A stretch of DNA of 56,832 nucleotides from positions 1 to 56,832 of the IMG/VR virus record IMGVR_UViG_3300027899_000015; one strand, written 5' to 3'. Of the stretch, positions 1 through 56,832 are shown one piece after another. The position numbers and the translations under genes are program-made. Within the stretch, counting starts at the first letter, position 1. Each line of letters begins with the position of its first letter. Origin of the DNA: a virus. The notes below the pieces were generated by a model. It made no database searches. It worked only from the letters and a program-made list of their open reading frames with translations, and was not told where the DNA came from.

Positions 1-1356
1 TAATTCACTGTATAAATCACTATCCTCTCCCCACTCATCTGCTACAGCGTTTAATAAACTACCAATTTTATTTTCTTCTATTTTAGCTTCCATCATATCA
101 TCTTTGCCTGGAAATTCATCTGGTTTGGAAAATAAATAATAACTCATTTCCATTTTAGCCCAATCTTCAACATCTTTTTCAGTTGGATCTCCTTCACCAT
201 CAAAGAAGTAACTTGATGATTCATCAAATCCTTCATCATCGTTCATAAATGCGTCTACAGATTCAATTTCTTCAGGATCAATTACTGATTTAAGATAATC
301 AGAAATTAATACTTTATTTAATGTAGGAAATTGTTCGTTACCTTCAATTTCAACACTAACATATTTATTTGCTTTACCTTCTTCAACTGTATCTTCAGAT
401 AAACTAATACCAGGAAGACCAGCCATTAATGCTATCAAAGATGTTGAATCACCTTTCATAGCTTTTTCAGCTGCTGCTTTTACTTCTTCTGGTTTTAATT
501 TACCAGATTTAATCATGTCATCTACTTTATTACCAGCACTTTCGTTAGTGTTCAGTGGATCAAGAGCTTTTAAAGAAATTGAAAATGGTGAACCATCTTT
601 CTTTTTAAATTGAGCGCGTTGTTTTTCTTTATCAATAGCTATAATTGTACCAATATCTCCATTAAAAAAATCATGTGCTTGATTATCAAATTGAGTTACA
701 TTTTTATTAATTTTAGCTTTATCTCCTACTTCTAAACCTTCTTTAATAGTTTTCTCAGATCCAGTTACACCTTTATCGGGCATTACTTTAACACCTTTTG
801 GTTTAGCTGTACCTTCTTCTTTTTTACCTAAATTATCTTTAACATTAGATTTTTCGTCTTTCTTAGTTTCTTTTTTTAAATAACCATCAGCTTTAGCTTG
901 CATACCAGGAGCATCTGTTTCAGGTGCTTTAAAAGTATATGGTGATTGTTCTTGATTTAATAAACTAGAATAAAAATTAGCATCTTTAGCTAGATTTTTT
1001 AGTACAGTAGTTTTAGCTTTTTCTAAAGCCTCGTCTGTGTATTCACCTAACTCATTTAATTCATGAGCTAAACCATGACGATATTCGTATGGGTTAGCAT
1101 AATCAATATGAAGTTCTTTTAACTTAGATTCTGTAGCTTTTTTAGGTTTAACTTCGGCTTTAACAGCTTCATCAGCTTTAGATTCTTTAGTTTCTTCAGT
1201 TACAATACCTTTGTTTTTAAGGATTTGAACAGCGTCAGTGTATGAGGTTAAGTTGGTAATATACGGTAAATTGTTATCACGTCTTACTTCATATAAGAAT
1301 TTCTCGCGACTAACACCGCCAGACTTATGTTTTCTATATAATTCTAATGTTGTCAT
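1..1356 (-). CDS. Partial head-region protein with SH3/KOW-like segment (C-terminus off the left edge)
   Basis: The reading frame is open from an ATG at 1356 down to base 1, giving 452 codons with no stop, so the C-terminus lies outside the window. I do not recognise a named family. The N-terminus (MTTLELYRKHKSGGVSREKF) is basic and is followed by a Lys/Glu-rich, Ala-rich linker. Around residues 235-275 there is a segment reading GLEVGDKAKINKN and later GDIGTIIAIDKE, which resembles a small beta-barrel (SH3/KOW) fold; the 586-residue protein upstream has a similar VGDKVTYLGHPGEITAV. The C-terminal visible part is acidic. It is the last visible gene of the terminase-portal-core run, where T4 places prohead core genes, so a scaffold or internal head role is inferred only from position. 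An ATATTTATA motif lies 3 bases before the start. Confidence 0.75.
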   Translation of the reverse strand, partial: MTTLELYRKHKSGGVSREKFLYEVRRDNNLPYITNLTSYTDAVQILKNKGIVTEETKESKADEAVKAEVKPKKATESKLKELHIDYANPYEYRHGLAHELNELGEYTDEALEKAKTTVLKNLAKDANFYSSLLNQEQSPYTFKAPETDAPGMQAKADGYLKKETKKDEKSNVKDNLGKKEEGTAKPKGVKVMPDKGVTGSEKTIKEGLEVGDKAKINKNVTQFDNQAHDFFNGDIGTIIAIDKEKQRAQFKKKDGSPFSISLKALDPLNTNESAGNKVDDMIKSGKLKPEEVKAAAEKAMKGDSTSLIALMAGLPGISLSEDTVEEGKANKYVSVEIEGNEQFPTLNKVLISDYLKSVIDPEEIESVDAFMNDDEGFDESSSYFFDGEGDPTEKDVEDWAKMEMSYYLFSKPDEFPGKDDMMEAKIEENKIGSLLNAVADEWGEDSDLYSEL

Positions 1357-1359
1357 ATG

Positions 1360-1367
1360 TATAAATA
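1360..1367 (-). promoter_or_regulatory. Late-type motif ATATTTATA
   Basis: The coding strand reads TATTTATA (preceded by A), filling the gap between the stop of the 42-residue gene and the ATG three bases further on. If it is a -10 element, the transcript would be essentially leaderless. Confidence 0.45.
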
Positions 1368-1496
1368 TTAATGTCCTTGACCACGATAATTTCTTTCAGA
1401 ACGATCGTGTTTGTTATATGATTTTTTTGCTTTACCTGTTTTACGTTTACCAAATGATAATTTTTTAGAATCACCACCGCGTGTTGCCTTTGCCAT
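1368..1496 (-). CDS. Small basic phage protein, 42 residues
   Basis: This gene encodes 42 residues beginning MAKATRGGDSKKLSFGKRK and ending NKHDRSERNYRGQGH. About a third of the residues are Lys or Arg, so it is probably a nucleic-acid- or scaffold-associated peptide. From memory, similar short Lys/Arg-rich proteins with an FGKRKxGKAKK and RxYRGQG pattern recur in T4-like marine phages; I know of no established function. It starts just after the 97-residue leader-type gene and its stop abuts the late-type motif that precedes the next gene, which supports it as a real gene. T4 has small prohead core proteins (gp67, gp68) at the equivalent place, but homology cannot be claimed from the sequence. 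Confidence 0.7.
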   Translation of the reverse strand: MAKATRGGDSKKLSFGKRKTGKAKKSYNKHDRSERNYRGQGH

Positions 1497-1497
1497 A

Positions 1498-1791
1498 TTA
1501 AATATCGTTTACTATAATTTGATTAATATAAGCGCGAATATCTTCAACTTCAAATCCATCAGCTTCTAAATCTCCCATTATACCTTCAGCGGCTGCTAAT
1601 AAACTTAAGATATGATTTCTATTAACTAAACTATTCATTCTTTCAAACGCTCCACCTTCTAAATCTCCCATTATATCTTTAGCGGCATCACTTATTTCTT
1701 CTACGTTTGCTACTTCTTCTTGGTATTCACTTTCAGTGATTAAGCCAGCTAAGCGTTTTAATTTTGCTATTTCGTTTATTGGTTTTTTCAT
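1498..1791 (-). CDS. Small protein with capsid-targeting-like leader, 97 residues
   Basis: The protein starts with the basic amphipathic segment MKKPINEIAKLKRLAGLITE and then becomes strongly acidic, with two near-copies of a segment containing IMGDLE (around residues 40-45 and 72-77). The leader is close to that of the 108-residue protein encoded at 13.6-13.9 kb (MKKQINEIKRMQQLAGIINE). Both end in an Ile/Leu-x-x-Glu-like site followed by Ser, the kind of site cut by the T4 gp21 prohead protease. I infer an internal head or core protein whose leader is removed during maturation. No enzymatic motif is visible. It lies 10 bases after the 334-residue gene in the same run. Confidence 0.75.
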   Translation of the reverse strand: MKKPINEIAKLKRLAGLITESEYQEEVANVEEISDAAKDIMGDLEGGAFERMNSLVNRNHILSLLAAAEGIMGDLEADGFEVEDIRAYINQIIVNDI

Positions 1792-1801
1792 TATCTTAAT
1801 T

Positions 1802-2806
1802 TTAGTATCCTAATTTTTTAATTCTTTCTTTAACAAATAAAGCTGCTTGTTGTACTGGGTAATCAAATTTCTTAGCAATACCTTTTAAGAATTGTAATAC
1901 TAATTTATCACCTTCTGGATTATCTGATTTAAACATACGAACAGATTCTTCATTTACATTTTCATATTTAAAAGTACCTCCATCTTCTGGATCTTCCATA
2001 CTTAAATCACCGTTTATTATTCTTTCAATTCTATCCATAGCTGGGTCAGCATAAATTCCTCCATCAGAGTAATTATCAATAATATTTTGAATCAGTTGAA
2101 TATGATCTGAAGATAAAGTTTGAACATTATTTGAAGATAAATTTTCACTTAATTCATTTTGTCTACGTCTTGAGTAGTCACTAACTGGTTCTTCGTCTTG
2201 TCCTACTTCAGCATCAAATCCTACTTCATCAACAAAATCTTGTAATTCACTTAAAGCATCTAATAAACCTTCTTTATCAGCGGTTGGAATATTAGAGTTA
2301 GTAGATATATTACTAATTAATCTACGAAGTTTATCATCAGCACTTGCTATTTTATTAATATCCATTGATTCTTCAACTGGTTTTTTAGTTTCAAATAATT
2401 TGTTGAAGAATGATTTTAATTTATCATGTAAAGCAGAAGCATCATCGTCAGATAATTTTTTAGCTGCTTTAGAAATTACAGCGGTAATTTTATCATACAT
2501 TTCCTGTACTTTAGCTTGGTCAACTGTTTCGTTAACACCACCAAATTGTTCTTCTTCTTTAGCTTCATTAGCGTATTTCTTACAATAAGAATAATCAACT
2601 TCATCTTGATTACCTTCATCATCTACACGATAGCATTTACCATCATTCACAGTGTATATTACTTCACGCTCAGCTAAGAAATCCATTTGTTTTTCAGCTT
2701 CAGCATCTTCAATATCATGACCCATGTCTTCTTTTACTTTAGCTTTAGCGTAAGGTCCTAACTTATTTTCTGTTAGGAATTTTTTCATATCAAAATTGTC
2801 TGCCAT
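1802..2806 (-). CDS. Putative internal head/core protein with FLTE leader, 334 residues
   Basis: Acidic, helix-rich protein of unknown family. The N-terminus MADNFDMKKFLTENKLG closely matches that of the 323-residue protein at 9.7-10.7 kb (MADFDFKKFIVENKLK). The FLTE and FIVE tetrapeptides resemble the FIAE that ends the T4 internal-protein capsid-targeting sequence. A segment near residues 45-75 (REVIYTVNDGKCYRVDDEG) looks like a small beta-hairpin unit, and the C-terminal 50 residues form a basic helical tail (LVLQFLKGIAKKFDYPVQQA). It sits two bases after the 586-residue gene, in the stretch between portal and capsid genes where T4-like phages place prohead core components. A structural or packaged role is inferred; enzymatic function is not supported. 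Confidence 0.75.
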   Translation of the reverse strand: MADNFDMKKFLTENKLGPYAKAKVKEDMGHDIEDAEAEKQMDFLAEREVIYTVNDGKCYRVDDEGNQDEVDYSYCKKYANEAKEEEQFGGVNETVDQAKVQEMYDKITAVISKAAKKLSDDDASALHDKLKSFFNKLFETKKPVEESMDINKIASADDKLRRLISNISTNSNIPTADKEGLLDALSELQDFVDEVGFDAEVGQDEEPVSDYSRRRQNELSENLSSNNVQTLSSDHIQLIQNIIDNYSDGGIYADPAMDRIERIINGDLSMEDPEDGGTFKYENVNEESVRMFKSDNPEGDKLVLQFLKGIAKKFDYPVQQAALFVKERIKKLGY

Positions 2807-2808
2807 TT

Positions 2809-4569
2809 TTATTTTAGTTTTGTCGATTTAAAAAATAAGGATTTTGTTGATTCTTTAATTTGTTGAATTGATTTTTCAGTATATTTTTTATATTTCAATC
2901 CACCTTCACTTTCGCTTAATTCACTCTGTAAGCGATTCATATATTCAAATAAACGATTAATTTCATTTACTTTTTGTTTTACTTGTTTAACAGCTGAATG
3001 GAATTGTTCTGGTTTAGTGCGTGTTTTAGATTCGTTTCTAAACTGAGAGTATCCTTCTAATAATGATTCTTCACTTATTGGTGATTCAAATGAAGCATTA
3101 TTGAAGAAATCAAAAATCCATTCAGCCATATCCATTGTAAAGTTATTTTCACCTATCATACTGATTAGGTTATTTACTTTAGCTAATGCTTTAGGATATC
3201 TTTGTAACTTTATATTGATAAATTCCTTACCTGATTTAAATCCAGATGCTTCTTTTAGATTTTTATTAACATCATCCATATCAATATCAATTTCTAAGCT
3301 AATGTTATTTTCTTTAGCTTTTTCATTATGAGGTTTGATGACAAGTTTATTAACCTTATCTTTTACTTTCATCACTATCCAATCCTCACCATCTTTAAAA
3401 TGAATTATATCATCTACTTTATATCCTTCTTTTAAATACATACCAGTTAACTTTCTTAGTACTTTAACAATTTCTTCTCTTGAAGCACCTGGAGTGTTCA
3501 TCCATTGTAAAAATACTTCTTGAGCGTCTGGAGATAATTTACCTTGTTGTTTCGCGGCTTGTAGGTAAGTTAAAATTTTATCAGTACTATTGTCTTCTTT
3601 TATATTTTTATTGGTGAACCAATCATAAGTACCTTCATCATTATCTTGTTCTTCAGGTTGAAATTCAATTTCACCTTCTTTTGTCCATTTCCAATTTGGA
3701 AATTTAGCTAATACATCATCGATAGTATTAACTTGTAATTTATTGGTTCTGTTTCCAGCAGCATCAATTACATTAATAGAGAAAGTACCTGTTGAAGGTT
3801 CAAAATAAACATCAGAATCAGTTTTAAGATCTGTACCGATATGAATTGCTTCATTCATCATCGCCGCTCTTCTGTCAATTTCTCCTTTATCCATATAAGG
3901 ATTAGTTTCGCTTTGTCCTCTTAACTTAGAAATTGCGGCATCAATTTTATTTAACATATCTCCATATCTATCAGCTACAGGGCCACCTTCTGGTTCTGCT
4001 TCTTGTTCCATATCTTTTTCTATCTCAGCTCTTTTTTTAAGAAGCATGCTGATTTTAGCTTGATTTGGATTTGTTTTTTGAGCTTGAGTATTTGGAATAT
4101 CTTTTTTAGTTTGAGTATTTAGAGCATCTTTTTTAGCTCTCATAGCCATTAAAACACGATCATTAATATCTATTTCTTTTAATGGCTTAATTTCACCACC
4201 TTTATTCCATACGTTTGTTACTTTGGTTTTACCTGTTCCTTTATCATAAAGAACATTATAAGTAATATCACCTGTCATTTCTTTATTAACAGCGGTAATT
4301 TCACCTGGATGTCCTAAGTAAGTTACTTTGTCTCCTACTTTAAAATCTTCCCATAATTCTTTATAGTCCATAGCTTTAGATGGACGATTTGGGATTGATG
4401 GAGCAGATTTCCAATCTTTAGGAGTACCTTTGTTATTACTTTTACCAAAAGCATATTTTGTAGCTACACCTTCACCAGCGCCAGCAGTAACAGAAGCGCC
4501 AGTACCAGTACCAGACATTTCTTTTCTAAGAGCGGTGGCTAATTCCTGTTTTAATTTATTTTTATCCAT
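2809..4569 (-). CDS. Head-region structural protein with SH3/KOW-like segment and C-terminal coiled coil, 586 residues
   Basis: I do not recognise a named family. The N-terminal 60 residues are Gly/Ala/Thr-rich and low in complexity. Residues 75-100 contain FKVGDKVTYLGHPGEITAV, an SH3/KOW-like pattern also seen in the partial protein at the left edge, and a second VDDIIHFKDGEDWIVM occurs near residue 380. The middle is charged and helical. The last 120 residues (VKQVKQKVNEINRLFEYMN and onward) look like a long coiled coil ending in a very basic tail. The start overlaps the end of the 284-residue gene by 8 bases, so the two are translationally linked. Its position after the portal suggests a prohead core or head-associated protein; this is inference. 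Confidence 0.75.
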   Translation of the reverse strand: MDKNKLKQELATALRKEMSGTGTGASVTAGAGEGVATKYAFGKSNNKGTPKDWKSAPSIPNRPSKAMDYKELWEDFKVGDKVTYLGHPGEITAVNKEMTGDITYNVLYDKGTGKTKVTNVWNKGGEIKPLKEIDINDRVLMAMRAKKDALNTQTKKDIPNTQAQKTNPNQAKISMLLKKRAEIEKDMEQEAEPEGGPVADRYGDMLNKIDAAISKLRGQSETNPYMDKGEIDRRAAMMNEAIHIGTDLKTDSDVYFEPSTGTFSINVIDAAGNRTNKLQVNTIDDVLAKFPNWKWTKEGEIEFQPEEQDNDEGTYDWFTNKNIKEDNSTDKILTYLQAAKQQGKLSPDAQEVFLQWMNTPGASREEIVKVLRKLTGMYLKEGYKVDDIIHFKDGEDWIVMKVKDKVNKLVIKPHNEKAKENNISLEIDIDMDDVNKNLKEASGFKSGKEFINIKLQRYPKALAKVNNLISMIGENNFTMDMAEWIFDFFNNASFESPISEESLLEGYSQFRNESKTRTKPEQFHSAVKQVKQKVNEINRLFEYMNRLQSELSESEGGLKYKKYTEKSIQQIKESTKSLFFKSTKLK

Positions 4570-5416
4570 TTACTTTTTTGATTTCTTCAGCTAACTGCTG
4601 ATATTGAAGTAAGGTTACTAAATGATCATCTTTTACAGATGATTTAGTAGATATCGGTTTAATCAACGTTATAACTTCGTTTAACTTAATTTCAATTGTC
4701 TTATCATTAACTTGTTTAACTAAATCAGTTAGTTCTTGTTTAACTTTATTTAGGTTTTCGTTGATGAATACTTTAAGATGTTCAGGATTAGAAATATTAT
4801 TGATAAATTCTTTAAGAACTAATTTTTGTCTATCACTTAAGTCAGAATATTTAGAATTGAATTTTTCAATTAGCATCCTGTACGCCAATATGCGTATATT
4901 TTTATCTTCTTTATTGAAACTTTTAAGTTCATCCGAATCAGTATTTTCAATTAACTGTTTTTTCGTGATGTGTTCCATGATAGCAAGTTTATTGATTACG
5001 ATTTGTTTCGGTTCAACAAACTTATTTTCCATTGCTGATTCAAATAGTGTATAAGCGGCAGCTAATGTTTTATAGTTATTTACTTTTGACTTGAAGAAGC
5101 TTTCTAAGTTATAATGTTTCTTAATTTCTTTAATTAAGTTGTATTTTTCCTTAAGTAATTCTTCTTTTTTTAATTTTTTAGCTAGATCAACAGTAGTATT
5201 GATTAAAGATTCAGCTTTACCTTCACTTAAACGGGGTGCGGTTAAGATAGTGTGGTAAAGTTTATGTTCTTTTGCTAATTCACTGTTAGTAAAAAATTTT
5301 TTTACAATTTTTACAGCCTTAGAATCAGTGTTTGCTAACGTATCAGATGCAATTTGACGCACTAATAGTTCAAATAATACACCTGTGTTACGAAATTTGT
5401 TATGTTTAATACGCAT
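4562..5416 (-). CDS. Conserved-looking protein next to the portal gene, 284 residues
   Basis: Lys-rich, almost entirely helical protein beginning MRIKHNKFRNTGVLFELLVR. No catalytic motif, signal peptide or membrane segment is visible. Genes of this size and composition directly follow the portal gene in several T4-like marine phages as far as I recall, but no function is established. It is separated from the portal gene by 36 bases containing a late-type ATATTTATA motif, and it overlaps the 586-residue gene, so it probably opens a short operon of head-assembly genes. A role in scaffold or portal assembly is inferred from location only. Confidence 0.75.
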   Translation of the reverse strand: MRIKHNKFRNTGVLFELLVRQIASDTLANTDSKAVKIVKKFFTNSELAKEHKLYHTILTAPRLSEGKAESLINTTVDLAKKLKKEELLKEKYNLIKEIKKHYNLESFFKSKVNNYKTLAAAYTLFESAMENKFVEPKQIVINKLAIMEHITKKQLIENTDSDELKSFNKEDKNIRILAYRMLIEKFNSKYSDLSDRQKLVLKEFINNISNPEHLKVFINENLNKVKQELTDLVKQVNDKTIEIKLNEVITLIKPISTKSSVKDDHLVTLLQYQQLAEEIKKVNG

Positions 5417-5438
5417 AATTTAGTATAATGATACTACC

Positions 5439-5446
5439 TATAAATA
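5439..5446 (-). promoter_or_regulatory. Late-type motif ATATTTATA
   Basis: Exact motif in the short gap between the portal stop codon and the start of the 284-residue gene, 22 bases before that ATG. Same sequence and placement as the other structural-gene gaps in the window. Confidence 0.5.
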
Positions 5447-5452
5447 TGTAGT

Positions 5453-7342
5453 TTATTTAATTTCATCGCGAATATTATCTTCATTTAACATATCACTTTC
5501 AAATAATGTTGTTTTACGACTTACTGGTAGTTTTTCAAACATTGCTTTGTTTTTTAAATATGTTTCTAACGCTAAAGGTGAACCACCTTTCCATTGGGTT
5601 TTAGATAAAACATCTTCTTGGTCTGCGCCTGCAGCGCGATATGTTTTAGCCCCAATACGATCTTTACCAAAAGCATTATCTTGTCTATTAATATTTGATA
5701 CTGATTTTTCAGGACGACCAACTAAATGTACTGGTTCATTTGGATTTTTCTCATTATATCCTGTTGGTACTTCACCATCATTTCTACCTTTACCATAAGC
5801 TGTTGCTAATTGGTGTGGTGTACCATATACCTGACCTGTTTCTGATGGGTCATTTCCTTCTTCTTCGATTTGGTTTAATCTAAACTTACGTTTTTTATCT
5901 TCAGCTATTAAATCACGATATTCATCATATTGATCTTCACTAAAGTGGAATATACTATCGTAAATCCAATCTGTTGGTAACAAATTGTTTTCCATTATTT
6001 GTGAAGCTAAATCAACTTTTTCTTTCATTAGTGCTATACGTTCTTGATCATAAATGATAGAAGGTGTTGTTAATGATAAATCAAAATTTGTTAAAGATTC
6101 ACCATCATATCCTTGACTATATAAATGTACTAAGGCAATTTTGGTTAATTCTGATAATAATATTCTTTGGATACGTTCAACTGTACGAGCAAATCTGATA
6201 TCTTCAGCTGCTAATGTAGCTTTACCAGTTAAATCTTTTTCATATCCCATGAATGCTTTAGGTATCTTAAGAGCAGCAAATAATTTGTCTCTTAAGTAAG
6301 CAACGTCTTCAATACCGTTATATTCTAATCCTTTTGCTGTGTCAATACGAGTTGATTGGTCATTTCCTCTTACAGGTATGTAAAAGTCTTCCATCATATT
6401 CATCATATTGTACTTAAGATTATATTGACCAGTTTGTGGGTCGACATAAGGTACTTTCTTAAGTTTTTGTACTGTTTTCTGCATAAATGCTTCTACCTCA
6501 TTTGGAGGAATAGCTCCTACGTTCATATAAAATATTCTCTTTTCAGGAGCACGAACAATACGATGTATTAACATCGCATCTTCCATTAATATCATTTGTT
6601 TAAAAATTTTACGACCTGGTTCTAGATAACTTCTACCATAAGGTAAATAGTTAACGTCACTTATTAATCTAAAGTGAGCCATTTCGTAATTTTCAAAGTA
6701 AATATCTGATGTAGATGTACCCAAAGCGTATTGTGTTTGTGGTGATGTAATACCAGATACACTTGTTGGATCGTATTTGAATCTTACATAAGTAGGATTT
6801 TTAACATCAGTTCCTTCTTCACGTATAATTGAATAAGCTGAAAATGGTATTACATTATATACACCAAATTTTTCAGCTATTTCTAATTTAAGATAAAAAT
6901 CTCCATACTTACACATATTACGAGCCCAACTCCATAAATTAAATTCAAGATTCAATACATCATAAAATAAATTATAAAGTATTTTCTGAATATTTTCATC
7001 ACTTGAACGAATATGAAGCATTTCTCCATGTTCATTTTTTAAAGTACATTCATCTGCTATAATATCAAGTGCAGAAGCTACAATAGCGTCTGTATCCATT
7101 GATTCATAATCAGTATAAAGTTGTACTCTTAATGTTTGATAGTTGTAAACGTTGTTTACATTGTAAATTCCAGCTCCAGATGTTGTATATATTTTAGTGA
7201 ATCTATCAACTAACGCGTTAGTCTGTAAAGTACCTAATGATTGGATACGATCTGTGTCTATTACTCTTAACTCATCTCCACCTATATTCCTAATAACGAC
7301 GTCTGAAGAGAATAAACGTTTAAGATTTTGAAATAATCCCAT
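5453..7342 (-). CDS. Portal vertex protein (T4 gp20 family)
   Basis: This protein forms the dodecameric portal through which DNA is packaged and to which the neck and tail attach. At 629 residues it is somewhat longer than T4 gp20. Diagnostic segments are readable: MDTDAIVASALDIIADE near the N-terminus, then RAPEKRIFYMNVG, YVDPQTGQYNLKYNMMNMMEDFYIPVR-type sequence in the middle (read in two parts), and a clip/stem region with PKAFMGYEKDLTGKATLAAE. These are the landmarks of the Gp20 portal family. The C-terminal 120 residues are Asn/Gly-rich and less conserved. It directly follows the terminase gene, as in T4-like phages generally. The start is the first ATG after a late-type motif 16 bases upstream. 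Confidence 0.95.
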   Translation of the reverse strand: MGLFQNLKRLFSSDVVIRNIGGDELRVIDTDRIQSLGTLQTNALVDRFTKIYTTSGAGIYNVNNVYNYQTLRVQLYTDYESMDTDAIVASALDIIADECTLKNEHGEMLHIRSSDENIQKILYNLFYDVLNLEFNLWSWARNMCKYGDFYLKLEIAEKFGVYNVIPFSAYSIIREEGTDVKNPTYVRFKYDPTSVSGITSPQTQYALGTSTSDIYFENYEMAHFRLISDVNYLPYGRSYLEPGRKIFKQMILMEDAMLIHRIVRAPEKRIFYMNVGAIPPNEVEAFMQKTVQKLKKVPYVDPQTGQYNLKYNMMNMMEDFYIPVRGNDQSTRIDTAKGLEYNGIEDVAYLRDKLFAALKIPKAFMGYEKDLTGKATLAAEDIRFARTVERIQRILLSELTKIALVHLYSQGYDGESLTNFDLSLTTPSIIYDQERIALMKEKVDLASQIMENNLLPTDWIYDSIFHFSEDQYDEYRDLIAEDKKRKFRLNQIEEEGNDPSETGQVYGTPHQLATAYGKGRNDGEVPTGYNEKNPNEPVHLVGRPEKSVSNINRQDNAFGKDRIGAKTYRAAGADQEDVLSKTQWKGGSPLALETYLKNKAMFEKLPVSRKTTLFESDMLNEDNIRDEIK

Positions 7343-7358
7343 AATAATTTGTATATGT

Positions 7359-7366
7359 TATAAATA
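7359..7366 (-). promoter_or_regulatory. Late-type motif ATATTTATA
   Basis: Exact motif in the 29-base gap between terminase and portal genes, 16 bases before the portal ATG. Confidence 0.5.
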
Positions 7367-7371
7367 TTTGT

Positions 7372-8958
7372 TTATATCAGCCAGCTAATATCTTCCATAC
7401 CTCCATTACCTGTATCCATTTGCCATGGATTTTGTTGTATTGGGGAGTGAGGATTATATGTAATTGGACCGCTAAGATATGATACTTTTCCTATTCCTCC
7501 AAGCGAAGCTCTAGTTAAATCCATTCCTGTTTGCTGAAAACGTAAAGCTGTATCTCTTAAAAACATACCTATACCAAATGCCATTACAAGATCATCATTG
7601 TATCCATCTGTAGATTGTGCTTTACCATTTTTCCAAATAAATGTTCGTAATTCTTCAAGTAATCTACGTGATTGTATTATACAAGCTCTGTCTCTCATGT
7701 ATGCCTCTAATTTAGAAACAACTAATGGACGTGTTTTGATTGTATTTGAGAAACCAGGTACTAAATTATTTTCATTTCTATTTAAAAAATTATCCATACT
7801 TATATTTGTAGTATCTGATTTAGATGAATAGTACATATTTCTGTATCCTCTATCTACAACTGTTTGTACTGTGTCCCATCCTATATTAGCATTTTCAATT
7901 ACAAGTAAAGCTTCATTATACTCAGTAGCTAATGCTACCAACATATGTCCATAATCTCTAGTTCCAACCTGACCCTTATATTCTGCTACTTGTTTTGCTT
8001 CTAGTACATCAATAACATGACAAGCTGAATAGTCTTTTCCATCTCCTCTTGCTACGTCAGCCACTACAACATAGTTTTTTGAATAATCAGGATATTCCCA
8101 TTTCCATAAATTACCATCAAATCCACCCTTAGCAATAGGCTCTGCTTGAAATGTTTGAATATACCAATTTAAAATATCTGGTTCAATAACAGTATCACCT
8201 GAAGTACTAAAGTCACAATCACATTCTTGGGCCGCATTTCTAAGACCTAAAATAGCATCTTGTTCATCTCTCCATTTTTGAGTTCGTTCAGGATGTACAG
8301 TCCAAGGTAATTTAATAGAAATAAATCCGTTTTTACCTTCTTCTCCACCAATAAAAGTTCTATGGAACCAATTACCTGTACCATATGGAGTTGAAATAGC
8401 TATACATTGTCCTCCAGTGGCCAACGTTTGTTGAGCAGAAGCGAATATCTCATCTATACCTTCAATAAACGCTGCTTCATCTAATAACAATAATGATACT
8501 GCTTCAGATCTACCAGCGTCACCTGTCGCACCAATTGCTTTAATTTGAGATCCATTTGCTAATTTTAGACTTAATTTATTATTTTCTATTGCTTTTAATT
8601 GTAACCAACTTGGTAAATTATCATAAGCAAATTTTACTTTAGTAACCATGTTTTTAGCAGTTTCCTGCTTAGTGGCTATACAAAGTATATTTTTGTCCTT
8701 ATTAAATAACATTAACCATAATGAGTAGGCAGATACTAGAGTAGATATACCTAATTGTCTTGATTTATTTACAATACTATATTTATTCTTTTTAAATTGG
8801 TTTAGCACTCCTTCTTGGAAAGGATATAAATTAAATTGGATACGACCACGTTGTGGATGTTGAATCCAATAATATTTTTTCATAAAGTAGACAGGATCTT
8901 GAGCACATTTAACAAATTCCTGTTTAATTATTTCCTTAATATTTTGTTGTTCACTCAT
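7372..8958 (-). CDS. Terminase large subunit (T4 gp17 type)
   Basis: This is the DNA-packaging motor ATPase and headful nuclease that docks on the portal. The deviant P-loop is KSRQLGIST at residues 65-73, with the basic residue at the front of the loop instead of the usual GKT; this is seen in a branch of phage terminases. Walker B with the catalytic Glu is LLLLDEA (157-162), and STPYGTGN at about 189-196 fits the coupling motif. The RNase H-like nuclease shows D301 in VVVADVARGDGKDYS, E355 in LLVIENANIGWD, and D455-D456 in GYNDDLVMA. Length (528) is slightly below T4 gp17 (610). The ATG follows a late-type motif by 3 bases, immediately after a terminator. Confidence 0.95.
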   Translation of the reverse strand: MSEQQNIKEIIKQEFVKCAQDPVYFMKKYYWIQHPQRGRIQFNLYPFQEGVLNQFKKNKYSIVNKSRQLGISTLVSAYSLWLMLFNKDKNILCIATKQETAKNMVTKVKFAYDNLPSWLQLKAIENNKLSLKLANGSQIKAIGATGDAGRSEAVSLLLLDEAAFIEGIDEIFASAQQTLATGGQCIAISTPYGTGNWFHRTFIGGEEGKNGFISIKLPWTVHPERTQKWRDEQDAILGLRNAAQECDCDFSTSGDTVIEPDILNWYIQTFQAEPIAKGGFDGNLWKWEYPDYSKNYVVVADVARGDGKDYSACHVIDVLEAKQVAEYKGQVGTRDYGHMLVALATEYNEALLVIENANIGWDTVQTVVDRGYRNMYYSSKSDTTNISMDNFLNRNENNLVPGFSNTIKTRPLVVSKLEAYMRDRACIIQSRRLLEELRTFIWKNGKAQSTDGYNDDLVMAFGIGMFLRDTALRFQQTGMDLTRASLGGIGKVSYLSGPITYNPHSPIQQNPWQMDTGNGGMEDISWLI

Positions 8959-8961
8959 GTA

Positions 8962-8969
8962 TATAAATA
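8962..8969 (-). promoter_or_regulatory. Late-type motif ATATTTATA before terminase
   Basis: Exact motif three bases before the terminase ATG and directly after the T-rich tail of the terminator hairpin, so a new transcript would have to start here to express terminase efficiently. Confidence 0.5.
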
Positions 8970-8971
8970 TA

Positions 8972-9003
8972 TAAAAGGAACCCGACCTTACGGGGTCGGG
9001 TTC
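8972..9003 (-). terminator. Rho-independent terminator
   Basis: Perfect 10-bp stem (GAACCCGACC with GGTCGGGTTC, positions 8978-8987 and 8994-9003) and a 6-base loop. On the minus strand it is followed by CCTTTTATAT. It would end transcripts from the membrane coiled-coil gene and the genes above it. The GC-rich stem stands out in AT-rich surroundings. The 47 bases between it and the next gene hold nothing else I can call. Confidence 0.85.
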
Positions 9004-9050
9004 AGAACTATAATACTGAGACTATAGCGGGGATTGTTCCTAAGGTAGAA

Positions 9051-9722
9051 CTATTTTACAAGTAAAAATGTCAAACCAGCTATTATTAATCCGGCTCCAA
9101 TTTTACCTACTTTGGCTTGTATTTTAAGTTTATGATTTTTCAATTGAAGAGCATTATATTGAACTTTCCAATCTTTAATTTGAGTTTCTTGATTAACTAC
9201 TATATTATTGTAGTTTAATTCTTTTTTATTAGCGATATCTATAACACTATCTTTATTTGCTATTCTTTCTTCATTTAGAACTATAATACTATCTTTAATA
9301 ATTAATTGTTCTTTAGCACCATCTAATTCTACTAAATCTTTAGCAGCTGATATTAGTACTGGTTGTGCTAATGGAAGTGGATTGGTTACTGTGTCTGCGG
9401 GGTAGCGTTGGTTAAAGGATGATATTAATTCTTTTTCAGAATAGATATCAACTTTATCTTTAGACGAATCAACCCATTTATTAACAATAATCACTTTTGC
9501 TTTAGCATTATCTAATTTAACTTGTAAATCATAATCTAATTCATTTAAAGCACTTATTTCTAAATCTTTTTGATGAATGTCTTTTTGTAATGAATCTACA
9601 GTTTGTACTAAGCTATCTTGTTTTACTTTAAAATCACTAGATAAACTTGAGTAATTACATTTATCAGCAAATATCCAAAACAATAAAACAACGATAACCA
9701 GAGGAAAAATTAATTTTTTCAT
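9051..9722 (-). CDS. Membrane-anchored coiled-coil protein, possible spanin-like lysis factor
   Basis: 223 residues. The N-terminus MKKLIFPLVIVVLLFWIF is a hydrophobic anchor, followed by about 160 residues of charged, heptad-like sequence with recurring DSLxxxVDSLQKD and IIxDSIIVLNEERI patterns, and a second hydrophobic segment IGAGLIIAGLTFLLV at the extreme C-terminus. A coiled coil between two membrane segments fits a periplasm-spanning protein such as an Rz-like spanin, or a membrane structural protein. The residues before Cys22 (ADKC) are a poor lipobox, so a lipoprotein is unlikely. It is the last gene before a strong terminator and is far from the holin/endolysin pair at 41.7-42.4 kb, which weakens the lysis reading. 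Confidence 0.7.
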   Translation of the reverse strand: MKKLIFPLVIVVLLFWIFADKCNYSSLSSDFKVKQDSLVQTVDSLQKDIHQKDLEISALNELDYDLQVKLDNAKAKVIIVNKWVDSSKDKVDIYSEKELISSFNQRYPADTVTNPLPLAQPVLISAAKDLVELDGAKEQLIIKDSIIVLNEERIANKDSVIDIANKKELNYNNIVVNQETQIKDWKVQYNALQLKNHKLKIQAKVGKIGAGLIIAGLTFLLVK

Positions 9723-9745
9723 TTTTTTTTTATTTTTATTTAATA

Positions 9746-10717
9746 TTAAATATCTTCTTCATCACCTAAATCAATTGGTTCATCATCAATGCCTAATTTT
9801 TTTAATTCAGCATCATCATCTGTTTTACGTTTTGAACCAATAGCAGGTAATGTATCTTCACCTAACGCTTTAAGAATTTGTTTCATAACAACTTTAGTAT
9901 TAGTAGCTCCAAACTTATATTTGTCTAGATCATTTAATACTTTAATATAAGCTGTATAATCATCATTTTTTAATTCTTCTAATTTATCAACAAGTTGTTT
10001 AATTAAACTTGGTAATGCTGCTTTAGCTGTTTCTTTAGATTTTTGTTGAGATACTTTATAATCAGTGCTTGATAAACCTCCATCTTCAGCTTCTGCTACA
10101 GTTTTACCTGTTTTGATAGTTGATGTGGCGTATTGTTTAATAATTTTATCAATCAAATCTCCATTATCAACTAACCATTCTCCAGCTTTTGAACCAGCAG
10201 CTGTTATTTTAGGTTTTTTAAGTTTAGCTATATCTTTTTCAGATGGTTCTTTTTCTTCTTCATCGCCTTTTTCAGGTGATTTTTTAGATTTCATCTTTTT
10301 CTTACCAATAAATAGATCTTCAGCGTCATCAGGACTTACATATAAATCACCTTCTTCTGGTTCTTCTTCAGATGATGAAGCTGGTTTAGCAGTTGTTGTT
10401 TGTAATAATTGATTCCTAATATCGGGAGTAAAAGACCAGTTAACACCAGGAGCTGCATTTTTTTCAATTTCACTCTTTAATAATTCAACATCCATTGGTT
10501 TAACACCTTGTTCTTTCGCTTGAGCGATAAAATAATTAACAACCTGTTGTTTTCTATCTACTTTAAAAGTATCAGGTTTACTAATTCTATCTTTTATACC
10601 AGGAAAATCTGGATTTAATTTGTATTTTTCTTTAGCTGGGCGAGCCATTTCTTTAACTGGTACTCTAATTTTGAGTTTATTCTCAACTATAAATTTTTTA
10701 AAATCGAAATCCGCCAT
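9746..10717 (-). CDS. Putative internal head protein with FIVE leader, 323 residues
   Basis: Highly charged protein of unknown family. It opens with MADFDFKKFIVENKLKIRV, a near twin of the leader on the 334-residue head-region protein, with an Ile-x-Glu site where the T4 prohead protease would cut. Residues 110-175 are a disordered acidic/Lys-rich linker (EEEPEEGDLYVSPDDAED followed by KKKMKSKKSPEKGD). The C-terminal half is helical and ends with an acidic tail DDEPIDLGDEEDI. No enzyme motif is visible. I infer a packaged or core protein. A variant of the late-type motif precedes the start by 19 bases. Confidence 0.75.
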   Translation of the reverse strand: MADFDFKKFIVENKLKIRVPVKEMARPAKEKYKLNPDFPGIKDRISKPDTFKVDRKQQVVNYFIAQAKEQGVKPMDVELLKSEIEKNAAPGVNWSFTPDIRNQLLQTTTAKPASSSEEEPEEGDLYVSPDDAEDLFIGKKKMKSKKSPEKGDEEEKEPSEKDIAKLKKPKITAAGSKAGEWLVDNGDLIDKIIKQYATSTIKTGKTVAEAEDGGLSSTDYKVSQQKSKETAKAALPSLIKQLVDKLEELKNDDYTAYIKVLNDLDKYKFGATNTKVVMKQILKALGEDTLPAIGSKRKTDDDAELKKLGIDDEPIDLGDEEDI

Positions 10718-10736
10718 GGTTTGTGTTTGTTGTGTT

Positions 10737-10744
10737 AATAAATA
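10737..10744 (-). promoter_or_regulatory. Late-type motif variant TATTTATT
   Basis: One-base variant (ATATTTATT) of the recurrent motif in the 29-base gap before the 323-residue gene. Confidence 0.35.
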
Positions 10745-10746
10745 TT

Positions 10747-11268
10747 TTAATTTATGTTATCTAACATAGTATTCATACGATCAGCTGTAGATCCACTAAG
10801 TATTATCATCTTTTTAGGTGGATAAAGCGCTAGTAAACGTAAAATTTCTTGATTTATATTAGCTCTATATTCAAGATCTGTTTCTCTTACGCCATTATCT
10901 TCCATGTTAGTACCAATAGGATCAATATAAAATACAATATCATATTGATCTCTTAATGTCATAGCTGTGTTTAAAAAATGAGATTTTTCATGCATTGCTA
11001 TTGATTTAGCTAACATTGTAAACGCAGATACATCCCATATAGTTCTATCAGTTATAAGATCTTTATGTAATAGTTCACTAGCTCTTTCAGCTAAAAATAC
11101 TAATTGGCCATTAATTGATGAATCTGTGTTAAGAGGAATACCTAAATCGCGTAAGTATTTACTACGCTCAGTAGCTATTTTATATTTTTTGAACAATTTC
11201 AATTCAGATAACGCTTTAACTAACGTTGTTTTACCTACTGACATTGTTCCGCATAATCCTATTTTCAT
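10747..11268 (-). CDS. P-loop nucleoside/nucleotide kinase-like protein (NadR-like fold)
   Basis: 173 residues, close to the size of a single kinase domain. Walker A is GTMSVGKTT (residues 7-15). DRTIWDVSAF near residue 80 fits the substrate-binding Asp-Arg region of deoxynucleoside kinases and the kinase domain of NadR, and the YDIVFYIDP segment provides a Walker-B-like strand before the lid. It probably phosphorylates a nucleoside or ribosyl nucleotide (nicotinamide riboside or a deoxynucleoside); the exact substrate cannot be read from sequence. It ends the metabolic island that also holds the FAD oxidoreductase. A late-type motif lies 21 bases before the start, unlike its early-type neighbour. 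Confidence 0.8.
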   Translation of the reverse strand: MKIGLCGTMSVGKTTLVKALSELKLFKKYKIATERSKYLRDLGIPLNTDSSINGQLVFLAERASELLHKDLITDRTIWDVSAFTMLAKSIAMHEKSHFLNTAMTLRDQYDIVFYIDPIGTNMEDNGVRETDLEYRANINQEILRLLALYPPKKMIILSGSTADRMNTMLDNIN

Positions 11269-11289
11269 ATTGGGGTGGGTATAGTTTAA

Positions 11290-11297
11290 TATAAATA
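11290..11297 (-). promoter_or_regulatory. Late-type motif ATATTTATA
   Basis: Exact motif in the gap between the 77-residue gene and the kinase gene, 21 bases before the kinase ATG. Confidence 0.45.
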
Positions 11298-11301
11298 TTG
11301 A

Positions 11302-11535
11302 TCAGAGACGTGTATCGAATCTAGGATCTTTAGCTGGTGGTATACCATTTACGTCACGCTTACGGTCTAACCATTCATCTTTAGTATATTCAAATCCAAA
11401 TAACCAATACTCTTTTTTACCGTTTGGGTGAATTACAGCCGCGTCTTCCCAATTATGTATTTTTCCATTTAAAGCATACACAATTGTGCCGTCAGGTTTT
11501 TTTAATCTTTTTGTTGGTTCTAATTTTTCTGCCAT
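11302..11535 (-). CDS. Small protein with DG/NG-turn repeat, 77 residues
   Basis: Short soluble protein with beta-hairpin-like repeats, KKPDGTIVYALNGKIHNWED and then IHPNGKKEYWLFG. From memory, small phage proteins with repeating (P)DG...YLNG...H(R/N)xDxPA units are common and of unknown function; this fits that type, related in look to MORN-like antitoxin repeats. The C-terminus (GIPPAKDPRFDTRL) is polar. It has its own early-type promoter 16 bases upstream, which suggests expression separate from the oxidoreductase gene before it. No catalytic residue is evident. Confidence 0.7.
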   Translation of the reverse strand: MAEKLEPTKRLKKPDGTIVYALNGKIHNWEDAAVIHPNGKKEYWLFGFEYTKDEWLDRKRDVNGIPPAKDPRFDTRL

Positions 11536-11551
11536 ATTAATTTGATTTTAA

Positions 11552-11578
11552 TAAAGATAGTTAATTAATTAAGGTCAT
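11552..11578 (-). promoter_or_regulatory. Early-type promoter (TGACC-N13-TATCTTTA)
   Basis: Coding strand reads ATGACC, 13 bases, then TATCTTTA, in the gap before the 77-residue gene. Same spacing as nine other sites in the window. The last bases overlap the stop of the FAD oxidoreductase gene. Confidence 0.65.
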
Positions 11579-12978
11579 TAAAATGACTGTTGTGTTAATT
11601 CAATAAGTGATTTTTTTCTAATTAATTTTTCAGCTACATAAATACCATGAGCTCCACTAACTGTAATACCACGAGCTGATAAAGCATCGCCTACAAAATG
11701 AACATTATTATATTCTGTTAATGATAAGTTATGATAATTAACTAATGGTTCAGGAGATAAATACTTTACTTCAGGAATGTACATACCCCAATCATCACCA
11801 AAGTTAAATACTTTATTCATTTGATCAATAAAATTAAGAATATGTTGAGCGTATTCTCCAAAAGCAGCATTAAATGAATCTAATGATGGTAACATAAAAG
11901 CATCAACATAGTTTCCTTCACTTGTTTTACTTATTGTACGTGATGGTGAATAATATAAACCAATGTTTTTATCATATTTTTTAATAACTACAGCATCATT
12001 TTCATCTGTTTCAAATTCATCTGCTATTTGAGCCTGGCATTGTTTTACAACATTTCTACTCCAAGTGAATGGATCTTCAATACCTTTAATTTCCATTAAT
12101 ATACCAAAATTGGTCATATCATTTCTATATTGTTCACCTTTTTTAGCGTGACCATTATAAGTTATATCCCCATACGTTTCCTCAACTGCCACATAAGCAG
12201 CGTTATTATTCGTGCAGAAACTGCGAATGGATATGTTATCGAATTTTTGATAGAGTTTAAAGTCATAACTGATATCTATTAATTTTTGAAAATATTTTTG
12301 TGGTGCTTCAAATCGAACACCAATTTGTACTGATTTAGGTTCATTAGGTAATTTATAACTATCTGCTAGTTGTTGAGCAAAATCAATACCTGATTTACCT
12401 ACTGCAAATATGAGTGTATCATATTTTACTGAGTGGGTATCTGTATAGCCTAGTATACTTAGTGGGTTAAATAATACATTATTATTGGCAAAATCAATAT
12501 TAGTTACTTCAGTATTCCACCAAAATTTAACACCTTTATCAACTAAATATTGATACCACGCTTTAGCAATTTCATGTAAGAAATTACTTCCAATGTGCCA
12601 TACAGGAAACATTCTCAAACCAAAATATGGTTTAATAAATTCAGGTTCTTCCTGTGGATCAGACATGAATATTTCGTCTGGTTTGGGGTGAAAGCGAGTA
12701 AAATTATCTACTACTTGTTTCATTAATTCCATAGCTTTTTCTTCACCACAATACTTAGATAATTGACCACCAATTGCTGTATGGTAAGTTAATTTACCAT
12801 CAGACCAACCACCAGCACCTAACATCCCTGTCATTACTTCTTCAGGTAAACGATTAATAGGATCATTTCCTTTATCTATGATTGTGATTAGACTACCATC
12901 ATATCCATTATCTACTAATTTAGTAGCAGCGTTTATACCAGCTACACCTGCTCCTACAATTACTATTTTTTTATCCAT
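11578..12978 (-). CDS. FAD-dependent oxidoreductase (COG2509-like dehydrogenase)
   Basis: 466 residues, full length for a two-domain flavoprotein. The N-terminal Rossmann dinucleotide-binding motif is VIVGAGVAGINAA (GxGxxG at residues 9-14). LGAGGWSDGKLTY near residue 55 resembles the GxGGxxxSDGK signature of COG2509-type dehydrogenases, and the C-terminus has a second FAD-contacting motif HFVGDALSARGITVSGAHG. The substrate is unknown. Such an enzyme is unusual in a T4-like phage and may act on cellular metabolites or on nucleic-acid modification. The start overlaps the end of the preceding 161-residue gene by 16 bases, so the two are co-expressed from the early-type promoter at 13.46 kb. Confidence 0.85.
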   Translation of the reverse strand: MDKKIVIVGAGVAGINAATKLVDNGYDGSLITIIDKGNDPINRLPEEVMTGMLGAGGWSDGKLTYHTAIGGQLSKYCGEEKAMELMKQVVDNFTRFHPKPDEIFMSDPQEEPEFIKPYFGLRMFPVWHIGSNFLHEIAKAWYQYLVDKGVKFWWNTEVTNIDFANNNVLFNPLSILGYTDTHSVKYDTLIFAVGKSGIDFAQQLADSYKLPNEPKSVQIGVRFEAPQKYFQKLIDISYDFKLYQKFDNISIRSFCTNNNAAYVAVEETYGDITYNGHAKKGEQYRNDMTNFGILMEIKGIEDPFTWSRNVVKQCQAQIADEFETDENDAVVIKKYDKNIGLYYSPSRTISKTSEGNYVDAFMLPSLDSFNAAFGEYAQHILNFIDQMNKVFNFGDDWGMYIPEVKYLSPEPLVNYHNLSLTEYNNVHFVGDALSARGITVSGAHGIYVAEKLIRKKSLIELTQQSF

Positions 12979-13448
12979 TCAGGTACGTTATTTAGTTTGT
13001 TATAATTTAATTTTTTAATTCCAATTTTATCATTAATATAGAAGTTTCTATATGCTTCTATTGTGTTATTTGATTTATATTCATCAGGCATACATTGTGG
13101 TGGATCCCTAAATTCAGTAGATGGTATTTTATCTTCTAATAAAGATAAGTTATCTTTTACCCAAAGCAAAACTTTCTCTGTAGCGTGTTGTTTACCATAT
13201 CTAATAACAAATTCATTACATATTTCTAAACCATGTTCAAGTAACCATTTAGCATGATGAATTGATTCACGAACCCATTTTGTTGATGGATGGTTATAAT
13301 GAGCTTTTTTATATGGTGCTTCTATCCCATAATGATGAAATGTTGTACATAGCATTTGAGCAGACTCAATTTGCATTTTACGAATATGATCATCACATAA
13401 CTGTTTAGCAGCTATTTTTGGATCAGGATGTATATAAAATATATTCAT
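12963..13448 (-). CDS. Conserved phage protein with DDHIRKMQIESAQ motif, 161 residues
   Basis: The protein begins MNIFYIHPDPKIAAKQLCD and continues DDHIRKMQIESAQMLCTTFHH. From memory this His-rich CDxHxxKMxxExAQ pattern defines a widespread phage protein family of unknown function; the conserved His, Lys and Glu could form a metal or catalytic site. An alternative ATG exists 24 bases upstream (13472), but it lies inside the 13-base spacer of an early-type promoter, so a transcript from that promoter cannot include it; I therefore start at 13448. It overlaps the FAD oxidoreductase gene, suggesting the two work together, but no shared pathway can be named. Confidence 0.8.
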   Translation of the reverse strand: MNIFYIHPDPKIAAKQLCDDHIRKMQIESAQMLCTTFHHYGIEAPYKKAHYNHPSTKWVRESIHHAKWLLEHGLEICNEFVIRYGKQHATEKVLLWVKDNLSLLEDKIPSTEFRDPPQCMPDEYKSNNTIEAYRNFYINDKIGIKKLNYNKLNNVPEWIKK

Positions 13449-13452
13449 AAAA

Positions 13453-13479
13453 TTAATATAAGTTATTTGCATAGGTCAA
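13453..13479 (-). promoter_or_regulatory. Early-type promoter (TTGACC-N13-TATATTAA) that decides a start codon
   Basis: TTGACC, 13 bases, TATATTAA on the coding strand, right after the terminator. The -7-like box ends only 4 bases before ATG 13448, predicting a leaderless or nearly leaderless message and excluding the upstream ATG at 13472. Confidence 0.65.
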
Positions 13480-13510
13480 ATAAAAGTGGCGCCCTTTTTA
13501 GGGGCGCCAC
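13478..13510 (-). terminator. Rho-independent terminator
   Basis: Perfect 9-bp stem GTGGCGCCC/GGGCGCCAC (13486-13494 with 13502-13510), 7-base loop, followed on the minus strand by TTTTATTTG. It ends transcripts of the 108-residue gene and those upstream. The remaining 64 bases to that gene contain only a weak 5-bp hairpin. Confidence 0.85.
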
Positions 13511-13574
13511 AGCTGCCATATTTTATCTCTTTTGAGCGACAGGCTATGAATCTGTCTATATGTTAATAAAAATA

Positions 13575-13901
13575 TTAATAACTAAAACCTTCTCCATCAA
13601 TTATTACACCAGAACCATACTCTTCTTCTACTGCTTTTTTAATATCTTCACGATATTTTTTTAATCCCTTCACTCTAATTCTTTGATTACGGGTCCATCC
13701 AGGAAATTCAGTGTCCATATAATCAGCAAAAGCATCACCATCCATATCCATCATAAATGTATTAGTTGCTGGTTGAAATTGACCAAATTCTTTAATGTCC
13801 CAACTCCAAACATTGCTTGGGAATTTTTCAGATACTTGTGATTCATTTATGATACCAGCTAATTGCTGCATTCTTTTAATTTCGTTAATTTGCTTTTTCA
13901 T
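13575..13901 (-). CDS. Small protein with capsid-targeting-like leader, 108 residues
   Basis: The N-terminus MKKQINEIKRMQQLAGIINE is nearly the same as that of the 97-residue protein at 1.5-1.8 kb, yet the rest differs: residues 27-108 are acidic and aromatic (SNVWSWDIKEFGQF, then MMDMDGDAFADYMDTEFPG). A shared leader on unrelated bodies is what a targeting signal looks like. An Ile-Ile-Asn-Glu site followed by Ser would fit cleavage by a gp21-like prohead protease. Predicted internal head protein; the body has no recognisable domain. It is the last gene before the 13.5 kb terminator and has a late-type motif 16 bases upstream. Confidence 0.75.
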   Translation of the reverse strand: MKKQINEIKRMQQLAGIINESQVSEKFPSNVWSWDIKEFGQFQPATNTFMMDMDGDAFADYMDTEFPGWTRNQRIRVKGLKKYREDIKKAVEEEYGSGVIIDGEGFSY

Positions 13902-13917
13902 TTTTTTTTATTGTAGC

Positions 13918-13925
13918 TATAAATA
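13918..13925 (-). promoter_or_regulatory. Late-type motif ATATTTATA
   Basis: Exact motif abutting the stop codon of the 507-residue gene and 16 bases before the 108-residue gene. Confidence 0.45.
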
Positions 13926-15449
13926 TTATATTTTATCAAATGGTAATTCTATTTTATTACCTTTCAATGTATTATCTTCTTTATAAGCAAAGTCTTTATT
14001 GTAAACAATTGGTCTTAAACCGTTTGTAGCTGTTCTAGTTGAATCATGTCTGATAATTAATACAGGTTCATATTTTGTTCCTTCAACATCTGATATATTA
14101 GTTAATAAATCATGAACAGTGACTGTTAATGTAGTTCCAGTTAATGAGAAATCACTTTCATCAAATGTTTCTTTAACAACAACAGTTTTAGGAGTATCTG
14201 ATCCAAATACAATTGAATTCAAATCAGCTTTATCTAGACCTGTTATAATAATACCTCCGTATTCTTCATCAGTTTGTGGATTATATAATCTATAAATATC
14301 TTTTTTATCAGATTGAGCTAAACCTAAATTTTTAAATGGATTATTTATTAATCTATCTACAAGTTTAGTCATTAAATCCTTATAACGCTTATCAGCGCTT
14401 TCCCACATTCCAGCATTTTCTTGCTTTAATGATAAATTACCAATAACTTTATCTCCTGAAGAGGTTGAAGTATATAATCTAACATCTGATTTTCTATTTC
14501 CTGATGTCTCACGACCTGCTTCTTCAGCTTTAGTTACCTTATTATATCTAACTGTTTTTCCTTTTGATTTAAAGACAACTGTAATATCACTAAATACTTC
14601 ATCTATTGTTGAATTAATTTTATTAACTAAAAATGATTCATTTCCTAAACCAGCACTACCTCCACCTTGACTTTCTTTAGGTTTTGGTATAATAACAGTA
14701 CCATCTGGGGCTATTATACCACCAATAGATGAACCTTTAATATTATTATCCCATTTATAACCAGCCTTTACAAATTTATCAAGAGTAGCTTGTCTTTCTT
14801 TTTTAGGTACTAATAATTTAATTTTATTTTTACTTTTAGTTAATGGAATGATATCTTCATCTTTATATCCTAATTTCTTAAGATCAGATATGGTATCTTC
14901 TTTAATTAATCTGATACCTGTTTTCTTTGATTCAGCTAATTCTTCAGGTGTTTCTTCTTCAGCTGGTGTTTCAGTAGGAGTTTCTTCTGGTGTTTCAGAT
15001 GGTGGTTCTTCTGGTGTTGAAGCCATTTCAGTTTCAGGACCTTCAGCTTGTGGTGGTGTACCTAACATTAATAAATCAGCAATAGCTATGGTAGCTAATT
15101 CTAATTCACTTATACGAGCTAACCAATATTTTTTACCTGTTACTTTTGCTTCATATAATTCACCCATCCATATTAAATGGAAATAACGATTATTATGTAA
15201 AACAATTTTAAATATAGTTGGTTTAGGAGCCATTATATAGACACCTGATATATAGTCTCTAAAGTCTACAGTTAATAATTCAATTAATTGTTTATTTAAT
15301 GAAGGATATTTTTGTAATATGAATTCTAATGGGTTAGATTCATAAGTAATTTCTTGAGGAGCAGGAGCAGCAGTAACATCTAATTGTTGGTCTATTACTT
15401 CGTCTTCTACTTCTTTAAGCGACTTACTTCTTAATATTTTAATCTTCAT
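13926..15449 (-). CDS. Multidomain virion-type protein with possible PD-(D/E)XK nuclease domain, 507 residues
   Basis: Residues 1-130 form an alpha/beta region after a short basic leader (MKIKILRSKSLKE). Residues 135-175 are an acidic Pro/Thr/Glu linker. Residues 176-260 form a small domain. Residues 265-370 carry NESFLVNKIN (E271), NRKSDVRLYT (D322) and GNLSLKQEN (K342), the order and spacing expected of a PD-(D/E)XK restriction-type nuclease, where Ser-Leu-Lys variants of the third motif occur. The C-terminal part is beta-rich. The nuclease call is tentative. It sits among leader-bearing head-type genes, so a packaged nuclease is conceivable. No named family is recognised for the whole protein. 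Confidence 0.7.
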   Translation of the reverse strand: MKIKILRSKSLKEVEDEVIDQQLDVTAAPAPQEITYESNPLEFILQKYPSLNKQLIELLTVDFRDYISGVYIMAPKPTIFKIVLHNNRYFHLIWMGELYEAKVTGKKYWLARISELELATIAIADLLMLGTPPQAEGPETEMASTPEEPPSETPEETPTETPAEEETPEELAESKKTGIRLIKEDTISDLKKLGYKDEDIIPLTKSKNKIKLLVPKKERQATLDKFVKAGYKWDNNIKGSSIGGIIAPDGTVIIPKPKESQGGGSAGLGNESFLVNKINSTIDEVFSDITVVFKSKGKTVRYNKVTKAEEAGRETSGNRKSDVRLYTSTSSGDKVIGNLSLKQENAGMWESADKRYKDLMTKLVDRLINNPFKNLGLAQSDKKDIYRLYNPQTDEEYGGIIITGLDKADLNSIVFGSDTPKTVVVKETFDESDFSLTGTTLTVTVHDLLTNISDVEGTKYEPVLIIRHDSTRTATNGLRPIVYNKDFAYKEDNTLKGNKIELPFDKI

Positions 15450-15468
15450 ATTCGTTATCTAATTTGTT

Positions 15469-16149
15469 TTAATACGCATTATCATCTCTACATTCATCAT
15501 ATCCTTCTTGGCGAGAGGCTTGTTTAATATCTAATACATAAGATTTAATTTTAGAATAATTAAGTCCTTTTACTTCTCCTTTTAGATAAGTGTATAATGC
15601 TTGTTCAGCTTTGTCCGCTTCAGATATACCTTCTTGTAATTCACTAGTATTAAATGATGGTTCTAATTTATGATATCCTTTATTAGCTTGTGAAATATAG
15701 TTTTCAGCGTTAGTTATATGATCTTGAATCCAACCAGGAATATCAAATTCCTCATCTCCTATTTTAGATATTAATTCGGAAGCAGCAGCTACAATAGATT
15801 TTAAACTATGTTGTGCCATTGATACTTCATGATCTGCACCTTCTTTCTTAATAACACCTTTACCAATTAAAATATCTTTTTGTGTAATTTTTCCATCACC
15901 ACTTAAATCAGGAAATCCTTCTTCCATATAACCACACTCCATACACTGTCCTTCTTCCATATATCCAGCGCCACATTCTTTACAAAGTTGTTTTCCTTCT
16001 TTTACAGGTATACATTTGTCTTTACCATTTTCAGTACCAGCATATCTATATCCTTTCCAACAGCCTTTACCATCTTTACCTTTTATCTTTTCTGTTTCTT
16101 GAAGGGATTGCTTAAGACGCCATCCATGTATGCTAAAATTGTCTTGCAT
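15469..16149 (-). CDS. Virion-type protein with zinc ribbon, EF-hand-like loop and helical domain, 226 residues
   Basis: Four small modules are visible in order. First, GKDGKGCWKGYRYAGTENGK (about residues 24-43), a motif I recall in many T4-like marine phage proteins. Second, a zinc ribbon CKECGAGYMEEGQCMECG with Cys 56, 59, 69 and 72. Third, a calcium-loop-like DLSGDGKITQKD (81-92). Fourth, a helical domain including VSMAQHSLKSIVAAASELI and DIPGWIQDHITNAENYISQA, also frequent in phage head-associated proteins. These are structural and metal-binding units rather than enzymes. The protein is probably part of the virion or packaged in it. It is separated by only a few bases from its neighbours, indicating one operon. 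Confidence 0.8.
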   Translation of the reverse strand: MQDNFSIHGWRLKQSLQETEKIKGKDGKGCWKGYRYAGTENGKDKCIPVKEGKQLCKECGAGYMEEGQCMECGYMEEGFPDLSGDGKITQKDILIGKGVIKKEGADHEVSMAQHSLKSIVAAASELISKIGDEEFDIPGWIQDHITNAENYISQANKGYHKLEPSFNTSELQEGISEADKAEQALYTYLKGEVKGLNYSKIKSYVLDIKQASRQEGYDECRDDNAY

Positions 16150-16155
16150 TGTGTT

Positions 16156-16443
16156 TTATTTAATTAAACGAGCGGTTCTATTCTTTAAATTTTTAAGTAT
16201 GTCTCTATATTGAGCTAGTTCAGATCCTTTTTCAACATTATTTAAATACTTAACTAAGTCTTCAAGTTTATTATATAAAAACTTTGGATCTACATCATAT
16301 TTAATATCCCATTCGTGTCTGCCTGTCTCAGGATCAATTTTAGTTAAAGTAGACTTAATACCAGTCTCAGGATCTGTTTCGGTTTTACCGACTTCAGCTT
16401 CAGCTATTTCTCTAACTATCTTTTTTAAATCTGATTTTTTCAT
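16156..16443 (-). CDS. Small leader-type protein, 95 residues
   Basis: Begins MKKSDLKKIVREIAEAEVGK. The IAE-A junction at residues 13-16 is the same P3-P1' sequence as in T4 internal proteins (FIAE followed by A), so this is one of the clearest candidates for prohead-protease processing. The body has a short two-strand section with DPETGIKSTLTKIDPETG, a DPETG repeat, and ends in a Lys/Arg-rich helix. No enzyme motif. Its ATG overlaps the stop of the 147-residue gene, and that protein has a related leader (MKRSDLKKLIKEAIEE), suggesting duplication of the leader. Confidence 0.75.
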   Translation of the reverse strand: MKKSDLKKIVREIAEAEVGKTETDPETGIKSTLTKIDPETGRHEWDIKYDVDPKFLYNKLEDLVKYLNNVEKGSELAQYRDILKNLKNRTARLIK

Positions 16444-16886
16444 TAGTCTTTGGTTACATCTTTTAATTCGTCAACTACAGCTTTAGTATCTTTTTTATTT
16501 TTCATGTACTCTTGTACCTTAGCTAAAGTTTCTTCTTTCATTTTCTTGTAAGCATCAGCCGCTATTTTAACTTCATCTTTTCTTTTATCACGCTCAGCAA
16601 GTAATTTTTCAGCTAATTTTTTAGCTTTAGCTTCTTTAGTAAATACACCTTTAACATCTTCTATATTTAAACCGCCTTTAACTTGATTAGCAAAATAAGC
16701 GACATCTTTGCATTCAAAGCAAATATCGTCTATAGTAGCGCTGGTAGTTGGTTTTTCAACGATCCAAAATGCACCTACTTCGTCAGTTTCAGGAGCGAAT
16801 GCTTCATTTAATTGATCTTCATTAACTTGTGGTTGAATTTCTTCAATCGCTTCTTTAATTAATTTTTTTAAATCTGAACGTTTCAT
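16443..16886 (-). CDS. Leader-type helical protein, 147 residues
   Basis: Begins MKRSDLKKLIKEAIEEIQ, clearly related to the leader of the 95-residue protein it overlaps. Residues 30-70 are a mixed region (EVGAFWIVEKPTTSATIDD, then CFECKDVAYFA), and the rest is Lys/Glu/Ala-rich helix (KKLAEKLLAERDKRKDEVK). No catalytic motif is recognised. Predicted internal head protein by leader, size and context. The start overlaps the end of the cupin-like gene by 4 bases. Confidence 0.75.
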   Translation of the reverse strand: MKRSDLKKLIKEAIEEIQPQVNEDQLNEAFAPETDEVGAFWIVEKPTTSATIDDICFECKDVAYFANQVKGGLNIEDVKGVFTKEAKAKKLAEKLLAERDKRKDEVKIAADAYKKMKEETLAKVQEYMKNKKDTKAVVDELKDVTKD

Positions 16887-17152
16887 TTTTTATATATTTT
16901 CAATTTTAGTTTTCCTGTACCTTTTATAGCTCTATGCCATGTATGTCGTGGTATAAATATTGGCTCGTTCAACGAAGTTGGTAAACAATTTTCTAATTGT
17001 AATTTCCAATCCGTTTCACCAATTATTTCAACAATACGACCTTCATCATCTCTATGCCATAATAATTCAATAGGATCTATGTTCTCATCAAATTCACGAA
17101 TGATATAAAAATCATTATTTTCTAGATCTGTATATGGTCTACCAATATCCAC
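16883..17152 (-). CDS. Small cupin-fold-like protein, 89 residues
   Basis: Begins MDIGRPYTDLENNDFYIIRE; the middle contains WHRDDEGRIVEIIGETDWKL and the end IFIPRHTWHRAIKGTG. The paired WHRD and PRHTWHR motifs on a short beta-rich chain match the two-motif pattern of small cupins that bind a metal through His. From memory, similar 80-90-residue proteins occur in T4-like cyanophages and other marine phages with no known substrate. The gene overlaps both neighbours, so it is expressed with the leader-type proteins. Function beyond a cupin-like fold is not claimed. Confidence 0.8.
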   Translation of the reverse strand: MDIGRPYTDLENNDFYIIREFDENIDPIELLWHRDDEGRIVEIIGETDWKLQLENCLPTSLNEPIFIPRHTWHRAIKGTGKLKLKIYKK

Positions 17153-17789
17153 TGAATGTTGTTTTAAAACCTAATAATTTAGCGTAGCGAGGTAAACGAC
17201 ATGACCAATAGCGTGCTGTTGTTCTGTCGGTTGCTTTAGGGCAATTCATTCTTTTTGAAAATGCCTGTCTTGCTTTAGGATTATTAAGTTTTGCTCTTAA
17301 TCCTCCACCTGCCATTCCAAATGATACTTTTTTAATTTTATCTTTGTCTTTAACGTATACATAGAATTTTTTAGCACCACCACGTTTAGGTTTACCTATA
17401 GCGGGTTGCTTTTTATCTTCTTCATTTAATGCTTCGTTTAAGAATTCCTCAGTCAGAGGTAAATCTAGTGGAACCATTATATCATTATATATTCCAAATC
17501 TACCAATATCTGTATTATCAAAATAATACTTATCTGCTTCACATAATTGTAAACGTTTAGATTCATATAATCCTCTTGCTTCAACAAATAATTTTAAAAA
17601 CATTGATGATTGAGGACGATAAATAGATTCATGAAGAGGTAAATCATTTTCTATATGATAGAACATACCTTCAGAAATAAAGACAGGTTCTTTAGATTCA
17701 TTCATAACTAATTTAGGACCATGATTATATTCTTGACTCACATAATCAATAATTTTAGCTATATGTTCTGATAACTGAATAGTGTTCAT
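17139..17789 (-). CDS. Phage protein with C-terminal DUF5872-like domain, 216 residues
   Basis: The N-terminal 115 residues have no recognised domain. The C-terminal 85 residues read GKPKRGGAKKFYVYVKDKDK, then KARQAFSKRMNCPK, and end near TARYWSCRLPRYAKLLG. This basic domain with a KRxxC...DRTTxxYWxCRLPR pattern matches a small phage domain I know as DUF5872, usually a C-terminal unit on virion-associated proteins; its function is not established. The Lys/Arg density suggests nucleic-acid contact. It overlaps the cupin-like gene by 14 bases. Confidence 0.8.
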   Translation of the reverse strand: MNTIQLSEHIAKIIDYVSQEYNHGPKLVMNESKEPVFISEGMFYHIENDLPLHESIYRPQSSMFLKLFVEARGLYESKRLQLCEADKYYFDNTDIGRFGIYNDIMVPLDLPLTEEFLNEALNEEDKKQPAIGKPKRGGAKKFYVYVKDKDKIKKVSFGMAGGGLRAKLNNPKARQAFSKRMNCPKATDRTTARYWSCRLPRYAKLLGFKTTFSGYW

Positions 17790-17791
17790 AA

Positions 17792-18169
17792 TTAATATGG
17801 GGTTGTTTCTTTTGCTTTAGGTGCTACTTTAAACTCAACTACACCAGGTATTTCTTTAATATCACTAATAATTTTTTTAATAGCTTCTTTAATGTCACCT
17901 TCTATAGCATGAGTGTCAATCTTAATATCAACATTTGTTTGATATCTTAATTGTCCTTCTGAATTAGATCCTGGAGTAGCTGCTTGTGAATTTACAATAG
18001 TCACGCCAGGTAGGGCTCGCATAGCTGATAGAATGTTTGTTTGATCATTAACTTTAGTGTTAGTGACCATTGAAGCTAAAATTTGAAATTGTTTAGCTAC
18101 GGGTACTTTTTCTTTTGGATCAGCTATTGGAGTAAAATCTTCCTCAGCTTCAATTATGCGAATTCTCAT
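17792..18169 (-). CDS. Small alpha/beta protein, 125 residues
   Basis: I do not recognise a named family. The sequence alternates strands and helices: KQFQILASMVTNTKV, ALPGVTIVNSQAA, YQTNVDIKIDT, then EAIKKIISDIKEIPGVVEFK. Two copies of a helix followed by PGV-type strand suggest a ferredoxin-like fold, as in small structural or regulatory domains. The start MRIRIIEAEED is short, strand-forming and acidic, and may be a minimal leader ending in Glu. The ATG overlaps the stop of the DUF5856-like gene, so it belongs to the same operon of head-type genes. Confidence 0.7.
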   Translation of the reverse strand: MRIRIIEAEEDFTPIADPKEKVPVAKQFQILASMVTNTKVNDQTNILSAMRALPGVTIVNSQAATPGSNSEGQLRYQTNVDIKIDTHAIEGDIKEAIKKIISDIKEIPGVVEFKVAPKAKETTPY

Positions 18170-18720
18170 TAATGTAAAAATTTAAGTTTATATTTAGTTG
18201 ATTCAAGTAGTGCTACTACTTCATCAACTTGGTTTTGTATGTATGAATCTTGTGGTAATACATTACGATTCTTTTCTACATACATGCATAATGCTTCAAA
18301 ATATTTTACAACACTACCTTCATCTTCTATCCACGCACCTTCACTTTTATATCCTCTCAAAATACCATAACGACCTTGATATGATTCAATAATACCGTCT
18401 ACTAAATCTACAATTTCATCATAATATTCATTTAACGCTTTATGAGCAGCAAATGATGGTGTTTGTAGATGAAATATATGGGCTTGTGTACGAGAAGCAA
18501 AAAGTGTTGACACAAAATTAGCCATTGTGTTTGACGGTTCTGGAATTTCAATAGAAATTTCTGGTTGGTCAGGATTAATTGTGTTGATGTCGAATCCTTC
18601 TTTTAATTCAGCGGCGTATAACGCTTTCATGTATTTTTCAGCAGCATCTGCATCTTTAGAACAGCCAACTTTAGCGCCTGTTTCTTTGTATACGCAATTT
18701 CCTTTACGTTTATATGGCAT
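18169..18720 (-). CDS. DUF5856-like helical (ferritin/Dps-like) phage protein, 183 residues
   Basis: Two parts are visible. The first 37 residues, MPYKRKGNCVYKETGAKVG and a following CSKDADAAEKYMKALYA, form a small basic unit that I recall at the start of many phage proteins. Residues 65-183 form a four-helix bundle with ASRTQAHIFHLQTPSFAAHK, EYYDEIVDLVDGIIES and a long C-terminal helix; this matches the DUF5856 type, whose His/Glu arrangement (H80, H83, H92, with E and D in the second helix) recalls ferritin/Dps folds. A DNA-protecting or metal-binding role in the virion or infected cell is possible but unproven. A late-type motif precedes the start by 20 bases. Confidence 0.8.
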   Translation of the reverse strand: MPYKRKGNCVYKETGAKVGCSKDADAAEKYMKALYAAELKEGFDINTINPDQPEISIEIPEPSNTMANFVSTLFASRTQAHIFHLQTPSFAAHKALNEYYDEIVDLVDGIIESYQGRYGILRGYKSEGAWIEDEGSVVKYFEALCMYVEKNRNVLPQDSYIQNQVDEVVALLESTKYKLKFLH

Positions 18721-18740
18721 TTTATATAGATTTTATCCTA

Positions 18741-18748
18741 TATAAATA
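18741..18748 (-). promoter_or_regulatory. Late-type motif ATATTTATA
   Basis: Exact motif in the 30-base gap before the DUF5856-like gene, 20 bases from its ATG. It would drive the seven-gene run down to the 15.5 kb gene. Confidence 0.5.
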
Positions 18749-18750
18749 TA

Positions 18751-19326
18751 TTACAATTGCTGTTCGCGTAATTTTTTAATATATTCTTTAACGTTTTTTA
18801 TTTCGTCTTCATTAATTTTACCACCTCCCCAATCTTCAACTACACCTTGTTCACTTATATATGATTCATTCTTAGATGCTAAAAAATTATTAATAGATGC
18901 TTCAAAATCATCAACCATAGAATTTTTATTAAGATTCATCATTGATTTTTCATATTCATCCCATTTACCATCAAGTTTAATTTTAGCCTCCATATTAACA
19001 ACACAATCAAAACACATTTTATGTATAGTCCACATTTTTTTATTCAAATCATTCAATTTCATTGGATTATTACAATGAGGACATGATATAGGTATAGCAA
19101 CTAATTTTTTAAATCTATCTAATTTGGTTATTGTTTGTTTAATACCATTTTTAATAGTCCATTGTTTACCATTTTCTTCCCAAACGTCTCCTTCTTGGTA
19201 ATCTTGTTGTTGTTTTGAATAGCCTATTTGTGTACCTGTAGAATTACCCGCATTATTTGTGATAATATTTCTCATTCTCTGAACATCACGTTTAGAGAAT
19301 TCTTTTTTTAGTTGATTTTCACTCAT
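18751..19326 (-). CDS. Zinc-ribbon phage protein, 191 residues
   Basis: Begins MSENQLKKEFSKRDVQRMRN, then YQEGDVWEENGKQWTIKNGI, followed by a zinc-binding CPHC (Cys 82 and 85) and CFDC (Cys 105 and 108). From memory, the KDVQRMRN...GDVWEExGKxWTIKNGIKQ arrangement with a central zinc ribbon is a recurring T4-like marine phage protein of unknown function, often found with other head genes. The last 60 residues are acidic and end in a helix. No catalytic residues beyond the zinc site are visible. Confidence 0.8.
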   Translation of the reverse strand: MSENQLKKEFSKRDVQRMRNIITNNAGNSTGTQIGYSKQQQDYQEGDVWEENGKQWTIKNGIKQTITKLDRFKKLVAIPISCPHCNNPMKLNDLNKKMWTIHKMCFDCVVNMEAKIKLDGKWDEYEKSMMNLNKNSMVDDFEASINNFLASKNESYISEQGVVEDWGGGKINEDEIKNVKEYIKKLREQQL

Positions 19327-19335
19327 AACTTTATT

Positions 19336-19479
19336 TTATTTGTCTTTACATTTGCAATTTTTACACTTACATGAAGTGTATTTTGATTTTAACCATTTAT
19401 ATATTCCTACAATACCAAATGCTCCTGCTAACCACATTAATCCTTCTATTATCATAGCTGACCAGCATATTGGACACAT
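19336..19479 (-). CDS. Cys-rich small membrane protein, 47 residues
   Basis: The frame can be extended to 19578, but that would overlap the upstream gene by 88 bases and add an Arg-rich stretch that looks non-coding. The internal ATG at 19479 leaves an 11-base gap and gives MCPICWSAMIIEGLMWLAGA with a membrane segment (about residues 8-28) and a basic, Cys-rich tail ending KCKNCKCKDK. The paired CPIC and CKCKNCKC could bind a metal. Size and topology suggest a small membrane accessory protein. No family recognised. Confidence 0.6.
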   Translation of the reverse strand: MCPICWSAMIIEGLMWLAGAFGIVGIYKWLKSKYTSCKCKNCKCKDK

Positions 19480-19490
19480 ATTTTTAGTTT

Positions 19491-19715
19491 TTAGATTATA
19501 CTTGCGTATTGTATTCCGTCTTGTTCTATTATTTGGTATTCTACTCGTAATCCTTCTTTTAATATCCAGCAACCACATAATTCTTTACCACAAGTTTTCA
19601 TTTCTTTATAAAAAGTAACTACATCATTTTGAAGAATAGGTAATTCTACTCCATTATCTAATTCTATAGTCCAATTATCTTCAGTTTGTTTATGTACTGT
19701 CCCTTGTGGTGCCAT
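19491..19715 (-). CDS. Small beta-rich protein, 74 residues
   Basis: Sequence includes DNWTIELDNGVELPILQNDV, CGKELCGCWILKEGLRVEYQ and ends YASII. The strand-rich look and the VxYQIIEQDGIQYA ending recall a small OB/S1-like fold, but I do not recognise a family. Three Cys in CGKELCGC could hold a metal. It lies directly after the large fusion protein gene with one base between them, so it is probably co-translated with it. Confidence 0.65.
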   Translation of the reverse strand: MAPQGTVHKQTEDNWTIELDNGVELPILQNDVVTFYKEMKTCGKELCGCWILKEGLRVEYQIIEQDGIQYASII

Positions 19716-19716
19716 A

Positions 19717-21702
19717 TTATTTAAATATATCTTGTAATTGTTTTATTGTGTCAGTAGTTGATGTGTGATGTATTCCAATACCACCTGCATCTTTCCATCT
19801 TTGAATATTATCTGCTCTATCGTCTATTAATATAGCGTTTGGTTTTGCAAATTGTTGTTTTTGATCAGCTGGTCTTAATATAAGTTTAGTACCAGGTAGA
19901 TTTCTTTTTACCCAAACAAACTTACCTATTTTAGATGATTCATCTCTTGAGGGTGCTGATAATAATTCTGGATTGTATTTTTGGATATAACTCCATAATT
20001 GTTTTCCATCAGGCATCCATTTTAGTTTAATCCAAAATGCAGCACCCATTTTATGGATTGGAGCCCAAAATTCTTTAGGATCAGTGCTAAAACTAGCGTC
20101 TGTACCTGTTAATTCTTTATATCCTTTATCAAAATCAACTAATACACCATCCATATCACAATATATCTTATATTGTTCTTGTTTATCTTCATTTAATGTC
20201 TCAAATATTTCAGGATGATATTCACCAAATTTTCTTAACAAAATACCAGCAGCAGCATTTGCTTCATTTTCAACAGGTGAACCTGTAGCTCCATCACCCA
20301 TTCCTAGTTTTTTAATTTCATCTTGTTTACGATGAACTAATTCATGAGCTAGTGTTCTTAAAATATCAGCTGCTAATCTTGGACCTTTAACAACAAGTAA
20401 TTTGCCTGTTTCTGGATTATAAGAGCCTAATGAATGCATATTTCGAGCTAACTCTTCATCATCAGTGAATTCTATTTCGGGTATATTATTTAACTCAAGT
20501 GCTTTAACGGCAAACTCAATAAAATCATCTAATACATTACCGCTACCTGTTCCAACTATTGTTTCTTCTAAACCTGCTTTACTTAGTTTAGAATAATATT
20601 TTGGATCTTCACCTAAATGAGCTAGTGCTATTTTTTTAGCTGCTTCTTCATCAGTGGTATGTTCTTTTTTTTCTGTCTCAATTCCTTTCTTTAATTGTTC
20701 AGGATCAACATCTTTTTCATCTACTGTAGGAACATCAAGTTGAAGTTCAGTTAATGATTTTTTCCACCACCCTATAGTGAATAAATCTTCTTCAACATTA
20801 ACAGGTATATTATGTTTAGTTAAATATTTAAGTACTTGCTCACGTTGTGTTGAGCTATCTCCTAAATTAGGAATTAACATACGTCTTTCCTGTCCATCAA
20901 ATGCATATTGAGAGTATTCAAATGGTATTAACAATGTGTTAAGAAAATTTTCTATTTTTGGAGTTAATTTATAAGGTATTCTTATAATCAACTGACCATC
21001 TTTTTGATTTTCTTGAAGTTGATCTAAATTTAAAACAGGAATACCTAATATATTAAGTATATCATCAAAATCACCTTTTTGAATTACTACATCAGGAAAA
21101 CAACCTTTAAGTAATTCAATATTATTTAAATATTCATTTTTAGCTTTAGAATACTCAGTTGAATTTGTGTCAGATATAGATCTTAAAGTTAATACTGATT
21201 GTTTTATTTTGTCTATTGTTTCACGAACTTGAGTACCAGATAATCTTTTATTTTGTGATACTACTTTTTCATCAATAGCTAAAGGCATCACTCTTGTACT
21301 AAATGCTTTTTGTAATGAAGCAAAATATTCTTGGTCTTCAACTTCTTCTTTAGCACCAGCTACATATGCTATTAATTCTAAATCATTATCCATTCTAGAG
21401 AAAATATCTTTAATTGGAGAAGCATTTTTAGATACTTCAACAGATACTTTAGCCATAGGAGAGGCAGCTAGATATAAATCCCAAATGCGCTTACTCATAC
21501 TCACTGTTATACCATCACGTTCTTTTTGTCCAATTAATACTATAACTTTAGTAATATATGGTCTTGAAGCTAAATCTTTCATAGCTTCATAGTGTCCTTC
21601 ATGTGGTGGTTTAAAACCCCCTGGGTAGAAACAAATAGCAGGTGGAGTTGAACTTTCACCTTCTTCGTTTAATTCACTTAATATTGTATTTAAATCAATC
21701 AT
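19717..21702 (-). CDS. Nucleotidyltransferase - metallopeptidase - HAD phosphatase fusion, 661 residues
   Basis: Leader-like start MIDLNTILSELNEEGES. Residues 20-165 form a nucleotidyltransferase of the cytidylyltransferase/NMN adenylyltransferase type: CFYPGGFKPPHEGHYEAM (HxGH at 34-37) and a C-terminal SGTQVRETI in place of ISxTxxR. Residues 230-380 are a mixed linker including DEEAAKKIALAHLGEDP. Residues 390-495 form a zinc-peptidase-like domain with LAHELVHRK (HExxH at 453-457) and VENEANA (E478 or E480 as third ligand). Residues 510-661 form a HAD-fold nucleotidase with CDMDGVLVDFD (D516, D518) and ILIDDRADN (626-632), like 5'(3')-deoxyribonucleotidases. The combination is unusual. It overlaps a P-loop kinase gene by 4 bases. 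Confidence 0.85.
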   Translation of the reverse strand: MIDLNTILSELNEEGESSTPPAICFYPGGFKPPHEGHYEAMKDLASRPYITKVIVLIGQKERDGITVSMSKRIWDLYLAASPMAKVSVEVSKNASPIKDIFSRMDNDLELIAYVAGAKEEVEDQEYFASLQKAFSTRVMPLAIDEKVVSQNKRLSGTQVRETIDKIKQSVLTLRSISDTNSTEYSKAKNEYLNNIELLKGCFPDVVIQKGDFDDILNILGIPVLNLDQLQENQKDGQLIIRIPYKLTPKIENFLNTLLIPFEYSQYAFDGQERRMLIPNLGDSSTQREQVLKYLTKHNIPVNVEEDLFTIGWWKKSLTELQLDVPTVDEKDVDPEQLKKGIETEKKEHTTDEEAAKKIALAHLGEDPKYYSKLSKAGLEETIVGTGSGNVLDDFIEFAVKALELNNIPEIEFTDDEELARNMHSLGSYNPETGKLLVVKGPRLAADILRTLAHELVHRKQDEIKKLGMGDGATGSPVENEANAAAGILLRKFGEYHPEIFETLNEDKQEQYKIYCDMDGVLVDFDKGYKELTGTDASFSTDPKEFWAPIHKMGAAFWIKLKWMPDGKQLWSYIQKYNPELLSAPSRDESSKIGKFVWVKRNLPGTKLILRPADQKQQFAKPNAILIDDRADNIQRWKDAGGIGIHHTSTTDTIKQLQDIFK

Positions 21703-22424
21703 TTAATAAATTCTTTTACTTTAGCAACAGCAACAGATGCTGGTGTAAATTTTGGTTTTTGTTTCAGATGTGATTTAATATCTCTGTTGAGTTTTTCAAC
21801 ATCTGCTTTTGTTTTAGCTTGTTCTTCAGGTGTTTTTGGTTTGCCTTTTGCTTTTGATGTGTCAAAAAATCTACGTTTTATTTCATTTTCATCAAAATCA
21901 GTTTCAGCATCTTTAGGATCATTATTAATGATAACTAAATTATCACCAAATGCCTGTTGATATGTTTCAATACTGTCATTAATATCTCTCCATGTTCTTA
22001 AAACAATACTAGGCATCAATGAACGTTCTCTATTAGCATTACGTTCAAGTGATGTTATGGGAGATACATAAATCATAATCATCATAGTCTCATATCCTAA
22101 CGCTTCTAGTTCTTCTTTCTTTTTGAGAAGTGGTCTAGAAGCCGCTCCAGTACCGTCAATAATAACATCGTTAAGATTAGATAATGCATTTATATATTTT
22201 TCTTTTGTTGATTTTTGAGCCTGTCCCATTAATTTAGCTGCTTGAGATAACTGTTCAGGATCAAAATCCCTTTGCTTCATACCTAATCCAGATGCTTTTA
22301 ATAATTCTTCATAAGTATCATCAACATTTATTATATGAAATTTTGATAATGGCAAAGATTTAGCAATAAATGACTTACCAGCACCAGCAGGGCCGGCTAA
22401 AAATATTGCTTGTGGTGTACTCAT
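21699..22424 (-). CDS. P-loop kinase of the zeta-toxin/polynucleotide-kinase type, 241 residues
   Basis: Walker A is AGPAGAGKS (residues 10-18). INVDDTYEELL near residue 33 gives the acidic substrate-side motif, and DVIIDGTGAASRPLLKKK near residue 88 matches the Walker-B-like region followed by the Arg of zeta-toxin and polynucleotide 5'-kinase folds. RNANRERSL is a plausible lid. The last 55 residues are Lys-rich (KAKGKPKTPEEQAKTKAD). It may phosphorylate a nucleotide or a nucleic-acid end; being translationally coupled to a nucleotidyltransferase/HAD protein, the pair could act in nucleotide or end processing. The substrate is not readable. A variant late-type motif lies 6 bases upstream. 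Confidence 0.8.
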   Translation of the reverse strand: MSTPQAIFLAGPAGAGKSFIAKSLPLSKFHIINVDDTYEELLKASGLGMKQRDFDPEQLSQAAKLMGQAQKSTKEKYINALSNLNDVIIDGTGAASRPLLKKKEELEALGYETMMIMIYVSPITSLERNANRERSLMPSIVLRTWRDINDSIETYQQAFGDNLVIINNDPKDAETDFDENEIKRRFFDTSKAKGKPKTPEEQAKTKADVEKLNRDIKSHLKQKPKFTPASVAVAKVKEFIK

Positions 22425-22430
22425 ATTACC

Positions 22431-22438
22431 AATAAATA
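22431..22438 (-). promoter_or_regulatory. Late-type motif variant TATTTATT
   Basis: One-base variant (ATATTTATT) exactly filling the space between the AT-hook gene stop and the kinase gene. Confidence 0.35.
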
Positions 22439-22921
22439 TTAATTATCTTTCCTTGGGCGCCCACGTTTACCGCCTGTCTTAACGTATACAATTGATTTTT
22501 TCTGTGTTGGGTCCATTTTTGGTCGACCACGTTTACCACCAGTTTTAACATAAACTGTAACCTCTTTTTTAAGTGATGGGTCCATTTTTGGCCTACCACG
22601 TTTACCTGTACCTGTACTTGTACGTATTTTTTCAGCTTTAGCTTTACGTTCAAAATATCTAGGATGAACAATAAGTGAATCAAGAAAAAACGCGCGTCTA
22701 GCTCCACCTTCATCTACACATTCATATCCACCACCTTTCCATCCTGGTGTGCCATCTTGATGTGTACGAACATAATAAAACTTACCACCATTATCATTTT
22801 CATAATAAGTAGCTGGTAATACTTCAATGCCTGATGTAAAATTTAGATATTCTTGTTCATTTTCTTCTACCACATAGGCTTTACGTGGATAGATAGATGC
22901 TTCTACTTCGATTATTCTCAT
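22439..22921 (-). CDS. Triple AT-hook DNA-binding protein, 160 residues
   Basis: The C-terminal third carries three AT-hook cores, KRGRP at residues 107-111, 130-134 and 152-156, each followed by Lys/Met/Asp-Pro and spaced 22-23 residues apart by a conserved linker (VYVKTGG). AT-hooks bind the minor groove of AT-rich DNA, which fits this AT-rich genome. The N-terminal 95 residues are a beta-rich domain of unknown family with VLPATYYENDNGGKFYYV and TPGWKGGGYECVD. It has its own early-type promoter, so it may act early, for example as a nucleoid or transcription protein. The hook repeats are also direct repeats in the DNA. Confidence 0.85.
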   Translation of the reverse strand: MRIIEVEASIYPRKAYVVEENEQEYLNFTSGIEVLPATYYENDNGGKFYYVRTHQDGTPGWKGGGYECVDEGGARRAFFLDSLIVHPRYFERKAKAEKIRTSTGTGKRGRPKMDPSLKKEVTVYVKTGGKRGRPKMDPTQKKSIVYVKTGGKRGRPRKDN

Positions 22922-22938
22922 AACTTTTATTTATATAT

Positions 22939-22965
22939 TAAATATAGTAAAAAAACCGCGGTCAA
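22939..22965 (-). promoter_or_regulatory. Early-type promoter (TTGACCGCG-N10-TATATTTA)
   Basis: TTGACC, 13-base spacer, TATATTTA on the coding strand, 17 bases before the AT-hook gene. The TTGACCGCG extension is identical to that of the 23.2 kb and 56.7 kb sites. Confidence 0.75.
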
Positions 22966-23181
22966 TCAATTTATACTTACAACATTAATTGTTTCTGATA
23001 TTAATTTAACCGCTGATCTATATCTATCTAATTCACTCTCAGTCATTTGTTCAAATAATTTATATATTTGACACTCTTTTTCATATAATTCTACAAATCG
23101 TGGATTTTCAACGTCTATTGTATCTAATTCTATTGTTTCTACAAACAAATTCACGGCTTTCTGTACTAATTGTGTGTTCAT
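22966..23181 (-). CDS. Small helical early protein, 71 residues
   Basis: MNTQLVQKAVNLFVETIELD is followed by acidic helical sequence with ELYEKECQIYKLFEQM. No recognised domain. Acidic, soluble, with no membrane segment. It sits between two nearly identical TTGACCGCG promoters, so it is an independently transcribed small early gene of the kind many phages use to redirect host processes; that is inference from context only. Confidence 0.65.
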   Translation of the reverse strand: MNTQLVQKAVNLFVETIELDTIDVENPRFVELYEKECQIYKLFEQMTESELDRYRSAVKLISETINVVSIN

Positions 23182-23203
23182 AACCTTAATTTTTTATTAT
23201 AAC

Positions 23204-23230
23204 TAAATATAACGAATAAGTCGCGGTCAA
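23204..23230 (-). promoter_or_regulatory. Early-type promoter (TTGACCGCG-N10-TATATTTA)
   Basis: TTGACC, 13-base spacer, TATATTTA on the coding strand, 22 bases before the 71-residue gene. Confidence 0.75.
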
Positions 23231-23234
23231 TCAA

Positions 23235-23438
23235 TTAAAACCCACGTTCCATTCTCCATACTCTTTCATGATGTTCATGTTCAGAGTATACATTAATATT
23301 CAACCATCCCCTATCACCGTATAAATTATTTAAATATTTACGATCTAATTCCGGGTCAAACGCTAATACTATTTCACGTTCTTCGTTAGTTAAAATCTCT
23401 TTTGTGTTAATTAATTCTTGTGCGTTCATATCTTTCAA
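23235..23438 (-). CDS. Small early protein, 67 residues
   Basis: Begins MKDMNAQELINTKEILTNEE and ends with a His/Arg/Trp-rich tail (EHEHHERVWRMERGF). No known domain. An alternative start at the second Met (residue 4) is possible. It is separately transcribed from the early-type promoter 13 bases upstream. The His/Glu cluster HEHHE could bind metal, but this is speculative. Confidence 0.6.
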   Translation of the reverse strand: MKDMNAQELINTKEILTNEEREIVLAFDPELDRKYLNNLYGDRGWLNINVYSEHEHHERVWRMERGF

Positions 23439-23451
23439 TTTTCTTATAGAA

Positions 23452-23478
23452 TAAAGATACGTTAAGAGTTGCGGTCAG
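23452..23478 (-). promoter_or_regulatory. Early-type promoter (CTGACCGCA-N10-TATCTTTA)
   Basis: CTGACC, 13-base spacer, TATCTTTA on the coding strand, in the gap after the TonB-dependent receptor gene. Confidence 0.7.
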
Positions 23479-23479
23479 T

Positions 23480-26440
23480 CTAAAAATTATACCTGATTCC
23501 TAATTGCGCTTGCCAATTTGAATTAACCACATCAACTGAATAGGGTAATTGAGTTGGTTGTTTAAATGTAAATGTTTCACCAGATGCTTTAGTTAGTCCT
23601 ACTGATGATGTAGAATTAAATGTGTTAGATATAAAATATATTTTACCACTATTGATATTAAATATATCAGCAGTTAATTGTAAATGTTTACCTATGTTTT
23701 GGATTAATTTAAAATCCATTGTTGTTGACCATGGTGTTCTACCACCATTACGTTCTGTAAATTGACCCTTTCTACTAGTTAAATATTTATTATTATTTAC
23801 AAAATCCATAAAATCTTGTGCTTGATTTAAATCTAAAATATATTTAGATGCTTCATTTAAATCTTTAAAGATATAAACTAAACCAGCGGCTTGTGGATTA
23901 TTTTGTAATGTTCCATTAACTAATCCCCATGTGAATGGTACTCCACTTTGTGAGTTTATAACTACACCAAATTGTGTTTTCTTTATTTTATAAATAAATT
24001 GAGATATAATTCTATGTCTAATATCAAAGTTTGAATATGCTAATTTAGGATCATTTGGAGTTAGAGATTGATTTAGCTGCCAGTTACTTTCCATTGAATT
24101 GCGGATACCATTTGTGATGTCTTTAGAAACACCATAAGTGTAGGCAGCGTAAACATCTAATCCCCATTTATATTTTTTATTAATTGATGTTGTTAATTGA
24201 TATCTATATCCTTTATCAGTATTAGATAATAAGTAAGCATTTGATAAATTTGAATTTACCTTAACACCACTATATATAGGCATTTGATTTTGAGTATCAA
24301 AGCTATAATATGTTGGGTTATCAGTTACAATATTAATTTGCTGGAATTTAAGATCTGTAAGTACATCTGTGTAAATACCTTCAATTGTTAATTTATAGCC
24401 ATTAATTGTTTTATCAATTGCTAAATTACTTCTCCATATTTTAGGCATTTTAAAACCATTATCAAGTAAATCTACTTGTACTAGATTTTTCTGTCCATTA
24501 TTAAAGGCAAATGTTTTAGAACCATCTGTAATTGGATCACCATTATTTACTAAATCTTTTCTATTGTTTAAATCAAATGAACCAAATCCAATGCCATCAT
24601 TATAATAAGCATATCCTAACCAAGCAAATGGAATACGACCTACAAACACACCCGAACCACCTCTAAATGTCCATGAATTTGATTTATATGTAAAACCTAA
24701 TCTTGGAGATACATTTAAATTATTAAAATAATCATTAGTATATTTAGTTGGTGCTTGGACATTAATTGATGGTTTGTTAGGTAAATCTGTATAGTCAAAC
24801 CTTATACCAGGAGATAATTTTAATTTACCAAATGTAATTTCATCTTGTAAATAACTACTTAATAAATTTATGTTAAAATTAGCATACGGGTTATTAAAAA
24901 TGTGGTCTCTATCATTATTATCAAAGCTATAAAATCCTCTTACTCGGTTTACTTTACCTGTTAAATAATCAGCTAATGATTTGTAAGAAATTCTACCATT
25001 CCAACTATTAACAAACCCATATCCAATATTGTAGAACTCATTATGTGTACCTAATAGGAATGAATGATTACCAATTGAAAAGTTAAAATTATCAGTAAAT
25101 TCAAATGTATTTTGTTTTAAATTAAATACAGTAGCTTCTCTTTCATTACCTATGAATATTGTTCCTCCATTATAAGCAATCTCTGTTTGTGGAAATGATA
25201 CTCTTTCACTTAATGGAGTTCTATAATCGTGAATATTTGTATAGCCTAAAATTAATGAATTTGAAGATTTGTGAAATTGAGATTTAAGTTCTAATACAGA
25301 TGAATTTTGGTTGCTGGTTTGTTTAAAATCCATTGAACCAAATCTGAAATTAGCTGCATCACGTTCTAAGTTAGTAGCACTAGAAAACACTGTGTTATTA
25401 CGAAGTGTTAGCTGATTTTTAGAATTTATATTCCAATCTAAACGGTTGAATAGTTTTTTAGAATCAGAATAAATACTATATGATTGATAATCACCAATAT
25501 TATAGTTATATTTTGTTTTAGTAAAATCAGTTATAACTTTAGCTATACTATCATTAATTAAACCATTTGAATTTGCACCATATAAAATAGGATCAATACG
25601 ATGAGTTGCTTCCTCTGATGTAAAGAAAAATAATTTGTCTTTTATAATTGGAAATCCGATTCTAAATCCACCTTGAATATCTTTAATATTATGTAAATCT
25701 CTCCCAAATGTATAAATAGATCCTTGTACTTTATTTGTTCCGCTTCTTGTGATAGCATTAATCGATCCACCTAAAAAGTTACCAATTTTAACATCAAATG
25801 GAGCAACATATACTTGAATATCTTTAATTGCATCTGCTGATATAGGAGACGTTCTTGTAGATGAACCAGGCATACCTGATGTCCCAGCTTGTCCTCCTAA
25901 TGATGGACTGAATCCAATTGCATCATTATTAATTGTGCCATCAATAGTAACGTTATTGTATCTAAAATTTGTTCCAGCGATTGAGTTATTGATTGATTGA
26001 GGAACTAATTTTGTAAAGTCAGTGATTGACCTGTTTAGTGATGGAGTTGCTTTTAATTTATCTTCATTAATTAATAAACCAGAAGCATTTTTAATAGCAT
26101 TCTTATTAATAACAACTGTTACTGTTTGTAATTGTTTATTATCTTGTTCTAATTTAACATCTAAATCATTATTACCTAAAGTAAAATAGATTTCTGTTTT
26201 TTCATATGGTTTATAACCAACAGAAGTAACCTTAATAATATAAGGACCACCCACGTTTGCATTATAAACATGAAAAAAACCGCTACCATCAGCAGCGGTT
26301 TTATATTTTGTACTTGTTGGAGTATAAATTAATTCAATACTAGAGTTTGCTTCTGTTTTTCCATTAACTGTTGATGTTGTAATTTGAGAAAACGAAACTA
26401 AAGAAATAAGCGTAAATAATGATAACAATAATTTTTTCAT
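23480..26440 (-). CDS. TonB-dependent outer-membrane receptor (Oar-like), full length
   Basis: 986 residues with all expected parts. Signal peptide MKKLLLSLFTLISLVSFSQ ends in the Bacteroidetes-typical SFSQ. Residues 24-108 form a carboxypeptidase-regulatory-like beta domain (DGSGFFHVYNANVGGPYIIK, VTSVGYKPYEK). Residues about 115-245 are a plug domain with NNVTIDGTINNDAIGFS and ISADAIKDIQVYVAPFDVKI, then GNFLGGSINAITRSGTN. The remaining 740 residues read as a beta barrel ending in WQAQLGIRYNF with terminal Phe for Bam recognition. No frameshift is seen. It would import a ligand across the host outer membrane using TonB. It is embedded in phage replication genes on the same strand, with no mobile element at its borders, so it is a phage-carried host-type gene. 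Confidence 0.93.
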   Translation of the reverse strand: MKKLLLSLFTLISLVSFSQITTSTVNGKTEANSSIELIYTPTSTKYKTAADGSGFFHVYNANVGGPYIIKVTSVGYKPYEKTEIYFTLGNNDLDVKLEQDNKQLQTVTVVINKNAIKNASGLLINEDKLKATPSLNRSITDFTKLVPQSINNSIAGTNFRYNNVTIDGTINNDAIGFSPSLGGQAGTSGMPGSSTRTSPISADAIKDIQVYVAPFDVKIGNFLGGSINAITRSGTNKVQGSIYTFGRDLHNIKDIQGGFRIGFPIIKDKLFFFTSEEATHRIDPILYGANSNGLINDSIAKVITDFTKTKYNYNIGDYQSYSIYSDSKKLFNRLDWNINSKNQLTLRNNTVFSSATNLERDAANFRFGSMDFKQTSNQNSSVLELKSQFHKSSNSLILGYTNIHDYRTPLSERVSFPQTEIAYNGGTIFIGNEREATVFNLKQNTFEFTDNFNFSIGNHSFLLGTHNEFYNIGYGFVNSWNGRISYKSLADYLTGKVNRVRGFYSFDNNDRDHIFNNPYANFNINLLSSYLQDEITFGKLKLSPGIRFDYTDLPNKPSINVQAPTKYTNDYFNNLNVSPRLGFTYKSNSWTFRGGSGVFVGRIPFAWLGYAYYNDGIGFGSFDLNNRKDLVNNGDPITDGSKTFAFNNGQKNLVQVDLLDNGFKMPKIWRSNLAIDKTINGYKLTIEGIYTDVLTDLKFQQINIVTDNPTYYSFDTQNQMPIYSGVKVNSNLSNAYLLSNTDKGYRYQLTTSINKKYKWGLDVYAAYTYGVSKDITNGIRNSMESNWQLNQSLTPNDPKLAYSNFDIRHRIISQFIYKIKKTQFGVVINSQSGVPFTWGLVNGTLQNNPQAAGLVYIFKDLNEASKYILDLNQAQDFMDFVNNNKYLTSRKGQFTERNGGRTPWSTTMDFKLIQNIGKHLQLTADIFNINSGKIYFISNTFNSTSSVGLTKASGETFTFKQPTQLPYSVDVVNSNWQAQLGIRYNF

Positions 26441-26442
26441 AA

Positions 26443-26460
26443 AGTGAATTTAGATTCACT
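26443..26460 (-). promoter_or_regulatory. Hairpin in the leader of the TonB-dependent receptor gene
   Basis: A perfect 7-bp inverted repeat (AGTGAAT, 4-base loop, ATTCACT) ending 2 bases before the ATG of the receptor gene. Formed in mRNA it would cover the ribosome-binding region, so it could limit translation. It has no T-tract and is not a terminator. No -33 element is obvious upstream. Confidence 0.4.
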
Positions 26461-26479
26461 AATAATTATTTACCAAATA

Positions 26480-27265
26480 TTACTCAGTTATCTTAATACT
26501 AATAGGTAATGATTCAGTCATAGGCTTGAAATTTGGATTTTCAAGTTTATATATTTTATATATATTCATGAACATTTCAAAATTAGCATCAATATTACTT
26601 ATATGTTTTAATTCCCATCCTTTACCTTGTATTTTATCTCCTTTACCTTCACTACGTGTTGAAGCTTTAAGCCATAGAATACCTGTTTCTTCAATTTTAG
26701 CATCATGAGTTTCATCCCACGCTTTAGCGTAGGCGGCTAATTGTAAATTATGTGATGTGTGAAGTGAATTGGATGTTTTAATATCTAATAACCATAATTT
26801 ACCATCTATTTTACAAATTATATCTGTTGTACCAGCGTACTTATGCTCATCTGAGAATACATGATATTCAGTTGCTACTAATTCTGGTTTATGTGTATTC
26901 CAAAAATCAGCAAATTTAAGAATCATTTTCCATGTATCTAAACTATATAGAGCTTTTCCATATTCATCTAACCATTGGATTTCTTCTCCATTTAAAAAAG
27001 CATCAATAGCGTTATGTACTTGAGTACCTTCTGCTGCTGCTTTAGACGCAATAATATCACTATTATGTCCTACGTCCTTAAGCCAATTATGAAAAAATTG
27101 ATTTTTAGGAAAGAAATTTAATACTGATGTTACAGATGGATAATATTCTTCTCCACGTCTGTAAAATCTACTATCTAAAACATTTACTTGCCTATCTCCC
27201 TCATTGTACTCTACAATGCGTTTGATTTTTGGGTCTTTAATGATGTTGACGTTTCTATCAATCAT
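26480..27265 (-). CDS. PD-(D/E)XK exonuclease (RecB/Cas4-like), 261 residues
   Basis: A single RecB-like nuclease domain. The ordered motifs are GTQVHNAID (H84), TEYHVF (E133), YAGTTDIICKIDG (D148), WLLDIKTS (D161, K163) and LQLAAYAKAW (Q175, Y179). These give the metal-binding D-D-K core plus the QxxxY motif of the RecB/Cas4/lambda-exonuclease-like group. It probably processes DNA ends during replication and recombination. It overlaps the primase gene by 4 bases, so the two are coupled. No Fe-S cluster cysteines are visible, so it is not Cas4 itself. Length is usual for stand-alone phage members. Confidence 0.88.
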   Translation of the reverse strand: MIDRNVNIIKDPKIKRIVEYNEGDRQVNVLDSRFYRRGEEYYPSVTSVLNFFPKNQFFHNWLKDVGHNSDIIASKAAAEGTQVHNAIDAFLNGEEIQWLDEYGKALYSLDTWKMILKFADFWNTHKPELVATEYHVFSDEHKYAGTTDIICKIDGKLWLLDIKTSNSLHTSHNLQLAAYAKAWDETHDAKIEETGILWLKASTRSEGKGDKIQGKGWELKHISNIDANFEMFMNIYKIYKLENPNFKPMTESLPISIKITE

Positions 27266-28200
27266 GCTAATTCTAGTTTTTTGTAAATTAGTTCACCTAG
27301 AGACAATTGCTCAGCTTCATGAACTAACTTGGTAAATTTTTCGAAGCCCATATCAGATGGATCTTTATCTTGTAAATCAATTAAGTAAACGTCTTTACCT
27401 AAATTGAGTAATTGTTCTGCATATTGTAAAGCATCTTTTAAGGCGTCCCTATCTAAAGATACGTATACTGTTTTAACTTGTGGATCAATAAGTTTCATCA
27501 TTAATGCTCTAGGTATTGTTTTTCCCAATAATGGTACTGCATTACGTTTAATAGCAATAGCATCAAAAATACCTTCACATAATATAACAGGAACATTCCA
27601 GTTAATGAAATATTCTAATCCAATCATTTCGTTTTTATTACATTTAGGAGCATCATATTTTTTTGTTGAGTCAGGATCTAAAGATCTGGCTATGAAATAA
27701 TTTATGCTTCCGTCTTTGTCATAAGATGGTATAATAACTCTGTTGGCATATCTGCCTTCTTCACAATACCCTATATTATACTTCAATATATCTGACTTAG
27801 TAATACCTCGTTTTTTTAAATACATTAAAGCGTGTTTAGCGACGATATCTGTACGGTGTAGATTAACAAGTGGTTTATATTCTTTAGGTAATTGTACTTT
27901 ATTAATAATAATTTCTTTTTCCTCTTGTGTAGGAGTGAAATTCAACATTGATTTCAACTCAGCTATTTTATCAGAGGATACTTTTGCTTTTTTAAATAAA
28001 CCTAATAATGTTTTTCCCTTAGCATTACAAACCCAACAATGCCAAAAATTTTCTCCTTTAGAGTTTGGTACTACATTTACCTCTAATTTAAGTTTCTGAT
28101 GAGTACAGAATGGACATTTATAAGCGTAGTTGTTATTACTGGTTTTTTTACCAGGACCTAACACATTGTTTATTGTATGTAATAATGCTGTATTAATCAT
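27262..28200 (-). CDS. DnaG/T4 gp61-type primase, 312 residues
   Basis: Makes RNA primers for lagging-strand synthesis. The N-terminal zinc-binding domain has CPFC (Cys 29 and 32) and CWVC (Cys 55 and 58). The TOPRIM catalytic part has VILCEGIFDAIAI (E209) and VYVSLDRDALKDA (D250, D252), and NRVIIPSYDKDG fits the RNA-polymerase-like segment before it. Its length is close to T4 gp61 (342). It comes directly before the RecB-like nuclease gene. I saw no separate replicative helicase in this window; one would be expected elsewhere. A palindrome-like AGTAAAA/TTTTACT repeat lies in the short gap upstream. Confidence 0.9.
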   Translation of the reverse strand: MINTALLHTINNVLGPGKKTSNNNYAYKCPFCTHQKLKLEVNVVPNSKGENFWHCWVCNAKGKTLLGLFKKAKVSSDKIAELKSMLNFTPTQEEKEIIINKVQLPKEYKPLVNLHRTDIVAKHALMYLKKRGITKSDILKYNIGYCEEGRYANRVIIPSYDKDGSINYFIARSLDPDSTKKYDAPKCNKNEMIGLEYFINWNVPVILCEGIFDAIAIKRNAVPLLGKTIPRALMMKLIDPQVKTVYVSLDRDALKDALQYAEQLLNLGKDVYLIDLQDKDPSDMGFEKFTKLVHEAEQLSLGELIYKKLELA

Positions 28201-28227
28201 AACGGATAATATAGTAAAATATTTTTA

Positions 28228-28680
28228 CTAAGCAAAATCTTTACGGAAGTATTTTCCTGCTATATTATCATTGTAACTATTATCAGTAAATAATACATTG
28301 TGTACTATTTGTTCTTCTAGTTCAAAAAATGTAAGTTGTTTTTTATTTTTAGCAAATTTACGTATAACACGTTCAAATTTATCCTCACCTAATGCTTTAA
28401 CATCTGCGAGTAATTCTTTAGATGAACCATAATATGTTTTCCATCCACTATCTACTTTATCAACTCGAGTTGTAGATCGACGTCCTGGTCCTGATTGTTC
28501 AGCAATTTCTTTTTTAGTGAGTTTTTTCTTTTTATTATGAATAAATGCTTTTTTACCTATATAAAATTTGCCTGTTTCTAGATTAGTAATTATATAAACA
28601 AAACCATAATACTCATTAATTTGCTCTTCAGGAAATACTTCTAGACTTCCATCATCAAGATGCCATAACCAATTATTCAT
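28228..28680 (-). CDS. GIY-YIG domain protein (SegE-like), 150 residues
   Basis: GFVYIITN (residues 26-33) and GKFYIGKK (37-44) form the GIY-YIG core with the first motif changed to FVYI. YYGSSKELLADVKALGEDKF follows near residue 95, and ELEEQIVHNVLF further on supplies the metal-binding Glu. GRRSTTRVDK near residue 82 carries basic DNA-contacting residues. This pattern matches the small phage GIY-YIG proteins often annotated as SegE-like putative endonucleases. It might be a homing-type or a DNA-processing nuclease. It stands between the tail genes and the primase, with close spacing, and interrupts no recognisable gene. Confidence 0.85.
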   Translation of the reverse strand: MNNWLWHLDDGSLEVFPEEQINEYYGFVYIITNLETGKFYIGKKAFIHNKKKKLTKKEIAEQSGPGRRSTTRVDKVDSGWKTYYGSSKELLADVKALGEDKFERVIRKFAKNKKQLTFFELEEQIVHNVLFTDNSYNDNIAGKYFRKDFA

Positions 28681-28694
28681 AAACTTATTTTATT

Positions 28695-29726
28695 TTAACA
28701 TATTTCTATTATATTATAGTAAGTAACACCTACATTTATATAATACGTTGTATCAGCATTCGGAATATTTATATATGATTCAAGTTTTCCACAATATCCT
28801 GTAAATGTATTGGTGTCTGATTTTGCTACATAAAATACAGCATCGTCTTCTTTAGCATAAGTATCTCTTCTTACAGCTGCTATTTCTATTGATAATCCTA
28901 CAGGCACATCTATTGAAGCTCCTGCTGCTGTTGAAGTAGTTGTTAAAGTATATGGACTTCCATTTTGTAAAACCCAATCTCCTCCTTCAATTCTATAATA
29001 TAACATAAGAGTATTGGAGGTATTTGTATTATAATGTCCTTTTATTCTAAGATTAACAGTATAAGTTGTAGGAGAAGATGTAGATGGAGTAAGTGTTATA
29101 CTTGGAGTTAATGATGGTGTGGGTGATGGAGTATAAGATGGAGTTGCTGAGAGTCCAAAACTCACTGGTGGAGTATTACTAGGAGAAATACTTGGAGTAG
29201 TACTTGGTGTTTTACTAATACTTGGTGTTTTACTAATACTTGGTGTTCTACTAATTGAAGCTGGTATACTTGGAGTAACAGAGATAGAAGGCGTACGGCT
29301 AGGGGATGGAGTAAAATAAGGTTTTTCAACCCATTGTGTATCCCATTTTACCAAAAATGTCATATCAGTATTATCTGATATAGGCATAGGAGCCGCCATT
29401 TTAGCTATCGCTAATAAATCTTGAGCATCATTATATAATCCAACTGTTGTAACATATGGAGAAAATTCAGATCCAGATATAGAACCAGTAGCAAAATCTT
29501 TTAATATTCCAAAATTTCGAGAACCAGAAATATTCCAAAATATACTTCCACTATCTGAACTACTATAAGGTAATAAAGCAGCTTGACTTCCTGATAATAA
29601 AGATGGGTTATAACTTAAATTGAATTCATAATCTTTTATAGTACATTTTACAAAATTTTCATAAACAACGTGACTGTTTTGAAATTTTATTTTTGTAATA
29701 TTTGTATTTAATGATCTTAAATTCAT
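28695..29726 (-). CDS. Virion protein with TPS repeat linker and C-terminal domain, 343 residues
   Basis: Residues 1-135 end with SPYVTTVGLYNDAQDLLAIA, which is clearly related to the C-terminal YITTVGLYNNSGDLLAVA of the 356-residue protein at 33.5-34.6 kb. So this protein seems to carry a copy of that terminal domain. Residues 138-219 are a Thr/Pro/Ser repeat (TPSISKTPSISKTPS). Residues 220-343 are a beta domain of unknown family with VNLRIKGHYNTNTSNTLMLY. Predicted tail- or baseplate-surface protein, with the repeat as a stalk. It ends the repeat-bearing cluster. Confidence 0.75.
   Translation of the reverse strand: MNLRSLNTNITKIKFQNSHVVYENFVKCTIKDYEFNLSYNPSLLSGSQAALLPYSSSDSGSIFWNISGSRNFGILKDFATGSISGSEFSPYVTTVGLYNDAQDLLAIAKMAAPMPISDNTDMTFLVKWDTQWVEKPYFTPSPSRTPSISVTPSIPASISRTPSISKTPSISKTPSTTPSISPSNTPPVSFGLSATPSYTPSPTPSLTPSITLTPSTSSPTTYTVNLRIKGHYNTNTSNTLMLYYRIEGGDWVLQNGSPYTLTTTSTAAGASIDVPVGLSIEIAAVRRDTYAKEDDAVFYVAKSDTNTFTGYCGKLESYINIPNADTTYYINVGVTYYNIIEIC
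29069..29315 (-). repeat. TPS-repeat array in the 343-residue gene
   Basis: In-frame degenerate tandem repeats, coding for TPSIS(R/K)-type hexads and related words. The DNA copies are imperfect (cttggtgttttactaat-type words), with mixed codon use. Confidence 0.85.
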
Positions 29727-29740
29727 TTTTTTATTTTAAA

Positions 29741-30367
29741 TTATATTGTACATAGATAACTACAATCATTATATCCTACACTTGCTACAGCTGGAAGGGT
29801 TGAATATGGTCCTGAAGAAGTAGTACTAGAAACATAAATTAATGTGTATGTTTGATTATTTACTAAATAGAACTTATTAACAGTTAAAGCATCAGTAGTT
29901 TTAACAAATATTGTGTCAATATAATTACAAGTTCCAATTATACCACATTCATATGTATCAATTATATAATAATTGTAACCAGAAGTAACTGAAGGTGTTA
30001 TACTAGGTGTAGCACTAATTGATTTAGTTATACTAGGTGTAATACTAGGTGTAGCACTAATTGTTCTAGTAACACTAGGAGTTATACTAGGTGTAACACT
30101 GGTTGTTCTAGTAATACTTGGTGTTTTTGTAATACTAGGTGTTACACTAGGTGTTCTAGTGATACTAACTGTTCTACTAGGTGTTCTAGTAATACTAGGT
30201 GTAGCTGAAGGGGATAATGAAGGTAATGGACAGTATGTATAGTCTAATACAGGTGATATATAATCAGGATCACTTATACTATTAGTTTTAGTCACACCTG
30301 TAGCCATATTATTATCTAAATAATATTCTTCTAAATTTCCATATGCTTTATATCCTGTATTGGGCAT
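29741..30367 (-). CDS. Repeat-bearing virion protein, 208 residues
   Basis: A 50-residue N-terminal part (MPNTGYKAYGNLEEYYLDNN) leads into about 80 residues of Thr-Pro-Ser repeats (ATPSITRTPSRTVSITRTPS and onward), then a C-terminal domain of about 75 residues with Cys pairs (IDTYECGIIGTCNYIDT, ending YNDCSYLC). The same layout of short anchor, TPS stalk and beta-rich head occurs in the two neighbouring genes. Likely a tail or baseplate-peripheral protein. A late-type motif lies 7 bases upstream, so this gene may start its own transcript. Confidence 0.75.
   Translation of the reverse strand: MPNTGYKAYGNLEEYYLDNNMATGVTKTNSISDPDYISPVLDYTYCPLPSLSPSATPSITRTPSRTVSITRTPSVTPSITKTPSITRTTSVTPSITPSVTRTISATPSITPSITKSISATPSITPSVTSGYNYYIIDTYECGIIGTCNYIDTIFVKTTDALTVNKFYLVNNQTYTLIYVSSTTSSGPYSTLPAVASVGYNDCSYLCTI
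29975..30220 (-). repeat. TPS-repeat array in the 208-residue gene
   Basis: In-frame repeats coding TPSIT(R/P/K)-type units. The plus strand shows many near-copies of ctaggtgttatactaggtgt-like words, differing at third positions. Confidence 0.85.
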
Positions 30368-30374
30368 GATTTAA

Positions 30375-30382
30375 TATAAATA
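30375..30382 (-). promoter_or_regulatory. Late-type motif ATATTTATA
   Basis: Exact motif in the 18-base gap between the 1029-residue gene and the 208-residue gene, 7 bases before the latter. Confidence 0.45.
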
Positions 30383-30385
30383 TTA

Positions 30386-33300
30386 TTAAAGTTGAGTACA
30401 GTTTGTACTAGTACAATCTGGAACTGACGCGTATAATGTTGTTATAGGATATCCTGTACCTACATACTGATAGAAAGAATCTAAAGTATAACAATCAGAT
30501 GTTGTGTTAGTTGATGTTCTATAAGTACCTAATGTTTTTGTTGATGTTAAAGTTAATATAACTGAAGAACCATCTAAACATTTTGTAGCGTTATATTGAT
30601 AATAAGTTAACGCAGCCCCAGATACTGATGGTGTTACACTAGGTGTGGTACTAACAGGACGTGTTGTACTAACACTAGGTGTAATACTAACAGGACGTGT
30701 TGTACTAACACTAGGTGTTACACTAGGTGTGGTACTAACAGGACGTGTTGTACTAACACTAGGTGTAATACTAACAGGACGTGTTGTACTAACACTAGGT
30801 GTAATACTAACAGGACGTGTTCTACTAGGTGTTAAACTTACACTAGGGACAGTACAAGATACTGGGTTTTGTAATTTTCCAGCAGCACTAGCATCAGTAT
30901 TCCAATAAGTAGTTCCATTAGAATAAAATCCATTAGGTGCTGCTATAGTACACGCTGAGTTAGTATATATGAAAGTTCCTGTTTGTAATGTACTACCTAC
31001 AGGCATAAAATATACATTTGTATTGACTGTTGGATAATTTGAACACGCTGTATATCCACTAACTGTATCATAAGCTAAAGATACTGGATTAGTTCCTGAT
31101 GTGCTAGGTGTTATACTTGGTGTTGTACTAATACTAGGTGTTTTAGTAATACTAGGTGTCATACTAACACTAGGACTAGGAGCGGTACAAACAGAATCAA
31201 CATATATTCTAGCATTACTACTTGAATCTACACCTCCACTTCCAAGCCATTGGTAAGTACTTGTAAATGCTACATTATAGCTTCCAGTTTGAGAAAGAGT
31301 AATAAATGATCCACTAGTAGCAGGTGTTAAACCTTTAAGAGAATATTGATTTACTGTATATGTTCCTTGTCCTTGATTTCCAGTGACAGTCATTTCAAAT
31401 GATCCTGTTTGGTTGGTGATATTATAATTAGTTAATTGATAATATAATTTAGCACCTTCAAATCCTGAGGCTAAGGTTATATTTCCAACAGCTGTACTTG
31501 TTTGAGTATTGTCTCCATTAACTGGATGTAATTGAATATCAGTAGCTGTTATTCTTAAATCAGTACTATAACTACCTGCTTCAACTATAAAATCACTAAA
31601 TGTTATACATTGATTAATTCCAGCAGGAGATTTACTAGGCGTTACACTAGGTGTTCTAGTGATACTAGGTGTAAGAGTTAATGATACAGAAGGAGGAGGT
31701 GTACAAAGTACATCTATTTCATAATTATCATTTCCTGGATTATTTGGATTTTGTGGCGCTACGTCTACTATTAATTTATAAGTACTACTTGCATCATAAG
31801 TAAAAGTTAAAGACCCATCAGGACTATATGGACATTGGTTACTAGAGTATGGAGCCATACACGTTGGGTATGTTCCACTTTGCCATGGATATCCAGTATT
31901 TGGATAAGATTGATCAGATCCAACCCATAATGAATCTTGTATTATTGTTGATGATCCTCCTGTTGTTTTTTGGATAGAAAATCTATTAGGTCTATCTTCA
32001 GCTCTATAAGTAACTTGTATTGAGCTTCCATTAGCGGTAGATGATAAATCTAAAACATAATAATCAGTAGAATATCCTGTAGTAAGAGTATCTTTACTAA
32101 ATGCTGTTGTTGAACAATTTAAACTAATTAAATATGAAGCACTAGGTGTAATACTTGGTGTAATACTAATACTAGCTGTTCTAGTAATACTAGGTGTAAT
32201 ACTAGGTGTAGTACTGATGCTAGCTGTTCTTGTAATGCTTGGAGTTGATGTAATACTAGGTGTTAATGTGATACTAGGTGTTATACTAGGCGTTTGAGTA
32301 ATACTTGGAGTAGTACTAATACTTGGTGTTCTAGTAATACTTGGAGTAGTACTAATACTTGGAGTTAAGGTAACACTTGGTGTAGTACTAATACTTGGGG
32401 TTGTGCTAGGTGTTTGAGTAATACTTGGAGTAATACTAATACTTGGTGTTCTAGTAACACTAGGTGTTCTACTTGATGTTAATGTAATACTTGGTGTGGC
32501 TGTTTCACTAGGCGTTAAGGTAACGCTAGGTGTAGTACTAGGCGTTCTAGTAATACTTGGTGTAGCTGTTTCACTAGGTGTTAATGTAACGCTAGGTGTA
32601 GTACTAACACTAGGTGTCATACTAGGTGTCACACTAGGTGTTTGAGTAATACTTGGAGTAGCACTAACACTAGCTGTTCTTGTAATACTTGGTGTAGCAC
32701 TAACTGATTTACTTAAAGTGACACTAGGTGTAGTACTAGGTGTTTTAGTAACACTAGGTGTAGCACTAGGTGTTAATGTAATACTAGGAGTAAGAGATAC
32801 AGCGCTGGCTAAACAATAAGGATCGATTCCTCTCCATCCTTTTAGTCTTACACTATCAGGTATAATAGTTAATACAGCTACATTTTGTTCATAAAATACA
32901 TTACCAACATAAGAATCTTGAGTCAATAATGTTCCTATAGAAGAACTTACATCGCTTCCACTATAAAGTAAGTTATAATTTCCATCATCATATATTTTAG
33001 ACTCTGATATTCCACTATTGAAATATATTTCAAATGTAGTTGGAAGAATTTTTTCACTAGTTAAATTTCTAGGTACATTTAATACATAAATAATACTTCC
33101 TGTATCTGTTGGAAAATATTTATATGTGTTTGTATTACCTAATTCAACATGACCTCTATAATAAGAAGATGTTGATAAAGTACCATCATTATAGATAGTA
33201 TTTCTTTTCTCAATATATTGTAATAATGAGCTTGTAGATAAAAATTTCGGATAATAAGTTAAATTAGTAGAATCATAAACTAATCTATCATATTGACCAT

Positions 33301-33475
33301 TAGTATAATATTCAGTAGTAGGATCAAAAATAGATCCACTATGATTAATACCAATATTAGTTACAATTCTGTTTTCAGCAAATGAAGAGGAGGTGATTTC
33401 CCAACTTTTATTTGCAGTATATGGTACTACAAAAGTATCAGGTACACTAAGTCTTTTAAAAGTATTTGCCGACAT
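30386..33475 (-). CDS. Large tail-surface protein with several TPS-repeat stalks, 1029 residues
   Basis: Residues 1-225 form an N-terminal domain likely to anchor in the virion (MSANTFKRLSVPDTFVVPYT). Residues 226-450 are a long Thr/Pro/Ser repeat. Two beta-rich globular segments follow, separated by short TPS linkers near residues 600-618 and 768-795. A second, more regular repeat (PSVSTTRPVSITPSVS) lies at about 878-952, and a Cys-containing C-terminal domain of about 75 residues closes the protein. There is no enzyme motif. The alternation of stalk and bead suggests an extended fibre-like molecule that positions binding domains away from the particle, probably for host-surface contact. Exact function is unknown. 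Confidence 0.8.
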   Translation of the reverse strand: MSANTFKRLSVPDTFVVPYTANKSWEITSSSFAENRIVTNIGINHSGSIFDPTTEYYTNGQYDRLVYDSTNLTYYPKFLSTSSLLQYIEKRNTIYNDGTLSTSSYYRGHVELGNTNTYKYFPTDTGSIIYVLNVPRNLTSEKILPTTFEIYFNSGISESKIYDDGNYNLLYSGSDVSSSIGTLLTQDSYVGNVFYEQNVAVLTIIPDSVRLKGWRGIDPYCLASAVSLTPSITLTPSATPSVTKTPSTTPSVTLSKSVSATPSITRTASVSATPSITQTPSVTPSMTPSVSTTPSVTLTPSETATPSITRTPSTTPSVTLTPSETATPSITLTSSRTPSVTRTPSISITPSITQTPSTTPSISTTPSVTLTPSISTTPSITRTPSISTTPSITQTPSITPSITLTPSITSTPSITRTASISTTPSITPSITRTASISITPSITPSASYLISLNCSTTAFSKDTLTTGYSTDYYVLDLSSTANGSSIQVTYRAEDRPNRFSIQKTTGGSSTIIQDSLWVGSDQSYPNTGYPWQSGTYPTCMAPYSSNQCPYSPDGSLTFTYDASSTYKLIVDVAPQNPNNPGNDNYEIDVLCTPPPSVSLTLTPSITRTPSVTPSKSPAGINQCITFSDFIVEAGSYSTDLRITATDIQLHPVNGDNTQTSTAVGNITLASGFEGAKLYYQLTNYNITNQTGSFEMTVTGNQGQGTYTVNQYSLKGLTPATSGSFITLSQTGSYNVAFTSTYQWLGSGGVDSSSNARIYVDSVCTAPSPSVSMTPSITKTPSISTTPSITPSTSGTNPVSLAYDTVSGYTACSNYPTVNTNVYFMPVGSTLQTGTFIYTNSACTIAAPNGFYSNGTTYWNTDASAAGKLQNPVSCTVPSVSLTPSRTRPVSITPSVSTTRPVSITPSVSTTRPVSTTPSVTPSVSTTRPVSITPSVSTTRPVSTTPSVTPSVSGAALTYYQYNATKCLDGSSVILTLTSTKTLGTYRTSTNTTSDCYTLDSFYQYVGTGYPITTLYASVPDCTSTNCTQL
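30650..30841 (-). repeat. Near-identical 36-base coding repeats
   Basis: A 36-base unit beginning actaacaggacgtgttgt occurs at 30650, 30686, 30734, 30770 and, with a changed end, at 30806. Four spacings are 36 except one of 48. It codes for the PSVSTTRPVSIT motif. Because copies are nearly identical, this stretch can expand or shrink by recombination. Confidence 0.9.
32140..32806 (-). repeat. Long degenerate TPS-repeat array
   Basis: About 660 bases of in-frame repeats coding TPS(I/V)T(R/P/L)-type words. Copies differ mainly in third codon positions and in word order, so the array is old or actively reshuffled. One reading frame is kept open throughout. Confidence 0.88.
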
Positions 33476-33485
33476 ATGCGTAACA

Positions 33486-34556
33486 TTAGAAATCTAGTTT
33501 AACTCTTAATAATAATTCTTTAGTAAAATCTTTAACTAATGGTTTATTTAATTTAGCTACAGCTAATAAATCACCACTGTTATTATATAAACCAACTGTT
33601 GTAATATAAGTTTGTGGATTATATATTAATTGAGTATATAATAAATTACCATTTGAATCAATTACTGTTGGATTTGTTGTATAATTAAATTCTGCATTTT
33701 TTACACGAGTGAAAAAATAACGAGAAGATAAAGTTTCATAGCTTTGCAAACTAAATGTTGGTTGTAATTTAATCATATCAAACACCATACGATTATTGAT
33801 GTTGTATGTATTACCTCCTGCTGTGAAGAAAGCATCAGCTTGAGATGAACTAAATTCATTAAATATAGCACCAATCCCACCTAATGGACCTACTGGTAAA
33901 GCTAAAGCTCTTGGGTTTAATATTATTAAACCTTCATCAGGTAATAATAAACCATAGCTACCACTAACAGTGTAAGCAGAAGATGAAGGATATGTTGTTT
34001 GAGTACTTGAATTATATGATCCAGTTAATAACTGATAAGCACGAGTTGAACCAAGATATGTAGATACTGATGTTACTGTTGAGTCATCAACTAAACCAAT
34101 AGAGTTACTACCACTTGATATTTTTAAGAAGAAAGAACCTTGATTAAAAGATTCTTTAAAACGAGATCTATTAATAGATAATACTATAATATCTTTTGAC
34201 GCGTAATTTGCTCCACCAAATTGAAATGATGAATTTTCATCACCATATATTAATGATCTAAATTGACCATAAACATCTCTAGTTGGTGTTTTATCAGGTA
34301 CTAAAGCATTGAAATAAGATGAACCTGAACCACTTACGTGTCCATAAGCTATTGTAAATTGAGATTCAAGAGATTGAGTTGCTGCTACATCTCCTTGAAA
34401 TACATTAAGGAAAAAAGTACCAGCTGGGTTGTTTAGTTCTTGTGATGACCAACTGTAAAAAGTAGTTAATGTGGTTAGATTATTACTCCACATTGGTGAC
34501 ACTATAGCATCTGAACTAAGTACCTGATCTTCCGTTTGATAAGCTCCAAAAGACAT
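33486..34556 (-). CDS. Tail/baseplate structural protein, 356 residues
   Basis: Beta-rich protein beginning MSFGAYQTEDQVLSSDAIVS with SGSGSSYFNALVPDKTPTRD and a Thr/Ser-rich middle. Its last 50 residues (TTVGLYNNSGDLLAVAKLN, then KPLVKDFTKELLLRVKLDF) reappear as a variant within the 343-residue gene. No catalytic motif. Its place between the 222-residue structural protein and the repeat-bearing proteins suggests an attachment or adaptor role. I do not recognise a named T4 counterpart. Confidence 0.75.
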   Translation of the reverse strand: MSFGAYQTEDQVLSSDAIVSPMWSNNLTTLTTFYSWSSQELNNPAGTFFLNVFQGDVAATQSLESQFTIAYGHVSGSGSSYFNALVPDKTPTRDVYGQFRSLIYGDENSSFQFGGANYASKDIIVLSINRSRFKESFNQGSFFLKISSGSNSIGLVDDSTVTSVSTYLGSTRAYQLLTGSYNSSTQTTYPSSSAYTVSGSYGLLLPDEGLIILNPRALALPVGPLGGIGAIFNEFSSSQADAFFTAGGNTYNINNRMVFDMIKLQPTFSLQSYETLSSRYFFTRVKNAEFNYTTNPTVIDSNGNLLYTQLIYNPQTYITTVGLYNNSGDLLAVAKLNKPLVKDFTKELLLRVKLDF

Positions 34557-34563
34557 ATGTTAA

Positions 34564-35232
34564 TTATGTTTTAATTATTGTTAAAGGTATAGTGATTCTA
34601 GCGCCGCTATCTCTACCAGTTACTGTAATAGTTGTTGTAATAGTAGCACCCGCTACTGCTGTTGAACTATATAAAGTATTAATAGTAGTTGCTATTAAAG
34701 TAAATGAAGTACCAATTTGACTAGCTGATAAGCTGGCACCACTCGCATTTGGAGTTGGTGAAGTAATATTTAAACCAGTGGTGTCAATTCCTGTACCTGT
34801 AAATGTACTTAAGAATCTTGAGTCAGCCACAGTCATTAAATATCCTGATGGTTCAAATGTTGAAACAGCACCTAGATAATTTAATGTTTGAGGAGTGACA
34901 TTAATAGAAGCAGCTTGACGTAATGATATAGCACTATATCCAAGATTAAGAACAGGTAATTTGCTTGTTCCGCGAGGTAAAGTTACTAATTTGTATTTCA
35001 TCATTTGTGTTTCATCCACAAATGCTTCTAATAAAGGCATTGCTTCTATTGCCTCACCAAAAAAGGCAGAACCTGATGGATGGTTTGGATTATATAAAGT
35101 ATAATCAATTTCATCATCGGCTAAAGCAAATTGAGTGATTTGGAATGATCCATCATTACGTGCTAACAATTCACGGCCTTTTTTTGTTAGGACCGCATCA
35201 ATTGTTACATATTGGTTATTTAAATAAGCCAT
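34564..35232 (-). CDS. Conserved T4-like marine phage structural protein, 222 residues
   Basis: Begins MAYLNNQYVTIDAVLTKKGR, then LLARNDGSFQITQFALADDE. The VDAVLTKKGRELLARxxGxFxIxxFALADDEIDY pattern is one I recall from structural proteins of T4-like cyanophages and other marine myoviruses, where it lies near baseplate or tail-fibre genes. The C-terminal 70 residues are Thr/Ile-rich and beta-like (TTTITVTGRDSGARITIPL), recalling Ig-like domains. Function not assigned. A late-type motif precedes it by 18 bases. Confidence 0.8.
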   Translation of the reverse strand: MAYLNNQYVTIDAVLTKKGRELLARNDGSFQITQFALADDEIDYTLYNPNHPSGSAFFGEAIEAMPLLEAFVDETQMMKYKLVTLPRGTSKLPVLNLGYSAISLRQAASINVTPQTLNYLGAVSTFEPSGYLMTVADSRFLSTFTGTGIDTTGLNITSPTPNASGASLSASQIGTSFTLIATTINTLYSSTAVAGATITTTITVTGRDSGARITIPLTIIKT

Positions 35233-35250
35233 TGTCTAAATGTTGTTTTA

Positions 35251-35258
35251 TATAAATA
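35251..35258 (-). promoter_or_regulatory. Late-type motif ATATTTATA
   Basis: Exact motif in the gap after the 1629-residue gene, 18 bases before the 222-residue gene. Confidence 0.5.
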
Positions 35259-35260
35259 TA

Positions 35261-38200
35261 TTAATTAGTTAAAACTGTGCTAAATATCTTACTTTTAAGT
35301 TCACTTACTATATTAGCTACTTTATCATCAATAGATAATAGTAAGTTTTGATTTTTTATTATACCAGGAGATGTTGGGCCAATATTTTTTCTATGCTCAA
35401 TAATAATATTAGTTTCATCTTCTATTTTTTTAGAAAATACATATCTATCAATATTATATGGAGTACTACTCATTGTTACAGCATTATTCACTACTCTATC
35501 TACTTTAAAAGTTAAGGTTGGAGGTGAAGGTAATGAGTTATAATTAACTTCAAGAATAGTATATTCATTAGCAGCTCTAAATGTAGAACCTGTTGTACTA
35601 GAACCGGATTCAAATCTTACTATATCTCCCGGATTAAGATAAAATGGATAATCTGGAGGGCAATAGGTATTATATTGGCGAATAGAAGATGTAAGAGGAC
35701 CAGGAAGAGATGTATCTAAAACACTGCCTGAAAAATAAATTCCTTCATTATTTCCATAATAAAGTGCTAATCCAGCTGAACAGGATATTATGTCAGTTGG
35801 TTGACCACTTTCATCATGTACTATTAATTCAGGGCTAGCATCTGTATAATTATATAAAAAACTAGGTGCTACATTAGCGGCAGGTCTTACACTTACTATA
35901 TCAGGAACATTACTTTGTAAAATATCAATACCACTTCTATCAACTCTATAAGTACCTGTGTAATTAGCGGTGATACCATCGGTTCCATATCTAGGTATAA
36001 GTACATCTACATAACTTGGTGTACCTAAAACTACATTAATTCTAATACGTACTATAACATCATAAGGTAACAATGAAGCAGGAGTATATGTTACTGTACC
36101 TGTTAAACTAGTTGTAAACCATCCAAAGTGAGTTATTACTCTATATTTAATACTACTAGGAGTATAATTACTTGCATTTAAAGCAGACACACCAATAGAT
36201 GAATATCCACTAGGCACATAGTAATTCTGGTCAGTATCAGCTATTCTCCATAATACAGGATAATATTTGTATCCACTACTATGTATAAATTGATTACCAT
36301 CTAATGTTTTTTGCAATGATGGACTTTGATTATTAAATAAAGCTACATTTAATTGTTCACCTGTTTTAAATATATTTTGTACTTGATATAAGTTATACAA
36401 TTGATTACTTCTAACATTTGCATAATCACGTTGAGCTAATTCAGTTAAAGAACCTGTTTCATCAATTAAATACTTTATATAAAGATTTGTACGTTCTGGC
36501 ATAGATATTTGGAAAGAACCTGTACAAGTAGCTTCAGAGAAATAAGCAAACTGAATTGTGTTTTTATCAATAACTGCATTTCTACCATAAGGTCCTATTC
36601 CATTTTTCCATGTATTAAAATCATTATTATTAAAGAAATTATAGTTAGAACTATTAGTTTGTGAACCAATATATCTAGGTCTAGCATGACGAAGATATTG
36701 ATAAGTAAAATCTTGTAATTCTATAGGTTCTAATACTTCAGTTAATACACTAGCACTAGTTATATAAGTTAGTTTTTGTCTAATACTTGAAGTAACAGAA
36801 TTAGGAACGTTATTAATTAAAGGATCATATTCGTATTTAAATATAGATTCTGAATACGGACTTGTATTATATGGATTGAAATATATGAATGGATTAGATT
36901 GAGTAGCTACACATTCAATAGAAGCACTAGGTAATTCTCCTGTATAAAAATCACTAGCATCTGATAATTTATCTAATGGTCCAAATGGTGTTTGATGAGT
37001 TATTATATATAAAGATTGACTATAATTTCCTCCATTACTAGCTGTAAAAAATGCTGTATCAATAGATTGACTATATTCAAGATGTGTTATTGTAGGTTCA
37101 TATCTTTGAATAACAGGTCTTTCAAGAAGGTGTGGTTTAATAACAATACCTGTGGATAAATTGGTTCTAGCAGGAGTAAAATCTTTAAGTGTTCTAAATA
37201 ATGAATTATGAAAGAAAGATATTAAACGAATATAATCTTTATAATTGTATTTATTATTAAATTTCTTAAAGAAATCATTTTGTAATACTTGGAATTGTTG
37301 ATAAGATCCTGTAGCAGGATTACCAATAATATCATCTAAATTATATGTTGAACCAAATTGAGCAATAATAGCTCTATCTATTTCATCTTGTGGAGATAAA
37401 CTAGCATCAAGTAAATGTATATCTTTAGTAAGAGGAATAATAGGTTGTGCCTCAATACTTTTATTAGGCATTAATTGGTTACCATAAGTACTTCCACTTA
37501 CTATTCTAATTTTATCTGTTACTGGATTGGCATATCCTGAGTTAGCGACATCAGCGTAATAGGTTTCGGTAAAAGAAACATAACTATTTTGGTTAGGAAA
37601 CCCAATAAATGAAGCAGTTAATATTTGAGTTTTTTGGTCTGGATGAGTTGAATATACTTTTGTAGTTATACTATGATTATAAGTGTATAAGTTATTACCC
37701 AAAGTAAATCTAGCTGCTAAGTCCCCAAATGAAGATGTTGTAAAATTACCTTCAATTGATTCAGGATTTAATACATGAGAATCAAAAACAGATTCAGATA
37801 TATAGTTAGACCATAATCTTACTTCTTGATATGAACCAGTAAATGGAGTTGCTGATGAACCATTTCCTAAAAGTAAATTATTATCATCTATATACCAACT
37901 AGCATTTTGAGTAGTTGTATATAAACTAGCACTTGTTTTATGTCCTACTTCACCATATATATTATTTTTAACATATAAATCATAATATTGAGGATCAGAA
38001 GTTTGTGTTGATCTTTTATTAGGATATCTTCTTTGAAGTAAAACACTATACCAACTAGTATCATCATTTGAACCTGTTGTAAACACAGGTATAGTAGATG
38101 AAGTAATTGAAGTACTACCTAATGTAAATTGAAAATATCCAAAATCTCCAGTTGTTCCAGCATATATAGAATCATTAGATCCAGTTTGAGTATATATTAA

Positions 38201-40150
38201 ATCAAGTTTAAAATTTGTTGGACTAAGTAGTAATGATTGAGTTGGATAAGTGGATAATATTATGTTTGATGATGGGAAGTATGTTTTAAATCTGAATTCT
38301 ATACCGTTAGGTGCTATATCATTATATCCGGTTTTGTTAAGATTTTGATCTAAATAAACCCATGGTACAACAATTTCACCAGAGTAAGATGTATCAATAG
38401 CATAAGTAAATCTATCATATTCATATTCAAATGAAGATGTTACTTTATCAACACCACCATATTCTATAGCACCCATTATTGTGGGTGGTATTCCAAATAT
38501 AGTATTTAAATATTGATTAAAACGATTTGTACCTTTTGATTTAAGTAATAAAGGTAAGTTATGGTATAAACGTTTATAAATTCCTTTTTGTTGGTCTTGT
38601 CCTGATATTTGATATTGAGATGCTGTTATTAAGGTATCATATGATCCAGTATTAGGTAAGTAATTGCCATTTTCATCTACACCATACAAATATTTAAATA
38701 CATTAGTACCATCTTCATCTGTATAGGTAGTAATACCCATTGATTGTAAAGCAAAGTATACTAAATCTTTAGATATACCTTGGTTTAAAGCATTTTTAGA
38801 TTGATATAAATCAGATATAGCTTTAATATGAATCCAAATATCATCAAACATTTGTCCTATAGATGCTACAAATTCAAATGCTAATTCATTATCATTATTT
38901 TCAGCTATATAACCAGGTAAAGTATATAATAAATAATTTTGGTTATTATCATCATATAATGAAGCAGAGTCGTGATTACCACTATACCAAGAAACAGATT
39001 CTGAAGAAGTTATTGATTGGTTTATATATGGTTTAGTATAATTTTGTTTAGGCCATGAAAATGATGTTGATTCAAAATAAAGATATTGTTCCCAACCATC
39101 AAAACTTTGAATAGTTTTATTTATATTATTTTGATACTTTTGAGCATCTAATAATGATGATGGTGAAGTACTAGATGCTGCTGAGGCACTAGAAGAGGTA
39201 AATAATTCAATATTAGATAATTTATATTGAAATCCTTCTAGTCTGCGAGCTGCTGATGAGAAATGAACAAAGTTTTTATACTCAGTATAATCAACATTGA
39301 TTGAAAAATTAGAAGCACTTAATTGACCAAGTAATTGTTGTAATTGAGGAGCAAAATCACCTTGAAAATTAGTTACTTGATTAAAATTATAATAAGGTGT
39401 TGGTCCTACTCTTAGTTGATCTAAATCTAAATCAAAATTAGGCCCACGTAATGTAGGATAAACTACAGGAATTGTATCTGGAGTGATAACTGCTTCAAAT
39501 ATCTGTGGATTTGAAATTTCATCAACAACATTAACTAAATTATTTGTCCTATATTTTACAGGTAATGGGTTTAGTAATTTAATTAAAACTGTTGGTACAT
39601 CAACTGATGGATTTTTGCCTAAATCTAAAGCTACATTAACAGCAGGCAATAATTGGTTTTTACCAAAATTTAAATAAAATTCTTTAAAATAAGGAGTACT
39701 TTGAAATGATTGAATAAATTCATTAGTATTAGTAATAATTTCATCATTAGGAATATTATTAGTACTTAATCTTATTTCTGTTCTATCACCAGATATTTCT
39801 TTAATGAATAAACTTGGATTATAACTTTTAACTATAACAGGTCTTAAAATATTATATGTTACAACATAATCACCAAATTGTATACCTGCATTTTTTAAAT
39901 CTAAAGCAGGATCAAAATTTAATTCTTGTATAGTATATGTTGTAGAAGGCTGAAAAGTACCTGGTATTGTATATCCAGTAAATGGTACTATTGAATATAT
40001 ATTTTTTCCTGAAGGATCAGATATATTCATTTCAACATAATCTTCAGCAGATCCAAAATTACGGACCATGTCTCTTGTCACAACTAGTTGAGACGCAGAA
40101 CCCGTTAATATGTTGTTGCTTGTAGGTATTTTTTTAATAGTAGTACTCAT
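35261..40150 (-). CDS. Giant tail/baseplate protein with LamG-like lectin segment, 1629 residues
   Basis: The largest protein of the window. It is soluble with no signal peptide, rich in Tyr, Ser, Thr and Asn. The first 330 residues are beta-rich. Residues about 430-560 are more helical (FVASIGQMFDDIWIHIKAIS). In the middle, a segment with FKTYFPSSNIIL and ending GSYQEVRLWSNYISES fits a concanavalin/LamG-like lectin domain. The C-terminal 500 residues are again beta-rich. It follows the wedge, lysis and DNRLRE-like genes, a position used by large baseplate-peripheral proteins (gp7/gp10-like) in T4-like phages, but homology to gp7 is not claimed. Likely carries or connects host-binding parts. 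Confidence 0.75.
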   Translation of the reverse strand: MSTTIKKIPTSNNILTGSASQLVVTRDMVRNFGSAEDYVEMNISDPSGKNIYSIVPFTGYTIPGTFQPSTTYTIQELNFDPALDLKNAGIQFGDYVVTYNILRPVIVKSYNPSLFIKEISGDRTEIRLSTNNIPNDEIITNTNEFIQSFQSTPYFKEFYLNFGKNQLLPAVNVALDLGKNPSVDVPTVLIKLLNPLPVKYRTNNLVNVVDEISNPQIFEAVITPDTIPVVYPTLRGPNFDLDLDQLRVGPTPYYNFNQVTNFQGDFAPQLQQLLGQLSASNFSINVDYTEYKNFVHFSSAARRLEGFQYKLSNIELFTSSSASAASSTSPSSLLDAQKYQNNINKTIQSFDGWEQYLYFESTSFSWPKQNYTKPYINQSITSSESVSWYSGNHDSASLYDDNNQNYLLYTLPGYIAENNDNELAFEFVASIGQMFDDIWIHIKAISDLYQSKNALNQGISKDLVYFALQSMGITTYTDEDGTNVFKYLYGVDENGNYLPNTGSYDTLITASQYQISGQDQQKGIYKRLYHNLPLLLKSKGTNRFNQYLNTIFGIPPTIMGAIEYGGVDKVTSSFEYEYDRFTYAIDTSYSGEIVVPWVYLDQNLNKTGYNDIAPNGIEFRFKTYFPSSNIILSTYPTQSLLLSPTNFKLDLIYTQTGSNDSIYAGTTGDFGYFQFTLGSTSITSSTIPVFTTGSNDDTSWYSVLLQRRYPNKRSTQTSDPQYYDLYVKNNIYGEVGHKTSASLYTTTQNASWYIDDNNLLLGNGSSATPFTGSYQEVRLWSNYISESVFDSHVLNPESIEGNFTTSSFGDLAARFTLGNNLYTYNHSITTKVYSTHPDQKTQILTASFIGFPNQNSYVSFTETYYADVANSGYANPVTDKIRIVSGSTYGNQLMPNKSIEAQPIIPLTKDIHLLDASLSPQDEIDRAIIAQFGSTYNLDDIIGNPATGSYQQFQVLQNDFFKKFNNKYNYKDYIRLISFFHNSLFRTLKDFTPARTNLSTGIVIKPHLLERPVIQRYEPTITHLEYSQSIDTAFFTASNGGNYSQSLYIITHQTPFGPLDKLSDASDFYTGELPSASIECVATQSNPFIYFNPYNTSPYSESIFKYEYDPLINNVPNSVTSSIRQKLTYITSASVLTEVLEPIELQDFTYQYLRHARPRYIGSQTNSSNYNFFNNNDFNTWKNGIGPYGRNAVIDKNTIQFAYFSEATCTGSFQISMPERTNLYIKYLIDETGSLTELAQRDYANVRSNQLYNLYQVQNIFKTGEQLNVALFNNQSPSLQKTLDGNQFIHSSGYKYYPVLWRIADTDQNYYVPSGYSSIGVSALNASNYTPSSIKYRVITHFGWFTTSLTGTVTYTPASLLPYDVIVRIRINVVLGTPSYVDVLIPRYGTDGITANYTGTYRVDRSGIDILQSNVPDIVSVRPAANVAPSFLYNYTDASPELIVHDESGQPTDIISCSAGLALYYGNNEGIYFSGSVLDTSLPGPLTSSIRQYNTYCPPDYPFYLNPGDIVRFESGSSTTGSTFRAANEYTILEVNYNSLPSPPTLTFKVDRVVNNAVTMSSTPYNIDRYVFSKKIEDETNIIIEHRKNIGPTSPGIIKNQNLLLSIDDKVANIVSELKSKIFSTVLTN

Positions 40151-40151
40151 G

Positions 40152-40499
40152 TTATACTAAAGTTCCTGGGTTTATTTGAGAAGTTAATAGTATTTGATTT
40201 TTTAGATTAATATTTTCTTCTCTTAATTCAGTAATTTCGTTTTGTAAATCTTCTAAAGATATACCTAAATAATCTAAACTTCTTGTTGCTAATGCTAAAT
40301 GTGATTCATCAGAACCTGAAGGAGGAATATCGTAAAATAAAACATCATATTCATTAAAAAATTGAGACACAGTCATATCTGGTTGGACTGCTTTTTCATT
40401 TGATAATGAAGTAGCTAGTTGTGAAAAACTAGTATTAACTGTATTATTGAAACTTTGTAAACTATAAATAGTTTTCTGTATTTTTATTTGTTCACTCAT
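40152..40499 (-). CDS. Small coiled-coil structural protein, 115 residues
   Basis: N-terminal helix (IQKTIYSLQSFNNTVNTSFS), a middle segment FFNEYDVLFYDIPPSGSDES, and a C-terminal coiled coil (LEDLQNEITELREENINLKN, about residues 80-100). The last residues include PGTLV. Its location between the 370-residue and the 1629-residue genes, with stop-start spacing of one base and an overlap, indicates co-assembly in the tail or baseplate. No named family. Confidence 0.75.
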   Translation of the reverse strand: MSEQIKIQKTIYSLQSFNNTVNTSFSQLATSLSNEKAVQPDMTVSQFFNEYDVLFYDIPPSGSDESHLALATRSLDYLGISLEDLQNEITELREENINLKNQILLTSQINPGTLV

Positions 40500-41611
40500 T
40501 ATTCAACAGTTTGTAATACTTTGAAATAATAATCATCATCATAAATGTAAGTACCACCGTCAATAGTAGTTTTAATTTGTATTTTATAATAACGATCAGG
40601 CTCTAAACCATTCATATATAATCTAAAATAACTACTAGTTGTATCAGCACTTAATTTAGTTGCTACATTATCAAAATCAATTACTTTTAAATTTGAATTT
40701 AAATCTATAATTGAATAATAAGAAGATATTGGTAATAATTTATTGTATATATATAATGATTGTTGAGAGTAATTACGTTGTGGATATTTTTCTCTAGCAT
40801 ACACTCTAAACTTTACATATTCATTATCATAAAAAATATTCTTATTATTAGAAACAGATATATTTATTTCTTCGTTGGATACAAAAGGAGTAGAACCAGT
40901 ATTAAATGTACTATCATCCCATTTAAATTCCAAACATGGAGGATAAATAGTGTTAGTATCTCTAGAAAAGAAATTAAATGTGTAAATGTAATTATAGTTA
41001 AATTCAAATGAACCAGTATTTGCTGAGGTTGAGGTATCATTCATTATAATGAATCCATTATTTTGAATAACACTAGATGTATACCATCCTATAAATTTAG
41101 TAACATCAAGATTAATATCTTTAGTTGAAAAGTAATCAAATGATTGAGTTACTGAAGAAGTATACCAGTTAGCTCCTCCGTAGTTAGATCCATAAAAAGA
41201 TGAGGTTACGTTTGTTGGTAAACCATACATAGTCCAAGAATCTGTTTGGTTTGAATTTCTATATTTCCAACTCGCACCATCACTAGTTTCAGGAATGTTA
41301 TTAAAACGTCCTGTACCCATATCCCAACTTTCGTATACTGGGTGTAATTCAATATTAAAATCAGCTGGTATACCTTCTACGTGGGCATTATATACTTTTA
41401 AAGAAGCAGTGAAGTTAGCGCCTGATTTGGATACAGCTTCTGCTATATCAGCATTGTCAAATTTAATTAATATACGACTAGTTGAAGATGAGGGATAAAG
41501 ATATGGAGCGTTTTTAGATAAATCTAAAATTGAGTCCAACCCTGCGTTTAAGGTCTCATAGTCTGTATAAATTGTAGTATCCTGTGATGGAAATATTTTA
41601 AAAACACCCAT
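40499..41611 (-). CDS. DNRLRE-like structural protein, 370 residues
   Basis: Begins MGVFKIFPSQDTTIYTDYET; ILIKFDNADIAEAV and ASLKVYNAHVEGIPADFNIE follow, resembling the jelly-roll DNRLRE-type modules seen in secreted and phage proteins. The middle is Tyr/Ser/Asn-rich (SWDMGTGRFNNIPETSDGAS), and the end is Ig-like (YRLYMNGLEPDRYYKIQIKT-like, read as short strands). Probably a baseplate-peripheral or fibre-attachment protein. It opens the block of giant tail proteins and has a late-type motif 20 bases upstream. Confidence 0.75.
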   Translation of the reverse strand: MGVFKIFPSQDTTIYTDYETLNAGLDSILDLSKNAPYLYPSSSTSRILIKFDNADIAEAVSKSGANFTASLKVYNAHVEGIPADFNIELHPVYESWDMGTGRFNNIPETSDGASWKYRNSNQTDSWTMYGLPTNVTSSFYGSNYGGANWYTSSVTQSFDYFSTKDINLDVTKFIGWYTSSVIQNNGFIIMNDTSTSANTGSFEFNYNYIYTFNFFSRDTNTIYPPCLEFKWDDSTFNTGSTPFVSNEEINISVSNNKNIFYDNEYVKFRVYAREKYPQRNYSQQSLYIYNKLLPISSYYSIIDLNSNLKVIDFDNVATKLSADTTSSYFRLYMNGLEPDRYYKIQIKTTIDGGTYIYDDDYYFKVLQTVE

Positions 41612-41631
41612 TTATATTAGTATTATTCTAG

Positions 41632-41639
41632 TATAAATA
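41632..41639 (-). promoter_or_regulatory. Late-type motif ATATTTATA
   Basis: Exact motif between the endolysin gene stop and the 370-residue gene, 20 bases before its ATG. Confidence 0.5.
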
Positions 41640-41656
41640 TGGAATGTTTATAAAAT

Positions 41657-42256
41657 TTAAGCTAGTAAAGCGTAGTATTCCTTAAAATGTTTAGTACGAT
41701 CAGCTAAACCAATAGTACCGCCATTAACACGTTTAGTTATTTCGGTAACAACAGCATCAGTAGCACCTTTATCAGCAATTTTATGTAAATTATTTTTATG
41801 AAAAAACCAACCAGCTGACATTAATGGATATTTAGTAGCTACTAAGTCTGGATTTTCGAGAATATTTTCAGTTACAACAGTATCAAATGCTTTATAATTA
41901 TCTTTACCTGTTAATTGAATATATCCACGTCCTCTAAATTTCCATCCTTCACCTGATGTTTTATCACCATTACCCATACGACCAGCATATACTATGTTAG
42001 CTATTTTTTCTGGTTTACGCTCATATAAAAGAGCTATTTCGTTTGTTGGGAAATATTTTTTAAAGATGCTATTTAAACCTTTAGCACCATAATTTAAATT
42101 TTCATTTACTAATTTGAATCCACCGGATTCATGTCCTGCTTGAGCAAGAAAATGAGCTAAACGTAATGGTGTGTTTAACTCGAATTTATTAATTGTATCT
42201 GGAAGTTGTGTGATTACTGATTCAGGAATGTGTCCTTTTAATTTGTCTAGATTCAT
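41657..42256 (-). CDS. Endolysin, GH19 (chitinase-like) lysozyme
   Basis: Cleaves the glycan strands of peptidoglycan for release of progeny. It is a single catalytic domain of 199 residues. LAHFLAQAGHESGGFKLVNE holds the catalytic acid E43 and a second acidic position E52, and GWKFRGRGYIQLTGKDNYKA (105 onward) is the GH19 substrate-cleft signature. No signal peptide, so it needs a holin, and the holin gene overlaps it. A cytoplasmic endolysin of this family is common in phages of Gram-negative hosts. Confidence 0.93.
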   Translation of the reverse strand: MNLDKLKGHIPESVITQLPDTINKFELNTPLRLAHFLAQAGHESGGFKLVNENLNYGAKGLNSIFKKYFPTNEIALLYERKPEKIANIVYAGRMGNGDKTSGEGWKFRGRGYIQLTGKDNYKAFDTVVTENILENPDLVATKYPLMSAGWFFHKNNLHKIADKGATDAVVTEITKRVNGGTIGLADRTKHFKEYYALLA

Positions 42257-42444
42257 TACTTTTTAGTTTTTAATTTATAATAAATTTGAACACATAACCA
42301 AACTATAGAAGCTATATAAAAAACACCTGTAATCACAGGATTAAAAACTTGGAAAAAGCTATTTAAAGCGGCTAAACATGTTGTTACTAAACCAAGTGTA
42401 TTAGCTTCGGGAGAGTTTACCATAGTTGTGATAAATTTAGGCAT
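42256..42444 (-). CDS. Putative holin, 62 residues
   Basis: Two hydrophobic segments (about residues 17-34, and 38-56 with VITGVFYIASIVWLCVQIYY) and a short Lys-rich tail (KLKTKK). Size, topology and its ATG/stop overlap with the endolysin gene make a holin the best call. It would form inner-membrane holes that release the endolysin. The N-terminal MPKFITTMVNSPEAN is polar. Confidence 0.85.
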   Translation of the reverse strand: MPKFITTMVNSPEANTLGLVTTCLAALNSFFQVFNPVITGVFYIASIVWLCVQIYYKLKTKK

Positions 42445-42448
42445 ACTT

Positions 42449-44323
42449 TTAATAAGTTACTATGCGGCCATAAATATCTGTATCTGGGTATCTCACTTCA
42501 AAAATACATGGATCTATTGAAGGGTATATAACTCCTTGTTTTGTTGCGGCTTGAATATCATACCCATATGAAGAATAATTACCACTAGCTAAATTAATAA
42601 TATTAACGTTAATTACTGATTGGACTCCTTTAATAGCTCCTATTAGATTATATATATCCGAATATATTATTGGTTGGTTGATTTGCCATTTAGATATATC
42701 AAAATAATCTTTTAGAGCACTAATACAACTAGTTAATACATCTTGTGAGTTATAAGCTGGTAAAACTGATATGTCAAAATTTACTTTTATATTAACATAG
42801 TATGCATCCTTAATTAATACTGCATCACTCATCATTTTATTATATGATAAGTATGTTTTTAAATTTTGTTTAATTACATTAGAAGCTGTAGTTAATTTAC
42901 CATCAATATTAGTTGATAAAATATATACTGAAAGTGCTAATGGGTTATTATTTATAAAATTTTGTTTGTCTATATCATTAGCTACTAAATAATCTTGTGT
43001 TACATAAGCTTTACTTATATAACCAAATTTAGCAGGCATAGAAAGTGTTCTAACTAAATAATCAGCCTTAGTTACATTTCTATTTTGAGTTGGAAAATTA
43101 GCTAATGCTTGTAAACGAATTTGTTCTGTTGTTTCTCCAGGTCCACCTCCTGATGAAGGAGTATCATTATTAAATCTAACTGATCCTGATATTAAATTAA
43201 CAAGTGTAGTATTTAAATTATATGAATTTATTGTTGTAGGAACATTTACATTTAATCCAATATCGTCTGTTGGTAAATTTGCTTCAATACCTCCACCTAC
43301 TAAATAAGTTACGGTCAGAGTAGTATTTGAAGGTGCTATACCATATTCATTTGTATATTGAAAGTTAGATGGATCATAAGCCATATTTAATTTACTAATT
43401 CCATCTACTAAACCTAAACCAACATTATCAGGATTTGGAATAATAACTTCATCAGGTGATGAAGAAACACCACTACCAAATTCTAACATTAAATTATTAT
43501 CATCATCAAAACGAGTAGCAAAACGTCTTTGTACTTTTTTTACACGTAATAAAAAACGAGCACTATCATCATCATTATAATAATTAGGTTCGTTTGTTGG
43601 TATATTTAAAGATTCATCAAATATTGTATCTTGAGCTAAATAAGGAACTTCATACCATTGATTATTATCACTATCAACAACATCAATTACTTCAATAATA
43701 TTTGAATCATTAATTGTAACCACAGGAAACTGTTCAGGAATAGAAAAAGTAAAAGATGCAGTTTTCATTTGTCCTGATATAGCTTCTACTTGTTTTTTAA
43801 GTAGATAATATTGTGGATTAGAGGTATTAGTATAGTATTGATATATAGTAACATCTGTTGGGTCAAATGAAGATGAATGATGAAAATCAACTGAATCTTG
43901 AGTAACAAATGTTATGTTTGGTTTTGATATTGATTTAACAGTAGCATTTTTTTCAATTCTTAAAGCATATCTATAGTCTGGATTGTAATTAGGAAAACCA
44001 TCAGATGGTACTAATTGATAAGAGTTTAATGTTACTGATGATGCTGTTATTACTTTTGGTCTATATCCTAAAGCATAAGCTAAAGCTATAATGTTTTTTC
44101 TCTCTTGGGCATATAATAATAATGTCTCTTGTAATTGAGTATCAGTATAAAATGATAAAACATCACCTACATAAGCAGCCATTTCAATAAACATATTACC
44201 AGGAGCAGATGGACTGAAATCCATATAGCTGTTTTGGAAATAGGTTCTAGCATAATTAATTAAGTCTGACTTTAATGTGCTAAAGTCTTTATCGAAATAT
44301 TTTATATCGGGTGTATTTGCCAT
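42449..44323 (-). CDS. Baseplate wedge protein (T4 gp6 / J-like)
   Basis: Forms the inner ring of the contractile baseplate. The first 100 residues contain the typical PDIKYFDKDFSTLKSDLINY, then FSPSAPGNMFIEMAAYVGDV, SFYTDTQLQETLLLYAQERK and ALAYALGYRPK. The C-terminal half has TTEQIRLQALANFPTQNR and VTKADYLVRTLSMP, which belong to the gp6/baseplate_J family. Length (624) is close to T4 gp6 (660). It overlaps the gp25-like gene by one base and precedes the holin, giving the T4-like gp25-gp6 order. Confidence 0.93.
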   Translation of the reverse strand: MANTPDIKYFDKDFSTLKSDLINYARTYFQNSYMDFSPSAPGNMFIEMAAYVGDVLSFYTDTQLQETLLLYAQERKNIIALAYALGYRPKVITASSVTLNSYQLVPSDGFPNYNPDYRYALRIEKNATVKSISKPNITFVTQDSVDFHHSSSFDPTDVTIYQYYTNTSNPQYYLLKKQVEAISGQMKTASFTFSIPEQFPVVTINDSNIIEVIDVVDSDNNQWYEVPYLAQDTIFDESLNIPTNEPNYYNDDDSARFLLRVKKVQRRFATRFDDDNNLMLEFGSGVSSSPDEVIIPNPDNVGLGLVDGISKLNMAYDPSNFQYTNEYGIAPSNTTLTVTYLVGGGIEANLPTDDIGLNVNVPTTINSYNLNTTLVNLISGSVRFNNDTPSSGGGPGETTEQIRLQALANFPTQNRNVTKADYLVRTLSMPAKFGYISKAYVTQDYLVANDIDKQNFINNNPLALSVYILSTNIDGKLTTASNVIKQNLKTYLSYNKMMSDAVLIKDAYYVNIKVNFDISVLPAYNSQDVLTSCISALKDYFDISKWQINQPIIYSDIYNLIGAIKGVQSVINVNIINLASGNYSSYGYDIQAATKQGVIYPSIDPCIFEVRYPDTDIYGRIVTY

Positions 44324-44745
44324 TATTGTTTGGTTAAGTCATTTGTTGAAACATTTATAACTAAATTATCATCTTGATTATTTATAGAATAATCTAAAAC
44401 TATATTAACTGCATTTTCATCAGAAAATTTTTTAACTCCTATATTCTTAATAATAATATTAGGTACATAAGCGTATATTTCTTGCTCTAATCTAGCTGCT
44501 ACATTATCAAAATCTGTGTCTGGTTGGAAAAGAGATGCTCTTAAGTTTCCACCAAATGTAGGATTAAAAAGACGCTCACCTTTATCAGTTAATATATAAT
44601 TGATTAAATTTGATTTTACTTGGTCTTTAGTAGTGAATGTTTGATTAAAAACATTAGTACCATTATTAAATAAAACACTAATACCTATACCTCTAGGTTG
44701 TCCTACATCTTGAGGATTAAGTTTATATGTTGGTCTATTTAACAT
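44323..44745 (-). CDS. Baseplate wedge protein (T4 gp25-like)
   Basis: 140 residues, the usual size. It contains NLINYILTDKGERLFNPTFG followed by GNLRASLFQPDTD, the gp25/GPW core in which the RLFxPxFGxxLRxxLF motif bolts the inner baseplate to the sheath initiator. IEQEIYAYVPNI-type sequence follows. It overlaps genes on both sides by one base, indicating tight co-translation with the gp6-like wedge protein it binds in the assembled baseplate. Confidence 0.93.
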   Translation of the reverse strand: MLNRPTYKLNPQDVGQPRGIGISVLFNNGTNVFNQTFTTKDQVKSNLINYILTDKGERLFNPTFGGNLRASLFQPDTDFDNVAARLEQEIYAYVPNIIIKNIGVKKFSDENAVNIVLDYSINNQDDNLVINVSTNDLTKQ

Positions 44746-45221
44746 TATATTTGTCCTTTTTCTTTCATTGTTTTCATTAATCCACTAAAGTTAGGTACTA
44801 CATCAATTTTAACAGCGTTAATATCTCCTGCGGGTCTAGTATTAGCTAACATTTGATCTACACTTTCAACTACCATAGGTTCAGTTGAGTGACCATATTC
44901 TCCCATTGATGGGTTGAAGCCTTGAGCCATATGTGATTGACCATCAAGTACTGAACGCCATTCTCCACCCTGTGCTGTTTCATTTAATATATCATTTAAT
45001 ACACTATTATTAGTAAATGATGAAGGTTTAACAGGTTGTTTATAAGCAGCTGGTTTGATTGAATCAACTAGTGAATTTTTCATAGTAGGTTTTTTAGTTT
45101 CTACTACAGTTTGTTTAGGAGTTGGTGCTTCAAGCAATAATCCTAACTCTTCTCTTACCACTTGTTGTACTTCTTCGCGTACAACTTTACGTAGTAATTT
45201 AATAAATGTATCCGCTTTCAT
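44745..45221 (-). CDS. Baseplate-region protein with amphipathic N-terminal helix, 158 residues
   Basis: MKADTFIKLLRKVVREEVQQ continues into VVREELGLLLE, an amphipathic leader-like helix. The rest is low in structure, with SFTNNSVLNDILNETAQGGE and VPNFSGLMKTMKEKGQI at the end. Such disordered proteins with short conserved segments often lie just before gp25 in T4-like marine phages as I recall; function unknown. The leader resembles that of internal-protein candidates but lacks a clear Ile-x-Glu end, so I do not count it with certainty. A late-type motif is 3 bases upstream. Confidence 0.75.
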   Translation of the reverse strand: MKADTFIKLLRKVVREEVQQVVREELGLLLEAPTPKQTVVETKKPTMKNSLVDSIKPAAYKQPVKPSSFTNNSVLNDILNETAQGGEWRSVLDGQSHMAQGFNPSMGEYGHSTEPMVVESVDQMLANTRPAGDINAVKIDVVPNFSGLMKTMKEKGQI

Positions 45222-45224
45222 AGT

Positions 45225-45232
45225 TATAAATA
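45225..45232 (-). promoter_or_regulatory. Late-type motif ATATTTATA
   Basis: Exact motif 3 bases before the 158-residue gene, in the 16-base gap after the 318-residue gene. Confidence 0.5.
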
Positions 45233-45237
45233 TTTTA

Positions 45238-46194
45238 TTATCCTAATATTTGTTTAAGTTCATTAATTAATTCATCAGCTTTGCGAGTTTTACTAGGAGC
45301 TGTTTGAGTTATTTTAAGTTTAGTAAATTTATCATAAGCTATAGCTTGTAATGCTCCTGAAAGTGTAGTTTCTACTTTAATTATATATTCTTTATTTCCG
45401 TCAGTATATTCAATTTCTGAAGGAATTATTGATTCTTTTATGGTTGTACTTAATGAAATTAATGGAGTTTGAGAAGTATTAGATATTGTTAGACTTAATG
45501 TATCTAATTTAATCTTAATAGCGTTAATCATTTTTTGGAATATACCTAATATAGTTTGGATAAATCCAATCATTAATATATAATTATTTATTTTATCTTC
45601 CAACTCTTTTCCATAATCACTATCAATTCTATCAGCTACTGTGTATGTTGATGCTGCTGGTTTAGCAGGAGAAGGGCTAGCTAGATCTGCTGATGCGGCT
45701 AATGCTTGGGCTTGTAATTTCTTTTTATTAATGGCTAATTTTAATTTAAGAGCAACTAAACCTGTTTTAAGTATTTTAAGTACTACAAGTATAGAATCAA
45801 CTATTGTTTTAAGTATTTTGATAAGTTTTTTTAAATTACTAACTTTACGATCAAAATCTTTTTTAAATTGATCATAATTACCAGGATTTCTAGGAACAAA
45901 AGTTATAGCACCATTTACTACTTCAACTCGGCCTTTATCTTTTAATTTACGTTTTGTATCGTTTATTATTTTATTTAATATAGCGTTGGCTGATTTTTCA
46001 GCTTTGATAAATTTAGTTAATAGAGGTAAAATTATACCTACTATAGCTTTTTTAGCATCTGATGGACTAGTATTAGCTTCTTCTTTTATAAAGTTAGTTT
46101 TATCATCAAGTGATTTTTTTAAATTATCAGCTTTAGCTTGTTGTTGACCTTTAATTTTATCTATACTGGATGATATTTTTGTTTGATCGACCAT
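45238..46194 (-). CDS. Helical baseplate/tail protein, 318 residues
   Basis: Long Lys-rich helices (IKGQQQAKADNLKKSLDDKT, then a stretch near residues 120-165 rich in Ile/Leu/Val: ILKTIVDSILVVLKILKTGL). An Ala/Pro linker lies near residue 175, and a C-terminal beta section (EYTDGNKEYIIKVETTLSGA) follows. The hydrophobic helices could be buried in a tube or interact with membrane. It might be a hub or tape-measure-associated protein, but it is too short for a tape measure. No named family recognised. It overlaps the spike-like gene by one base. Confidence 0.7.
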   Translation of the reverse strand: MVDQTKISSSIDKIKGQQQAKADNLKKSLDDKTNFIKEEANTSPSDAKKAIVGIILPLLTKFIKAEKSANAILNKIINDTKRKLKDKGRVEVVNGAITFVPRNPGNYDQFKKDFDRKVSNLKKLIKILKTIVDSILVVLKILKTGLVALKLKLAINKKKLQAQALAASADLASPSPAKPAASTYTVADRIDSDYGKELEDKINNYILMIGFIQTILGIFQKMINAIKIKLDTLSLTISNTSQTPLISLSTTIKESIIPSEIEYTDGNKEYIIKVETTLSGALQAIAYDKFTKLKITQTAPSKTRKADELINELKQILG

Positions 46195-46646
46195 TATATT
46201 GTAAATGATTTTTCTGATTTGAAATTATCAATATTAATCTTAATTTGTTGTATTCTTCCTTTTAAATAAGCAGTTGCCGGTTGTAACATTACAGCCATTA
46301 ATGGTCCAGGTACAACAGCTGCTGCTTGAACTAAATCACTATATGTAGATAAAGTATCTAACAAATCAGTTAGTAATAAATCTAATTGTTCTCCTTTTAC
46401 TATAGGTTCAGGTACTCCATATCTTTCTAATCCAAGTTGTATTTTAGGAGCATTAACTAAAAACATATTTTGCTCATTATCACTATCTATACTACCAACA
46501 TCAATAGTTACTTTATCACCTGCTGATAGATTAATATAACGTTGAGAATTAAGATATATATCATTAGAACGAGCATTAAGTACTAATCGTCCTGATGATA
46601 ATACAACTTGTTCTCCTTTATATGTTTTTATATCGTTTGTAGCCAT
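46194..46646 (-). CDS. Central-spike-like protein (gp5 C-terminal type), 150 residues
   Basis: YKGEQVVLSSGRLVLNARSN is followed by DIYLNSQRYINLSAGDKVTI, short repeated strands of the kind that form the triple-stranded beta-helix at the tip of T4 gp5/VgrG spikes. After residue 65 it becomes helical (LDLLLTDLLDTLSTYSDLVQ). It lies directly after the M15-peptidase gene. T4 gp5 joins OB fold, lysozyme and spike in one chain; here similar roles seem distributed over separate genes. Spike assignment is from sequence look plus context. Confidence 0.65.
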   Translation of the reverse strand: MATNDIKTYKGEQVVLSSGRLVLNARSNDIYLNSQRYINLSAGDKVTIDVGSIDSDNEQNMFLVNAPKIQLGLERYGVPEPIVKGEQLDLLLTDLLDTLSTYSDLVQAAAVVPGPLMAVMLQPATAYLKGRIQQIKINIDNFKSEKSFTI

Positions 46647-47644
46647 TATTTATTAATATTACTTACATGAAGATGATTGTAGTGATCTTTTGTTTGCCAT
46701 AATACAGCTTTGCTAAAACCACTTTCTGTATTCCATTTATAACCTAATTGTACAAGAGCATCTTTAAGTTTATCTCCTAATTTCCTAAACTCAGGACTAC
46801 CATAACTAAATCCTAAATTAAGTATAGCTATATCAACTCCTGTACCATTCATATGTCTACTTGTAGTACCAGATTTTGTGGTTTCATTATGTCCTGTTTT
46901 AGCGGTAGTTATAGTAATTACTATTCCTACTGCTTTAGAAGCGGTAGCTAAATCTTTTACTAAACCAGGATTAATGTAACCATTTTTCCAATCATTTAAA
47001 GCACCACCTGATGAGAATTTAACGTATGTAGAAATTTCATTAAGACTAACATCTGATAAATTATATACTGTTGGAGTATCATTAGTTGTAATAGTTGTAG
47101 ATTTGATAATTCCTTTATTAGTTAAATCAACAATATTTTCATTTAATCTTGGATCTTCAGCATATATAGCTTCAAAAATTTGTAAACCAGTATCTTCAAC
47201 AGCTGGTAAGAAATTGGCTTCATAAATATCTTCTTCTATTTCTTTAAATGTTTTAGATACAGGAGGAGTTGGTTGAGGTGTAGTTGAAGGAGTAGGAGTT
47301 ATATTTATTAAAGTTTGAGATAATGTAGGAGATGGTGTATTATTTTGATTTGGTTGTATAATATTTGAATCTTGAGGTTGGAATATTGAATACTGATTAG
47401 TATTAGGTATGTTAACTTCAACAGGTTCACTATTTTCATTCATTATACCTATAAATGATGAGTTGGTATTAGGATTTATATCAACGTTTCCGGTATATCC
47501 ATCTTCATTAAGTTGTTTAGTAATGTCTTCTTGTTTAGATCCAAAAATATATTTTCCAGTTTTAGTAAGTAAAATACCTCCTCCATCCTCAGATTGTATT
47601 GAGAAATCAGTTAGATCTTGTTTTGAAAAATATTTATTATCCAT
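46646..47644 (-). CDS. Tail-associated peptidase M15-like peptidoglycan hydrolase, 332 residues
   Basis: The C-terminal 110 residues carry the zinc site of the M15 (VanY/D-Ala-D-Ala carboxypeptidase-like) family: SRHMNGTGVD (H264, D271) and DHYNHLHV (H324, H326). The first 100 residues are a beta-rich unit (GGGILLTKTGKYIFGSKQED) of unknown type, joined by a Pro/Thr linker (TPTPSTTPQPTPP). It probably cuts peptide cross-links in the cell wall when the tail penetrates the host. This is a different chemistry from T4 gp5 lysozyme but in the corresponding hub region. One base separates it from the gene before. Confidence 0.85.
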   Translation of the reverse strand: MDNKYFSKQDLTDFSIQSEDGGGILLTKTGKYIFGSKQEDITKQLNEDGYTGNVDINPNTNSSFIGIMNENSEPVEVNIPNTNQYSIFQPQDSNIIQPNQNNTPSPTLSQTLINITPTPSTTPQPTPPVSKTFKEIEEDIYEANFLPAVEDTGLQIFEAIYAEDPRLNENIVDLTNKGIIKSTTITTNDTPTVYNLSDVSLNEISTYVKFSSGGALNDWKNGYINPGLVKDLATASKAVGIVITITTAKTGHNETTKSGTTSRHMNGTGVDIAILNLGFSYGSPEFRKLGDKLKDALVQLGYKWNTESGFSKAVLWQTKDHYNHLHVSNINK

Positions 47645-47645
47645 A

Positions 47646-48431
47646 TTATACTAAATCAGGTTGTGGTGGATAAAATTGATGACCATCATAAAAACCAAAA
47701 TATTTACCTTCATATACTAAATTTTCTCTTATAGATTCTTGAGTATAATTAACAAATACATATTTTTTTGTATATATTAAAACATTATTGTTATATATAT
47801 CTGCTTCCCAAGTTTCATAATTTAATGAAATTTTAAATGTATAATTAGAAAGAGGAGGAGATTGAGGAGCAGGTGAAGGTTGGGGTGTTATAGAAGTAGG
47901 AACTATAACTACTGAAGGTGAAGGTAAAGGTCGTTGAGCTGCATCAACTGTTGTTTGTTCTAACACAGGTGAATTAAATGGTATTCCTACTTCAGCCTTA
48001 TTAATATTAATATTAGTAACATTATCTTCAGGTGGGTTACTAAATTCATAAGCTGTTTTTTCAATTTTATTTTGTTCAACAGTTTGCCAAATACCTATCG
48101 GATCTAAATAATAAGCTGTCTTAGCATATTGTCCACCATTAACACTAATATCAGTATTTGGTCCTCTTAATAAAGGAACTATATAATCAATACCAGGTAG
48201 TTGTATTTTATTTTTATATAAAGGAAGTGCTTTACCTGGATGGTTTACAACTACATTATCTTCAATAATATTATATATTATTTCTTTAGTTGTTGGATTA
48301 ACAGCCGCTACAACACCATATTGAAATACAGATGATGGAGCTAGACTAGATAAACTATTTGAGTTTATTGATAACCCATTATGTGTTTTTTTAGTGGTAG
48401 TACCTGTCCGTATAGTATTTTCCTTACCCAT
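47646..48431 (-). CDS. Baseplate hub/spike-region protein, 261 residues
   Basis: The N-terminal 120 residues are beta-rich with VFQYGVVAAVNPTTKEIIYN and GIDYIVPLLRGPNTDISVNG, which looks like an OB-fold of the gp5/VgrG N-terminal kind, where a Gly-rich YIVPL...GPN segment follows. A Pro-rich linker (TSITPQPSPAPQSPPLSNY) leads to a small C-terminal beta domain (FKISLNYETWEADIYNNNVL). The next genes encode an M15 peptidase and a spike-like protein. I infer the OB part of a split central spike; this is tentative. Confidence 0.65.
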   Translation of the reverse strand: MGKENTIRTGTTTKKTHNGLSINSNSLSSLAPSSVFQYGVVAAVNPTTKEIIYNIIEDNVVVNHPGKALPLYKNKIQLPGIDYIVPLLRGPNTDISVNGGQYAKTAYYLDPIGIWQTVEQNKIEKTAYEFSNPPEDNVTNININKAEVGIPFNSPVLEQTTVDAAQRPLPSPSVVIVPTSITPQPSPAPQSPPLSNYTFKISLNYETWEADIYNNNVLIYTKKYVFVNYTQESIRENLVYEGKYFGFYDGHQFYPPQPDLV

Positions 48432-48778
48432 TATTTATTTTCAATTTGTTTAACACTAACAGCGTTTATTTCTTGAAATAATAATTCTTTATCACGTTCA
48501 CTCAACATACCATCATCGCCTCCTTGATTAGGAGCTGTCATAGCACGTTGAACAATACCTGCCATTTTAATTAAAGCGTCATCATTTTTGATAGCTAATT
48601 CCATATATTCTTTTAATAAAGGAACAAGCATCATTGCGTCACCTGGTTCCTGTATCATAGGTTTCAGTTGGTCAATTAATGCTTTAATTTCTTTCTCCTT
48701 ACGGCCTGCGTTCTTATATATATCTTCAAGTAGGCTTGAGAAAGTCTTGTCCTTAAATAAAACTTGATTAAAATCCAT
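48431..48778 (-). CDS. Conserved-looking helical protein after the sigma gene, 115 residues
   Basis: All-helical, with VLFKDKTFSSLLEDIYKNAG, LIDQLKPMIQEPGDAMMLVP and LLKEYMELAIKNDDALIKMA. From memory this kind of small protein (LKPLIxxxGDAxxLVPLIKEYxxxxVKNDDxLxK) is common in T4-like marine phages just before the baseplate genes; function is not known to me. A late-type motif 12 bases upstream makes it the first gene of the baseplate operon. Confidence 0.75.
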   Translation of the reverse strand: MDFNQVLFKDKTFSSLLEDIYKNAGRKEKEIKALIDQLKPMIQEPGDAMMLVPLLKEYMELAIKNDDALIKMAGIVQRAMTAPNQGGDDGMLSERDKELLFQEINAVSVKQIENK

Positions 48779-48790
48779 ATTGGGGTTTGA

Positions 48791-48798
48791 TATAAATA
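48791..48798 (-). promoter_or_regulatory. Late-type motif ATATTTATA
   Basis: Exact motif in the 36-base gap between the sigma factor gene and the baseplate operon, 12 bases before the 115-residue gene. Confidence 0.55.
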
Positions 48799-48814
48799 TG
48801 GAAGGTAGAAAGAG

Positions 48815-49570
48815 TTAGATTGATAACGTTATACGTCCGTGTTCATAATATTCGTTATATTTTTTAACATATATTATTTTCAAACGTTTAATTATCTTAG
48901 TTATCTGAGGTGTAGATGATTCTGTCATTTCTTTAACGTAGATATATAGTGCTTTTTTATTAAATATATCTAAATTTTCACTTTTACGAAATAATTCTAT
49001 TATTGCATCTGCTATACGAGCATCATTTGCTTTAGGAAATAATTCAAATAAATTAGCGTCTACATACTTAGTAAATTGCTTCATATATGAAGGCATTTCA
49101 TCAACATACACTTCTTTACCATTATTAGTTAAATCTATGAATATTGATTTATCTTCATCTATTGCTTCAACAGGTGCTTTATCTTTTAGTTTCTTATAGT
49201 TCGCATTATTATATAAAATAAGGTAACGTTTAGCAATAGTACCAAAATAAGAAAAAGCTTTTCCTTTGTTTTGGTTATATAAGTGTAATTTTTCGAGGAG
49301 GAAAGCGACAACTTCATGCTGTAACTCAGGGATTGTATCGACCTCTGTATAATAAAACTTAAAAGTATGAATGATATTTTCAGCCAGTTTATGAAATGAA
49401 TAATTAATTTTTTCATTGAATATCTGATTTCGTTTAGTCGGATCTTTAGTTATTAAATACTCAATAATAGCATCCTCAGTTTCCTGAGTGAAGTATATAT
49501 TGGCTTTTTTTGGTTTACGTTTACGTACAGTACCTTTCTTAGTCAGTTCAATTACTTCTTCTTCTTTCAT
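48815..49570 (-). CDS. Late RNA polymerase sigma factor (T4 gp55-like)
   Basis: Directs host RNA polymerase to phage late promoters. Visible landmarks are YFTQETEDAIIEYLITKDPT, then INYSFHKLAENIIHTFKFYY, and LQHEVVAFLLEKLHLYNQNK followed by GKAFSYFGTIAKRYLI. This is the region-2-like core of gp55-type phage sigmas, with aromatic/basic residues for -10 recognition. A basic N-terminus (KKGTVRKRKPKKANIY) and an acidic/helical C-terminus follow the pattern of marine T4-like members. At 251 residues it is longer than T4 gp55 (185). The recurrent ATATTTATA motif is the obvious candidate target. It is in the operon with the HD and glutaredoxin genes. Confidence 0.85.
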   Translation of the reverse strand: MKEEEVIELTKKGTVRKRKPKKANIYFTQETEDAIIEYLITKDPTKRNQIFNEKINYSFHKLAENIIHTFKFYYTEVDTIPELQHEVVAFLLEKLHLYNQNKGKAFSYFGTIAKRYLILYNNANYKKLKDKAPVEAIDEDKSIFIDLTNNGKEVYVDEMPSYMKQFTKYVDANLFELFPKANDARIADAIIELFRKSENLDIFNKKALYIYVKEMTESSTPQITKIIKRLKIIYVKKYNEYYEHGRITLSI

Positions 49571-49575
49571 TATGT

Positions 49576-49848
49576 CTAATTCTTAAGGTAATGGTTTAAT
49601 GAGTCTTGTATAGCCTTTAAACTCTTAAAAAAGAATCCAATTTGATCATCAGATTTAAAAGCTTCAGTTAATTCAACTGCATTAAGTTGTTTATTTGATT
49701 CATCAACAATAGCGGCTACACTATCAATAATTATTTTTTGTTGAGTAGCTATTTGTTCTAATCTAACTACTTTTTGATTTAAATTCCAAATGATGTAACC
49801 AACTATAGTGGCTACCCATAAAACGATTGATATAATTCCTAGTATCAT
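49576..49848 (-). CDS. Membrane-anchored coiled-coil protein, 90 residues
   Basis: One N-terminal transmembrane helix (MILGIISIVLWVATIVGYII) and then a heptad-rich soluble part (VRLEQIATQQKIIIDSVAAI) ending in an amphipathic helix. Topology suggests inner-membrane attachment. It overlaps the HD gene by 4 bases and is followed closely by the sigma gene. It could be an Rz1-less spanin, an exclusion protein or an anchor; there is no motif to decide. Confidence 0.7.
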   Translation of the reverse strand: MILGIISIVLWVATIVGYIIWNLNQKVVRLEQIATQQKIIIDSVAAIVDESNKQLNAVELTEAFKSDDQIGFFFKSLKAIQDSLNHYLKN

Positions 49849-50618
49849 ATATTTTTCATTAGTTCGGCTAAAGCAGGATTAGTCATTTTCTTTAATGCTT
49901 TTTGCTTAATAGCCGAGTTATTTTTATTTAAATTAAATGTTGATTCTTTTTTAACTTCGGTTTTTTTTTCACCGGTTAATTTAGGTAACCATTCTCTTTC
50001 AAATTCAACTCTAGCAGCCAACATATCAGCCTGATGTAATACTAACATAATTGCTGTTCTAGGTTTAGTTTCTGGAGCGAATGAGTGTAAGTATGATTTG
50101 TTAGCTTCATCATATAAACCATCATGAGTTCTGATAGCTAAGAATTCATTTTTAGTATATGGAATACCATTTTCTTGTAATAGAAATAAACCGCGATCAG
50201 GTACAGTCATGTATTCAAGACGATCATTAAACATATAAGTTTCATTTAACTTATCTCGTCTCCATTGATCAGTTTGTTCAATATATGAAGCATGTTGTTC
50301 ATCTCCGAATTTGCCTAAGTCATGATTGATAGCTGAGAATATGAGTTCTTCAGTTGTATAAGTATCAGTCATTCCAAATCCACGCCACACAGCGTCTAAT
50401 TGTAAAGCAGCCTCAACAACTCGATTCACATGGTCAATATAACCACCTGGGAAGCAATTATGATATTGAGATTTATGAGATGCAGGCATCATCATAAAAC
50501 GTTCTTCATGTCTAAGATAGAATTCTTTAAGATTTTCACCTCGTTCACCTGGAATGTAGGTATCAATGTTATGTAAAAACTTAGTCCAATTTGATTGAAT
50601 CATTTCAGCTACCAGCAT
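49845..50618 (-). CDS. HD-domain phosphohydrolase, 257 residues
   Basis: The HD superfamily metal site is complete: CFPGGYIDHVNRVVEAAL (H63), SAINHDLGKFG (H99, D100), LAIRTHDGLYD and LVLHQADMLAARVEF (late Asp). The family hydrolyses phosphate monoesters or diesters of nucleotides. The substrate could be dNMP, a cyclic nucleotide or a signalling nucleotide, and cannot be read here. The last 45 residues are Lys-rich (KKTEVKKESTFNLNKNNSAI). Met6 is an alternative start. Genes on both sides overlap or nearly touch it. Confidence 0.85.
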   Translation of the reverse strand: MLVAEMIQSNWTKFLHNIDTYIPGERGENLKEFYLRHEERFMMMPASHKSQYHNCFPGGYIDHVNRVVEAALQLDAVWRGFGMTDTYTTEELIFSAINHDLGKFGDEQHASYIEQTDQWRRDKLNETYMFNDRLEYMTVPDRGLFLLQENGIPYTKNEFLAIRTHDGLYDEANKSYLHSFAPETKPRTAIMLVLHQADMLAARVEFEREWLPKLTGEKKTEVKKESTFNLNKNNSAIKQKALKKMTNPALAELMKNI

Positions 50619-50620
50619 AA

Positions 50621-50800
50621 TTAATCTTGTTGTTCGTTATTTATTAATTGTCTAATTTCTTCAACTTTTTCTTTCATTACAACTACCATGTCTTTAGCAA
50701 CATTAATATTAAAAGCAGGATCTAGAAATCTAGATGCAAATCCAGTTAACATATTCTCTAATTGATCTAATTTTTTGTCTGCGGCTTGTTTATATCTCAT
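50621..50800 (-). CDS. Small helical protein, 59 residues
   Basis: A short gene whose ATG overlaps the TGA of the glutaredoxin gene (ATGA), a strong sign of coupled translation. The product begins MRYKQAADKKLDQLENMLTG and ends with MKEKVEEIRQLINNEQQD. It is fully helical with a charged C-terminal helix. Nothing enzymatic is visible. The two bases between its stop and the HD gene confirm operon membership. Confidence 0.8.
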   Translation of the reverse strand: MRYKQAADKKLDQLENMLTGFASRFLDPAFNINVAKDMVVVMKEKVEEIRQLINNEQQD

Positions 50801-51114
50801 TTTATATATTGTTTTATGATACCTACTAAATGTGGTATGGTATCGAATGTACGTAATGTATCTGACGTTTCCAACTTTGTCTCTCCAACTATAGTAATAA
50901 CTTTTTTTCCTAAATCAATAAACACTATTGGATATAGGTCTGTTTTAAATTTTTGTTCTACAGCTGTTGAGAAATCATTATGCTCATCAGCATCAATATT
51001 AGTATAGGTTATTCCTTTCCCGTCTAACTCGCTCTTCAACCAACTGCAATAATCACAGTCACGTAATGTCAATAACCTAACTCCTACTTCCTCCTTTTCT
51101 CCTATTTCACTCAT
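50797..51114 (-). CDS. Glutaredoxin/thioredoxin-like protein, 105 residues
   Basis: VRLLTLRDCDYCSWLKSELD shows a CxxC active site (Cys 20 and 23, sequence CDYC) at the start of the first helix. YPIVFIDLG further on fits the cis-proline loop. Full thioredoxin-fold length. It would provide reducing power, probably for ribonucleotide reductase or another phage redox enzyme; no reductase gene is present in this window. A 12-residue charged N-terminal tail (MSEIGEKEEVGV) may not belong to the fold. The upstream late-type motif is 123 bases away. Confidence 0.88.
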   Translation of the reverse strand: MSEIGEKEEVGVRLLTLRDCDYCSWLKSELDGKGITYTNIDADEHNDFSTAVEQKFKTDLYPIVFIDLGKKVITIVGETKLETSDTLRTFDTIPHLVGIIKQYIK

Positions 51115-51270
51115 TATTTACTTATTTAGTGCTTCAAAAAAATATGGAAAAAATCTTGGGATTCCAAACTCCTTATAGCGGTCATCCAAATTATTCCAAC
51201 GGCCTTTACCCGGGCTTTAACGGTTAAATTGTCACTATATAAATATATATAACTCATAAGAGATAGCCGT
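51115..51270 (-). other. 156-base gap with a late-type motif and possible peptide remnant
   Basis: The longest gene-free stretch in the window. It holds the late-type motif at 51238-51245. One frame stays open before the stop shortly ahead of the glutaredoxin gene, reading GRWNNLDDRYKEFGIPRFF, then PYFFEALNK, stop. It looks protein-like, but there is no ATG; only a TTG is available. Another frame has an ATG at 51257 and reads 43 residues of poor quality. Nothing here is called as a gene. Confidence 0.5.
51238..51245 (-). promoter_or_regulatory. Late-type motif ATATTTATA
   Basis: Exact motif 123 bases before the glutaredoxin gene, between early-type genes and the operon that ends with the late sigma gene. 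Confidence 0.4.
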
Positions 51271-51765
51271 TTAAAGCGGTGATATGGTGTATTTATCGCC
51301 CAATTTTTTCACAGTGTCGATAGCATCTTTGGAGTGCATATAAAACATTTCTCTATTGTTCGCGACTCGAACAGCATCTAAATGTTCATGAAGTTCTTGT
51401 TCAAGTTTATAAGAGTTAAAACATTTAAAAGAAAAAACAGGTACCCATGGTGTAGGAACACCTGTTGCACCTGAAATTTCTTTTGCTCGTTCTTCTACTT
51501 CACGAATTGTCATTCCTATTTTAACCATATCTGGCATTGACTTATTTACAAGAACATAAACATACTCGGTAGGAACCATATTGCCATCTCTATCTAAGGG
51601 GCTATCCTGGTAATAATTTACTAACTCCCAACCCGGACTATCCGGATCAGGAGTTAAAGTAAAGGCAACTGCTTTTCTACAAACTTGCTCTGAGGTTAAC
51701 ATACTTGGATCTAACCATTTATAAAAGTGAGCATCTTCTGTTGTTATTCTTTTTAAGGATTGCAT
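51271..51765 (-). CDS. T5orf172-type GIY-YIG protein, 164 residues
   Basis: EYVYVLVNKSMPDMVKIGMT (from residue 67) is the GIY-YIG-like core in the T5orf172/MUG113 form, with EERAKEISGATGVPTPWVPV following and ELEQELHEHLDAVRVANN-type sequence supplying the catalytic Glu and His. Family members are thought to act on DNA, and some are DNA-binding regulators. The N-terminal 60 residues (MQSLKRITTEDAHFYKWLDP) are separate from the domain. It overlaps the 72-residue gene by 13 bases. Confidence 0.82.
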   Translation of the reverse strand: MQSLKRITTEDAHFYKWLDPSMLTSEQVCRKAVAFTLTPDPDSPGWELVNYYQDSPLDRDGNMVPTEYVYVLVNKSMPDMVKIGMTIREVEERAKEISGATGVPTPWVPVFSFKCFNSYKLEQELHEHLDAVRVANNREMFYMHSKDAIDTVKKLGDKYTISPL

Positions 51766-51971
51766 GGTTTAAGTTTTTCTCCTGTAGTTGGATTACCATA
51801 TATCTTAATATCATTTTGATCAACCGTTCTAACTTCTCCTGTGTTATAAAATCTAATTATAAATTGTGGGTTTGAATGAATTGAACCTGCAACCATAAAC
51901 AACGCTACTCCATAACCTAAAGGTGTTTCAACATCGAACGGGTTTTCAATTTCATGAATTGTCTGTGTCAT
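51753..51971 (-). CDS. Small beta-rich protein, 72 residues
   Basis: MTQTIHEIENPFDVETPLGY continues into ALFMVAGSIHSNPQFIIRFY and DQNDIKIYGNPTTGEKL. The chain looks like a small SH3- or KOW-like barrel. No family recognised. It overlaps the GIY-YIG gene and follows the AAA gene by two bases, so it is part of that transcript. Confidence 0.7.
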   Translation of the reverse strand: MTQTIHEIENPFDVETPLGYGVALFMVAGSIHSNPQFIIRFYNTGEVRTVDQNDIKIYGNPTTGEKLKPCNP

Positions 51972-51973
51972 AA

Positions 51974-53167
51974 TTATTTAGTTATATATTTAACTAATTC
52001 TTTATTCAACATCATCAATTTAAATTTGTTTGGATTACTATTATAAATCGATTTAACCATATTATAACTTACATCCGTAGCAAATATTTTCTCGGTAACA
52101 ATCTTACTTATACGTTCTATAAGTGGTTTTTCAATCGCATTTTCTTTAGAATAGAACTCTAAATAGTTAGACAATCTAGTACCTAATGTAGCGGCAATAT
52201 CGGCTCTATATTCTTTATCTTTACCAACTAAACTCTTAAGTGTATTAGTTACATACTGTTCATCTTGTGTTAAGATATTTTCTGGTGAAATCATCTTATC
52301 CAATTTATTATTAATGAACATTGTAAACAAAGTACTAAACTCATTACCAACACTACCTTCTCCAATCATCTGAATCAACGGTAACGATTCTTCAAAACTT
52401 TTAATTGAACTAATACTATTAAAGAACATACTAACACTTCTACTATTAACTTGTTTAGTAACTAGTTCTGGATGCATCAACATAAAGTTAATACAACGAC
52501 CATCTAACTTATTTTCTTCAGCCCACTTACCCCAACATTTAAGATCAAACTTTAAATTAACACTAATGAACCTTGTTTTTTGAGCGTTATCAATACTATT
52601 AACTAAATAATCTCCATTATCAGGATTTGATGTAAGAATAATATGCCAATCTTTAGGTAGTTTCCAACTTATATATTGTTGTCTATCTATTAACTCCATT
52701 ACAGCTTGAATAAACCTCATATCAGCTCTATTCCAGTCATCCAATAATAGAATACCACCATTTGTTTTACCACTAATCCATTCAGGTGGACAATAACTCA
52801 TACGATTCAAACCAGTTGATTCAAATCCTTTCTTACGGTAGTCTTCAACTGAATTCTCATCTACCCATTCAGATGTTTTTTTATCTTTCATTTCAAATTG
52901 ACGGATTGGAAAACCAACCAAGTCACCTATTTCTTCAATTTGTGCTAAGTTCAATTTAACAAAATTTAAACCTAACTCATCTGCTAATTGAATAATAGAT
53001 GATGTTTTACCAATACCCGAATCACCTACTACCTCGGTACTAACCATAGGCTTTTTATTTTCTTGTAGGTAACGGTTGTTGTCAATAATGTGTTTTAGAA
53101 AATCTTTTAATTCATGTACATTCAATGATACTGATGCGTTTGTGGTTGTTGTTTTACTTTTTGCCAT
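51974..53167 (-). CDS. MoxR-like AAA+ ATPase, 397 residues
   Basis: Walker A GDSGIGKTS (48-56), Walker B ILLLDDWNRAD (139 onward), sensor-1 ILTSNPDNGD (near 177-186) and R199 in NAQKTRFISVNL match MoxR/CbbQ-type AAA+ ATPases, which remodel or activate partner proteins. DLVGFPIRQFEM after the first strand fits the family too. The downstream partner-like gene is the upstream metallopeptidase/VWA protein, the classic MoxR partner type. It has its own early-type promoter 22 bases upstream. The C-terminal 180 residues form the helical lid and an extra helical domain. Confidence 0.88.
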   Translation of the reverse strand: MAKSKTTTTNASVSLNVHELKDFLKHIIDNNRYLQENKKPMVSTEVVGDSGIGKTSSIIQLADELGLNFVKLNLAQIEEIGDLVGFPIRQFEMKDKKTSEWVDENSVEDYRKKGFESTGLNRMSYCPPEWISGKTNGGILLLDDWNRADMRFIQAVMELIDRQQYISWKLPKDWHIILTSNPDNGDYLVNSIDNAQKTRFISVNLKFDLKCWGKWAEENKLDGRCINFMLMHPELVTKQVNSRSVSMFFNSISSIKSFEESLPLIQMIGEGSVGNEFSTLFTMFINNKLDKMISPENILTQDEQYVTNTLKSLVGKDKEYRADIAATLGTRLSNYLEFYSKENAIEKPLIERISKIVTEKIFATDVSYNMVKSIYNSNPNKFKLMMLNKELVKYITK

Positions 53168-53189
53168 TACTTTATTTTTTATTTATACT

Positions 53190-53216
53190 TTAATTTAGTT
53201 TATTTATTGAGGTCAC
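53190..53216 (-). promoter_or_regulatory. Early-type promoter (GTGACC-N13-TAAATTAA)
   Basis: GTGACC, 13-base spacer, TAAATTAA on the coding strand, between the VWA gene and the AAA gene. Confidence 0.65.
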
Positions 53217-54458
53217 TTATGAATTAATTTGTATTTTAGCTCCAGGCAATTCATTATTAATACTTCGTCCTGAACAATGAACCCATAATGTAGGCTTACA
53301 AGGTGTTGATCTAACTGAACACTCCCCATCTGTTAAATAAATTAAGTTTTGATATTTATCTTTATTATCCCATAAATAATCAAGTACTGGTTCATAACTT
53401 GTTCCACCTCTACCTGTTACTTCTAAAGCCTCTTCAATTTTACCTTTATATTCATAAACACGACCAATTGAAGCATCACATTCAACAACAGTTACTTGTG
53501 TACCTGTCTTCCAAATATGATATATTTCACTTAAAAATTCCTTCAAATCATCTTTACTAACTGATCCTGATGTGTCAATAGCAACTAATGTATTTTTCTT
53601 TTGTTTAATCTTAAGAGCTGGATTACCATAAAAACGTTTATTTGGTTTACGTCTTGTTTTCTTAGTATATACTTTAGATGCCATACCATTAAAACGTCTT
53701 AGATAAGCTCTCCAATCAATAACTGCTTCTTCACTTACATATAAGCTATCAATTAATTCTTTTAATTCACCTGGTATATGTCCTCTTTGTTTTTGTACTT
53801 GTTCAGCAACGTCTTTAAGTTGATATTCAATTTGCTTCTCCATTAACTTCTTTTCTGCTTCATCCATACCCTCAAATTGTTTCCAAAACTCATGAGACGC
53901 TTTAATAGTTACTTTAGTACCATCCCCTAATGTTATTTCTCCTTGCATACCACCATTATTAGCTTCTTTCATAGCATCTAACATTTTACAAACATCTCCA
54001 TCTGGGTTGTCTTTACATTCTTTTAAAAGTAATTCATAATACTTTCTAGTACCTGCTTTTAAAGGCATTTTCAATTCTTTAAATGGAGAGTTAGTTATTT
54101 CTAAACCATCCCATGTTTCATCTTTGTATTCGTCTTGAATATATTGATTTATTTCAATATCAGCAGCTACATTCAATAATGTTTTGTCTTCAAACTCATC
54201 AAACATATAAAGGTGTTTAAATGCAATATGTAACAATTCATGTTTCAAAACAGCTACTTTACATTTATCACTTATTGTATCCCAAAATTTAGGACTAATA
54301 ACTAACTTAGTATTAATACCATCTCTAGCTACACATGCAGTTGAAACAGCATCATTTATTTCTTTATTAAGACCAATTAAAAACAAACCATAAAACGGTT
54401 CTTTAAACATTAATGTTTTTGAGTGTTTTGCTATTTCACTGTGCATGTCTGATATCAT
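53217..54458 (-). CDS. Metallopeptidase-like / VWA protein (DUF2201 type), 413 residues
   Basis: N-terminal part: LKHELLHIAFKHLYMFDEFE with HExxH at 73-77 and a further His at 82, a zinc-peptidase-like site typical of DUF2201/VWA_2 proteins. C-terminal part: VWA domain with MIDAS residues DTSGS (295-299), T353 in GRGGTSYEPVLD and D377 in IYLTDGECS. Central region is helical and acidic/basic mixed. Such proteins pair with MoxR-like AAA ATPases, and the AAA gene lies next to it. The pair may act as a chaperone that builds or remodels a complex, or as a peptidase system. In a phage the target is unknown. Confidence 0.87.
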   Translation of the reverse strand: MISDMHSEIAKHSKTLMFKEPFYGLFLIGLNKEINDAVSTACVARDGINTKLVISPKFWDTISDKCKVAVLKHELLHIAFKHLYMFDEFEDKTLLNVAADIEINQYIQDEYKDETWDGLEITNSPFKELKMPLKAGTRKYYELLLKECKDNPDGDVCKMLDAMKEANNGGMQGEITLGDGTKVTIKASHEFWKQFEGMDEAEKKLMEKQIEYQLKDVAEQVQKQRGHIPGELKELIDSLYVSEEAVIDWRAYLRRFNGMASKVYTKKTRRKPNKRFYGNPALKIKQKKNTLVAIDTSGSVSKDDLKEFLSEIYHIWKTGTQVTVVECDASIGRVYEYKGKIEEALEVTGRGGTSYEPVLDYLWDNKDKYQNLIYLTDGECSVRSTPCKPTLWVHCSGRSINNELPGAKIQINS

Positions 54459-54474
54459 ATATTATAATTTTATT

Positions 54475-54501
54475 TTAAATTAATTATTTAACCTCGGTCG
54501 A
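54475..54501 (-). promoter_or_regulatory. Possible early-type promoter (TCGACC-N13-TAATTTAA)
   Basis: TCGACC, 13 bases, TAATTTAA on the coding strand, 16 bases before the VWA gene. The -33 part lies inside the last codons of the 380-residue gene, so it is weaker evidence than the intergenic sites. Confidence 0.45.
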
Positions 54502-55626
54502 GAAAACAACATCCACAATTGCTTCAGCGGCTGAATTGCTTAATTTGAATTCACGATTAATATTATCCAATAAAAACTTTCTAACAATATCACCTTCTTT
54601 ACCCGTTTTAAAATTCAGTCTCAACCCAGTACCAAACGACTTCCAATCACGTTCCCACACTATACCCTTAGTTCTTAGTAGTTTTAAAAGTCCTTTAAGG
54701 TTGGAATTATTATTTGTGTAATAACTAGGTCTGAACTTAGTTGTATGAAACATTTCATTTAATAAAAATGCTATTGTTAATAATGTTGATTGATTTAAAA
54801 CCAAATTAGACATCATTTCAAAACCTAACTTAACATTAGATTCATCTTTACTAAATAACATATCACGAAGTGTTTGAAGATATTCATCATCCAATTCAAT
54901 TCCTTCTTTATTTAATTCAACAAACAATTCTTCATCAAAAATAAATTTGACATCACCATTAATAATCCTATCAACTTGTTTATCTATTAATGTTACTAAT
55001 TCAACTAATTTATTTTCTCTATATGTTTGAAAAATAATCCCTTCAGTTGTATGTGTATTACTATCAAATAAATCTTTACTTCCTGGTTGTTTTTTATTTA
55101 ATGAATTCCAATCAACAATTTTCATTCTACTTTCATCTATATAAGCAACATTGTTTTTATCAGTACTACTATATATAATATTTTCATTTGCTGGGCTATT
55201 ATTATTTAATTCAAAAATTGTTTTAGCGTGTTTAACAATAAAATCTTCATTAATAAATAAGTGGTTACTAAAATGTAATTTTTTAACTATATCATTAAAG
55301 TATCCTTTATTTATTATAATAATATCCGCACTATCTACTTTAGACGTTTTCTTAAAATTATTGTCTTTAATATATTCTTTTAATTTGAATCGTGGTATTT
55401 CACTTGCTCTAGATGCATATACAATACTATTCTTCTTTATATTTTCGGGTTTACTATTATTAATTACTTTAAAAGCTTTTTTAAATTTAACACTGTCTGT
55501 ACTATTAATGAAAAAATCATCATTTCCCCAATATTGTGCTGGTTTAAACCCTACACCATTTGTAGTTTTATTTGGTTTATAACTACTCCATTCTCCAAAA
55601 TAAACTGATGTTATTCTATTTAACAT
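54484..55626 (-). CDS. Unknown protein upstream of the VWA/AAA pair, 380 residues
   Basis: I do not recognise a family. It starts MLNRITSVYFGEWSSYKPNK, has KKNSIVYASRASEIPRFKLK and VDSADIIIINKGYFNDIVKK in the first third, an acidic helical middle (NGDVKFIFDEELFVELNKEG), and a C-terminal helical part containing FEMMSNLVLNQSTLLTIAFL. There are no catalytic signatures, signal peptide or membrane helices. DSADIIIINKGYF recalls a Rossmann-like strand-helix but is not conclusive. Its position directly before the VWA and AAA genes suggests it is the third component of that set. Confidence 0.7.
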   Translation of the reverse strand: MLNRITSVYFGEWSSYKPNKTTNGVGFKPAQYWGNDDFFINSTDSVKFKKAFKVINNSKPENIKKNSIVYASRASEIPRFKLKEYIKDNNFKKTSKVDSADIIIINKGYFNDIVKKLHFSNHLFINEDFIVKHAKTIFELNNNSPANENIIYSSTDKNNVAYIDESRMKIVDWNSLNKKQPGSKDLFDSNTHTTEGIIFQTYRENKLVELVTLIDKQVDRIINGDVKFIFDEELFVELNKEGIELDDEYLQTLRDMLFSKDESNVKLGFEMMSNLVLNQSTLLTIAFLLNEMFHTTKFRPSYYTNNNSNLKGLLKLLRTKGIVWERDWKSFGTGLRLNFKTGKEGDIVRKFLLDNINREFKLSNSAAEAIVDVVFSTEVK

Positions 55627-55627
55627 A

Positions 55628-55822
55628 TTAATTATTTTTTATAGTTGAGTGATTAAAAAGTATACTTGATAAAATATTCAATCCTATTGCTTGCCAAAAA
55701 CTAATTGTTGGCAAATGAAATAATTCAGGTATCAACCAATTCCAAAGTAACATAAGTGGATAACCTAAAATAACTGCTATTATACAAAGTAAACCTATAA
55801 ATTCTATTATTGTCTTAATCAT
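55628..55822 (-). CDS. Small membrane protein, 64 residues
   Basis: Two hydrophobic segments (FIGLLCIIAVILGYPLMLLW and TISFWQAIGLNILSSILF) with a short polar tail. It is probably an inner-membrane protein. Function is unknown; small early membrane proteins in phages often act in exclusion or host-envelope changes, which is inference. An early-type promoter with a TTAACC variant stands 14 bases upstream. Confidence 0.7.
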   Translation of the reverse strand: MIKTIIEFIGLLCIIAVILGYPLMLLWNWLIPELFHLPTISFWQAIGLNILSSILFNHSTIKNN

Positions 55823-55836
55823 ATCTTTTATTTTAT

Positions 55837-55863
55837 TTAATTTAATTAATTAATTGAGGTTAA
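55837..55863 (-). promoter_or_regulatory. Early-type promoter variant (TTAACC-N13-TAAATTAA)
   Basis: TTAACC, 13 bases, TAAATTAA on the coding strand, in the gap after the RadA-like gene. The spacer is closely similar to that of the 53.2 kb site. Confidence 0.6.
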
Positions 55864-55865
55864 AA

Positions 55866-56693
55866 TTATTCGGCATCATCATCTTCTGCCCTTGTAATTG
55901 TGCCGTAATATATTCCGTCGTTTTGTAATTCATAATTGAATTGCATATTCACATCCCCATTTCTATTCTTAATGAAATTCATATATGTGCCACCACCATC
56001 ACGATCACTTCTTCTTCTCATTTCCATCATTGCGTCTGTCATGTGTTTCAATTTATTTGAACCTACAAACTCACCTGATTTAGTTACTTGTTGAATTAAT
56101 AAAAACGATGTGAACAAATCTTTATCATTTTCACCTTTATTATTCTTGATACACATATCAACTAACCATGATTCGGCTTGTTTTCTATCCCATTTATTGT
56201 CGTCACGTACACCTTCTATTATTTCAGCAATTGAATCTATTAATATACAATCCCAACCCATAGTCATAACTTTTTCAATTACGTCCTTTGTGTTGTGTTC
56301 TAAATAATCAGCCATAAACAATGTCTGAATGTTTCCGAATTGTGGAAAACGTTGTGTGTATTTGAACATTTGTTTTTTACCCATTTCACCTGAAATGAAT
56401 AAACATTTTCTACCTTTATTATTAATTGAAGCTAATAAATCTAATAGTACAGTTGTTTTACCTACACCTGGATCACCTATACACATAATATTAGTTGCAC
56501 ATGGAACACCACCTTCGTGTGAAATTAAATCATCAATTGCCATTCCACTTTTCATAGTTTCCATCATCCTAGGATCAATATCCAAACGATTCAACTTAAC
56601 GATGTCTAAACTAAGTGGAGTTGAAATAGAAACATTAAAATTAGCTACTTGATTTTTTGATGGTCTACCTCTTTTTTTCTTAATTGTGTTCAT
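55866..56693 (-). CDS. Short RadA/Sms-like ATPase with N-terminal AT-hook, 275 residues
   Basis: RecA-fold ATPase. Walker A GDPGVGKTT (73-81), FISGEMGKKQM (99 onward) in the position of RadA's YVSGEES, Walker B CILID (149-153), VTKSGEFVGSNKLKHMTDAM matching RadA's HVTK...G...LEHMVD, and FIKNRNG (240-246) matching the KNRFG motif. The N-terminal zinc finger and the C-terminal Lon-like domain of bacterial RadA (about 450 residues) are absent, so this is a minimal form. Residues 5-14 (KKKRGRPSKN) make an AT-hook. It probably works in recombination, branch migration or as a DNA-driven motor. Confidence 0.87.
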   Translation of the reverse strand: MNTIKKKRGRPSKNQVANFNVSISTPLSLDIVKLNRLDIDPRMMETMKSGMAIDDLISHEGGVPCATNIMCIGDPGVGKTTVLLDLLASINNKGRKCLFISGEMGKKQMFKYTQRFPQFGNIQTLFMADYLEHNTKDVIEKVMTMGWDCILIDSIAEIIEGVRDDNKWDRKQAESWLVDMCIKNNKGENDKDLFTSFLLIQQVTKSGEFVGSNKLKHMTDAMMEMRRRSDRDGGGTYMNFIKNRNGDVNMQFNYELQNDGIYYGTITRAEDDDAE

Positions 56694-56715
56694 ATACTTA
56701 ATTTTTATTTATATC

Positions 56716-56742
56716 TAAATTTATTAAACTAATCGCGGTCAA
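56716..56742 (-). promoter_or_regulatory. Early-type promoter (TTGACCGCG-N10-TAAATTTA)
   Basis: TTGACC, 13-base spacer, TAAATTTA on the coding strand, 22 bases before the RadA-like gene. It starts one base after the stop codon of the 19-residue peptide gene. Confidence 0.75.
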
Positions 56743-56802
56743 TTATTTCTTTTTACTTAACAAACTATACATTAACAAAATCCATAATATTATAATCACC
56801 AT
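56743..56802 (-). CDS. Possible 19-residue membrane micropeptide
   Basis: The frame ATG to TAA encodes MVIIILWILLMYSLLSKKK, a hydrophobic segment with a tri-Lys end. It fills the space between a TATCTTTA box at the right edge and the RadA promoter. The placement is consistent with an early gene, but the size makes it uncertain. Confidence 0.4.
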   Translation of the reverse strand: MVIIILWILLMYSLLSKKK

Positions 56803-56823
56803 ATATCTTAATTTCTTATATAA

Positions 56824-56832
56824 TAAAGATAG
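56824..56832 (-). promoter_or_regulatory. -7-like box of an early-type promoter at the window edge
   Basis: TATCTTTA on the coding strand, identical to the box of the 11.5 kb and 23.4 kb sites, 21 bases before the micropeptide ATG. The matching TGACC part would lie outside the window. Confidence 0.45.

Follow-up and report, generated by a model that had tools for sequence, protein, structure and literature searches.

An Oar-like TonB-dependent receptor gene in a variable slot of a T4-like Bacteroidota phage and its candidate role in phosphorus acquisition

Introduction

The best-known phosphorus genes of phages come from marine cyanophages, T4-like phages that carry the host phosphorus-acquisition genes pstS and phoA for the periplasmic PstS and PhoA. 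These genes encode a periplasmic binding protein and a phosphatase, whereas the gene described here encodes a predicted outer-membrane transporter. Phage-coded outer-membrane proteins that alter the cell surface are also known, such as the porin of phage PA-2. A putative SusC TonB-dependent receptor (TBDR) was found in the marine megaphage Mar_Mega_1 and in LR745206 and was proposed to raise uptake (PMC9723777), so that a phage-coded TBDR is not new as such. These phages share this trait with the phage analysed here but belong to another phage group, and neither exchange at a slot nor a link to phosphorus was described for them. LR745206 matches one receptor type treated below (L003-type) at only 27% and gives no match to the receptor under study.

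On the bacterial side, Lidbury et al. tabulated the genes of Flavobacterium johnsoniae that are induced by Pi depletion (PMC8115612). Among them, Fjoh_3841 is an orphan TonB-dependent transporter (TBDT) with values of 7.69 for the transcript and 8.34 for the exoproteome (Table 1, PMC8115612). The receptors Fjoh_3857 and Fjoh_0545 and the lipoproteins Fjoh_3856 (FI) and Fjoh_0546 (FII) are also Pi-induced (PMC8115612). PUSIII (Fjoh_3856/3857) and the PhoBR operon (Fjoh_0541-0546) combine a TBDT with an FI or FII beta-helix lipoprotein, along with a glycosyltransferase (PMC8115612). Among the open-licence papers searched, none describes T4-like Bacteroidota phages with a phosphate-linked hotspot in which TBDRs are exchangeable parts, and nothing was found on phage phosphorus genes together with TonB in Bacteroidetes. 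Here, we analysed a receptor gene in a virus record of 56,832 bases, hereafter called the window.

Genomic setting of the receptor gene

The window is a linear and incomplete virus fragment with no end repeats. Its terminase is of the T4 type and shares 59% identity with that of Flavobacterium phage immuto, and its portal and baseplate genes are also of T4 type. Judged by these sequences, the window is a fragment of a T4-like myovirus related to immuto, and the label "lytic-type" given in an earlier sequence-only reading is compatible with such a phage.

That reading had also placed the receptor between primase/nuclease genes and small genes on the same strand and with similar base composition, which our annotation bears out. 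All genes of this region are on the minus strand. Upstream of the receptor are a PD-(D/E)XK exonuclease (26480..27265), the fixed upstream border of a variable slot, and beyond it a DnaG-type primase (27262..28200). Downstream, three small genes (23235-23438, 22966-23181 and 22439-22921, spanning 22439..23438) are kept below the slot in near relatives. They are followed by a P-loop kinase/zeta-toxin-like protein at the downstream border (21699..22424) and by a NadR-like nucleotidyltransferase/DUF5661/deoxyribonucleotidase-like fusion (19717..21702), which is syntenic with the NadR and 5'-nucleotidase genes of immuto. This fusion of 661 residues also holds a HELVH metallopeptidase-like motif ahead of its deoxyribonucleotidase-like end. 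The 160-residue product of 22439-22921 carries three AT-hook-like RGRP repeats (GKRGRPKMDP and similar) and is possibly a DNA-binding phage protein.

Architecture of the receptor

The receptor gene is an intact open reading frame (23480..26440, minus strand) that starts with ATG and encodes an Oar-like TBDR of 986 residues with a terminal Phe. This assignment draws on sequence, Pfam, alignment, fold, orthologues and dN/dS. By eye, the N terminus (residues 1-19, 26384..26440, minus strand) resembles a signal peptide: MKKLLLSLFTLISLVSFSQ. It is followed by a degenerate carboxypeptidase-regulatory-like domain (residues 20-100, 26141..26383, minus strand), with matches to PF13620 (E 7e-5) and PF13715 (E 2e-5) that both fall below the Pfam curated cut-off; in the viral orthologues L404 and L406 the domain scores above it. 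Alignment placed a TonB-box-like motif at residues 104-114 (26099..26131, minus strand; QLQTVTVV, against QLKEVVVV in L404) that lacks the usual acidic residue in the window receptor. Both the TonB box and the N-terminal domain of this receptor are somewhat divergent.

The plug region (residues 125-240, 25721..26068, minus strand), delimited by alignment, is the best-conserved part of the protein among viral and bacterial relatives, with a conservation of 0.93 in the viral receptor sequences vs 0.86 for the barrel. The Pfam Plug model PF07715 gave no match to the window receptor. The outer-membrane beta-barrel (residues 241-986, 23483..25720, minus strand) matches the Oar-type model PF25183 (OMP_b-brl_4) with an E-value of 8e-23, above the Pfam cut-off. 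An AlphaFold model (mean pLDDT 73) shows a large beta-barrel, with the plug at low confidence and poorly resolved. The best solved-structure matches to this model are the TonB-dependent transporters YddB, FusA and PirA (E 3e-24 for E. coli YddB), while a PDB search with the sequence of the window receptor returned nothing. PHROGs contains no family for receptors of the window, L096, L108 and L404 types.

The complete Oar-like receptor with signal peptide and Phe-terminated barrel that the sequence-only reading had announced was thus confirmed by sequence, PF25183 and fold. Its regulatory domain and plug are both recognisable, but the former stays below the Pfam cut-off and the latter is known from alignment, PF07715 being silent. 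We rejected an identity as SusC/PusC of the SusCD type, as no SusD/PusD-like lipoprotein is adjacent; the receptor gene is bordered by the exonuclease and by small phage genes.

Integrity of the gene in the phage genome

We compared the window with L002, its nearest relative. The two share 92.6% identity up to window position 26504, and similarity resumes at 23491 with 95.0% identity. In the interval between these flanks, L002 carries a 1.5 kb glycosyltransferase and phosphoesterase cassette, for which the stretch 23491..26504 stands in. The receptor is therefore absent from the nearest relative, an absence that the sequence-only reading, coupling it with pseudogene decay, had named as an argument against a genuine phage gene. 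Decay was not seen, and in L002 another cassette takes the place of the receptor.

An initial pattern search that used only the window receptor gave zero viral relatives. An alignment-based search then yielded four close ones, so that the earlier negative reflects a limit of the pattern method. These orthologues, 69-72% identical to the window receptor, are on four other viral contigs (L404, L405, L406 and L414) and outside the exonuclease-kinase slot. They are located near 10 kb in L404, L406 and L414 and near 6 kb in L405, and a conserved secreted protein is found close to the orthologue in L404, L405 and L414. Their different placement indicates that the receptor gene moves between slots. 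The gene is intact in all five members of the window family, with pairwise dN/dS values of 0.12-0.20 (0.07 for the closest pair); medians for two other receptor families are 0.14 and 0.08.

Contents of the variable slot

Scans with the primase and exonuclease of the window retrieved 160 related viral loci. Gene order around the slot, which lies between the exonuclease and the kinase/NadR genes, is kept among them; immuto has the same order, with the receptor absent from the slot. We took a census of 63 distinct loci, selected independently of TBDRs and each extending at least 0.8 kb beyond the exonuclease. A TBDR was present in 10, an LpxH/PlcP-like phosphoesterase in 16 and a beta-helix lipoprotein in four, and 26 of the 63 contained at least one member of this set (glycosyltransferase included). 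The slot phosphoesterase usually adjoins a glycosyltransferase. It matches LpxH-type models below their cut-off and also PF12850, the Pfam family given for PlcP in the Flavobacterium study (PMC8115612), and from its sequence it may act as a PlcP.

Receptors of several types occupy the slot. Those of L108 and L142 are 28-33% identical to the window receptor. L305, whose exonuclease is 84% identical to that of the window, carries an L108-type receptor, and L003, L096 and others carry one of the OMP_b-brl_3 type. The slot between the exonuclease and the kinase/NadR genes is an exchange hotspot. A fourth receptor type, Plug-containing and siderophore/haem-receptor-like, was seen at the same slot in L138 (10908-13424); its best NCBIfam matches are haemoglobin, siderophore and B12 receptors, all under cut-off. 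In L096 (9620-14494), overlapping genes encode an OMP_b-brl_3 receptor, a beta-helix lipoprotein, a family 2 glycosyltransferase and a calcineurin-like phosphoesterase, an arrangement that resembles a mini phosphate-starvation operon. The model of this lipoprotein is right-handed beta-helix-like, and its matches to pectate-lyase-type folds combine a high probability with weak E-values.

With the L003-type and L108-type receptors as queries, scans gave 80 and 78 viral loci, respectively. Of these, 63 and 62 carry one or more homologues of proteins from immuto or the window phage, and 44 and 46 carry two or more. In chromosomal control loci, the sole matches to these phage proteins were ribonucleotide reductase and an aminotransferase. 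Overall, receptor genes of these families occur on more than 150 viral loci, duplicate contigs not yet being removed; some IMG/VR contigs may be misclassified or near-duplicates, so that locus numbers are not phage counts. Among 50,697 deposited phage records, no close copy of these receptors was found, which indicates that work on isolates has missed them.

Origin and bacterial gene neighbourhoods

A phylogeny against Bacteroidetes receptors, proposed in the sequence-only reading as a way to find the donor, was built from 137 receptors (quick search, with two long-branch joins flagged by the program). The window receptor groups with its four viral orthologues in a single clade (SH-aLRT 100) that falls within the Bacteroidota receptors, near those of Flavobacteriia and of Cytophagales (Arcicella and its relatives, at about 55-59% identity). 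At least four changes of virus/host label are needed over this tree, which implies repeated transfer of receptors between hosts and viruses. The window receptor is a host-derived gene fixed in a phage genome.

The closest bacterial relative (L324, 55%) is flanked by a PiT transporter on one side and by a glycosyltransferase and phosphoesterase pair on the other, this phosphoesterase being 45% identical to the slot phosphoesterase of the nearest phage. The same types of parts are thus found at the bacterial locus and in the phage slot. Other window-type copies adjoin related functions: the order is PhoB-PhoR-PhoU_div-PiT-TBDT in L341 and PhoU_div-PiT-TBDT in L334, in L332 and L351 the TBDT has PhoBR as its neighbour (the names PhoB and PhoR denote best-ranked matches below NCBIfam cut-offs), GDPD and polyphosphate kinase are found in L326, and phosphoesterases in L325 and L327. 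A pair of TBDT and beta-helix genes is located beside the window-type receptor in four loci (L368, L382, L384 and L387).

Phosphorus genes were counted at 12 of 80 loci, compared with none of 20 random regions, an enrichment that is overstated because some markers were picked from these same loci. With independent markers, PhoB and PhoR were detected in three loci (identity of at least 70%) and the beta-helix lipoprotein in four. Copies of the window type in core Flavobacterium and Chryseobacterium mostly have no phosphorus genes within 6 kb. For bacterial copies of the L108 type, a phosphatase (PhoD) is nearby in only two of 13 loci.

Comparison with the Flavobacterium johnsoniae Pho regulon

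The genome used for comparison is one that we take to be that of F. johnsoniae UW101, because two published clusters were reproduced in it gene by gene. One matches Fjoh_0541-0546 (glycosyltransferase, OprP-like, PhoR, PhoB, TBDT, lipoprotein) and the other Fjoh_3851-3857 (PPK-like through FI lipoprotein and TBDT). The L108-type homologue lies ten genes before Fjoh_3851 and is by this count Fjoh_3841, in which the expected PF13620 domain is present. The L108 receptor is 59% identical to Fjoh_3841 over its length. Fjoh_3857 and Fjoh_0545 are homologues of the L003-type receptor (27% identity between L003 and Fjoh_3857), and beta-helix lipoproteins of sister phages share 35% identity with Fjoh_3856 (FI) and 33% with Fjoh_0546 (FII).

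Sister phages therefore resemble PUSIII and the PhoBR operon in having a homologous TBDT and lipoprotein, plus a glycosyltransferase and a PlcP-like phosphoesterase. They differ in that the slot lacks the PhoBR regulators and the glycosyltransferase belongs to family 2, not family 28. In the Flavobacterium locus L547, consecutive genes encode a phosphoesterase, a glycosyltransferase, PhoR-like and PhoB-like proteins, a TBDT and a beta-helix protein.

Fjoh_3841 shares with the window receptor an Oar-like architecture with a carboxypeptidase-regulatory domain, at 29% identity. Unlike the window gene it is chromosomal, and the window receptor belongs to a paralogous subfamily. The F. johnsoniae member of that subfamily (52% identical, near position 4,666,832) is not among the Pi-induced genes in the table of PMC8115612.

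Proposed function and alternatives

We propose that the receptor is probably a host-derived auxiliary metabolic gene for phosphorus acquisition, because phosphate-starvation genes recur in the slot, bacterial relatives adjoin phosphorus genes, and the orthologue of a sister-phage receptor is Pi-induced. The sequence-only reading had suggested raised uptake of a scarce nutrient, a suggestion that these three observations support and narrow to phosphorus. The dN/dS values of 0.12-0.20 and the high conservation of the plug also count in favour of our proposal. The receptor would be made early in infection, inserted into the outer membrane by the host BAM machinery and energised by host TonB. It would sustain or broaden the flow of phosphorus compounds through the outer membrane of the Bacteroidota host, and the imported phosphorus would feed phage DNA synthesis. 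In related phages, the LpxH/PlcP-like phosphoesterase and glycosyltransferase of the slot would free phosphate from membrane lipids. Expression during infection, the phosphorus ligand and the benefit to the phage are what we infer from this genomic context.

That the gene is an assembly artefact, or host DNA without a function in the phage, is extremely improbable. The record is a metagenomic fragment, but independent viral contigs hold receptors at the same slot, orthologues with 69-72% identity exist on four viral contigs, the swap with the L002 cassette is clean between flanks of 93-95% identity, and dN/dS of 0.12-0.20 indicates purifying selection; we therefore rejected a chimera. The choice of substrate is less settled. 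A nutrient receptor for a metal complex, vitamin, glycan or peptide, without phosphorus, would agree with the breadth of the Oar family, whose ligands are mostly unknown, with the L138 receptor at the same slot being nearest (below cut-off) to haemoglobin, siderophore and B12 receptors, and with the window-type orthologue of F. johnsoniae lying outside the Pi table. Against this stand the recurrence of phosphate-starvation genes in the slot and the phosphorus genes beside the closest bacterial relatives, and we regard such a substrate as unlikely.

The sequence-only reading had also raised superinfection exclusion. The phage-coded receptor would then hide the entry receptor, take its place or compete with it. 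Phages use TonB receptors, surface-changing phage outer-membrane proteins are known, and receptor types vary among close relatives as an arms race would produce. However, the plug is better conserved than the barrel and a TonB-box-like motif is kept, neither of which a pure surface mask needs, and the alternatives in the slot are phosphoesterases, glycosyltransferases and beta-helix lipoproteins. Conservation of the plug is more readily explained by a working transporter than by a passive mask. We found no specific support for a block of superinfection and consider it improbable.

Phosphorus acquisition could also be framed at the level of the lineage, in a proposal that might go either way: T4-like Bacteroidota phages would carry, beside their replication genes, an exchangeable phosphate-starvation hotspot into which pieces of the Pho regulon are swapped, serving both phosphorus import and the stripping of phosphorus from lipids. 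The candidate pieces are at least three receptor families, FI/FII beta-helix lipoproteins and the LpxH/PlcP-like phosphoesterase with its glycosyltransferase. If so, Bacteroidota phages would act at the outer-membrane step, through energised TonB transporters and surface lipoproteins, and would pair phosphorus import there with recycling of membrane-lipid phosphorus. The finding would also make it possible to test what limits the growth of phages in Bacteroidota, and would open a way to study the orphan receptors and beta-helix lipoproteins that belong to the Pho regulon of Flavobacterium.

Other features of the window

Two further regions of the minus strand were noted. Between 28695 and 33475, three successive proteins have long Ser-Thr-Pro repeats of the PSITPS/RTPS type between folded segments; the GC skew changes locally, and the proteins are probably tail or surface proteins with flexible linkers. 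A VWA/metallopeptidase-like protein (DUF2201, 53217-54458) adjoins an AAA+ ATPase-like protein (51974-53167), which resembles MoxR-VWA pairs.

Follow-up and report, generated by a model that had tools for sequence, protein, structure and literature searches.

Three adjacent genes of an uncultured phage, here termed A, B and C, each encode an N-terminal anchor, one or more Thr-Pro-Ser arrays (stalks) and C-terminal domains (heads) that are mutually unrelated. Comparison with about 60 relatives, among which every stalked one is a metagenomic contig, shows that heads have been exchanged both between genes and between phages, with the arrays as the joint. The window, that is, the whole stretch of 56,832 nucleotides that was analysed, probably comes from a T4-like phage (myovirus) infecting Bacteroidota. 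The explanation that we consider likely for the observations taken jointly is a hot spot beside the baseplate genes, where an AC protein, fused in distant relatives, has been split and where putative host-binding heads are swapped as cassettes extending from array to stop codon.

Architecture of the A, B and C proteins

All parts of the locus are encoded on the minus strand. Gene A (30386-33475, 1029 aa) begins with an anchor that is kept in relatives (residues 1-228; 32792-33475), followed by stalk array 1 with about 35 TPS/SPS units (residues 229-446; 32138-32791). Three inserted domains then alternate with arrays: domain 1 (residues 447-601; 31673-32137), short array 2 (602-619; 31619-31672), domain 2 (620-766; 31178-31618), short array 3 (767-792; 31100-31177), domain 3 (793-881; 30833-31099) and stalk array 4, which contains TTRPVSITPSV units (882-951; 30623-30832). 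The C-terminal head of A comprises residues 952-1029 and the stop codon (30386-30622). Gene B (29741-30367, 208 aa) consists of an anchor (residues 1-51; 30215-30367), a stalk array (52-127; 29987-30214) and a head predicted to be a small β domain (128-208 and stop; 29741-29986). Gene C (28695-29726, 343 aa) has an anchor that is 66-83% identical in relatives (residues 1-138; 29313-29726), a stalk array (139-221; 29064-29312) and a head (222-343 and stop; 28695-29063). This mapping of reading frames and arrays agrees with the initial annotation, which had described genes of 343, 208 and 1029 residues with an N-terminal part, TPS arrays and distinct C-terminal domains. The span it assigned to them, 29069-32806, takes in the arrays but omits the anchor of A and the greater part of the C head, and the full unit is 28695-33475.

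The unit is flanked upstream by the gene for a conserved 356-residue protein, P4 (33486-34556, minus strand), with homologs in 37 viral loci, and downstream by a conserved SegE/GIY-YIG endonuclease gene (28228-28680, minus strand; Pfam PF19835), which comes after the anchors in most relatives whose contigs extend that far. Neither Pfam nor PHROGs assigned a significant function to any of the four proteins A, B, C and P4; matches to PHROG 15511, which names no function, covered the low-complexity arrays and were discarded.

Thr, Ser and Pro make up 71% of the window arrays, and their tandem repeats were also picked up independently at the DNA level. Pro-Pro spacings take even values in 94% of cases over 89 arrays of the family, compared with 42% in shuffled sequences (maximum 46%), because alternate positions are taken by Ser or Thr. 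The units are Ser/Thr-X dipeptides; Gly accounts for 0.4% of array residues, and the Gly-X-Y triplets of collagen-like phage fibres are not seen in the arrays.

The richness in Ser, Thr and Pro, together with a GT2 glycosyltransferase encoded a few genes downstream in some relatives, might suggest that the stalk is a mucin-like coat glycosylated by host or phage enzymes, with shielding or contact with mucus or EPS as its main role and the heads secondary. This appears unlikely. The Bacteroidota O-glycosylation sequon, D-S/T-(A/I/L/V/M/T) (PMC12871550), is absent from the 7391 array residues examined, the arrays being nearly without Asp. The host reaction takes place in the periplasm, and inspection of the A, B and C sequences revealed no evident N-terminal hydrophobic signal. 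The earlier proposal of host O-glycosylation of the stalk is not sustained by these data. Moreover, the window and many stalked relatives lack a GT2 gene at that site, and in some relatives nearly all Pro-Ser units carry Thr in place of Ser.

Exchange of heads at the arrays

The heads of orthologous genes are mostly unrelated: counted over gene pairs, which are not phylogenetically independent, this holds for 269/300 pairs of A, 151/171 of C and 109/153 of B. The B heads, which come mostly from two families, are less exchanged than those of A and C. The A anchors of L053 or L059 are 97% identical to that of L061, yet the heads they carry are unrelated. Heads are also found on non-orthologous genes. 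The A head of L010 shares 92% amino acid identity with a domain in the C gene of L070, and the corresponding DNA is 87% identical over 376 bp that start inside the array, the anchors of these two phages being more diverged. More distant A and C counterparts are L059 and L061 (57%), L078 and L043 (56%), and L052 and L113 (54%), the A head being named first in each case.

The boundaries of these replacements are sharp. L053 and L061 are 86% identical over 7.9 kb of DNA; the similarity stops in the A array and restarts at the A stop codon, and similar breakpoints are seen in L013/L051, L050/L052 and L049/L060. DNA homology is lost before the head in 379 of 412 gene pairs, and inside the first array in 258; where collinear homology restarts, it does so within 30 nt of the stop codon in 139 of 225 cases. 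In addition, arrays of different genes resemble one another more within one genome (0.52) than orthologous arrays do (0.24); the within-genome likeness lies above all 500 label shuffles and is comparable to that of orthologs whose anchors are 80-90% identical, and shared selection could be another source of this likeness. The longest exact DNA common to arrays of different genes in the same genome is 9-39 nt, with the exception of L083 (68 nt). The stalk-and-head kit with swapped heads envisaged in the initial annotation is thus borne out by conserved anchors, mostly unrelated heads and the movement of heads between A and C. Its suggestion that arrays permit recombination between genes is matched by breaks that fall mostly in the first array and by the within-genome likeness of arrays, and the comparison of related phages to which it pointed finds exchange at the arrays and heads that are not conserved across relatives.

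Two readings would dispense with exchange altogether. Short-read assemblers could misjoin heads through similar arrays, and the arrays are indeed repetitive and the stalked relatives all metagenomic. However, the exact DNA shared between arrays of different genes in one genome does not exceed 39 nt outside L083, and the sequences of shared heads are at least 8% different, which means that they were not copied from a single molecule. In two sets of contigs from different metagenomes (L010/L011/L012/L042 and L073/L074/L075), the architecture is also the same over whatever region a contig holds, the A genes of L010 and L011 being 99.8% identical in DNA. Assembly chimerism is accordingly a very improbable source of the head switches. 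Equally improbable is vertical descent with very fast point mutation in an arms race. It would account for the lack of a detectable homolog of most heads in the relatives' orthologous gene, but not for near-identical or homologous heads on non-orthologous genes, for the sharp return of homology at the stop codon, or for heads of unrelated sequence and different length on anchors 97% identical. Heads differ as entire domains rather than through localised substitutions, and no reverse transcriptase indicative of a diversity-generating retroelement was present among the window proteins scanned (a subset of the reading frames).

Exchange of heads extends to proteins with other anchors. Relatives in other array proteins were found for three of the six window domains. 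Inserted domain 1 of A is 41% identical over 106 aa to a domain on a TPS array protein of another contig, L164, the anchor of which is cut off, and inserted domain 3 is 48-53% identical to domains of the TPS proteins L169 and L203, which have an unrelated family of anchor, and L192, with a cut-off anchor; the L169 and L192 proteins adjoin an apparent tail sheath gene. The B head belongs to a family of eight B heads, the window member being recovered (E 7e-9) by a profile from which it had been excluded, and related domains occur on the A gene of L015 and on unrelated anchors. No relative was found for inserted domain 2 among the array proteins compared, for the C head in the phage collection or among the heads of the family, or for the C-terminal head of A, and the window heads have no detectable kinship with one another. 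The B head, the only one modelled, gave an AlphaFold model with pLDDT 86, and fold searches with it were uninformative (best Foldseek E 0.7, best VIA Z 3.6).

Three further candidate relationships were rejected. Homology between the A tip and the B head, suggested by eye, failed a profile test (hhalign probability 1.3%); extension of a C-head family to the A head of L009 or the window C head gave scores at or below those of shuffled decoys; and an apparent B head on the A gene of L016 proved to be an A-B gene fusion.

The same kind of array is present on many unrelated phage proteins, and 13 of 35 multi-member head families occur on at least two anchor families. Some of these unrelated proteins have head families in common with the present locus, so heads circulate beyond it. 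PHROGs searches with ten anchors of other TPS proteins gave one match, to a virion structural protein. It is possible, though we advance it tentatively, that Thr/Ser-Pro arrays form a universal recombination joint for a gene pool common to unrelated anchors in many lineages, in which unrelated anchors would take the same heads because their array DNA is of the same kind. If so, a phage could draw adhesion heads that are new to it from whichever phage infects the same cell, and heads could even pass between neighbouring genes of its own.

Relation to known modular fibres

A conserved anchor, a repetitive shaft and a variable C-terminal domain, with horizontal exchange of C-terminal parts at breakpoints in the repeats, are features of modular phage fibres and adhesins, and all are found here. 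As judged from the sequences, the locus would belong with those known fibres that exchange at a repetitive shaft, its fibre role being putative. The antireceptors of Streptococcus thermophilus phages, tail proteins for host recognition, are described with collagen-like repeats and a variable region, VR2 (PMC5601072, citing Duplessis and Moineau 2001). They are similar in that domains are set apart by repeats in some of those phages and that the variable host-range region is independent of phage group; they differ in having Gly-X-Y collagen-like repeats and a Gram-positive host, as opposed to Ser/Thr-X dipeptide arrays. A set of three genes at a split protein next to the baseplate is not known to us from S. 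thermophilus phages.

The side tail fibre proteins of E. coli O157 prophages are collagen-like and modular, their domain combinations being attributed to recombination (PMC3368898). They likewise join a repeat shaft to varying domains, but the shaft combines a trimeric coiled coil with collagen, and the relevant part of that report does not describe movement of heads across non-orthologous neighbouring genes. In cryoconite phages, tail fibre and receptor-binding domains recombine in near-identical phage cores in nature (PMC7468147). These phages too exchange flexible host-recognition modules through recombination; their variable modules are metagenomic islands, however, and a repeat-array joint is not named in the part of the study consulted. 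No report of TPS-array phage stalks was found in the open-access literature searched.

The locus gives a sequence-level view of how putative binding heads may be traded among uncultured phages: anchors and flanks are retained, the crossover falls at the arrays, and heads pass from one gene to another that is not its ortholog and from one phage to another whose anchors are unrelated. Whether low-complexity DNA this short, with exact runs mostly in the range given above, suffices to guide domain exchange becomes a testable question. A TPS or TPT array beside baseplate genes may also serve as a marker for candidate adhesion proteins overlooked by profile libraries.

Anchors, genomic setting and proposed mechanism

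The A anchor is homologous to the N-terminal half, and the C anchor to the C-terminal half, of a fused, stalkless AC protein of distant relatives (20 loci; approximately 285-415 aa), which is positioned after P4. A and C are therefore newly recognised as two halves of one protein that stays stalkless in those relatives, which places the genes in a hot spot for insertions next to baseplate genes; both the fused loci and the tree count for this split. The C anchor itself resembles the C-terminus of P4 (E about 1e-6). In Flavobacterium phage immuto, the AC homolog immuto26A_166 likewise follows a P4 homolog and lies just upstream of annotated tail fibre and tail spike genes; unlike the window proteins it is fused, stalkless and headless, and the genes that follow are conventional fibre and spike genes. 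Nothing usable on immuto virion proteins was found in the open literature.

A sequence profile search of solved structures gave no convincing relative of the anchors and no sequence homology to T4 gp6. A low-confidence model of AC (pLDDT 63.6) weakly matched a phage baseplate wedge subunit in Foldseek (E 4e-4), and its similarity to gp6 (VIA Z 5.5, rmsd 3.4, 94 residues) is within the chance range. The anchor model and the position near baseplate genes might thus hint at a resemblance to gp6, which itself lacks stalks and heads.

In the window, baseplate wedge families are encoded at 42449-44745, and A, B and C lie between baseplate genes and replication genes, a position from which it is plausible that they are virion surface proteins. 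An outer-membrane-type gene nearby could instead point to proteins that the infected cell carries on its surface or releases. This seems unlikely, given the absence of evident signal peptides, the location between baseplate and replication genes, the kinship of the C anchor with the conserved P4 and the annotated tail fibre genes adjoining the immuto AC homolog.

In the favoured model of a split AC protein with swapped heads, the stalkless A+C protein would have been interrupted between A and C in the window's clade, giving rise to an A-stalk-head gene and a C-stalk-head gene on either side of a third gene, B-stalk-head; the locus would then exemplify how a plain baseplate-neighbour protein is split through the acquisition of head-bearing genes. 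The anchors would attach A, B and C to the virion, the extended arrays would keep the small, β-rich heads at a distance from the particle, and the heads would bind ligands on the host surface. Replacement of head cassettes, from array to stop codon, is seen as a pattern that recombination would produce, with homology presumably supplied at one end by the arrays and at the other by the conserved beginning of the following gene.

Close to the locus lies a second variable site, which is occupied by outer-membrane receptor, porin or glycosyltransferase genes.

Exchange of head domains at the Thr-Pro-Ser arrays

The window, a 56.8-kb uncultured virus record, encodes a T4-like portal and terminase as well as baseplate wedge genes, and its closest annotated relatives are Flavobacterium phage immuto and Microcystis phage Mel-JY01. 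The stalk-and-head build ascribed by the initial annotation to the products of three neighbouring minus-strand genes, C, B and A (28695-33475; 343, 208 and 1029 residues, respectively), is borne out. All three run in the same order from an N-terminal anchor, through Thr-Pro-Ser (TPS) arrays, to non-repetitive domains, and A contains four arrays and four such domains.

The annotation also suggested that heads had been swapped while the stalk was kept, and comparison with related loci agrees. Despite well-aligned anchors, head pairs were unrelated by a shuffle-based score in 269 of 300 comparisons for A, 109 of 153 for B and 151 of 171 for C; B heads are more conserved, and two families hold most of them. 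Loci L053 and L059 each have an A anchor 97% identical to that of L061, and their A heads are unrelated to the L061 A head; the C head of L061 resembles the L059 A head (57%). Inside the L070 C gene lies a domain that matches the L010 A head at 92% (protein) and 87% (DNA, over 376 bp). L010, of the TPS lineage, and L070, of the TPT lineage, fall in separate clades of the tree of P4, the conserved 356-aa protein encoded upstream of A, and their A anchors are each just 63-65% identical to that of the window.

Alignment of close pairs (L053/L061, L050/L052 and L049/L060) showed DNA homology spanning P4 and the A anchor, ending in the array and returning at or just beside the A stop codon; the C genes of L013 and L051 display the same pattern. 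In a survey of 412 pairs of A or C genes whose anchors could be aligned, the homology break precedes the head in 379, lying within the first array in 258, before the array in 119 and beyond it in 2. A collinear restart is present in 225 pairs, and in 139 of these it is no more than 30 nt from the stop codon. With their common ancestry, the pairs yield a pattern rather than independent trials. Among the pairs listed, the pre-array breaks are mostly comparisons of TPS-type with TPT-type lineages. Judged from these alignments, heads are exchanged at the arrays.

An exact DNA pattern located TPS arrays in 76 viral-contig stretches, comprising 99 array-bearing ORFs, only a few with anchors akin to A, B or C. 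Clustering of 198 domains together with the anchors gave 33 anchor clusters and 35 head families of at least two members, 13 of which occur on at least two anchor families. Three of the six domains at the window's locus have relatives among these other array proteins: the B head and A domain 3 on unrelated anchors, and A domain 1 on a protein with a cut-off anchor. Some other array proteins adjoin genes that, on sequence inspection rather than family search, resemble tail sheath or baseplate genes.

The best reading is that A, B and C are anchored, stalked, head-bearing candidate adhesins, which presumably attach to the virion, extend on their stalks and bind receptors. Collagen-like phage fibres (PMC5601072, PMC3368898) are already known examples of this kind of protein. 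From the fibres as described there, the TPS locus differs in its stalk chemistry, in its split protein and three-gene set, and in having heads common to non-orthologous and unrelated anchors.

Properties of the repeat arrays

The dipeptide register is strict across the arrays of the family: Ser or Thr takes alternate positions in 89% and Pro-Pro spacings are even in 94%, compared with 55% and 42%, respectively, in shuffles. Such a register would suit an extended, polyproline-like stalk. Five-residue composition likeness is 0.52 between arrays of different genes in one genome, versus 0.24 between orthologous genes of different genomes; the within-genome value exceeds all 500 label shuffles and is similar to that of orthologues with 80-90% identical anchors. 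The simplest reading is that recombination homogenises arrays inside a genome, although shared selection may produce the same likeness. The exact runs common to arrays are short (9-39 nt, with a single case of 68 nt) and the same architectures were obtained from separate metagenomes, both of which speak against misassembly.

Host O-glycosylation of the stalk, also suggested initially, was not supported. The Bacteroidota pathway recognises D-S/T-(A/I/L/V/M/T) and acts in the periplasm on non-cytoplasmic proteins (PMC12871550); this motif is missing from every array of the family, and A, B and C have no evident signal sequence. In some relatives a GT2 glycosyltransferase gene lies nearby, whose product may act on the stalks, on glycans of the host or on neither.

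Origin of the locus

Homologues of P4 (33486-34556) were found at 37 viral loci, and anchor scans extended the set to 108 non-redundant anchor proteins and 61 distinct P4 proteins. On contigs of sufficient length the gene order is P4, A ... C, the GIY-YIG endonuclease gene SegE and primase. A single fused protein of approximately 285-415 aa (AC), with neither stalk nor head, takes the place of A and C in 20 of them, among which are immuto and one phage record of 484 kb. In the window's clade A and C are separate, stalked and head-bearing, often with B in between. In another clade short A and C genes flank a separate 464-469-aa gene bearing SSSYAL repeats, and Thr-rich TTTS stalks follow A in two relatives. 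The SSSYALSSSYALSSS-repeat gene replaces the TPS genes at the A-C insertion point in L036, L037, L038, L041, L044 and L045.

The deep branches of the P4 tree, rooted by midpoint only, carry the stalkless fused form, and the tree has six label changes overall, two of them for the stalked TPS/TPT form. On this tree, AC would be the ancestral state and insertion at the A-C point probably occurred more than once. Of A and C, it is the C anchor whose sequence resembles the C-terminal end of P4 (E about 1e-6). Gene order is A-C-B in L009, and in L016 A has lost its stalk and head and is fused straight to B.

The P4/AC family appears to have been duplicated and decorated repeatedly. In Mel-JY01 (L149:690-9636) P4-like domains form the ends of several genes arranged in tandem, some of which are extended at length on the N-terminal side. 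The A part of its AC-type protein is interrupted by a long insertion that by eye resembles a LamG domain. At L017:14906-16537 a domain of ∼190 aa sits within the C anchor, besides the stalk and head, and the product of the neighbouring A gene, 1728 aa long, contains some 200 Pro-Ser/Thr units. In the more distant relatives L163:469-7471 and L206:4563-7252, TPS stalks occur on A and on extra genes; the latter stand at the place of B, have a different short anchor (GPF/GPY motif) and are followed by an intact C gene.

Structural models and a second variable site

A location of A, B and C on the virion is suggested by gene position and weak structural likeness. The B head is confidently modelled by AlphaFold as a small β domain (pLDDT 86), for which structural searches gave no informative match. 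The AC model is of low confidence (63.6); its top VIA match was T4 gp6 (Z 5.5, rmsd 3.4, 94 residues), a likeness that may be due to chance. Against the viral library nine matches to this model were strong; one is annotated as a concanavalin A-like lectin, whereas the other eight are unnamed or uncharacterised. Weaker matches included a laminin-G protein as well as baseplate wedge proteins.

A second variable site lies between the exonuclease gene (26480-27265) and a conserved 160-aa gene (22439-22921), and is a candidate for a receptor-altering or superinfection-exclusion role. In the window it holds a minus-strand gene (23480-26440) for a 986-aa Oar-like outer-membrane protein of the TonB-dependent-receptor type with a likely signal peptide. 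In relatives (L023:6404-9682; L132:9952-12195; L108:9636-10811; L089:10136-11299; L093, L101 and L104) the site variously encodes a TonB-dependent-receptor-type protein 28% identical to it, a Plug plus OMP_b-brl_3 receptor, a Porin_O_P porin, a lipoprotein-like protein or GT2 glycosyltransferases, or is empty. Between the receptor-type gene and a nucleotidase-type gene, the window also encodes a Zeta-toxin/AAA-type kinase-like protein on the minus strand (21699-22424; Pfam PF06414, E 3e-8).
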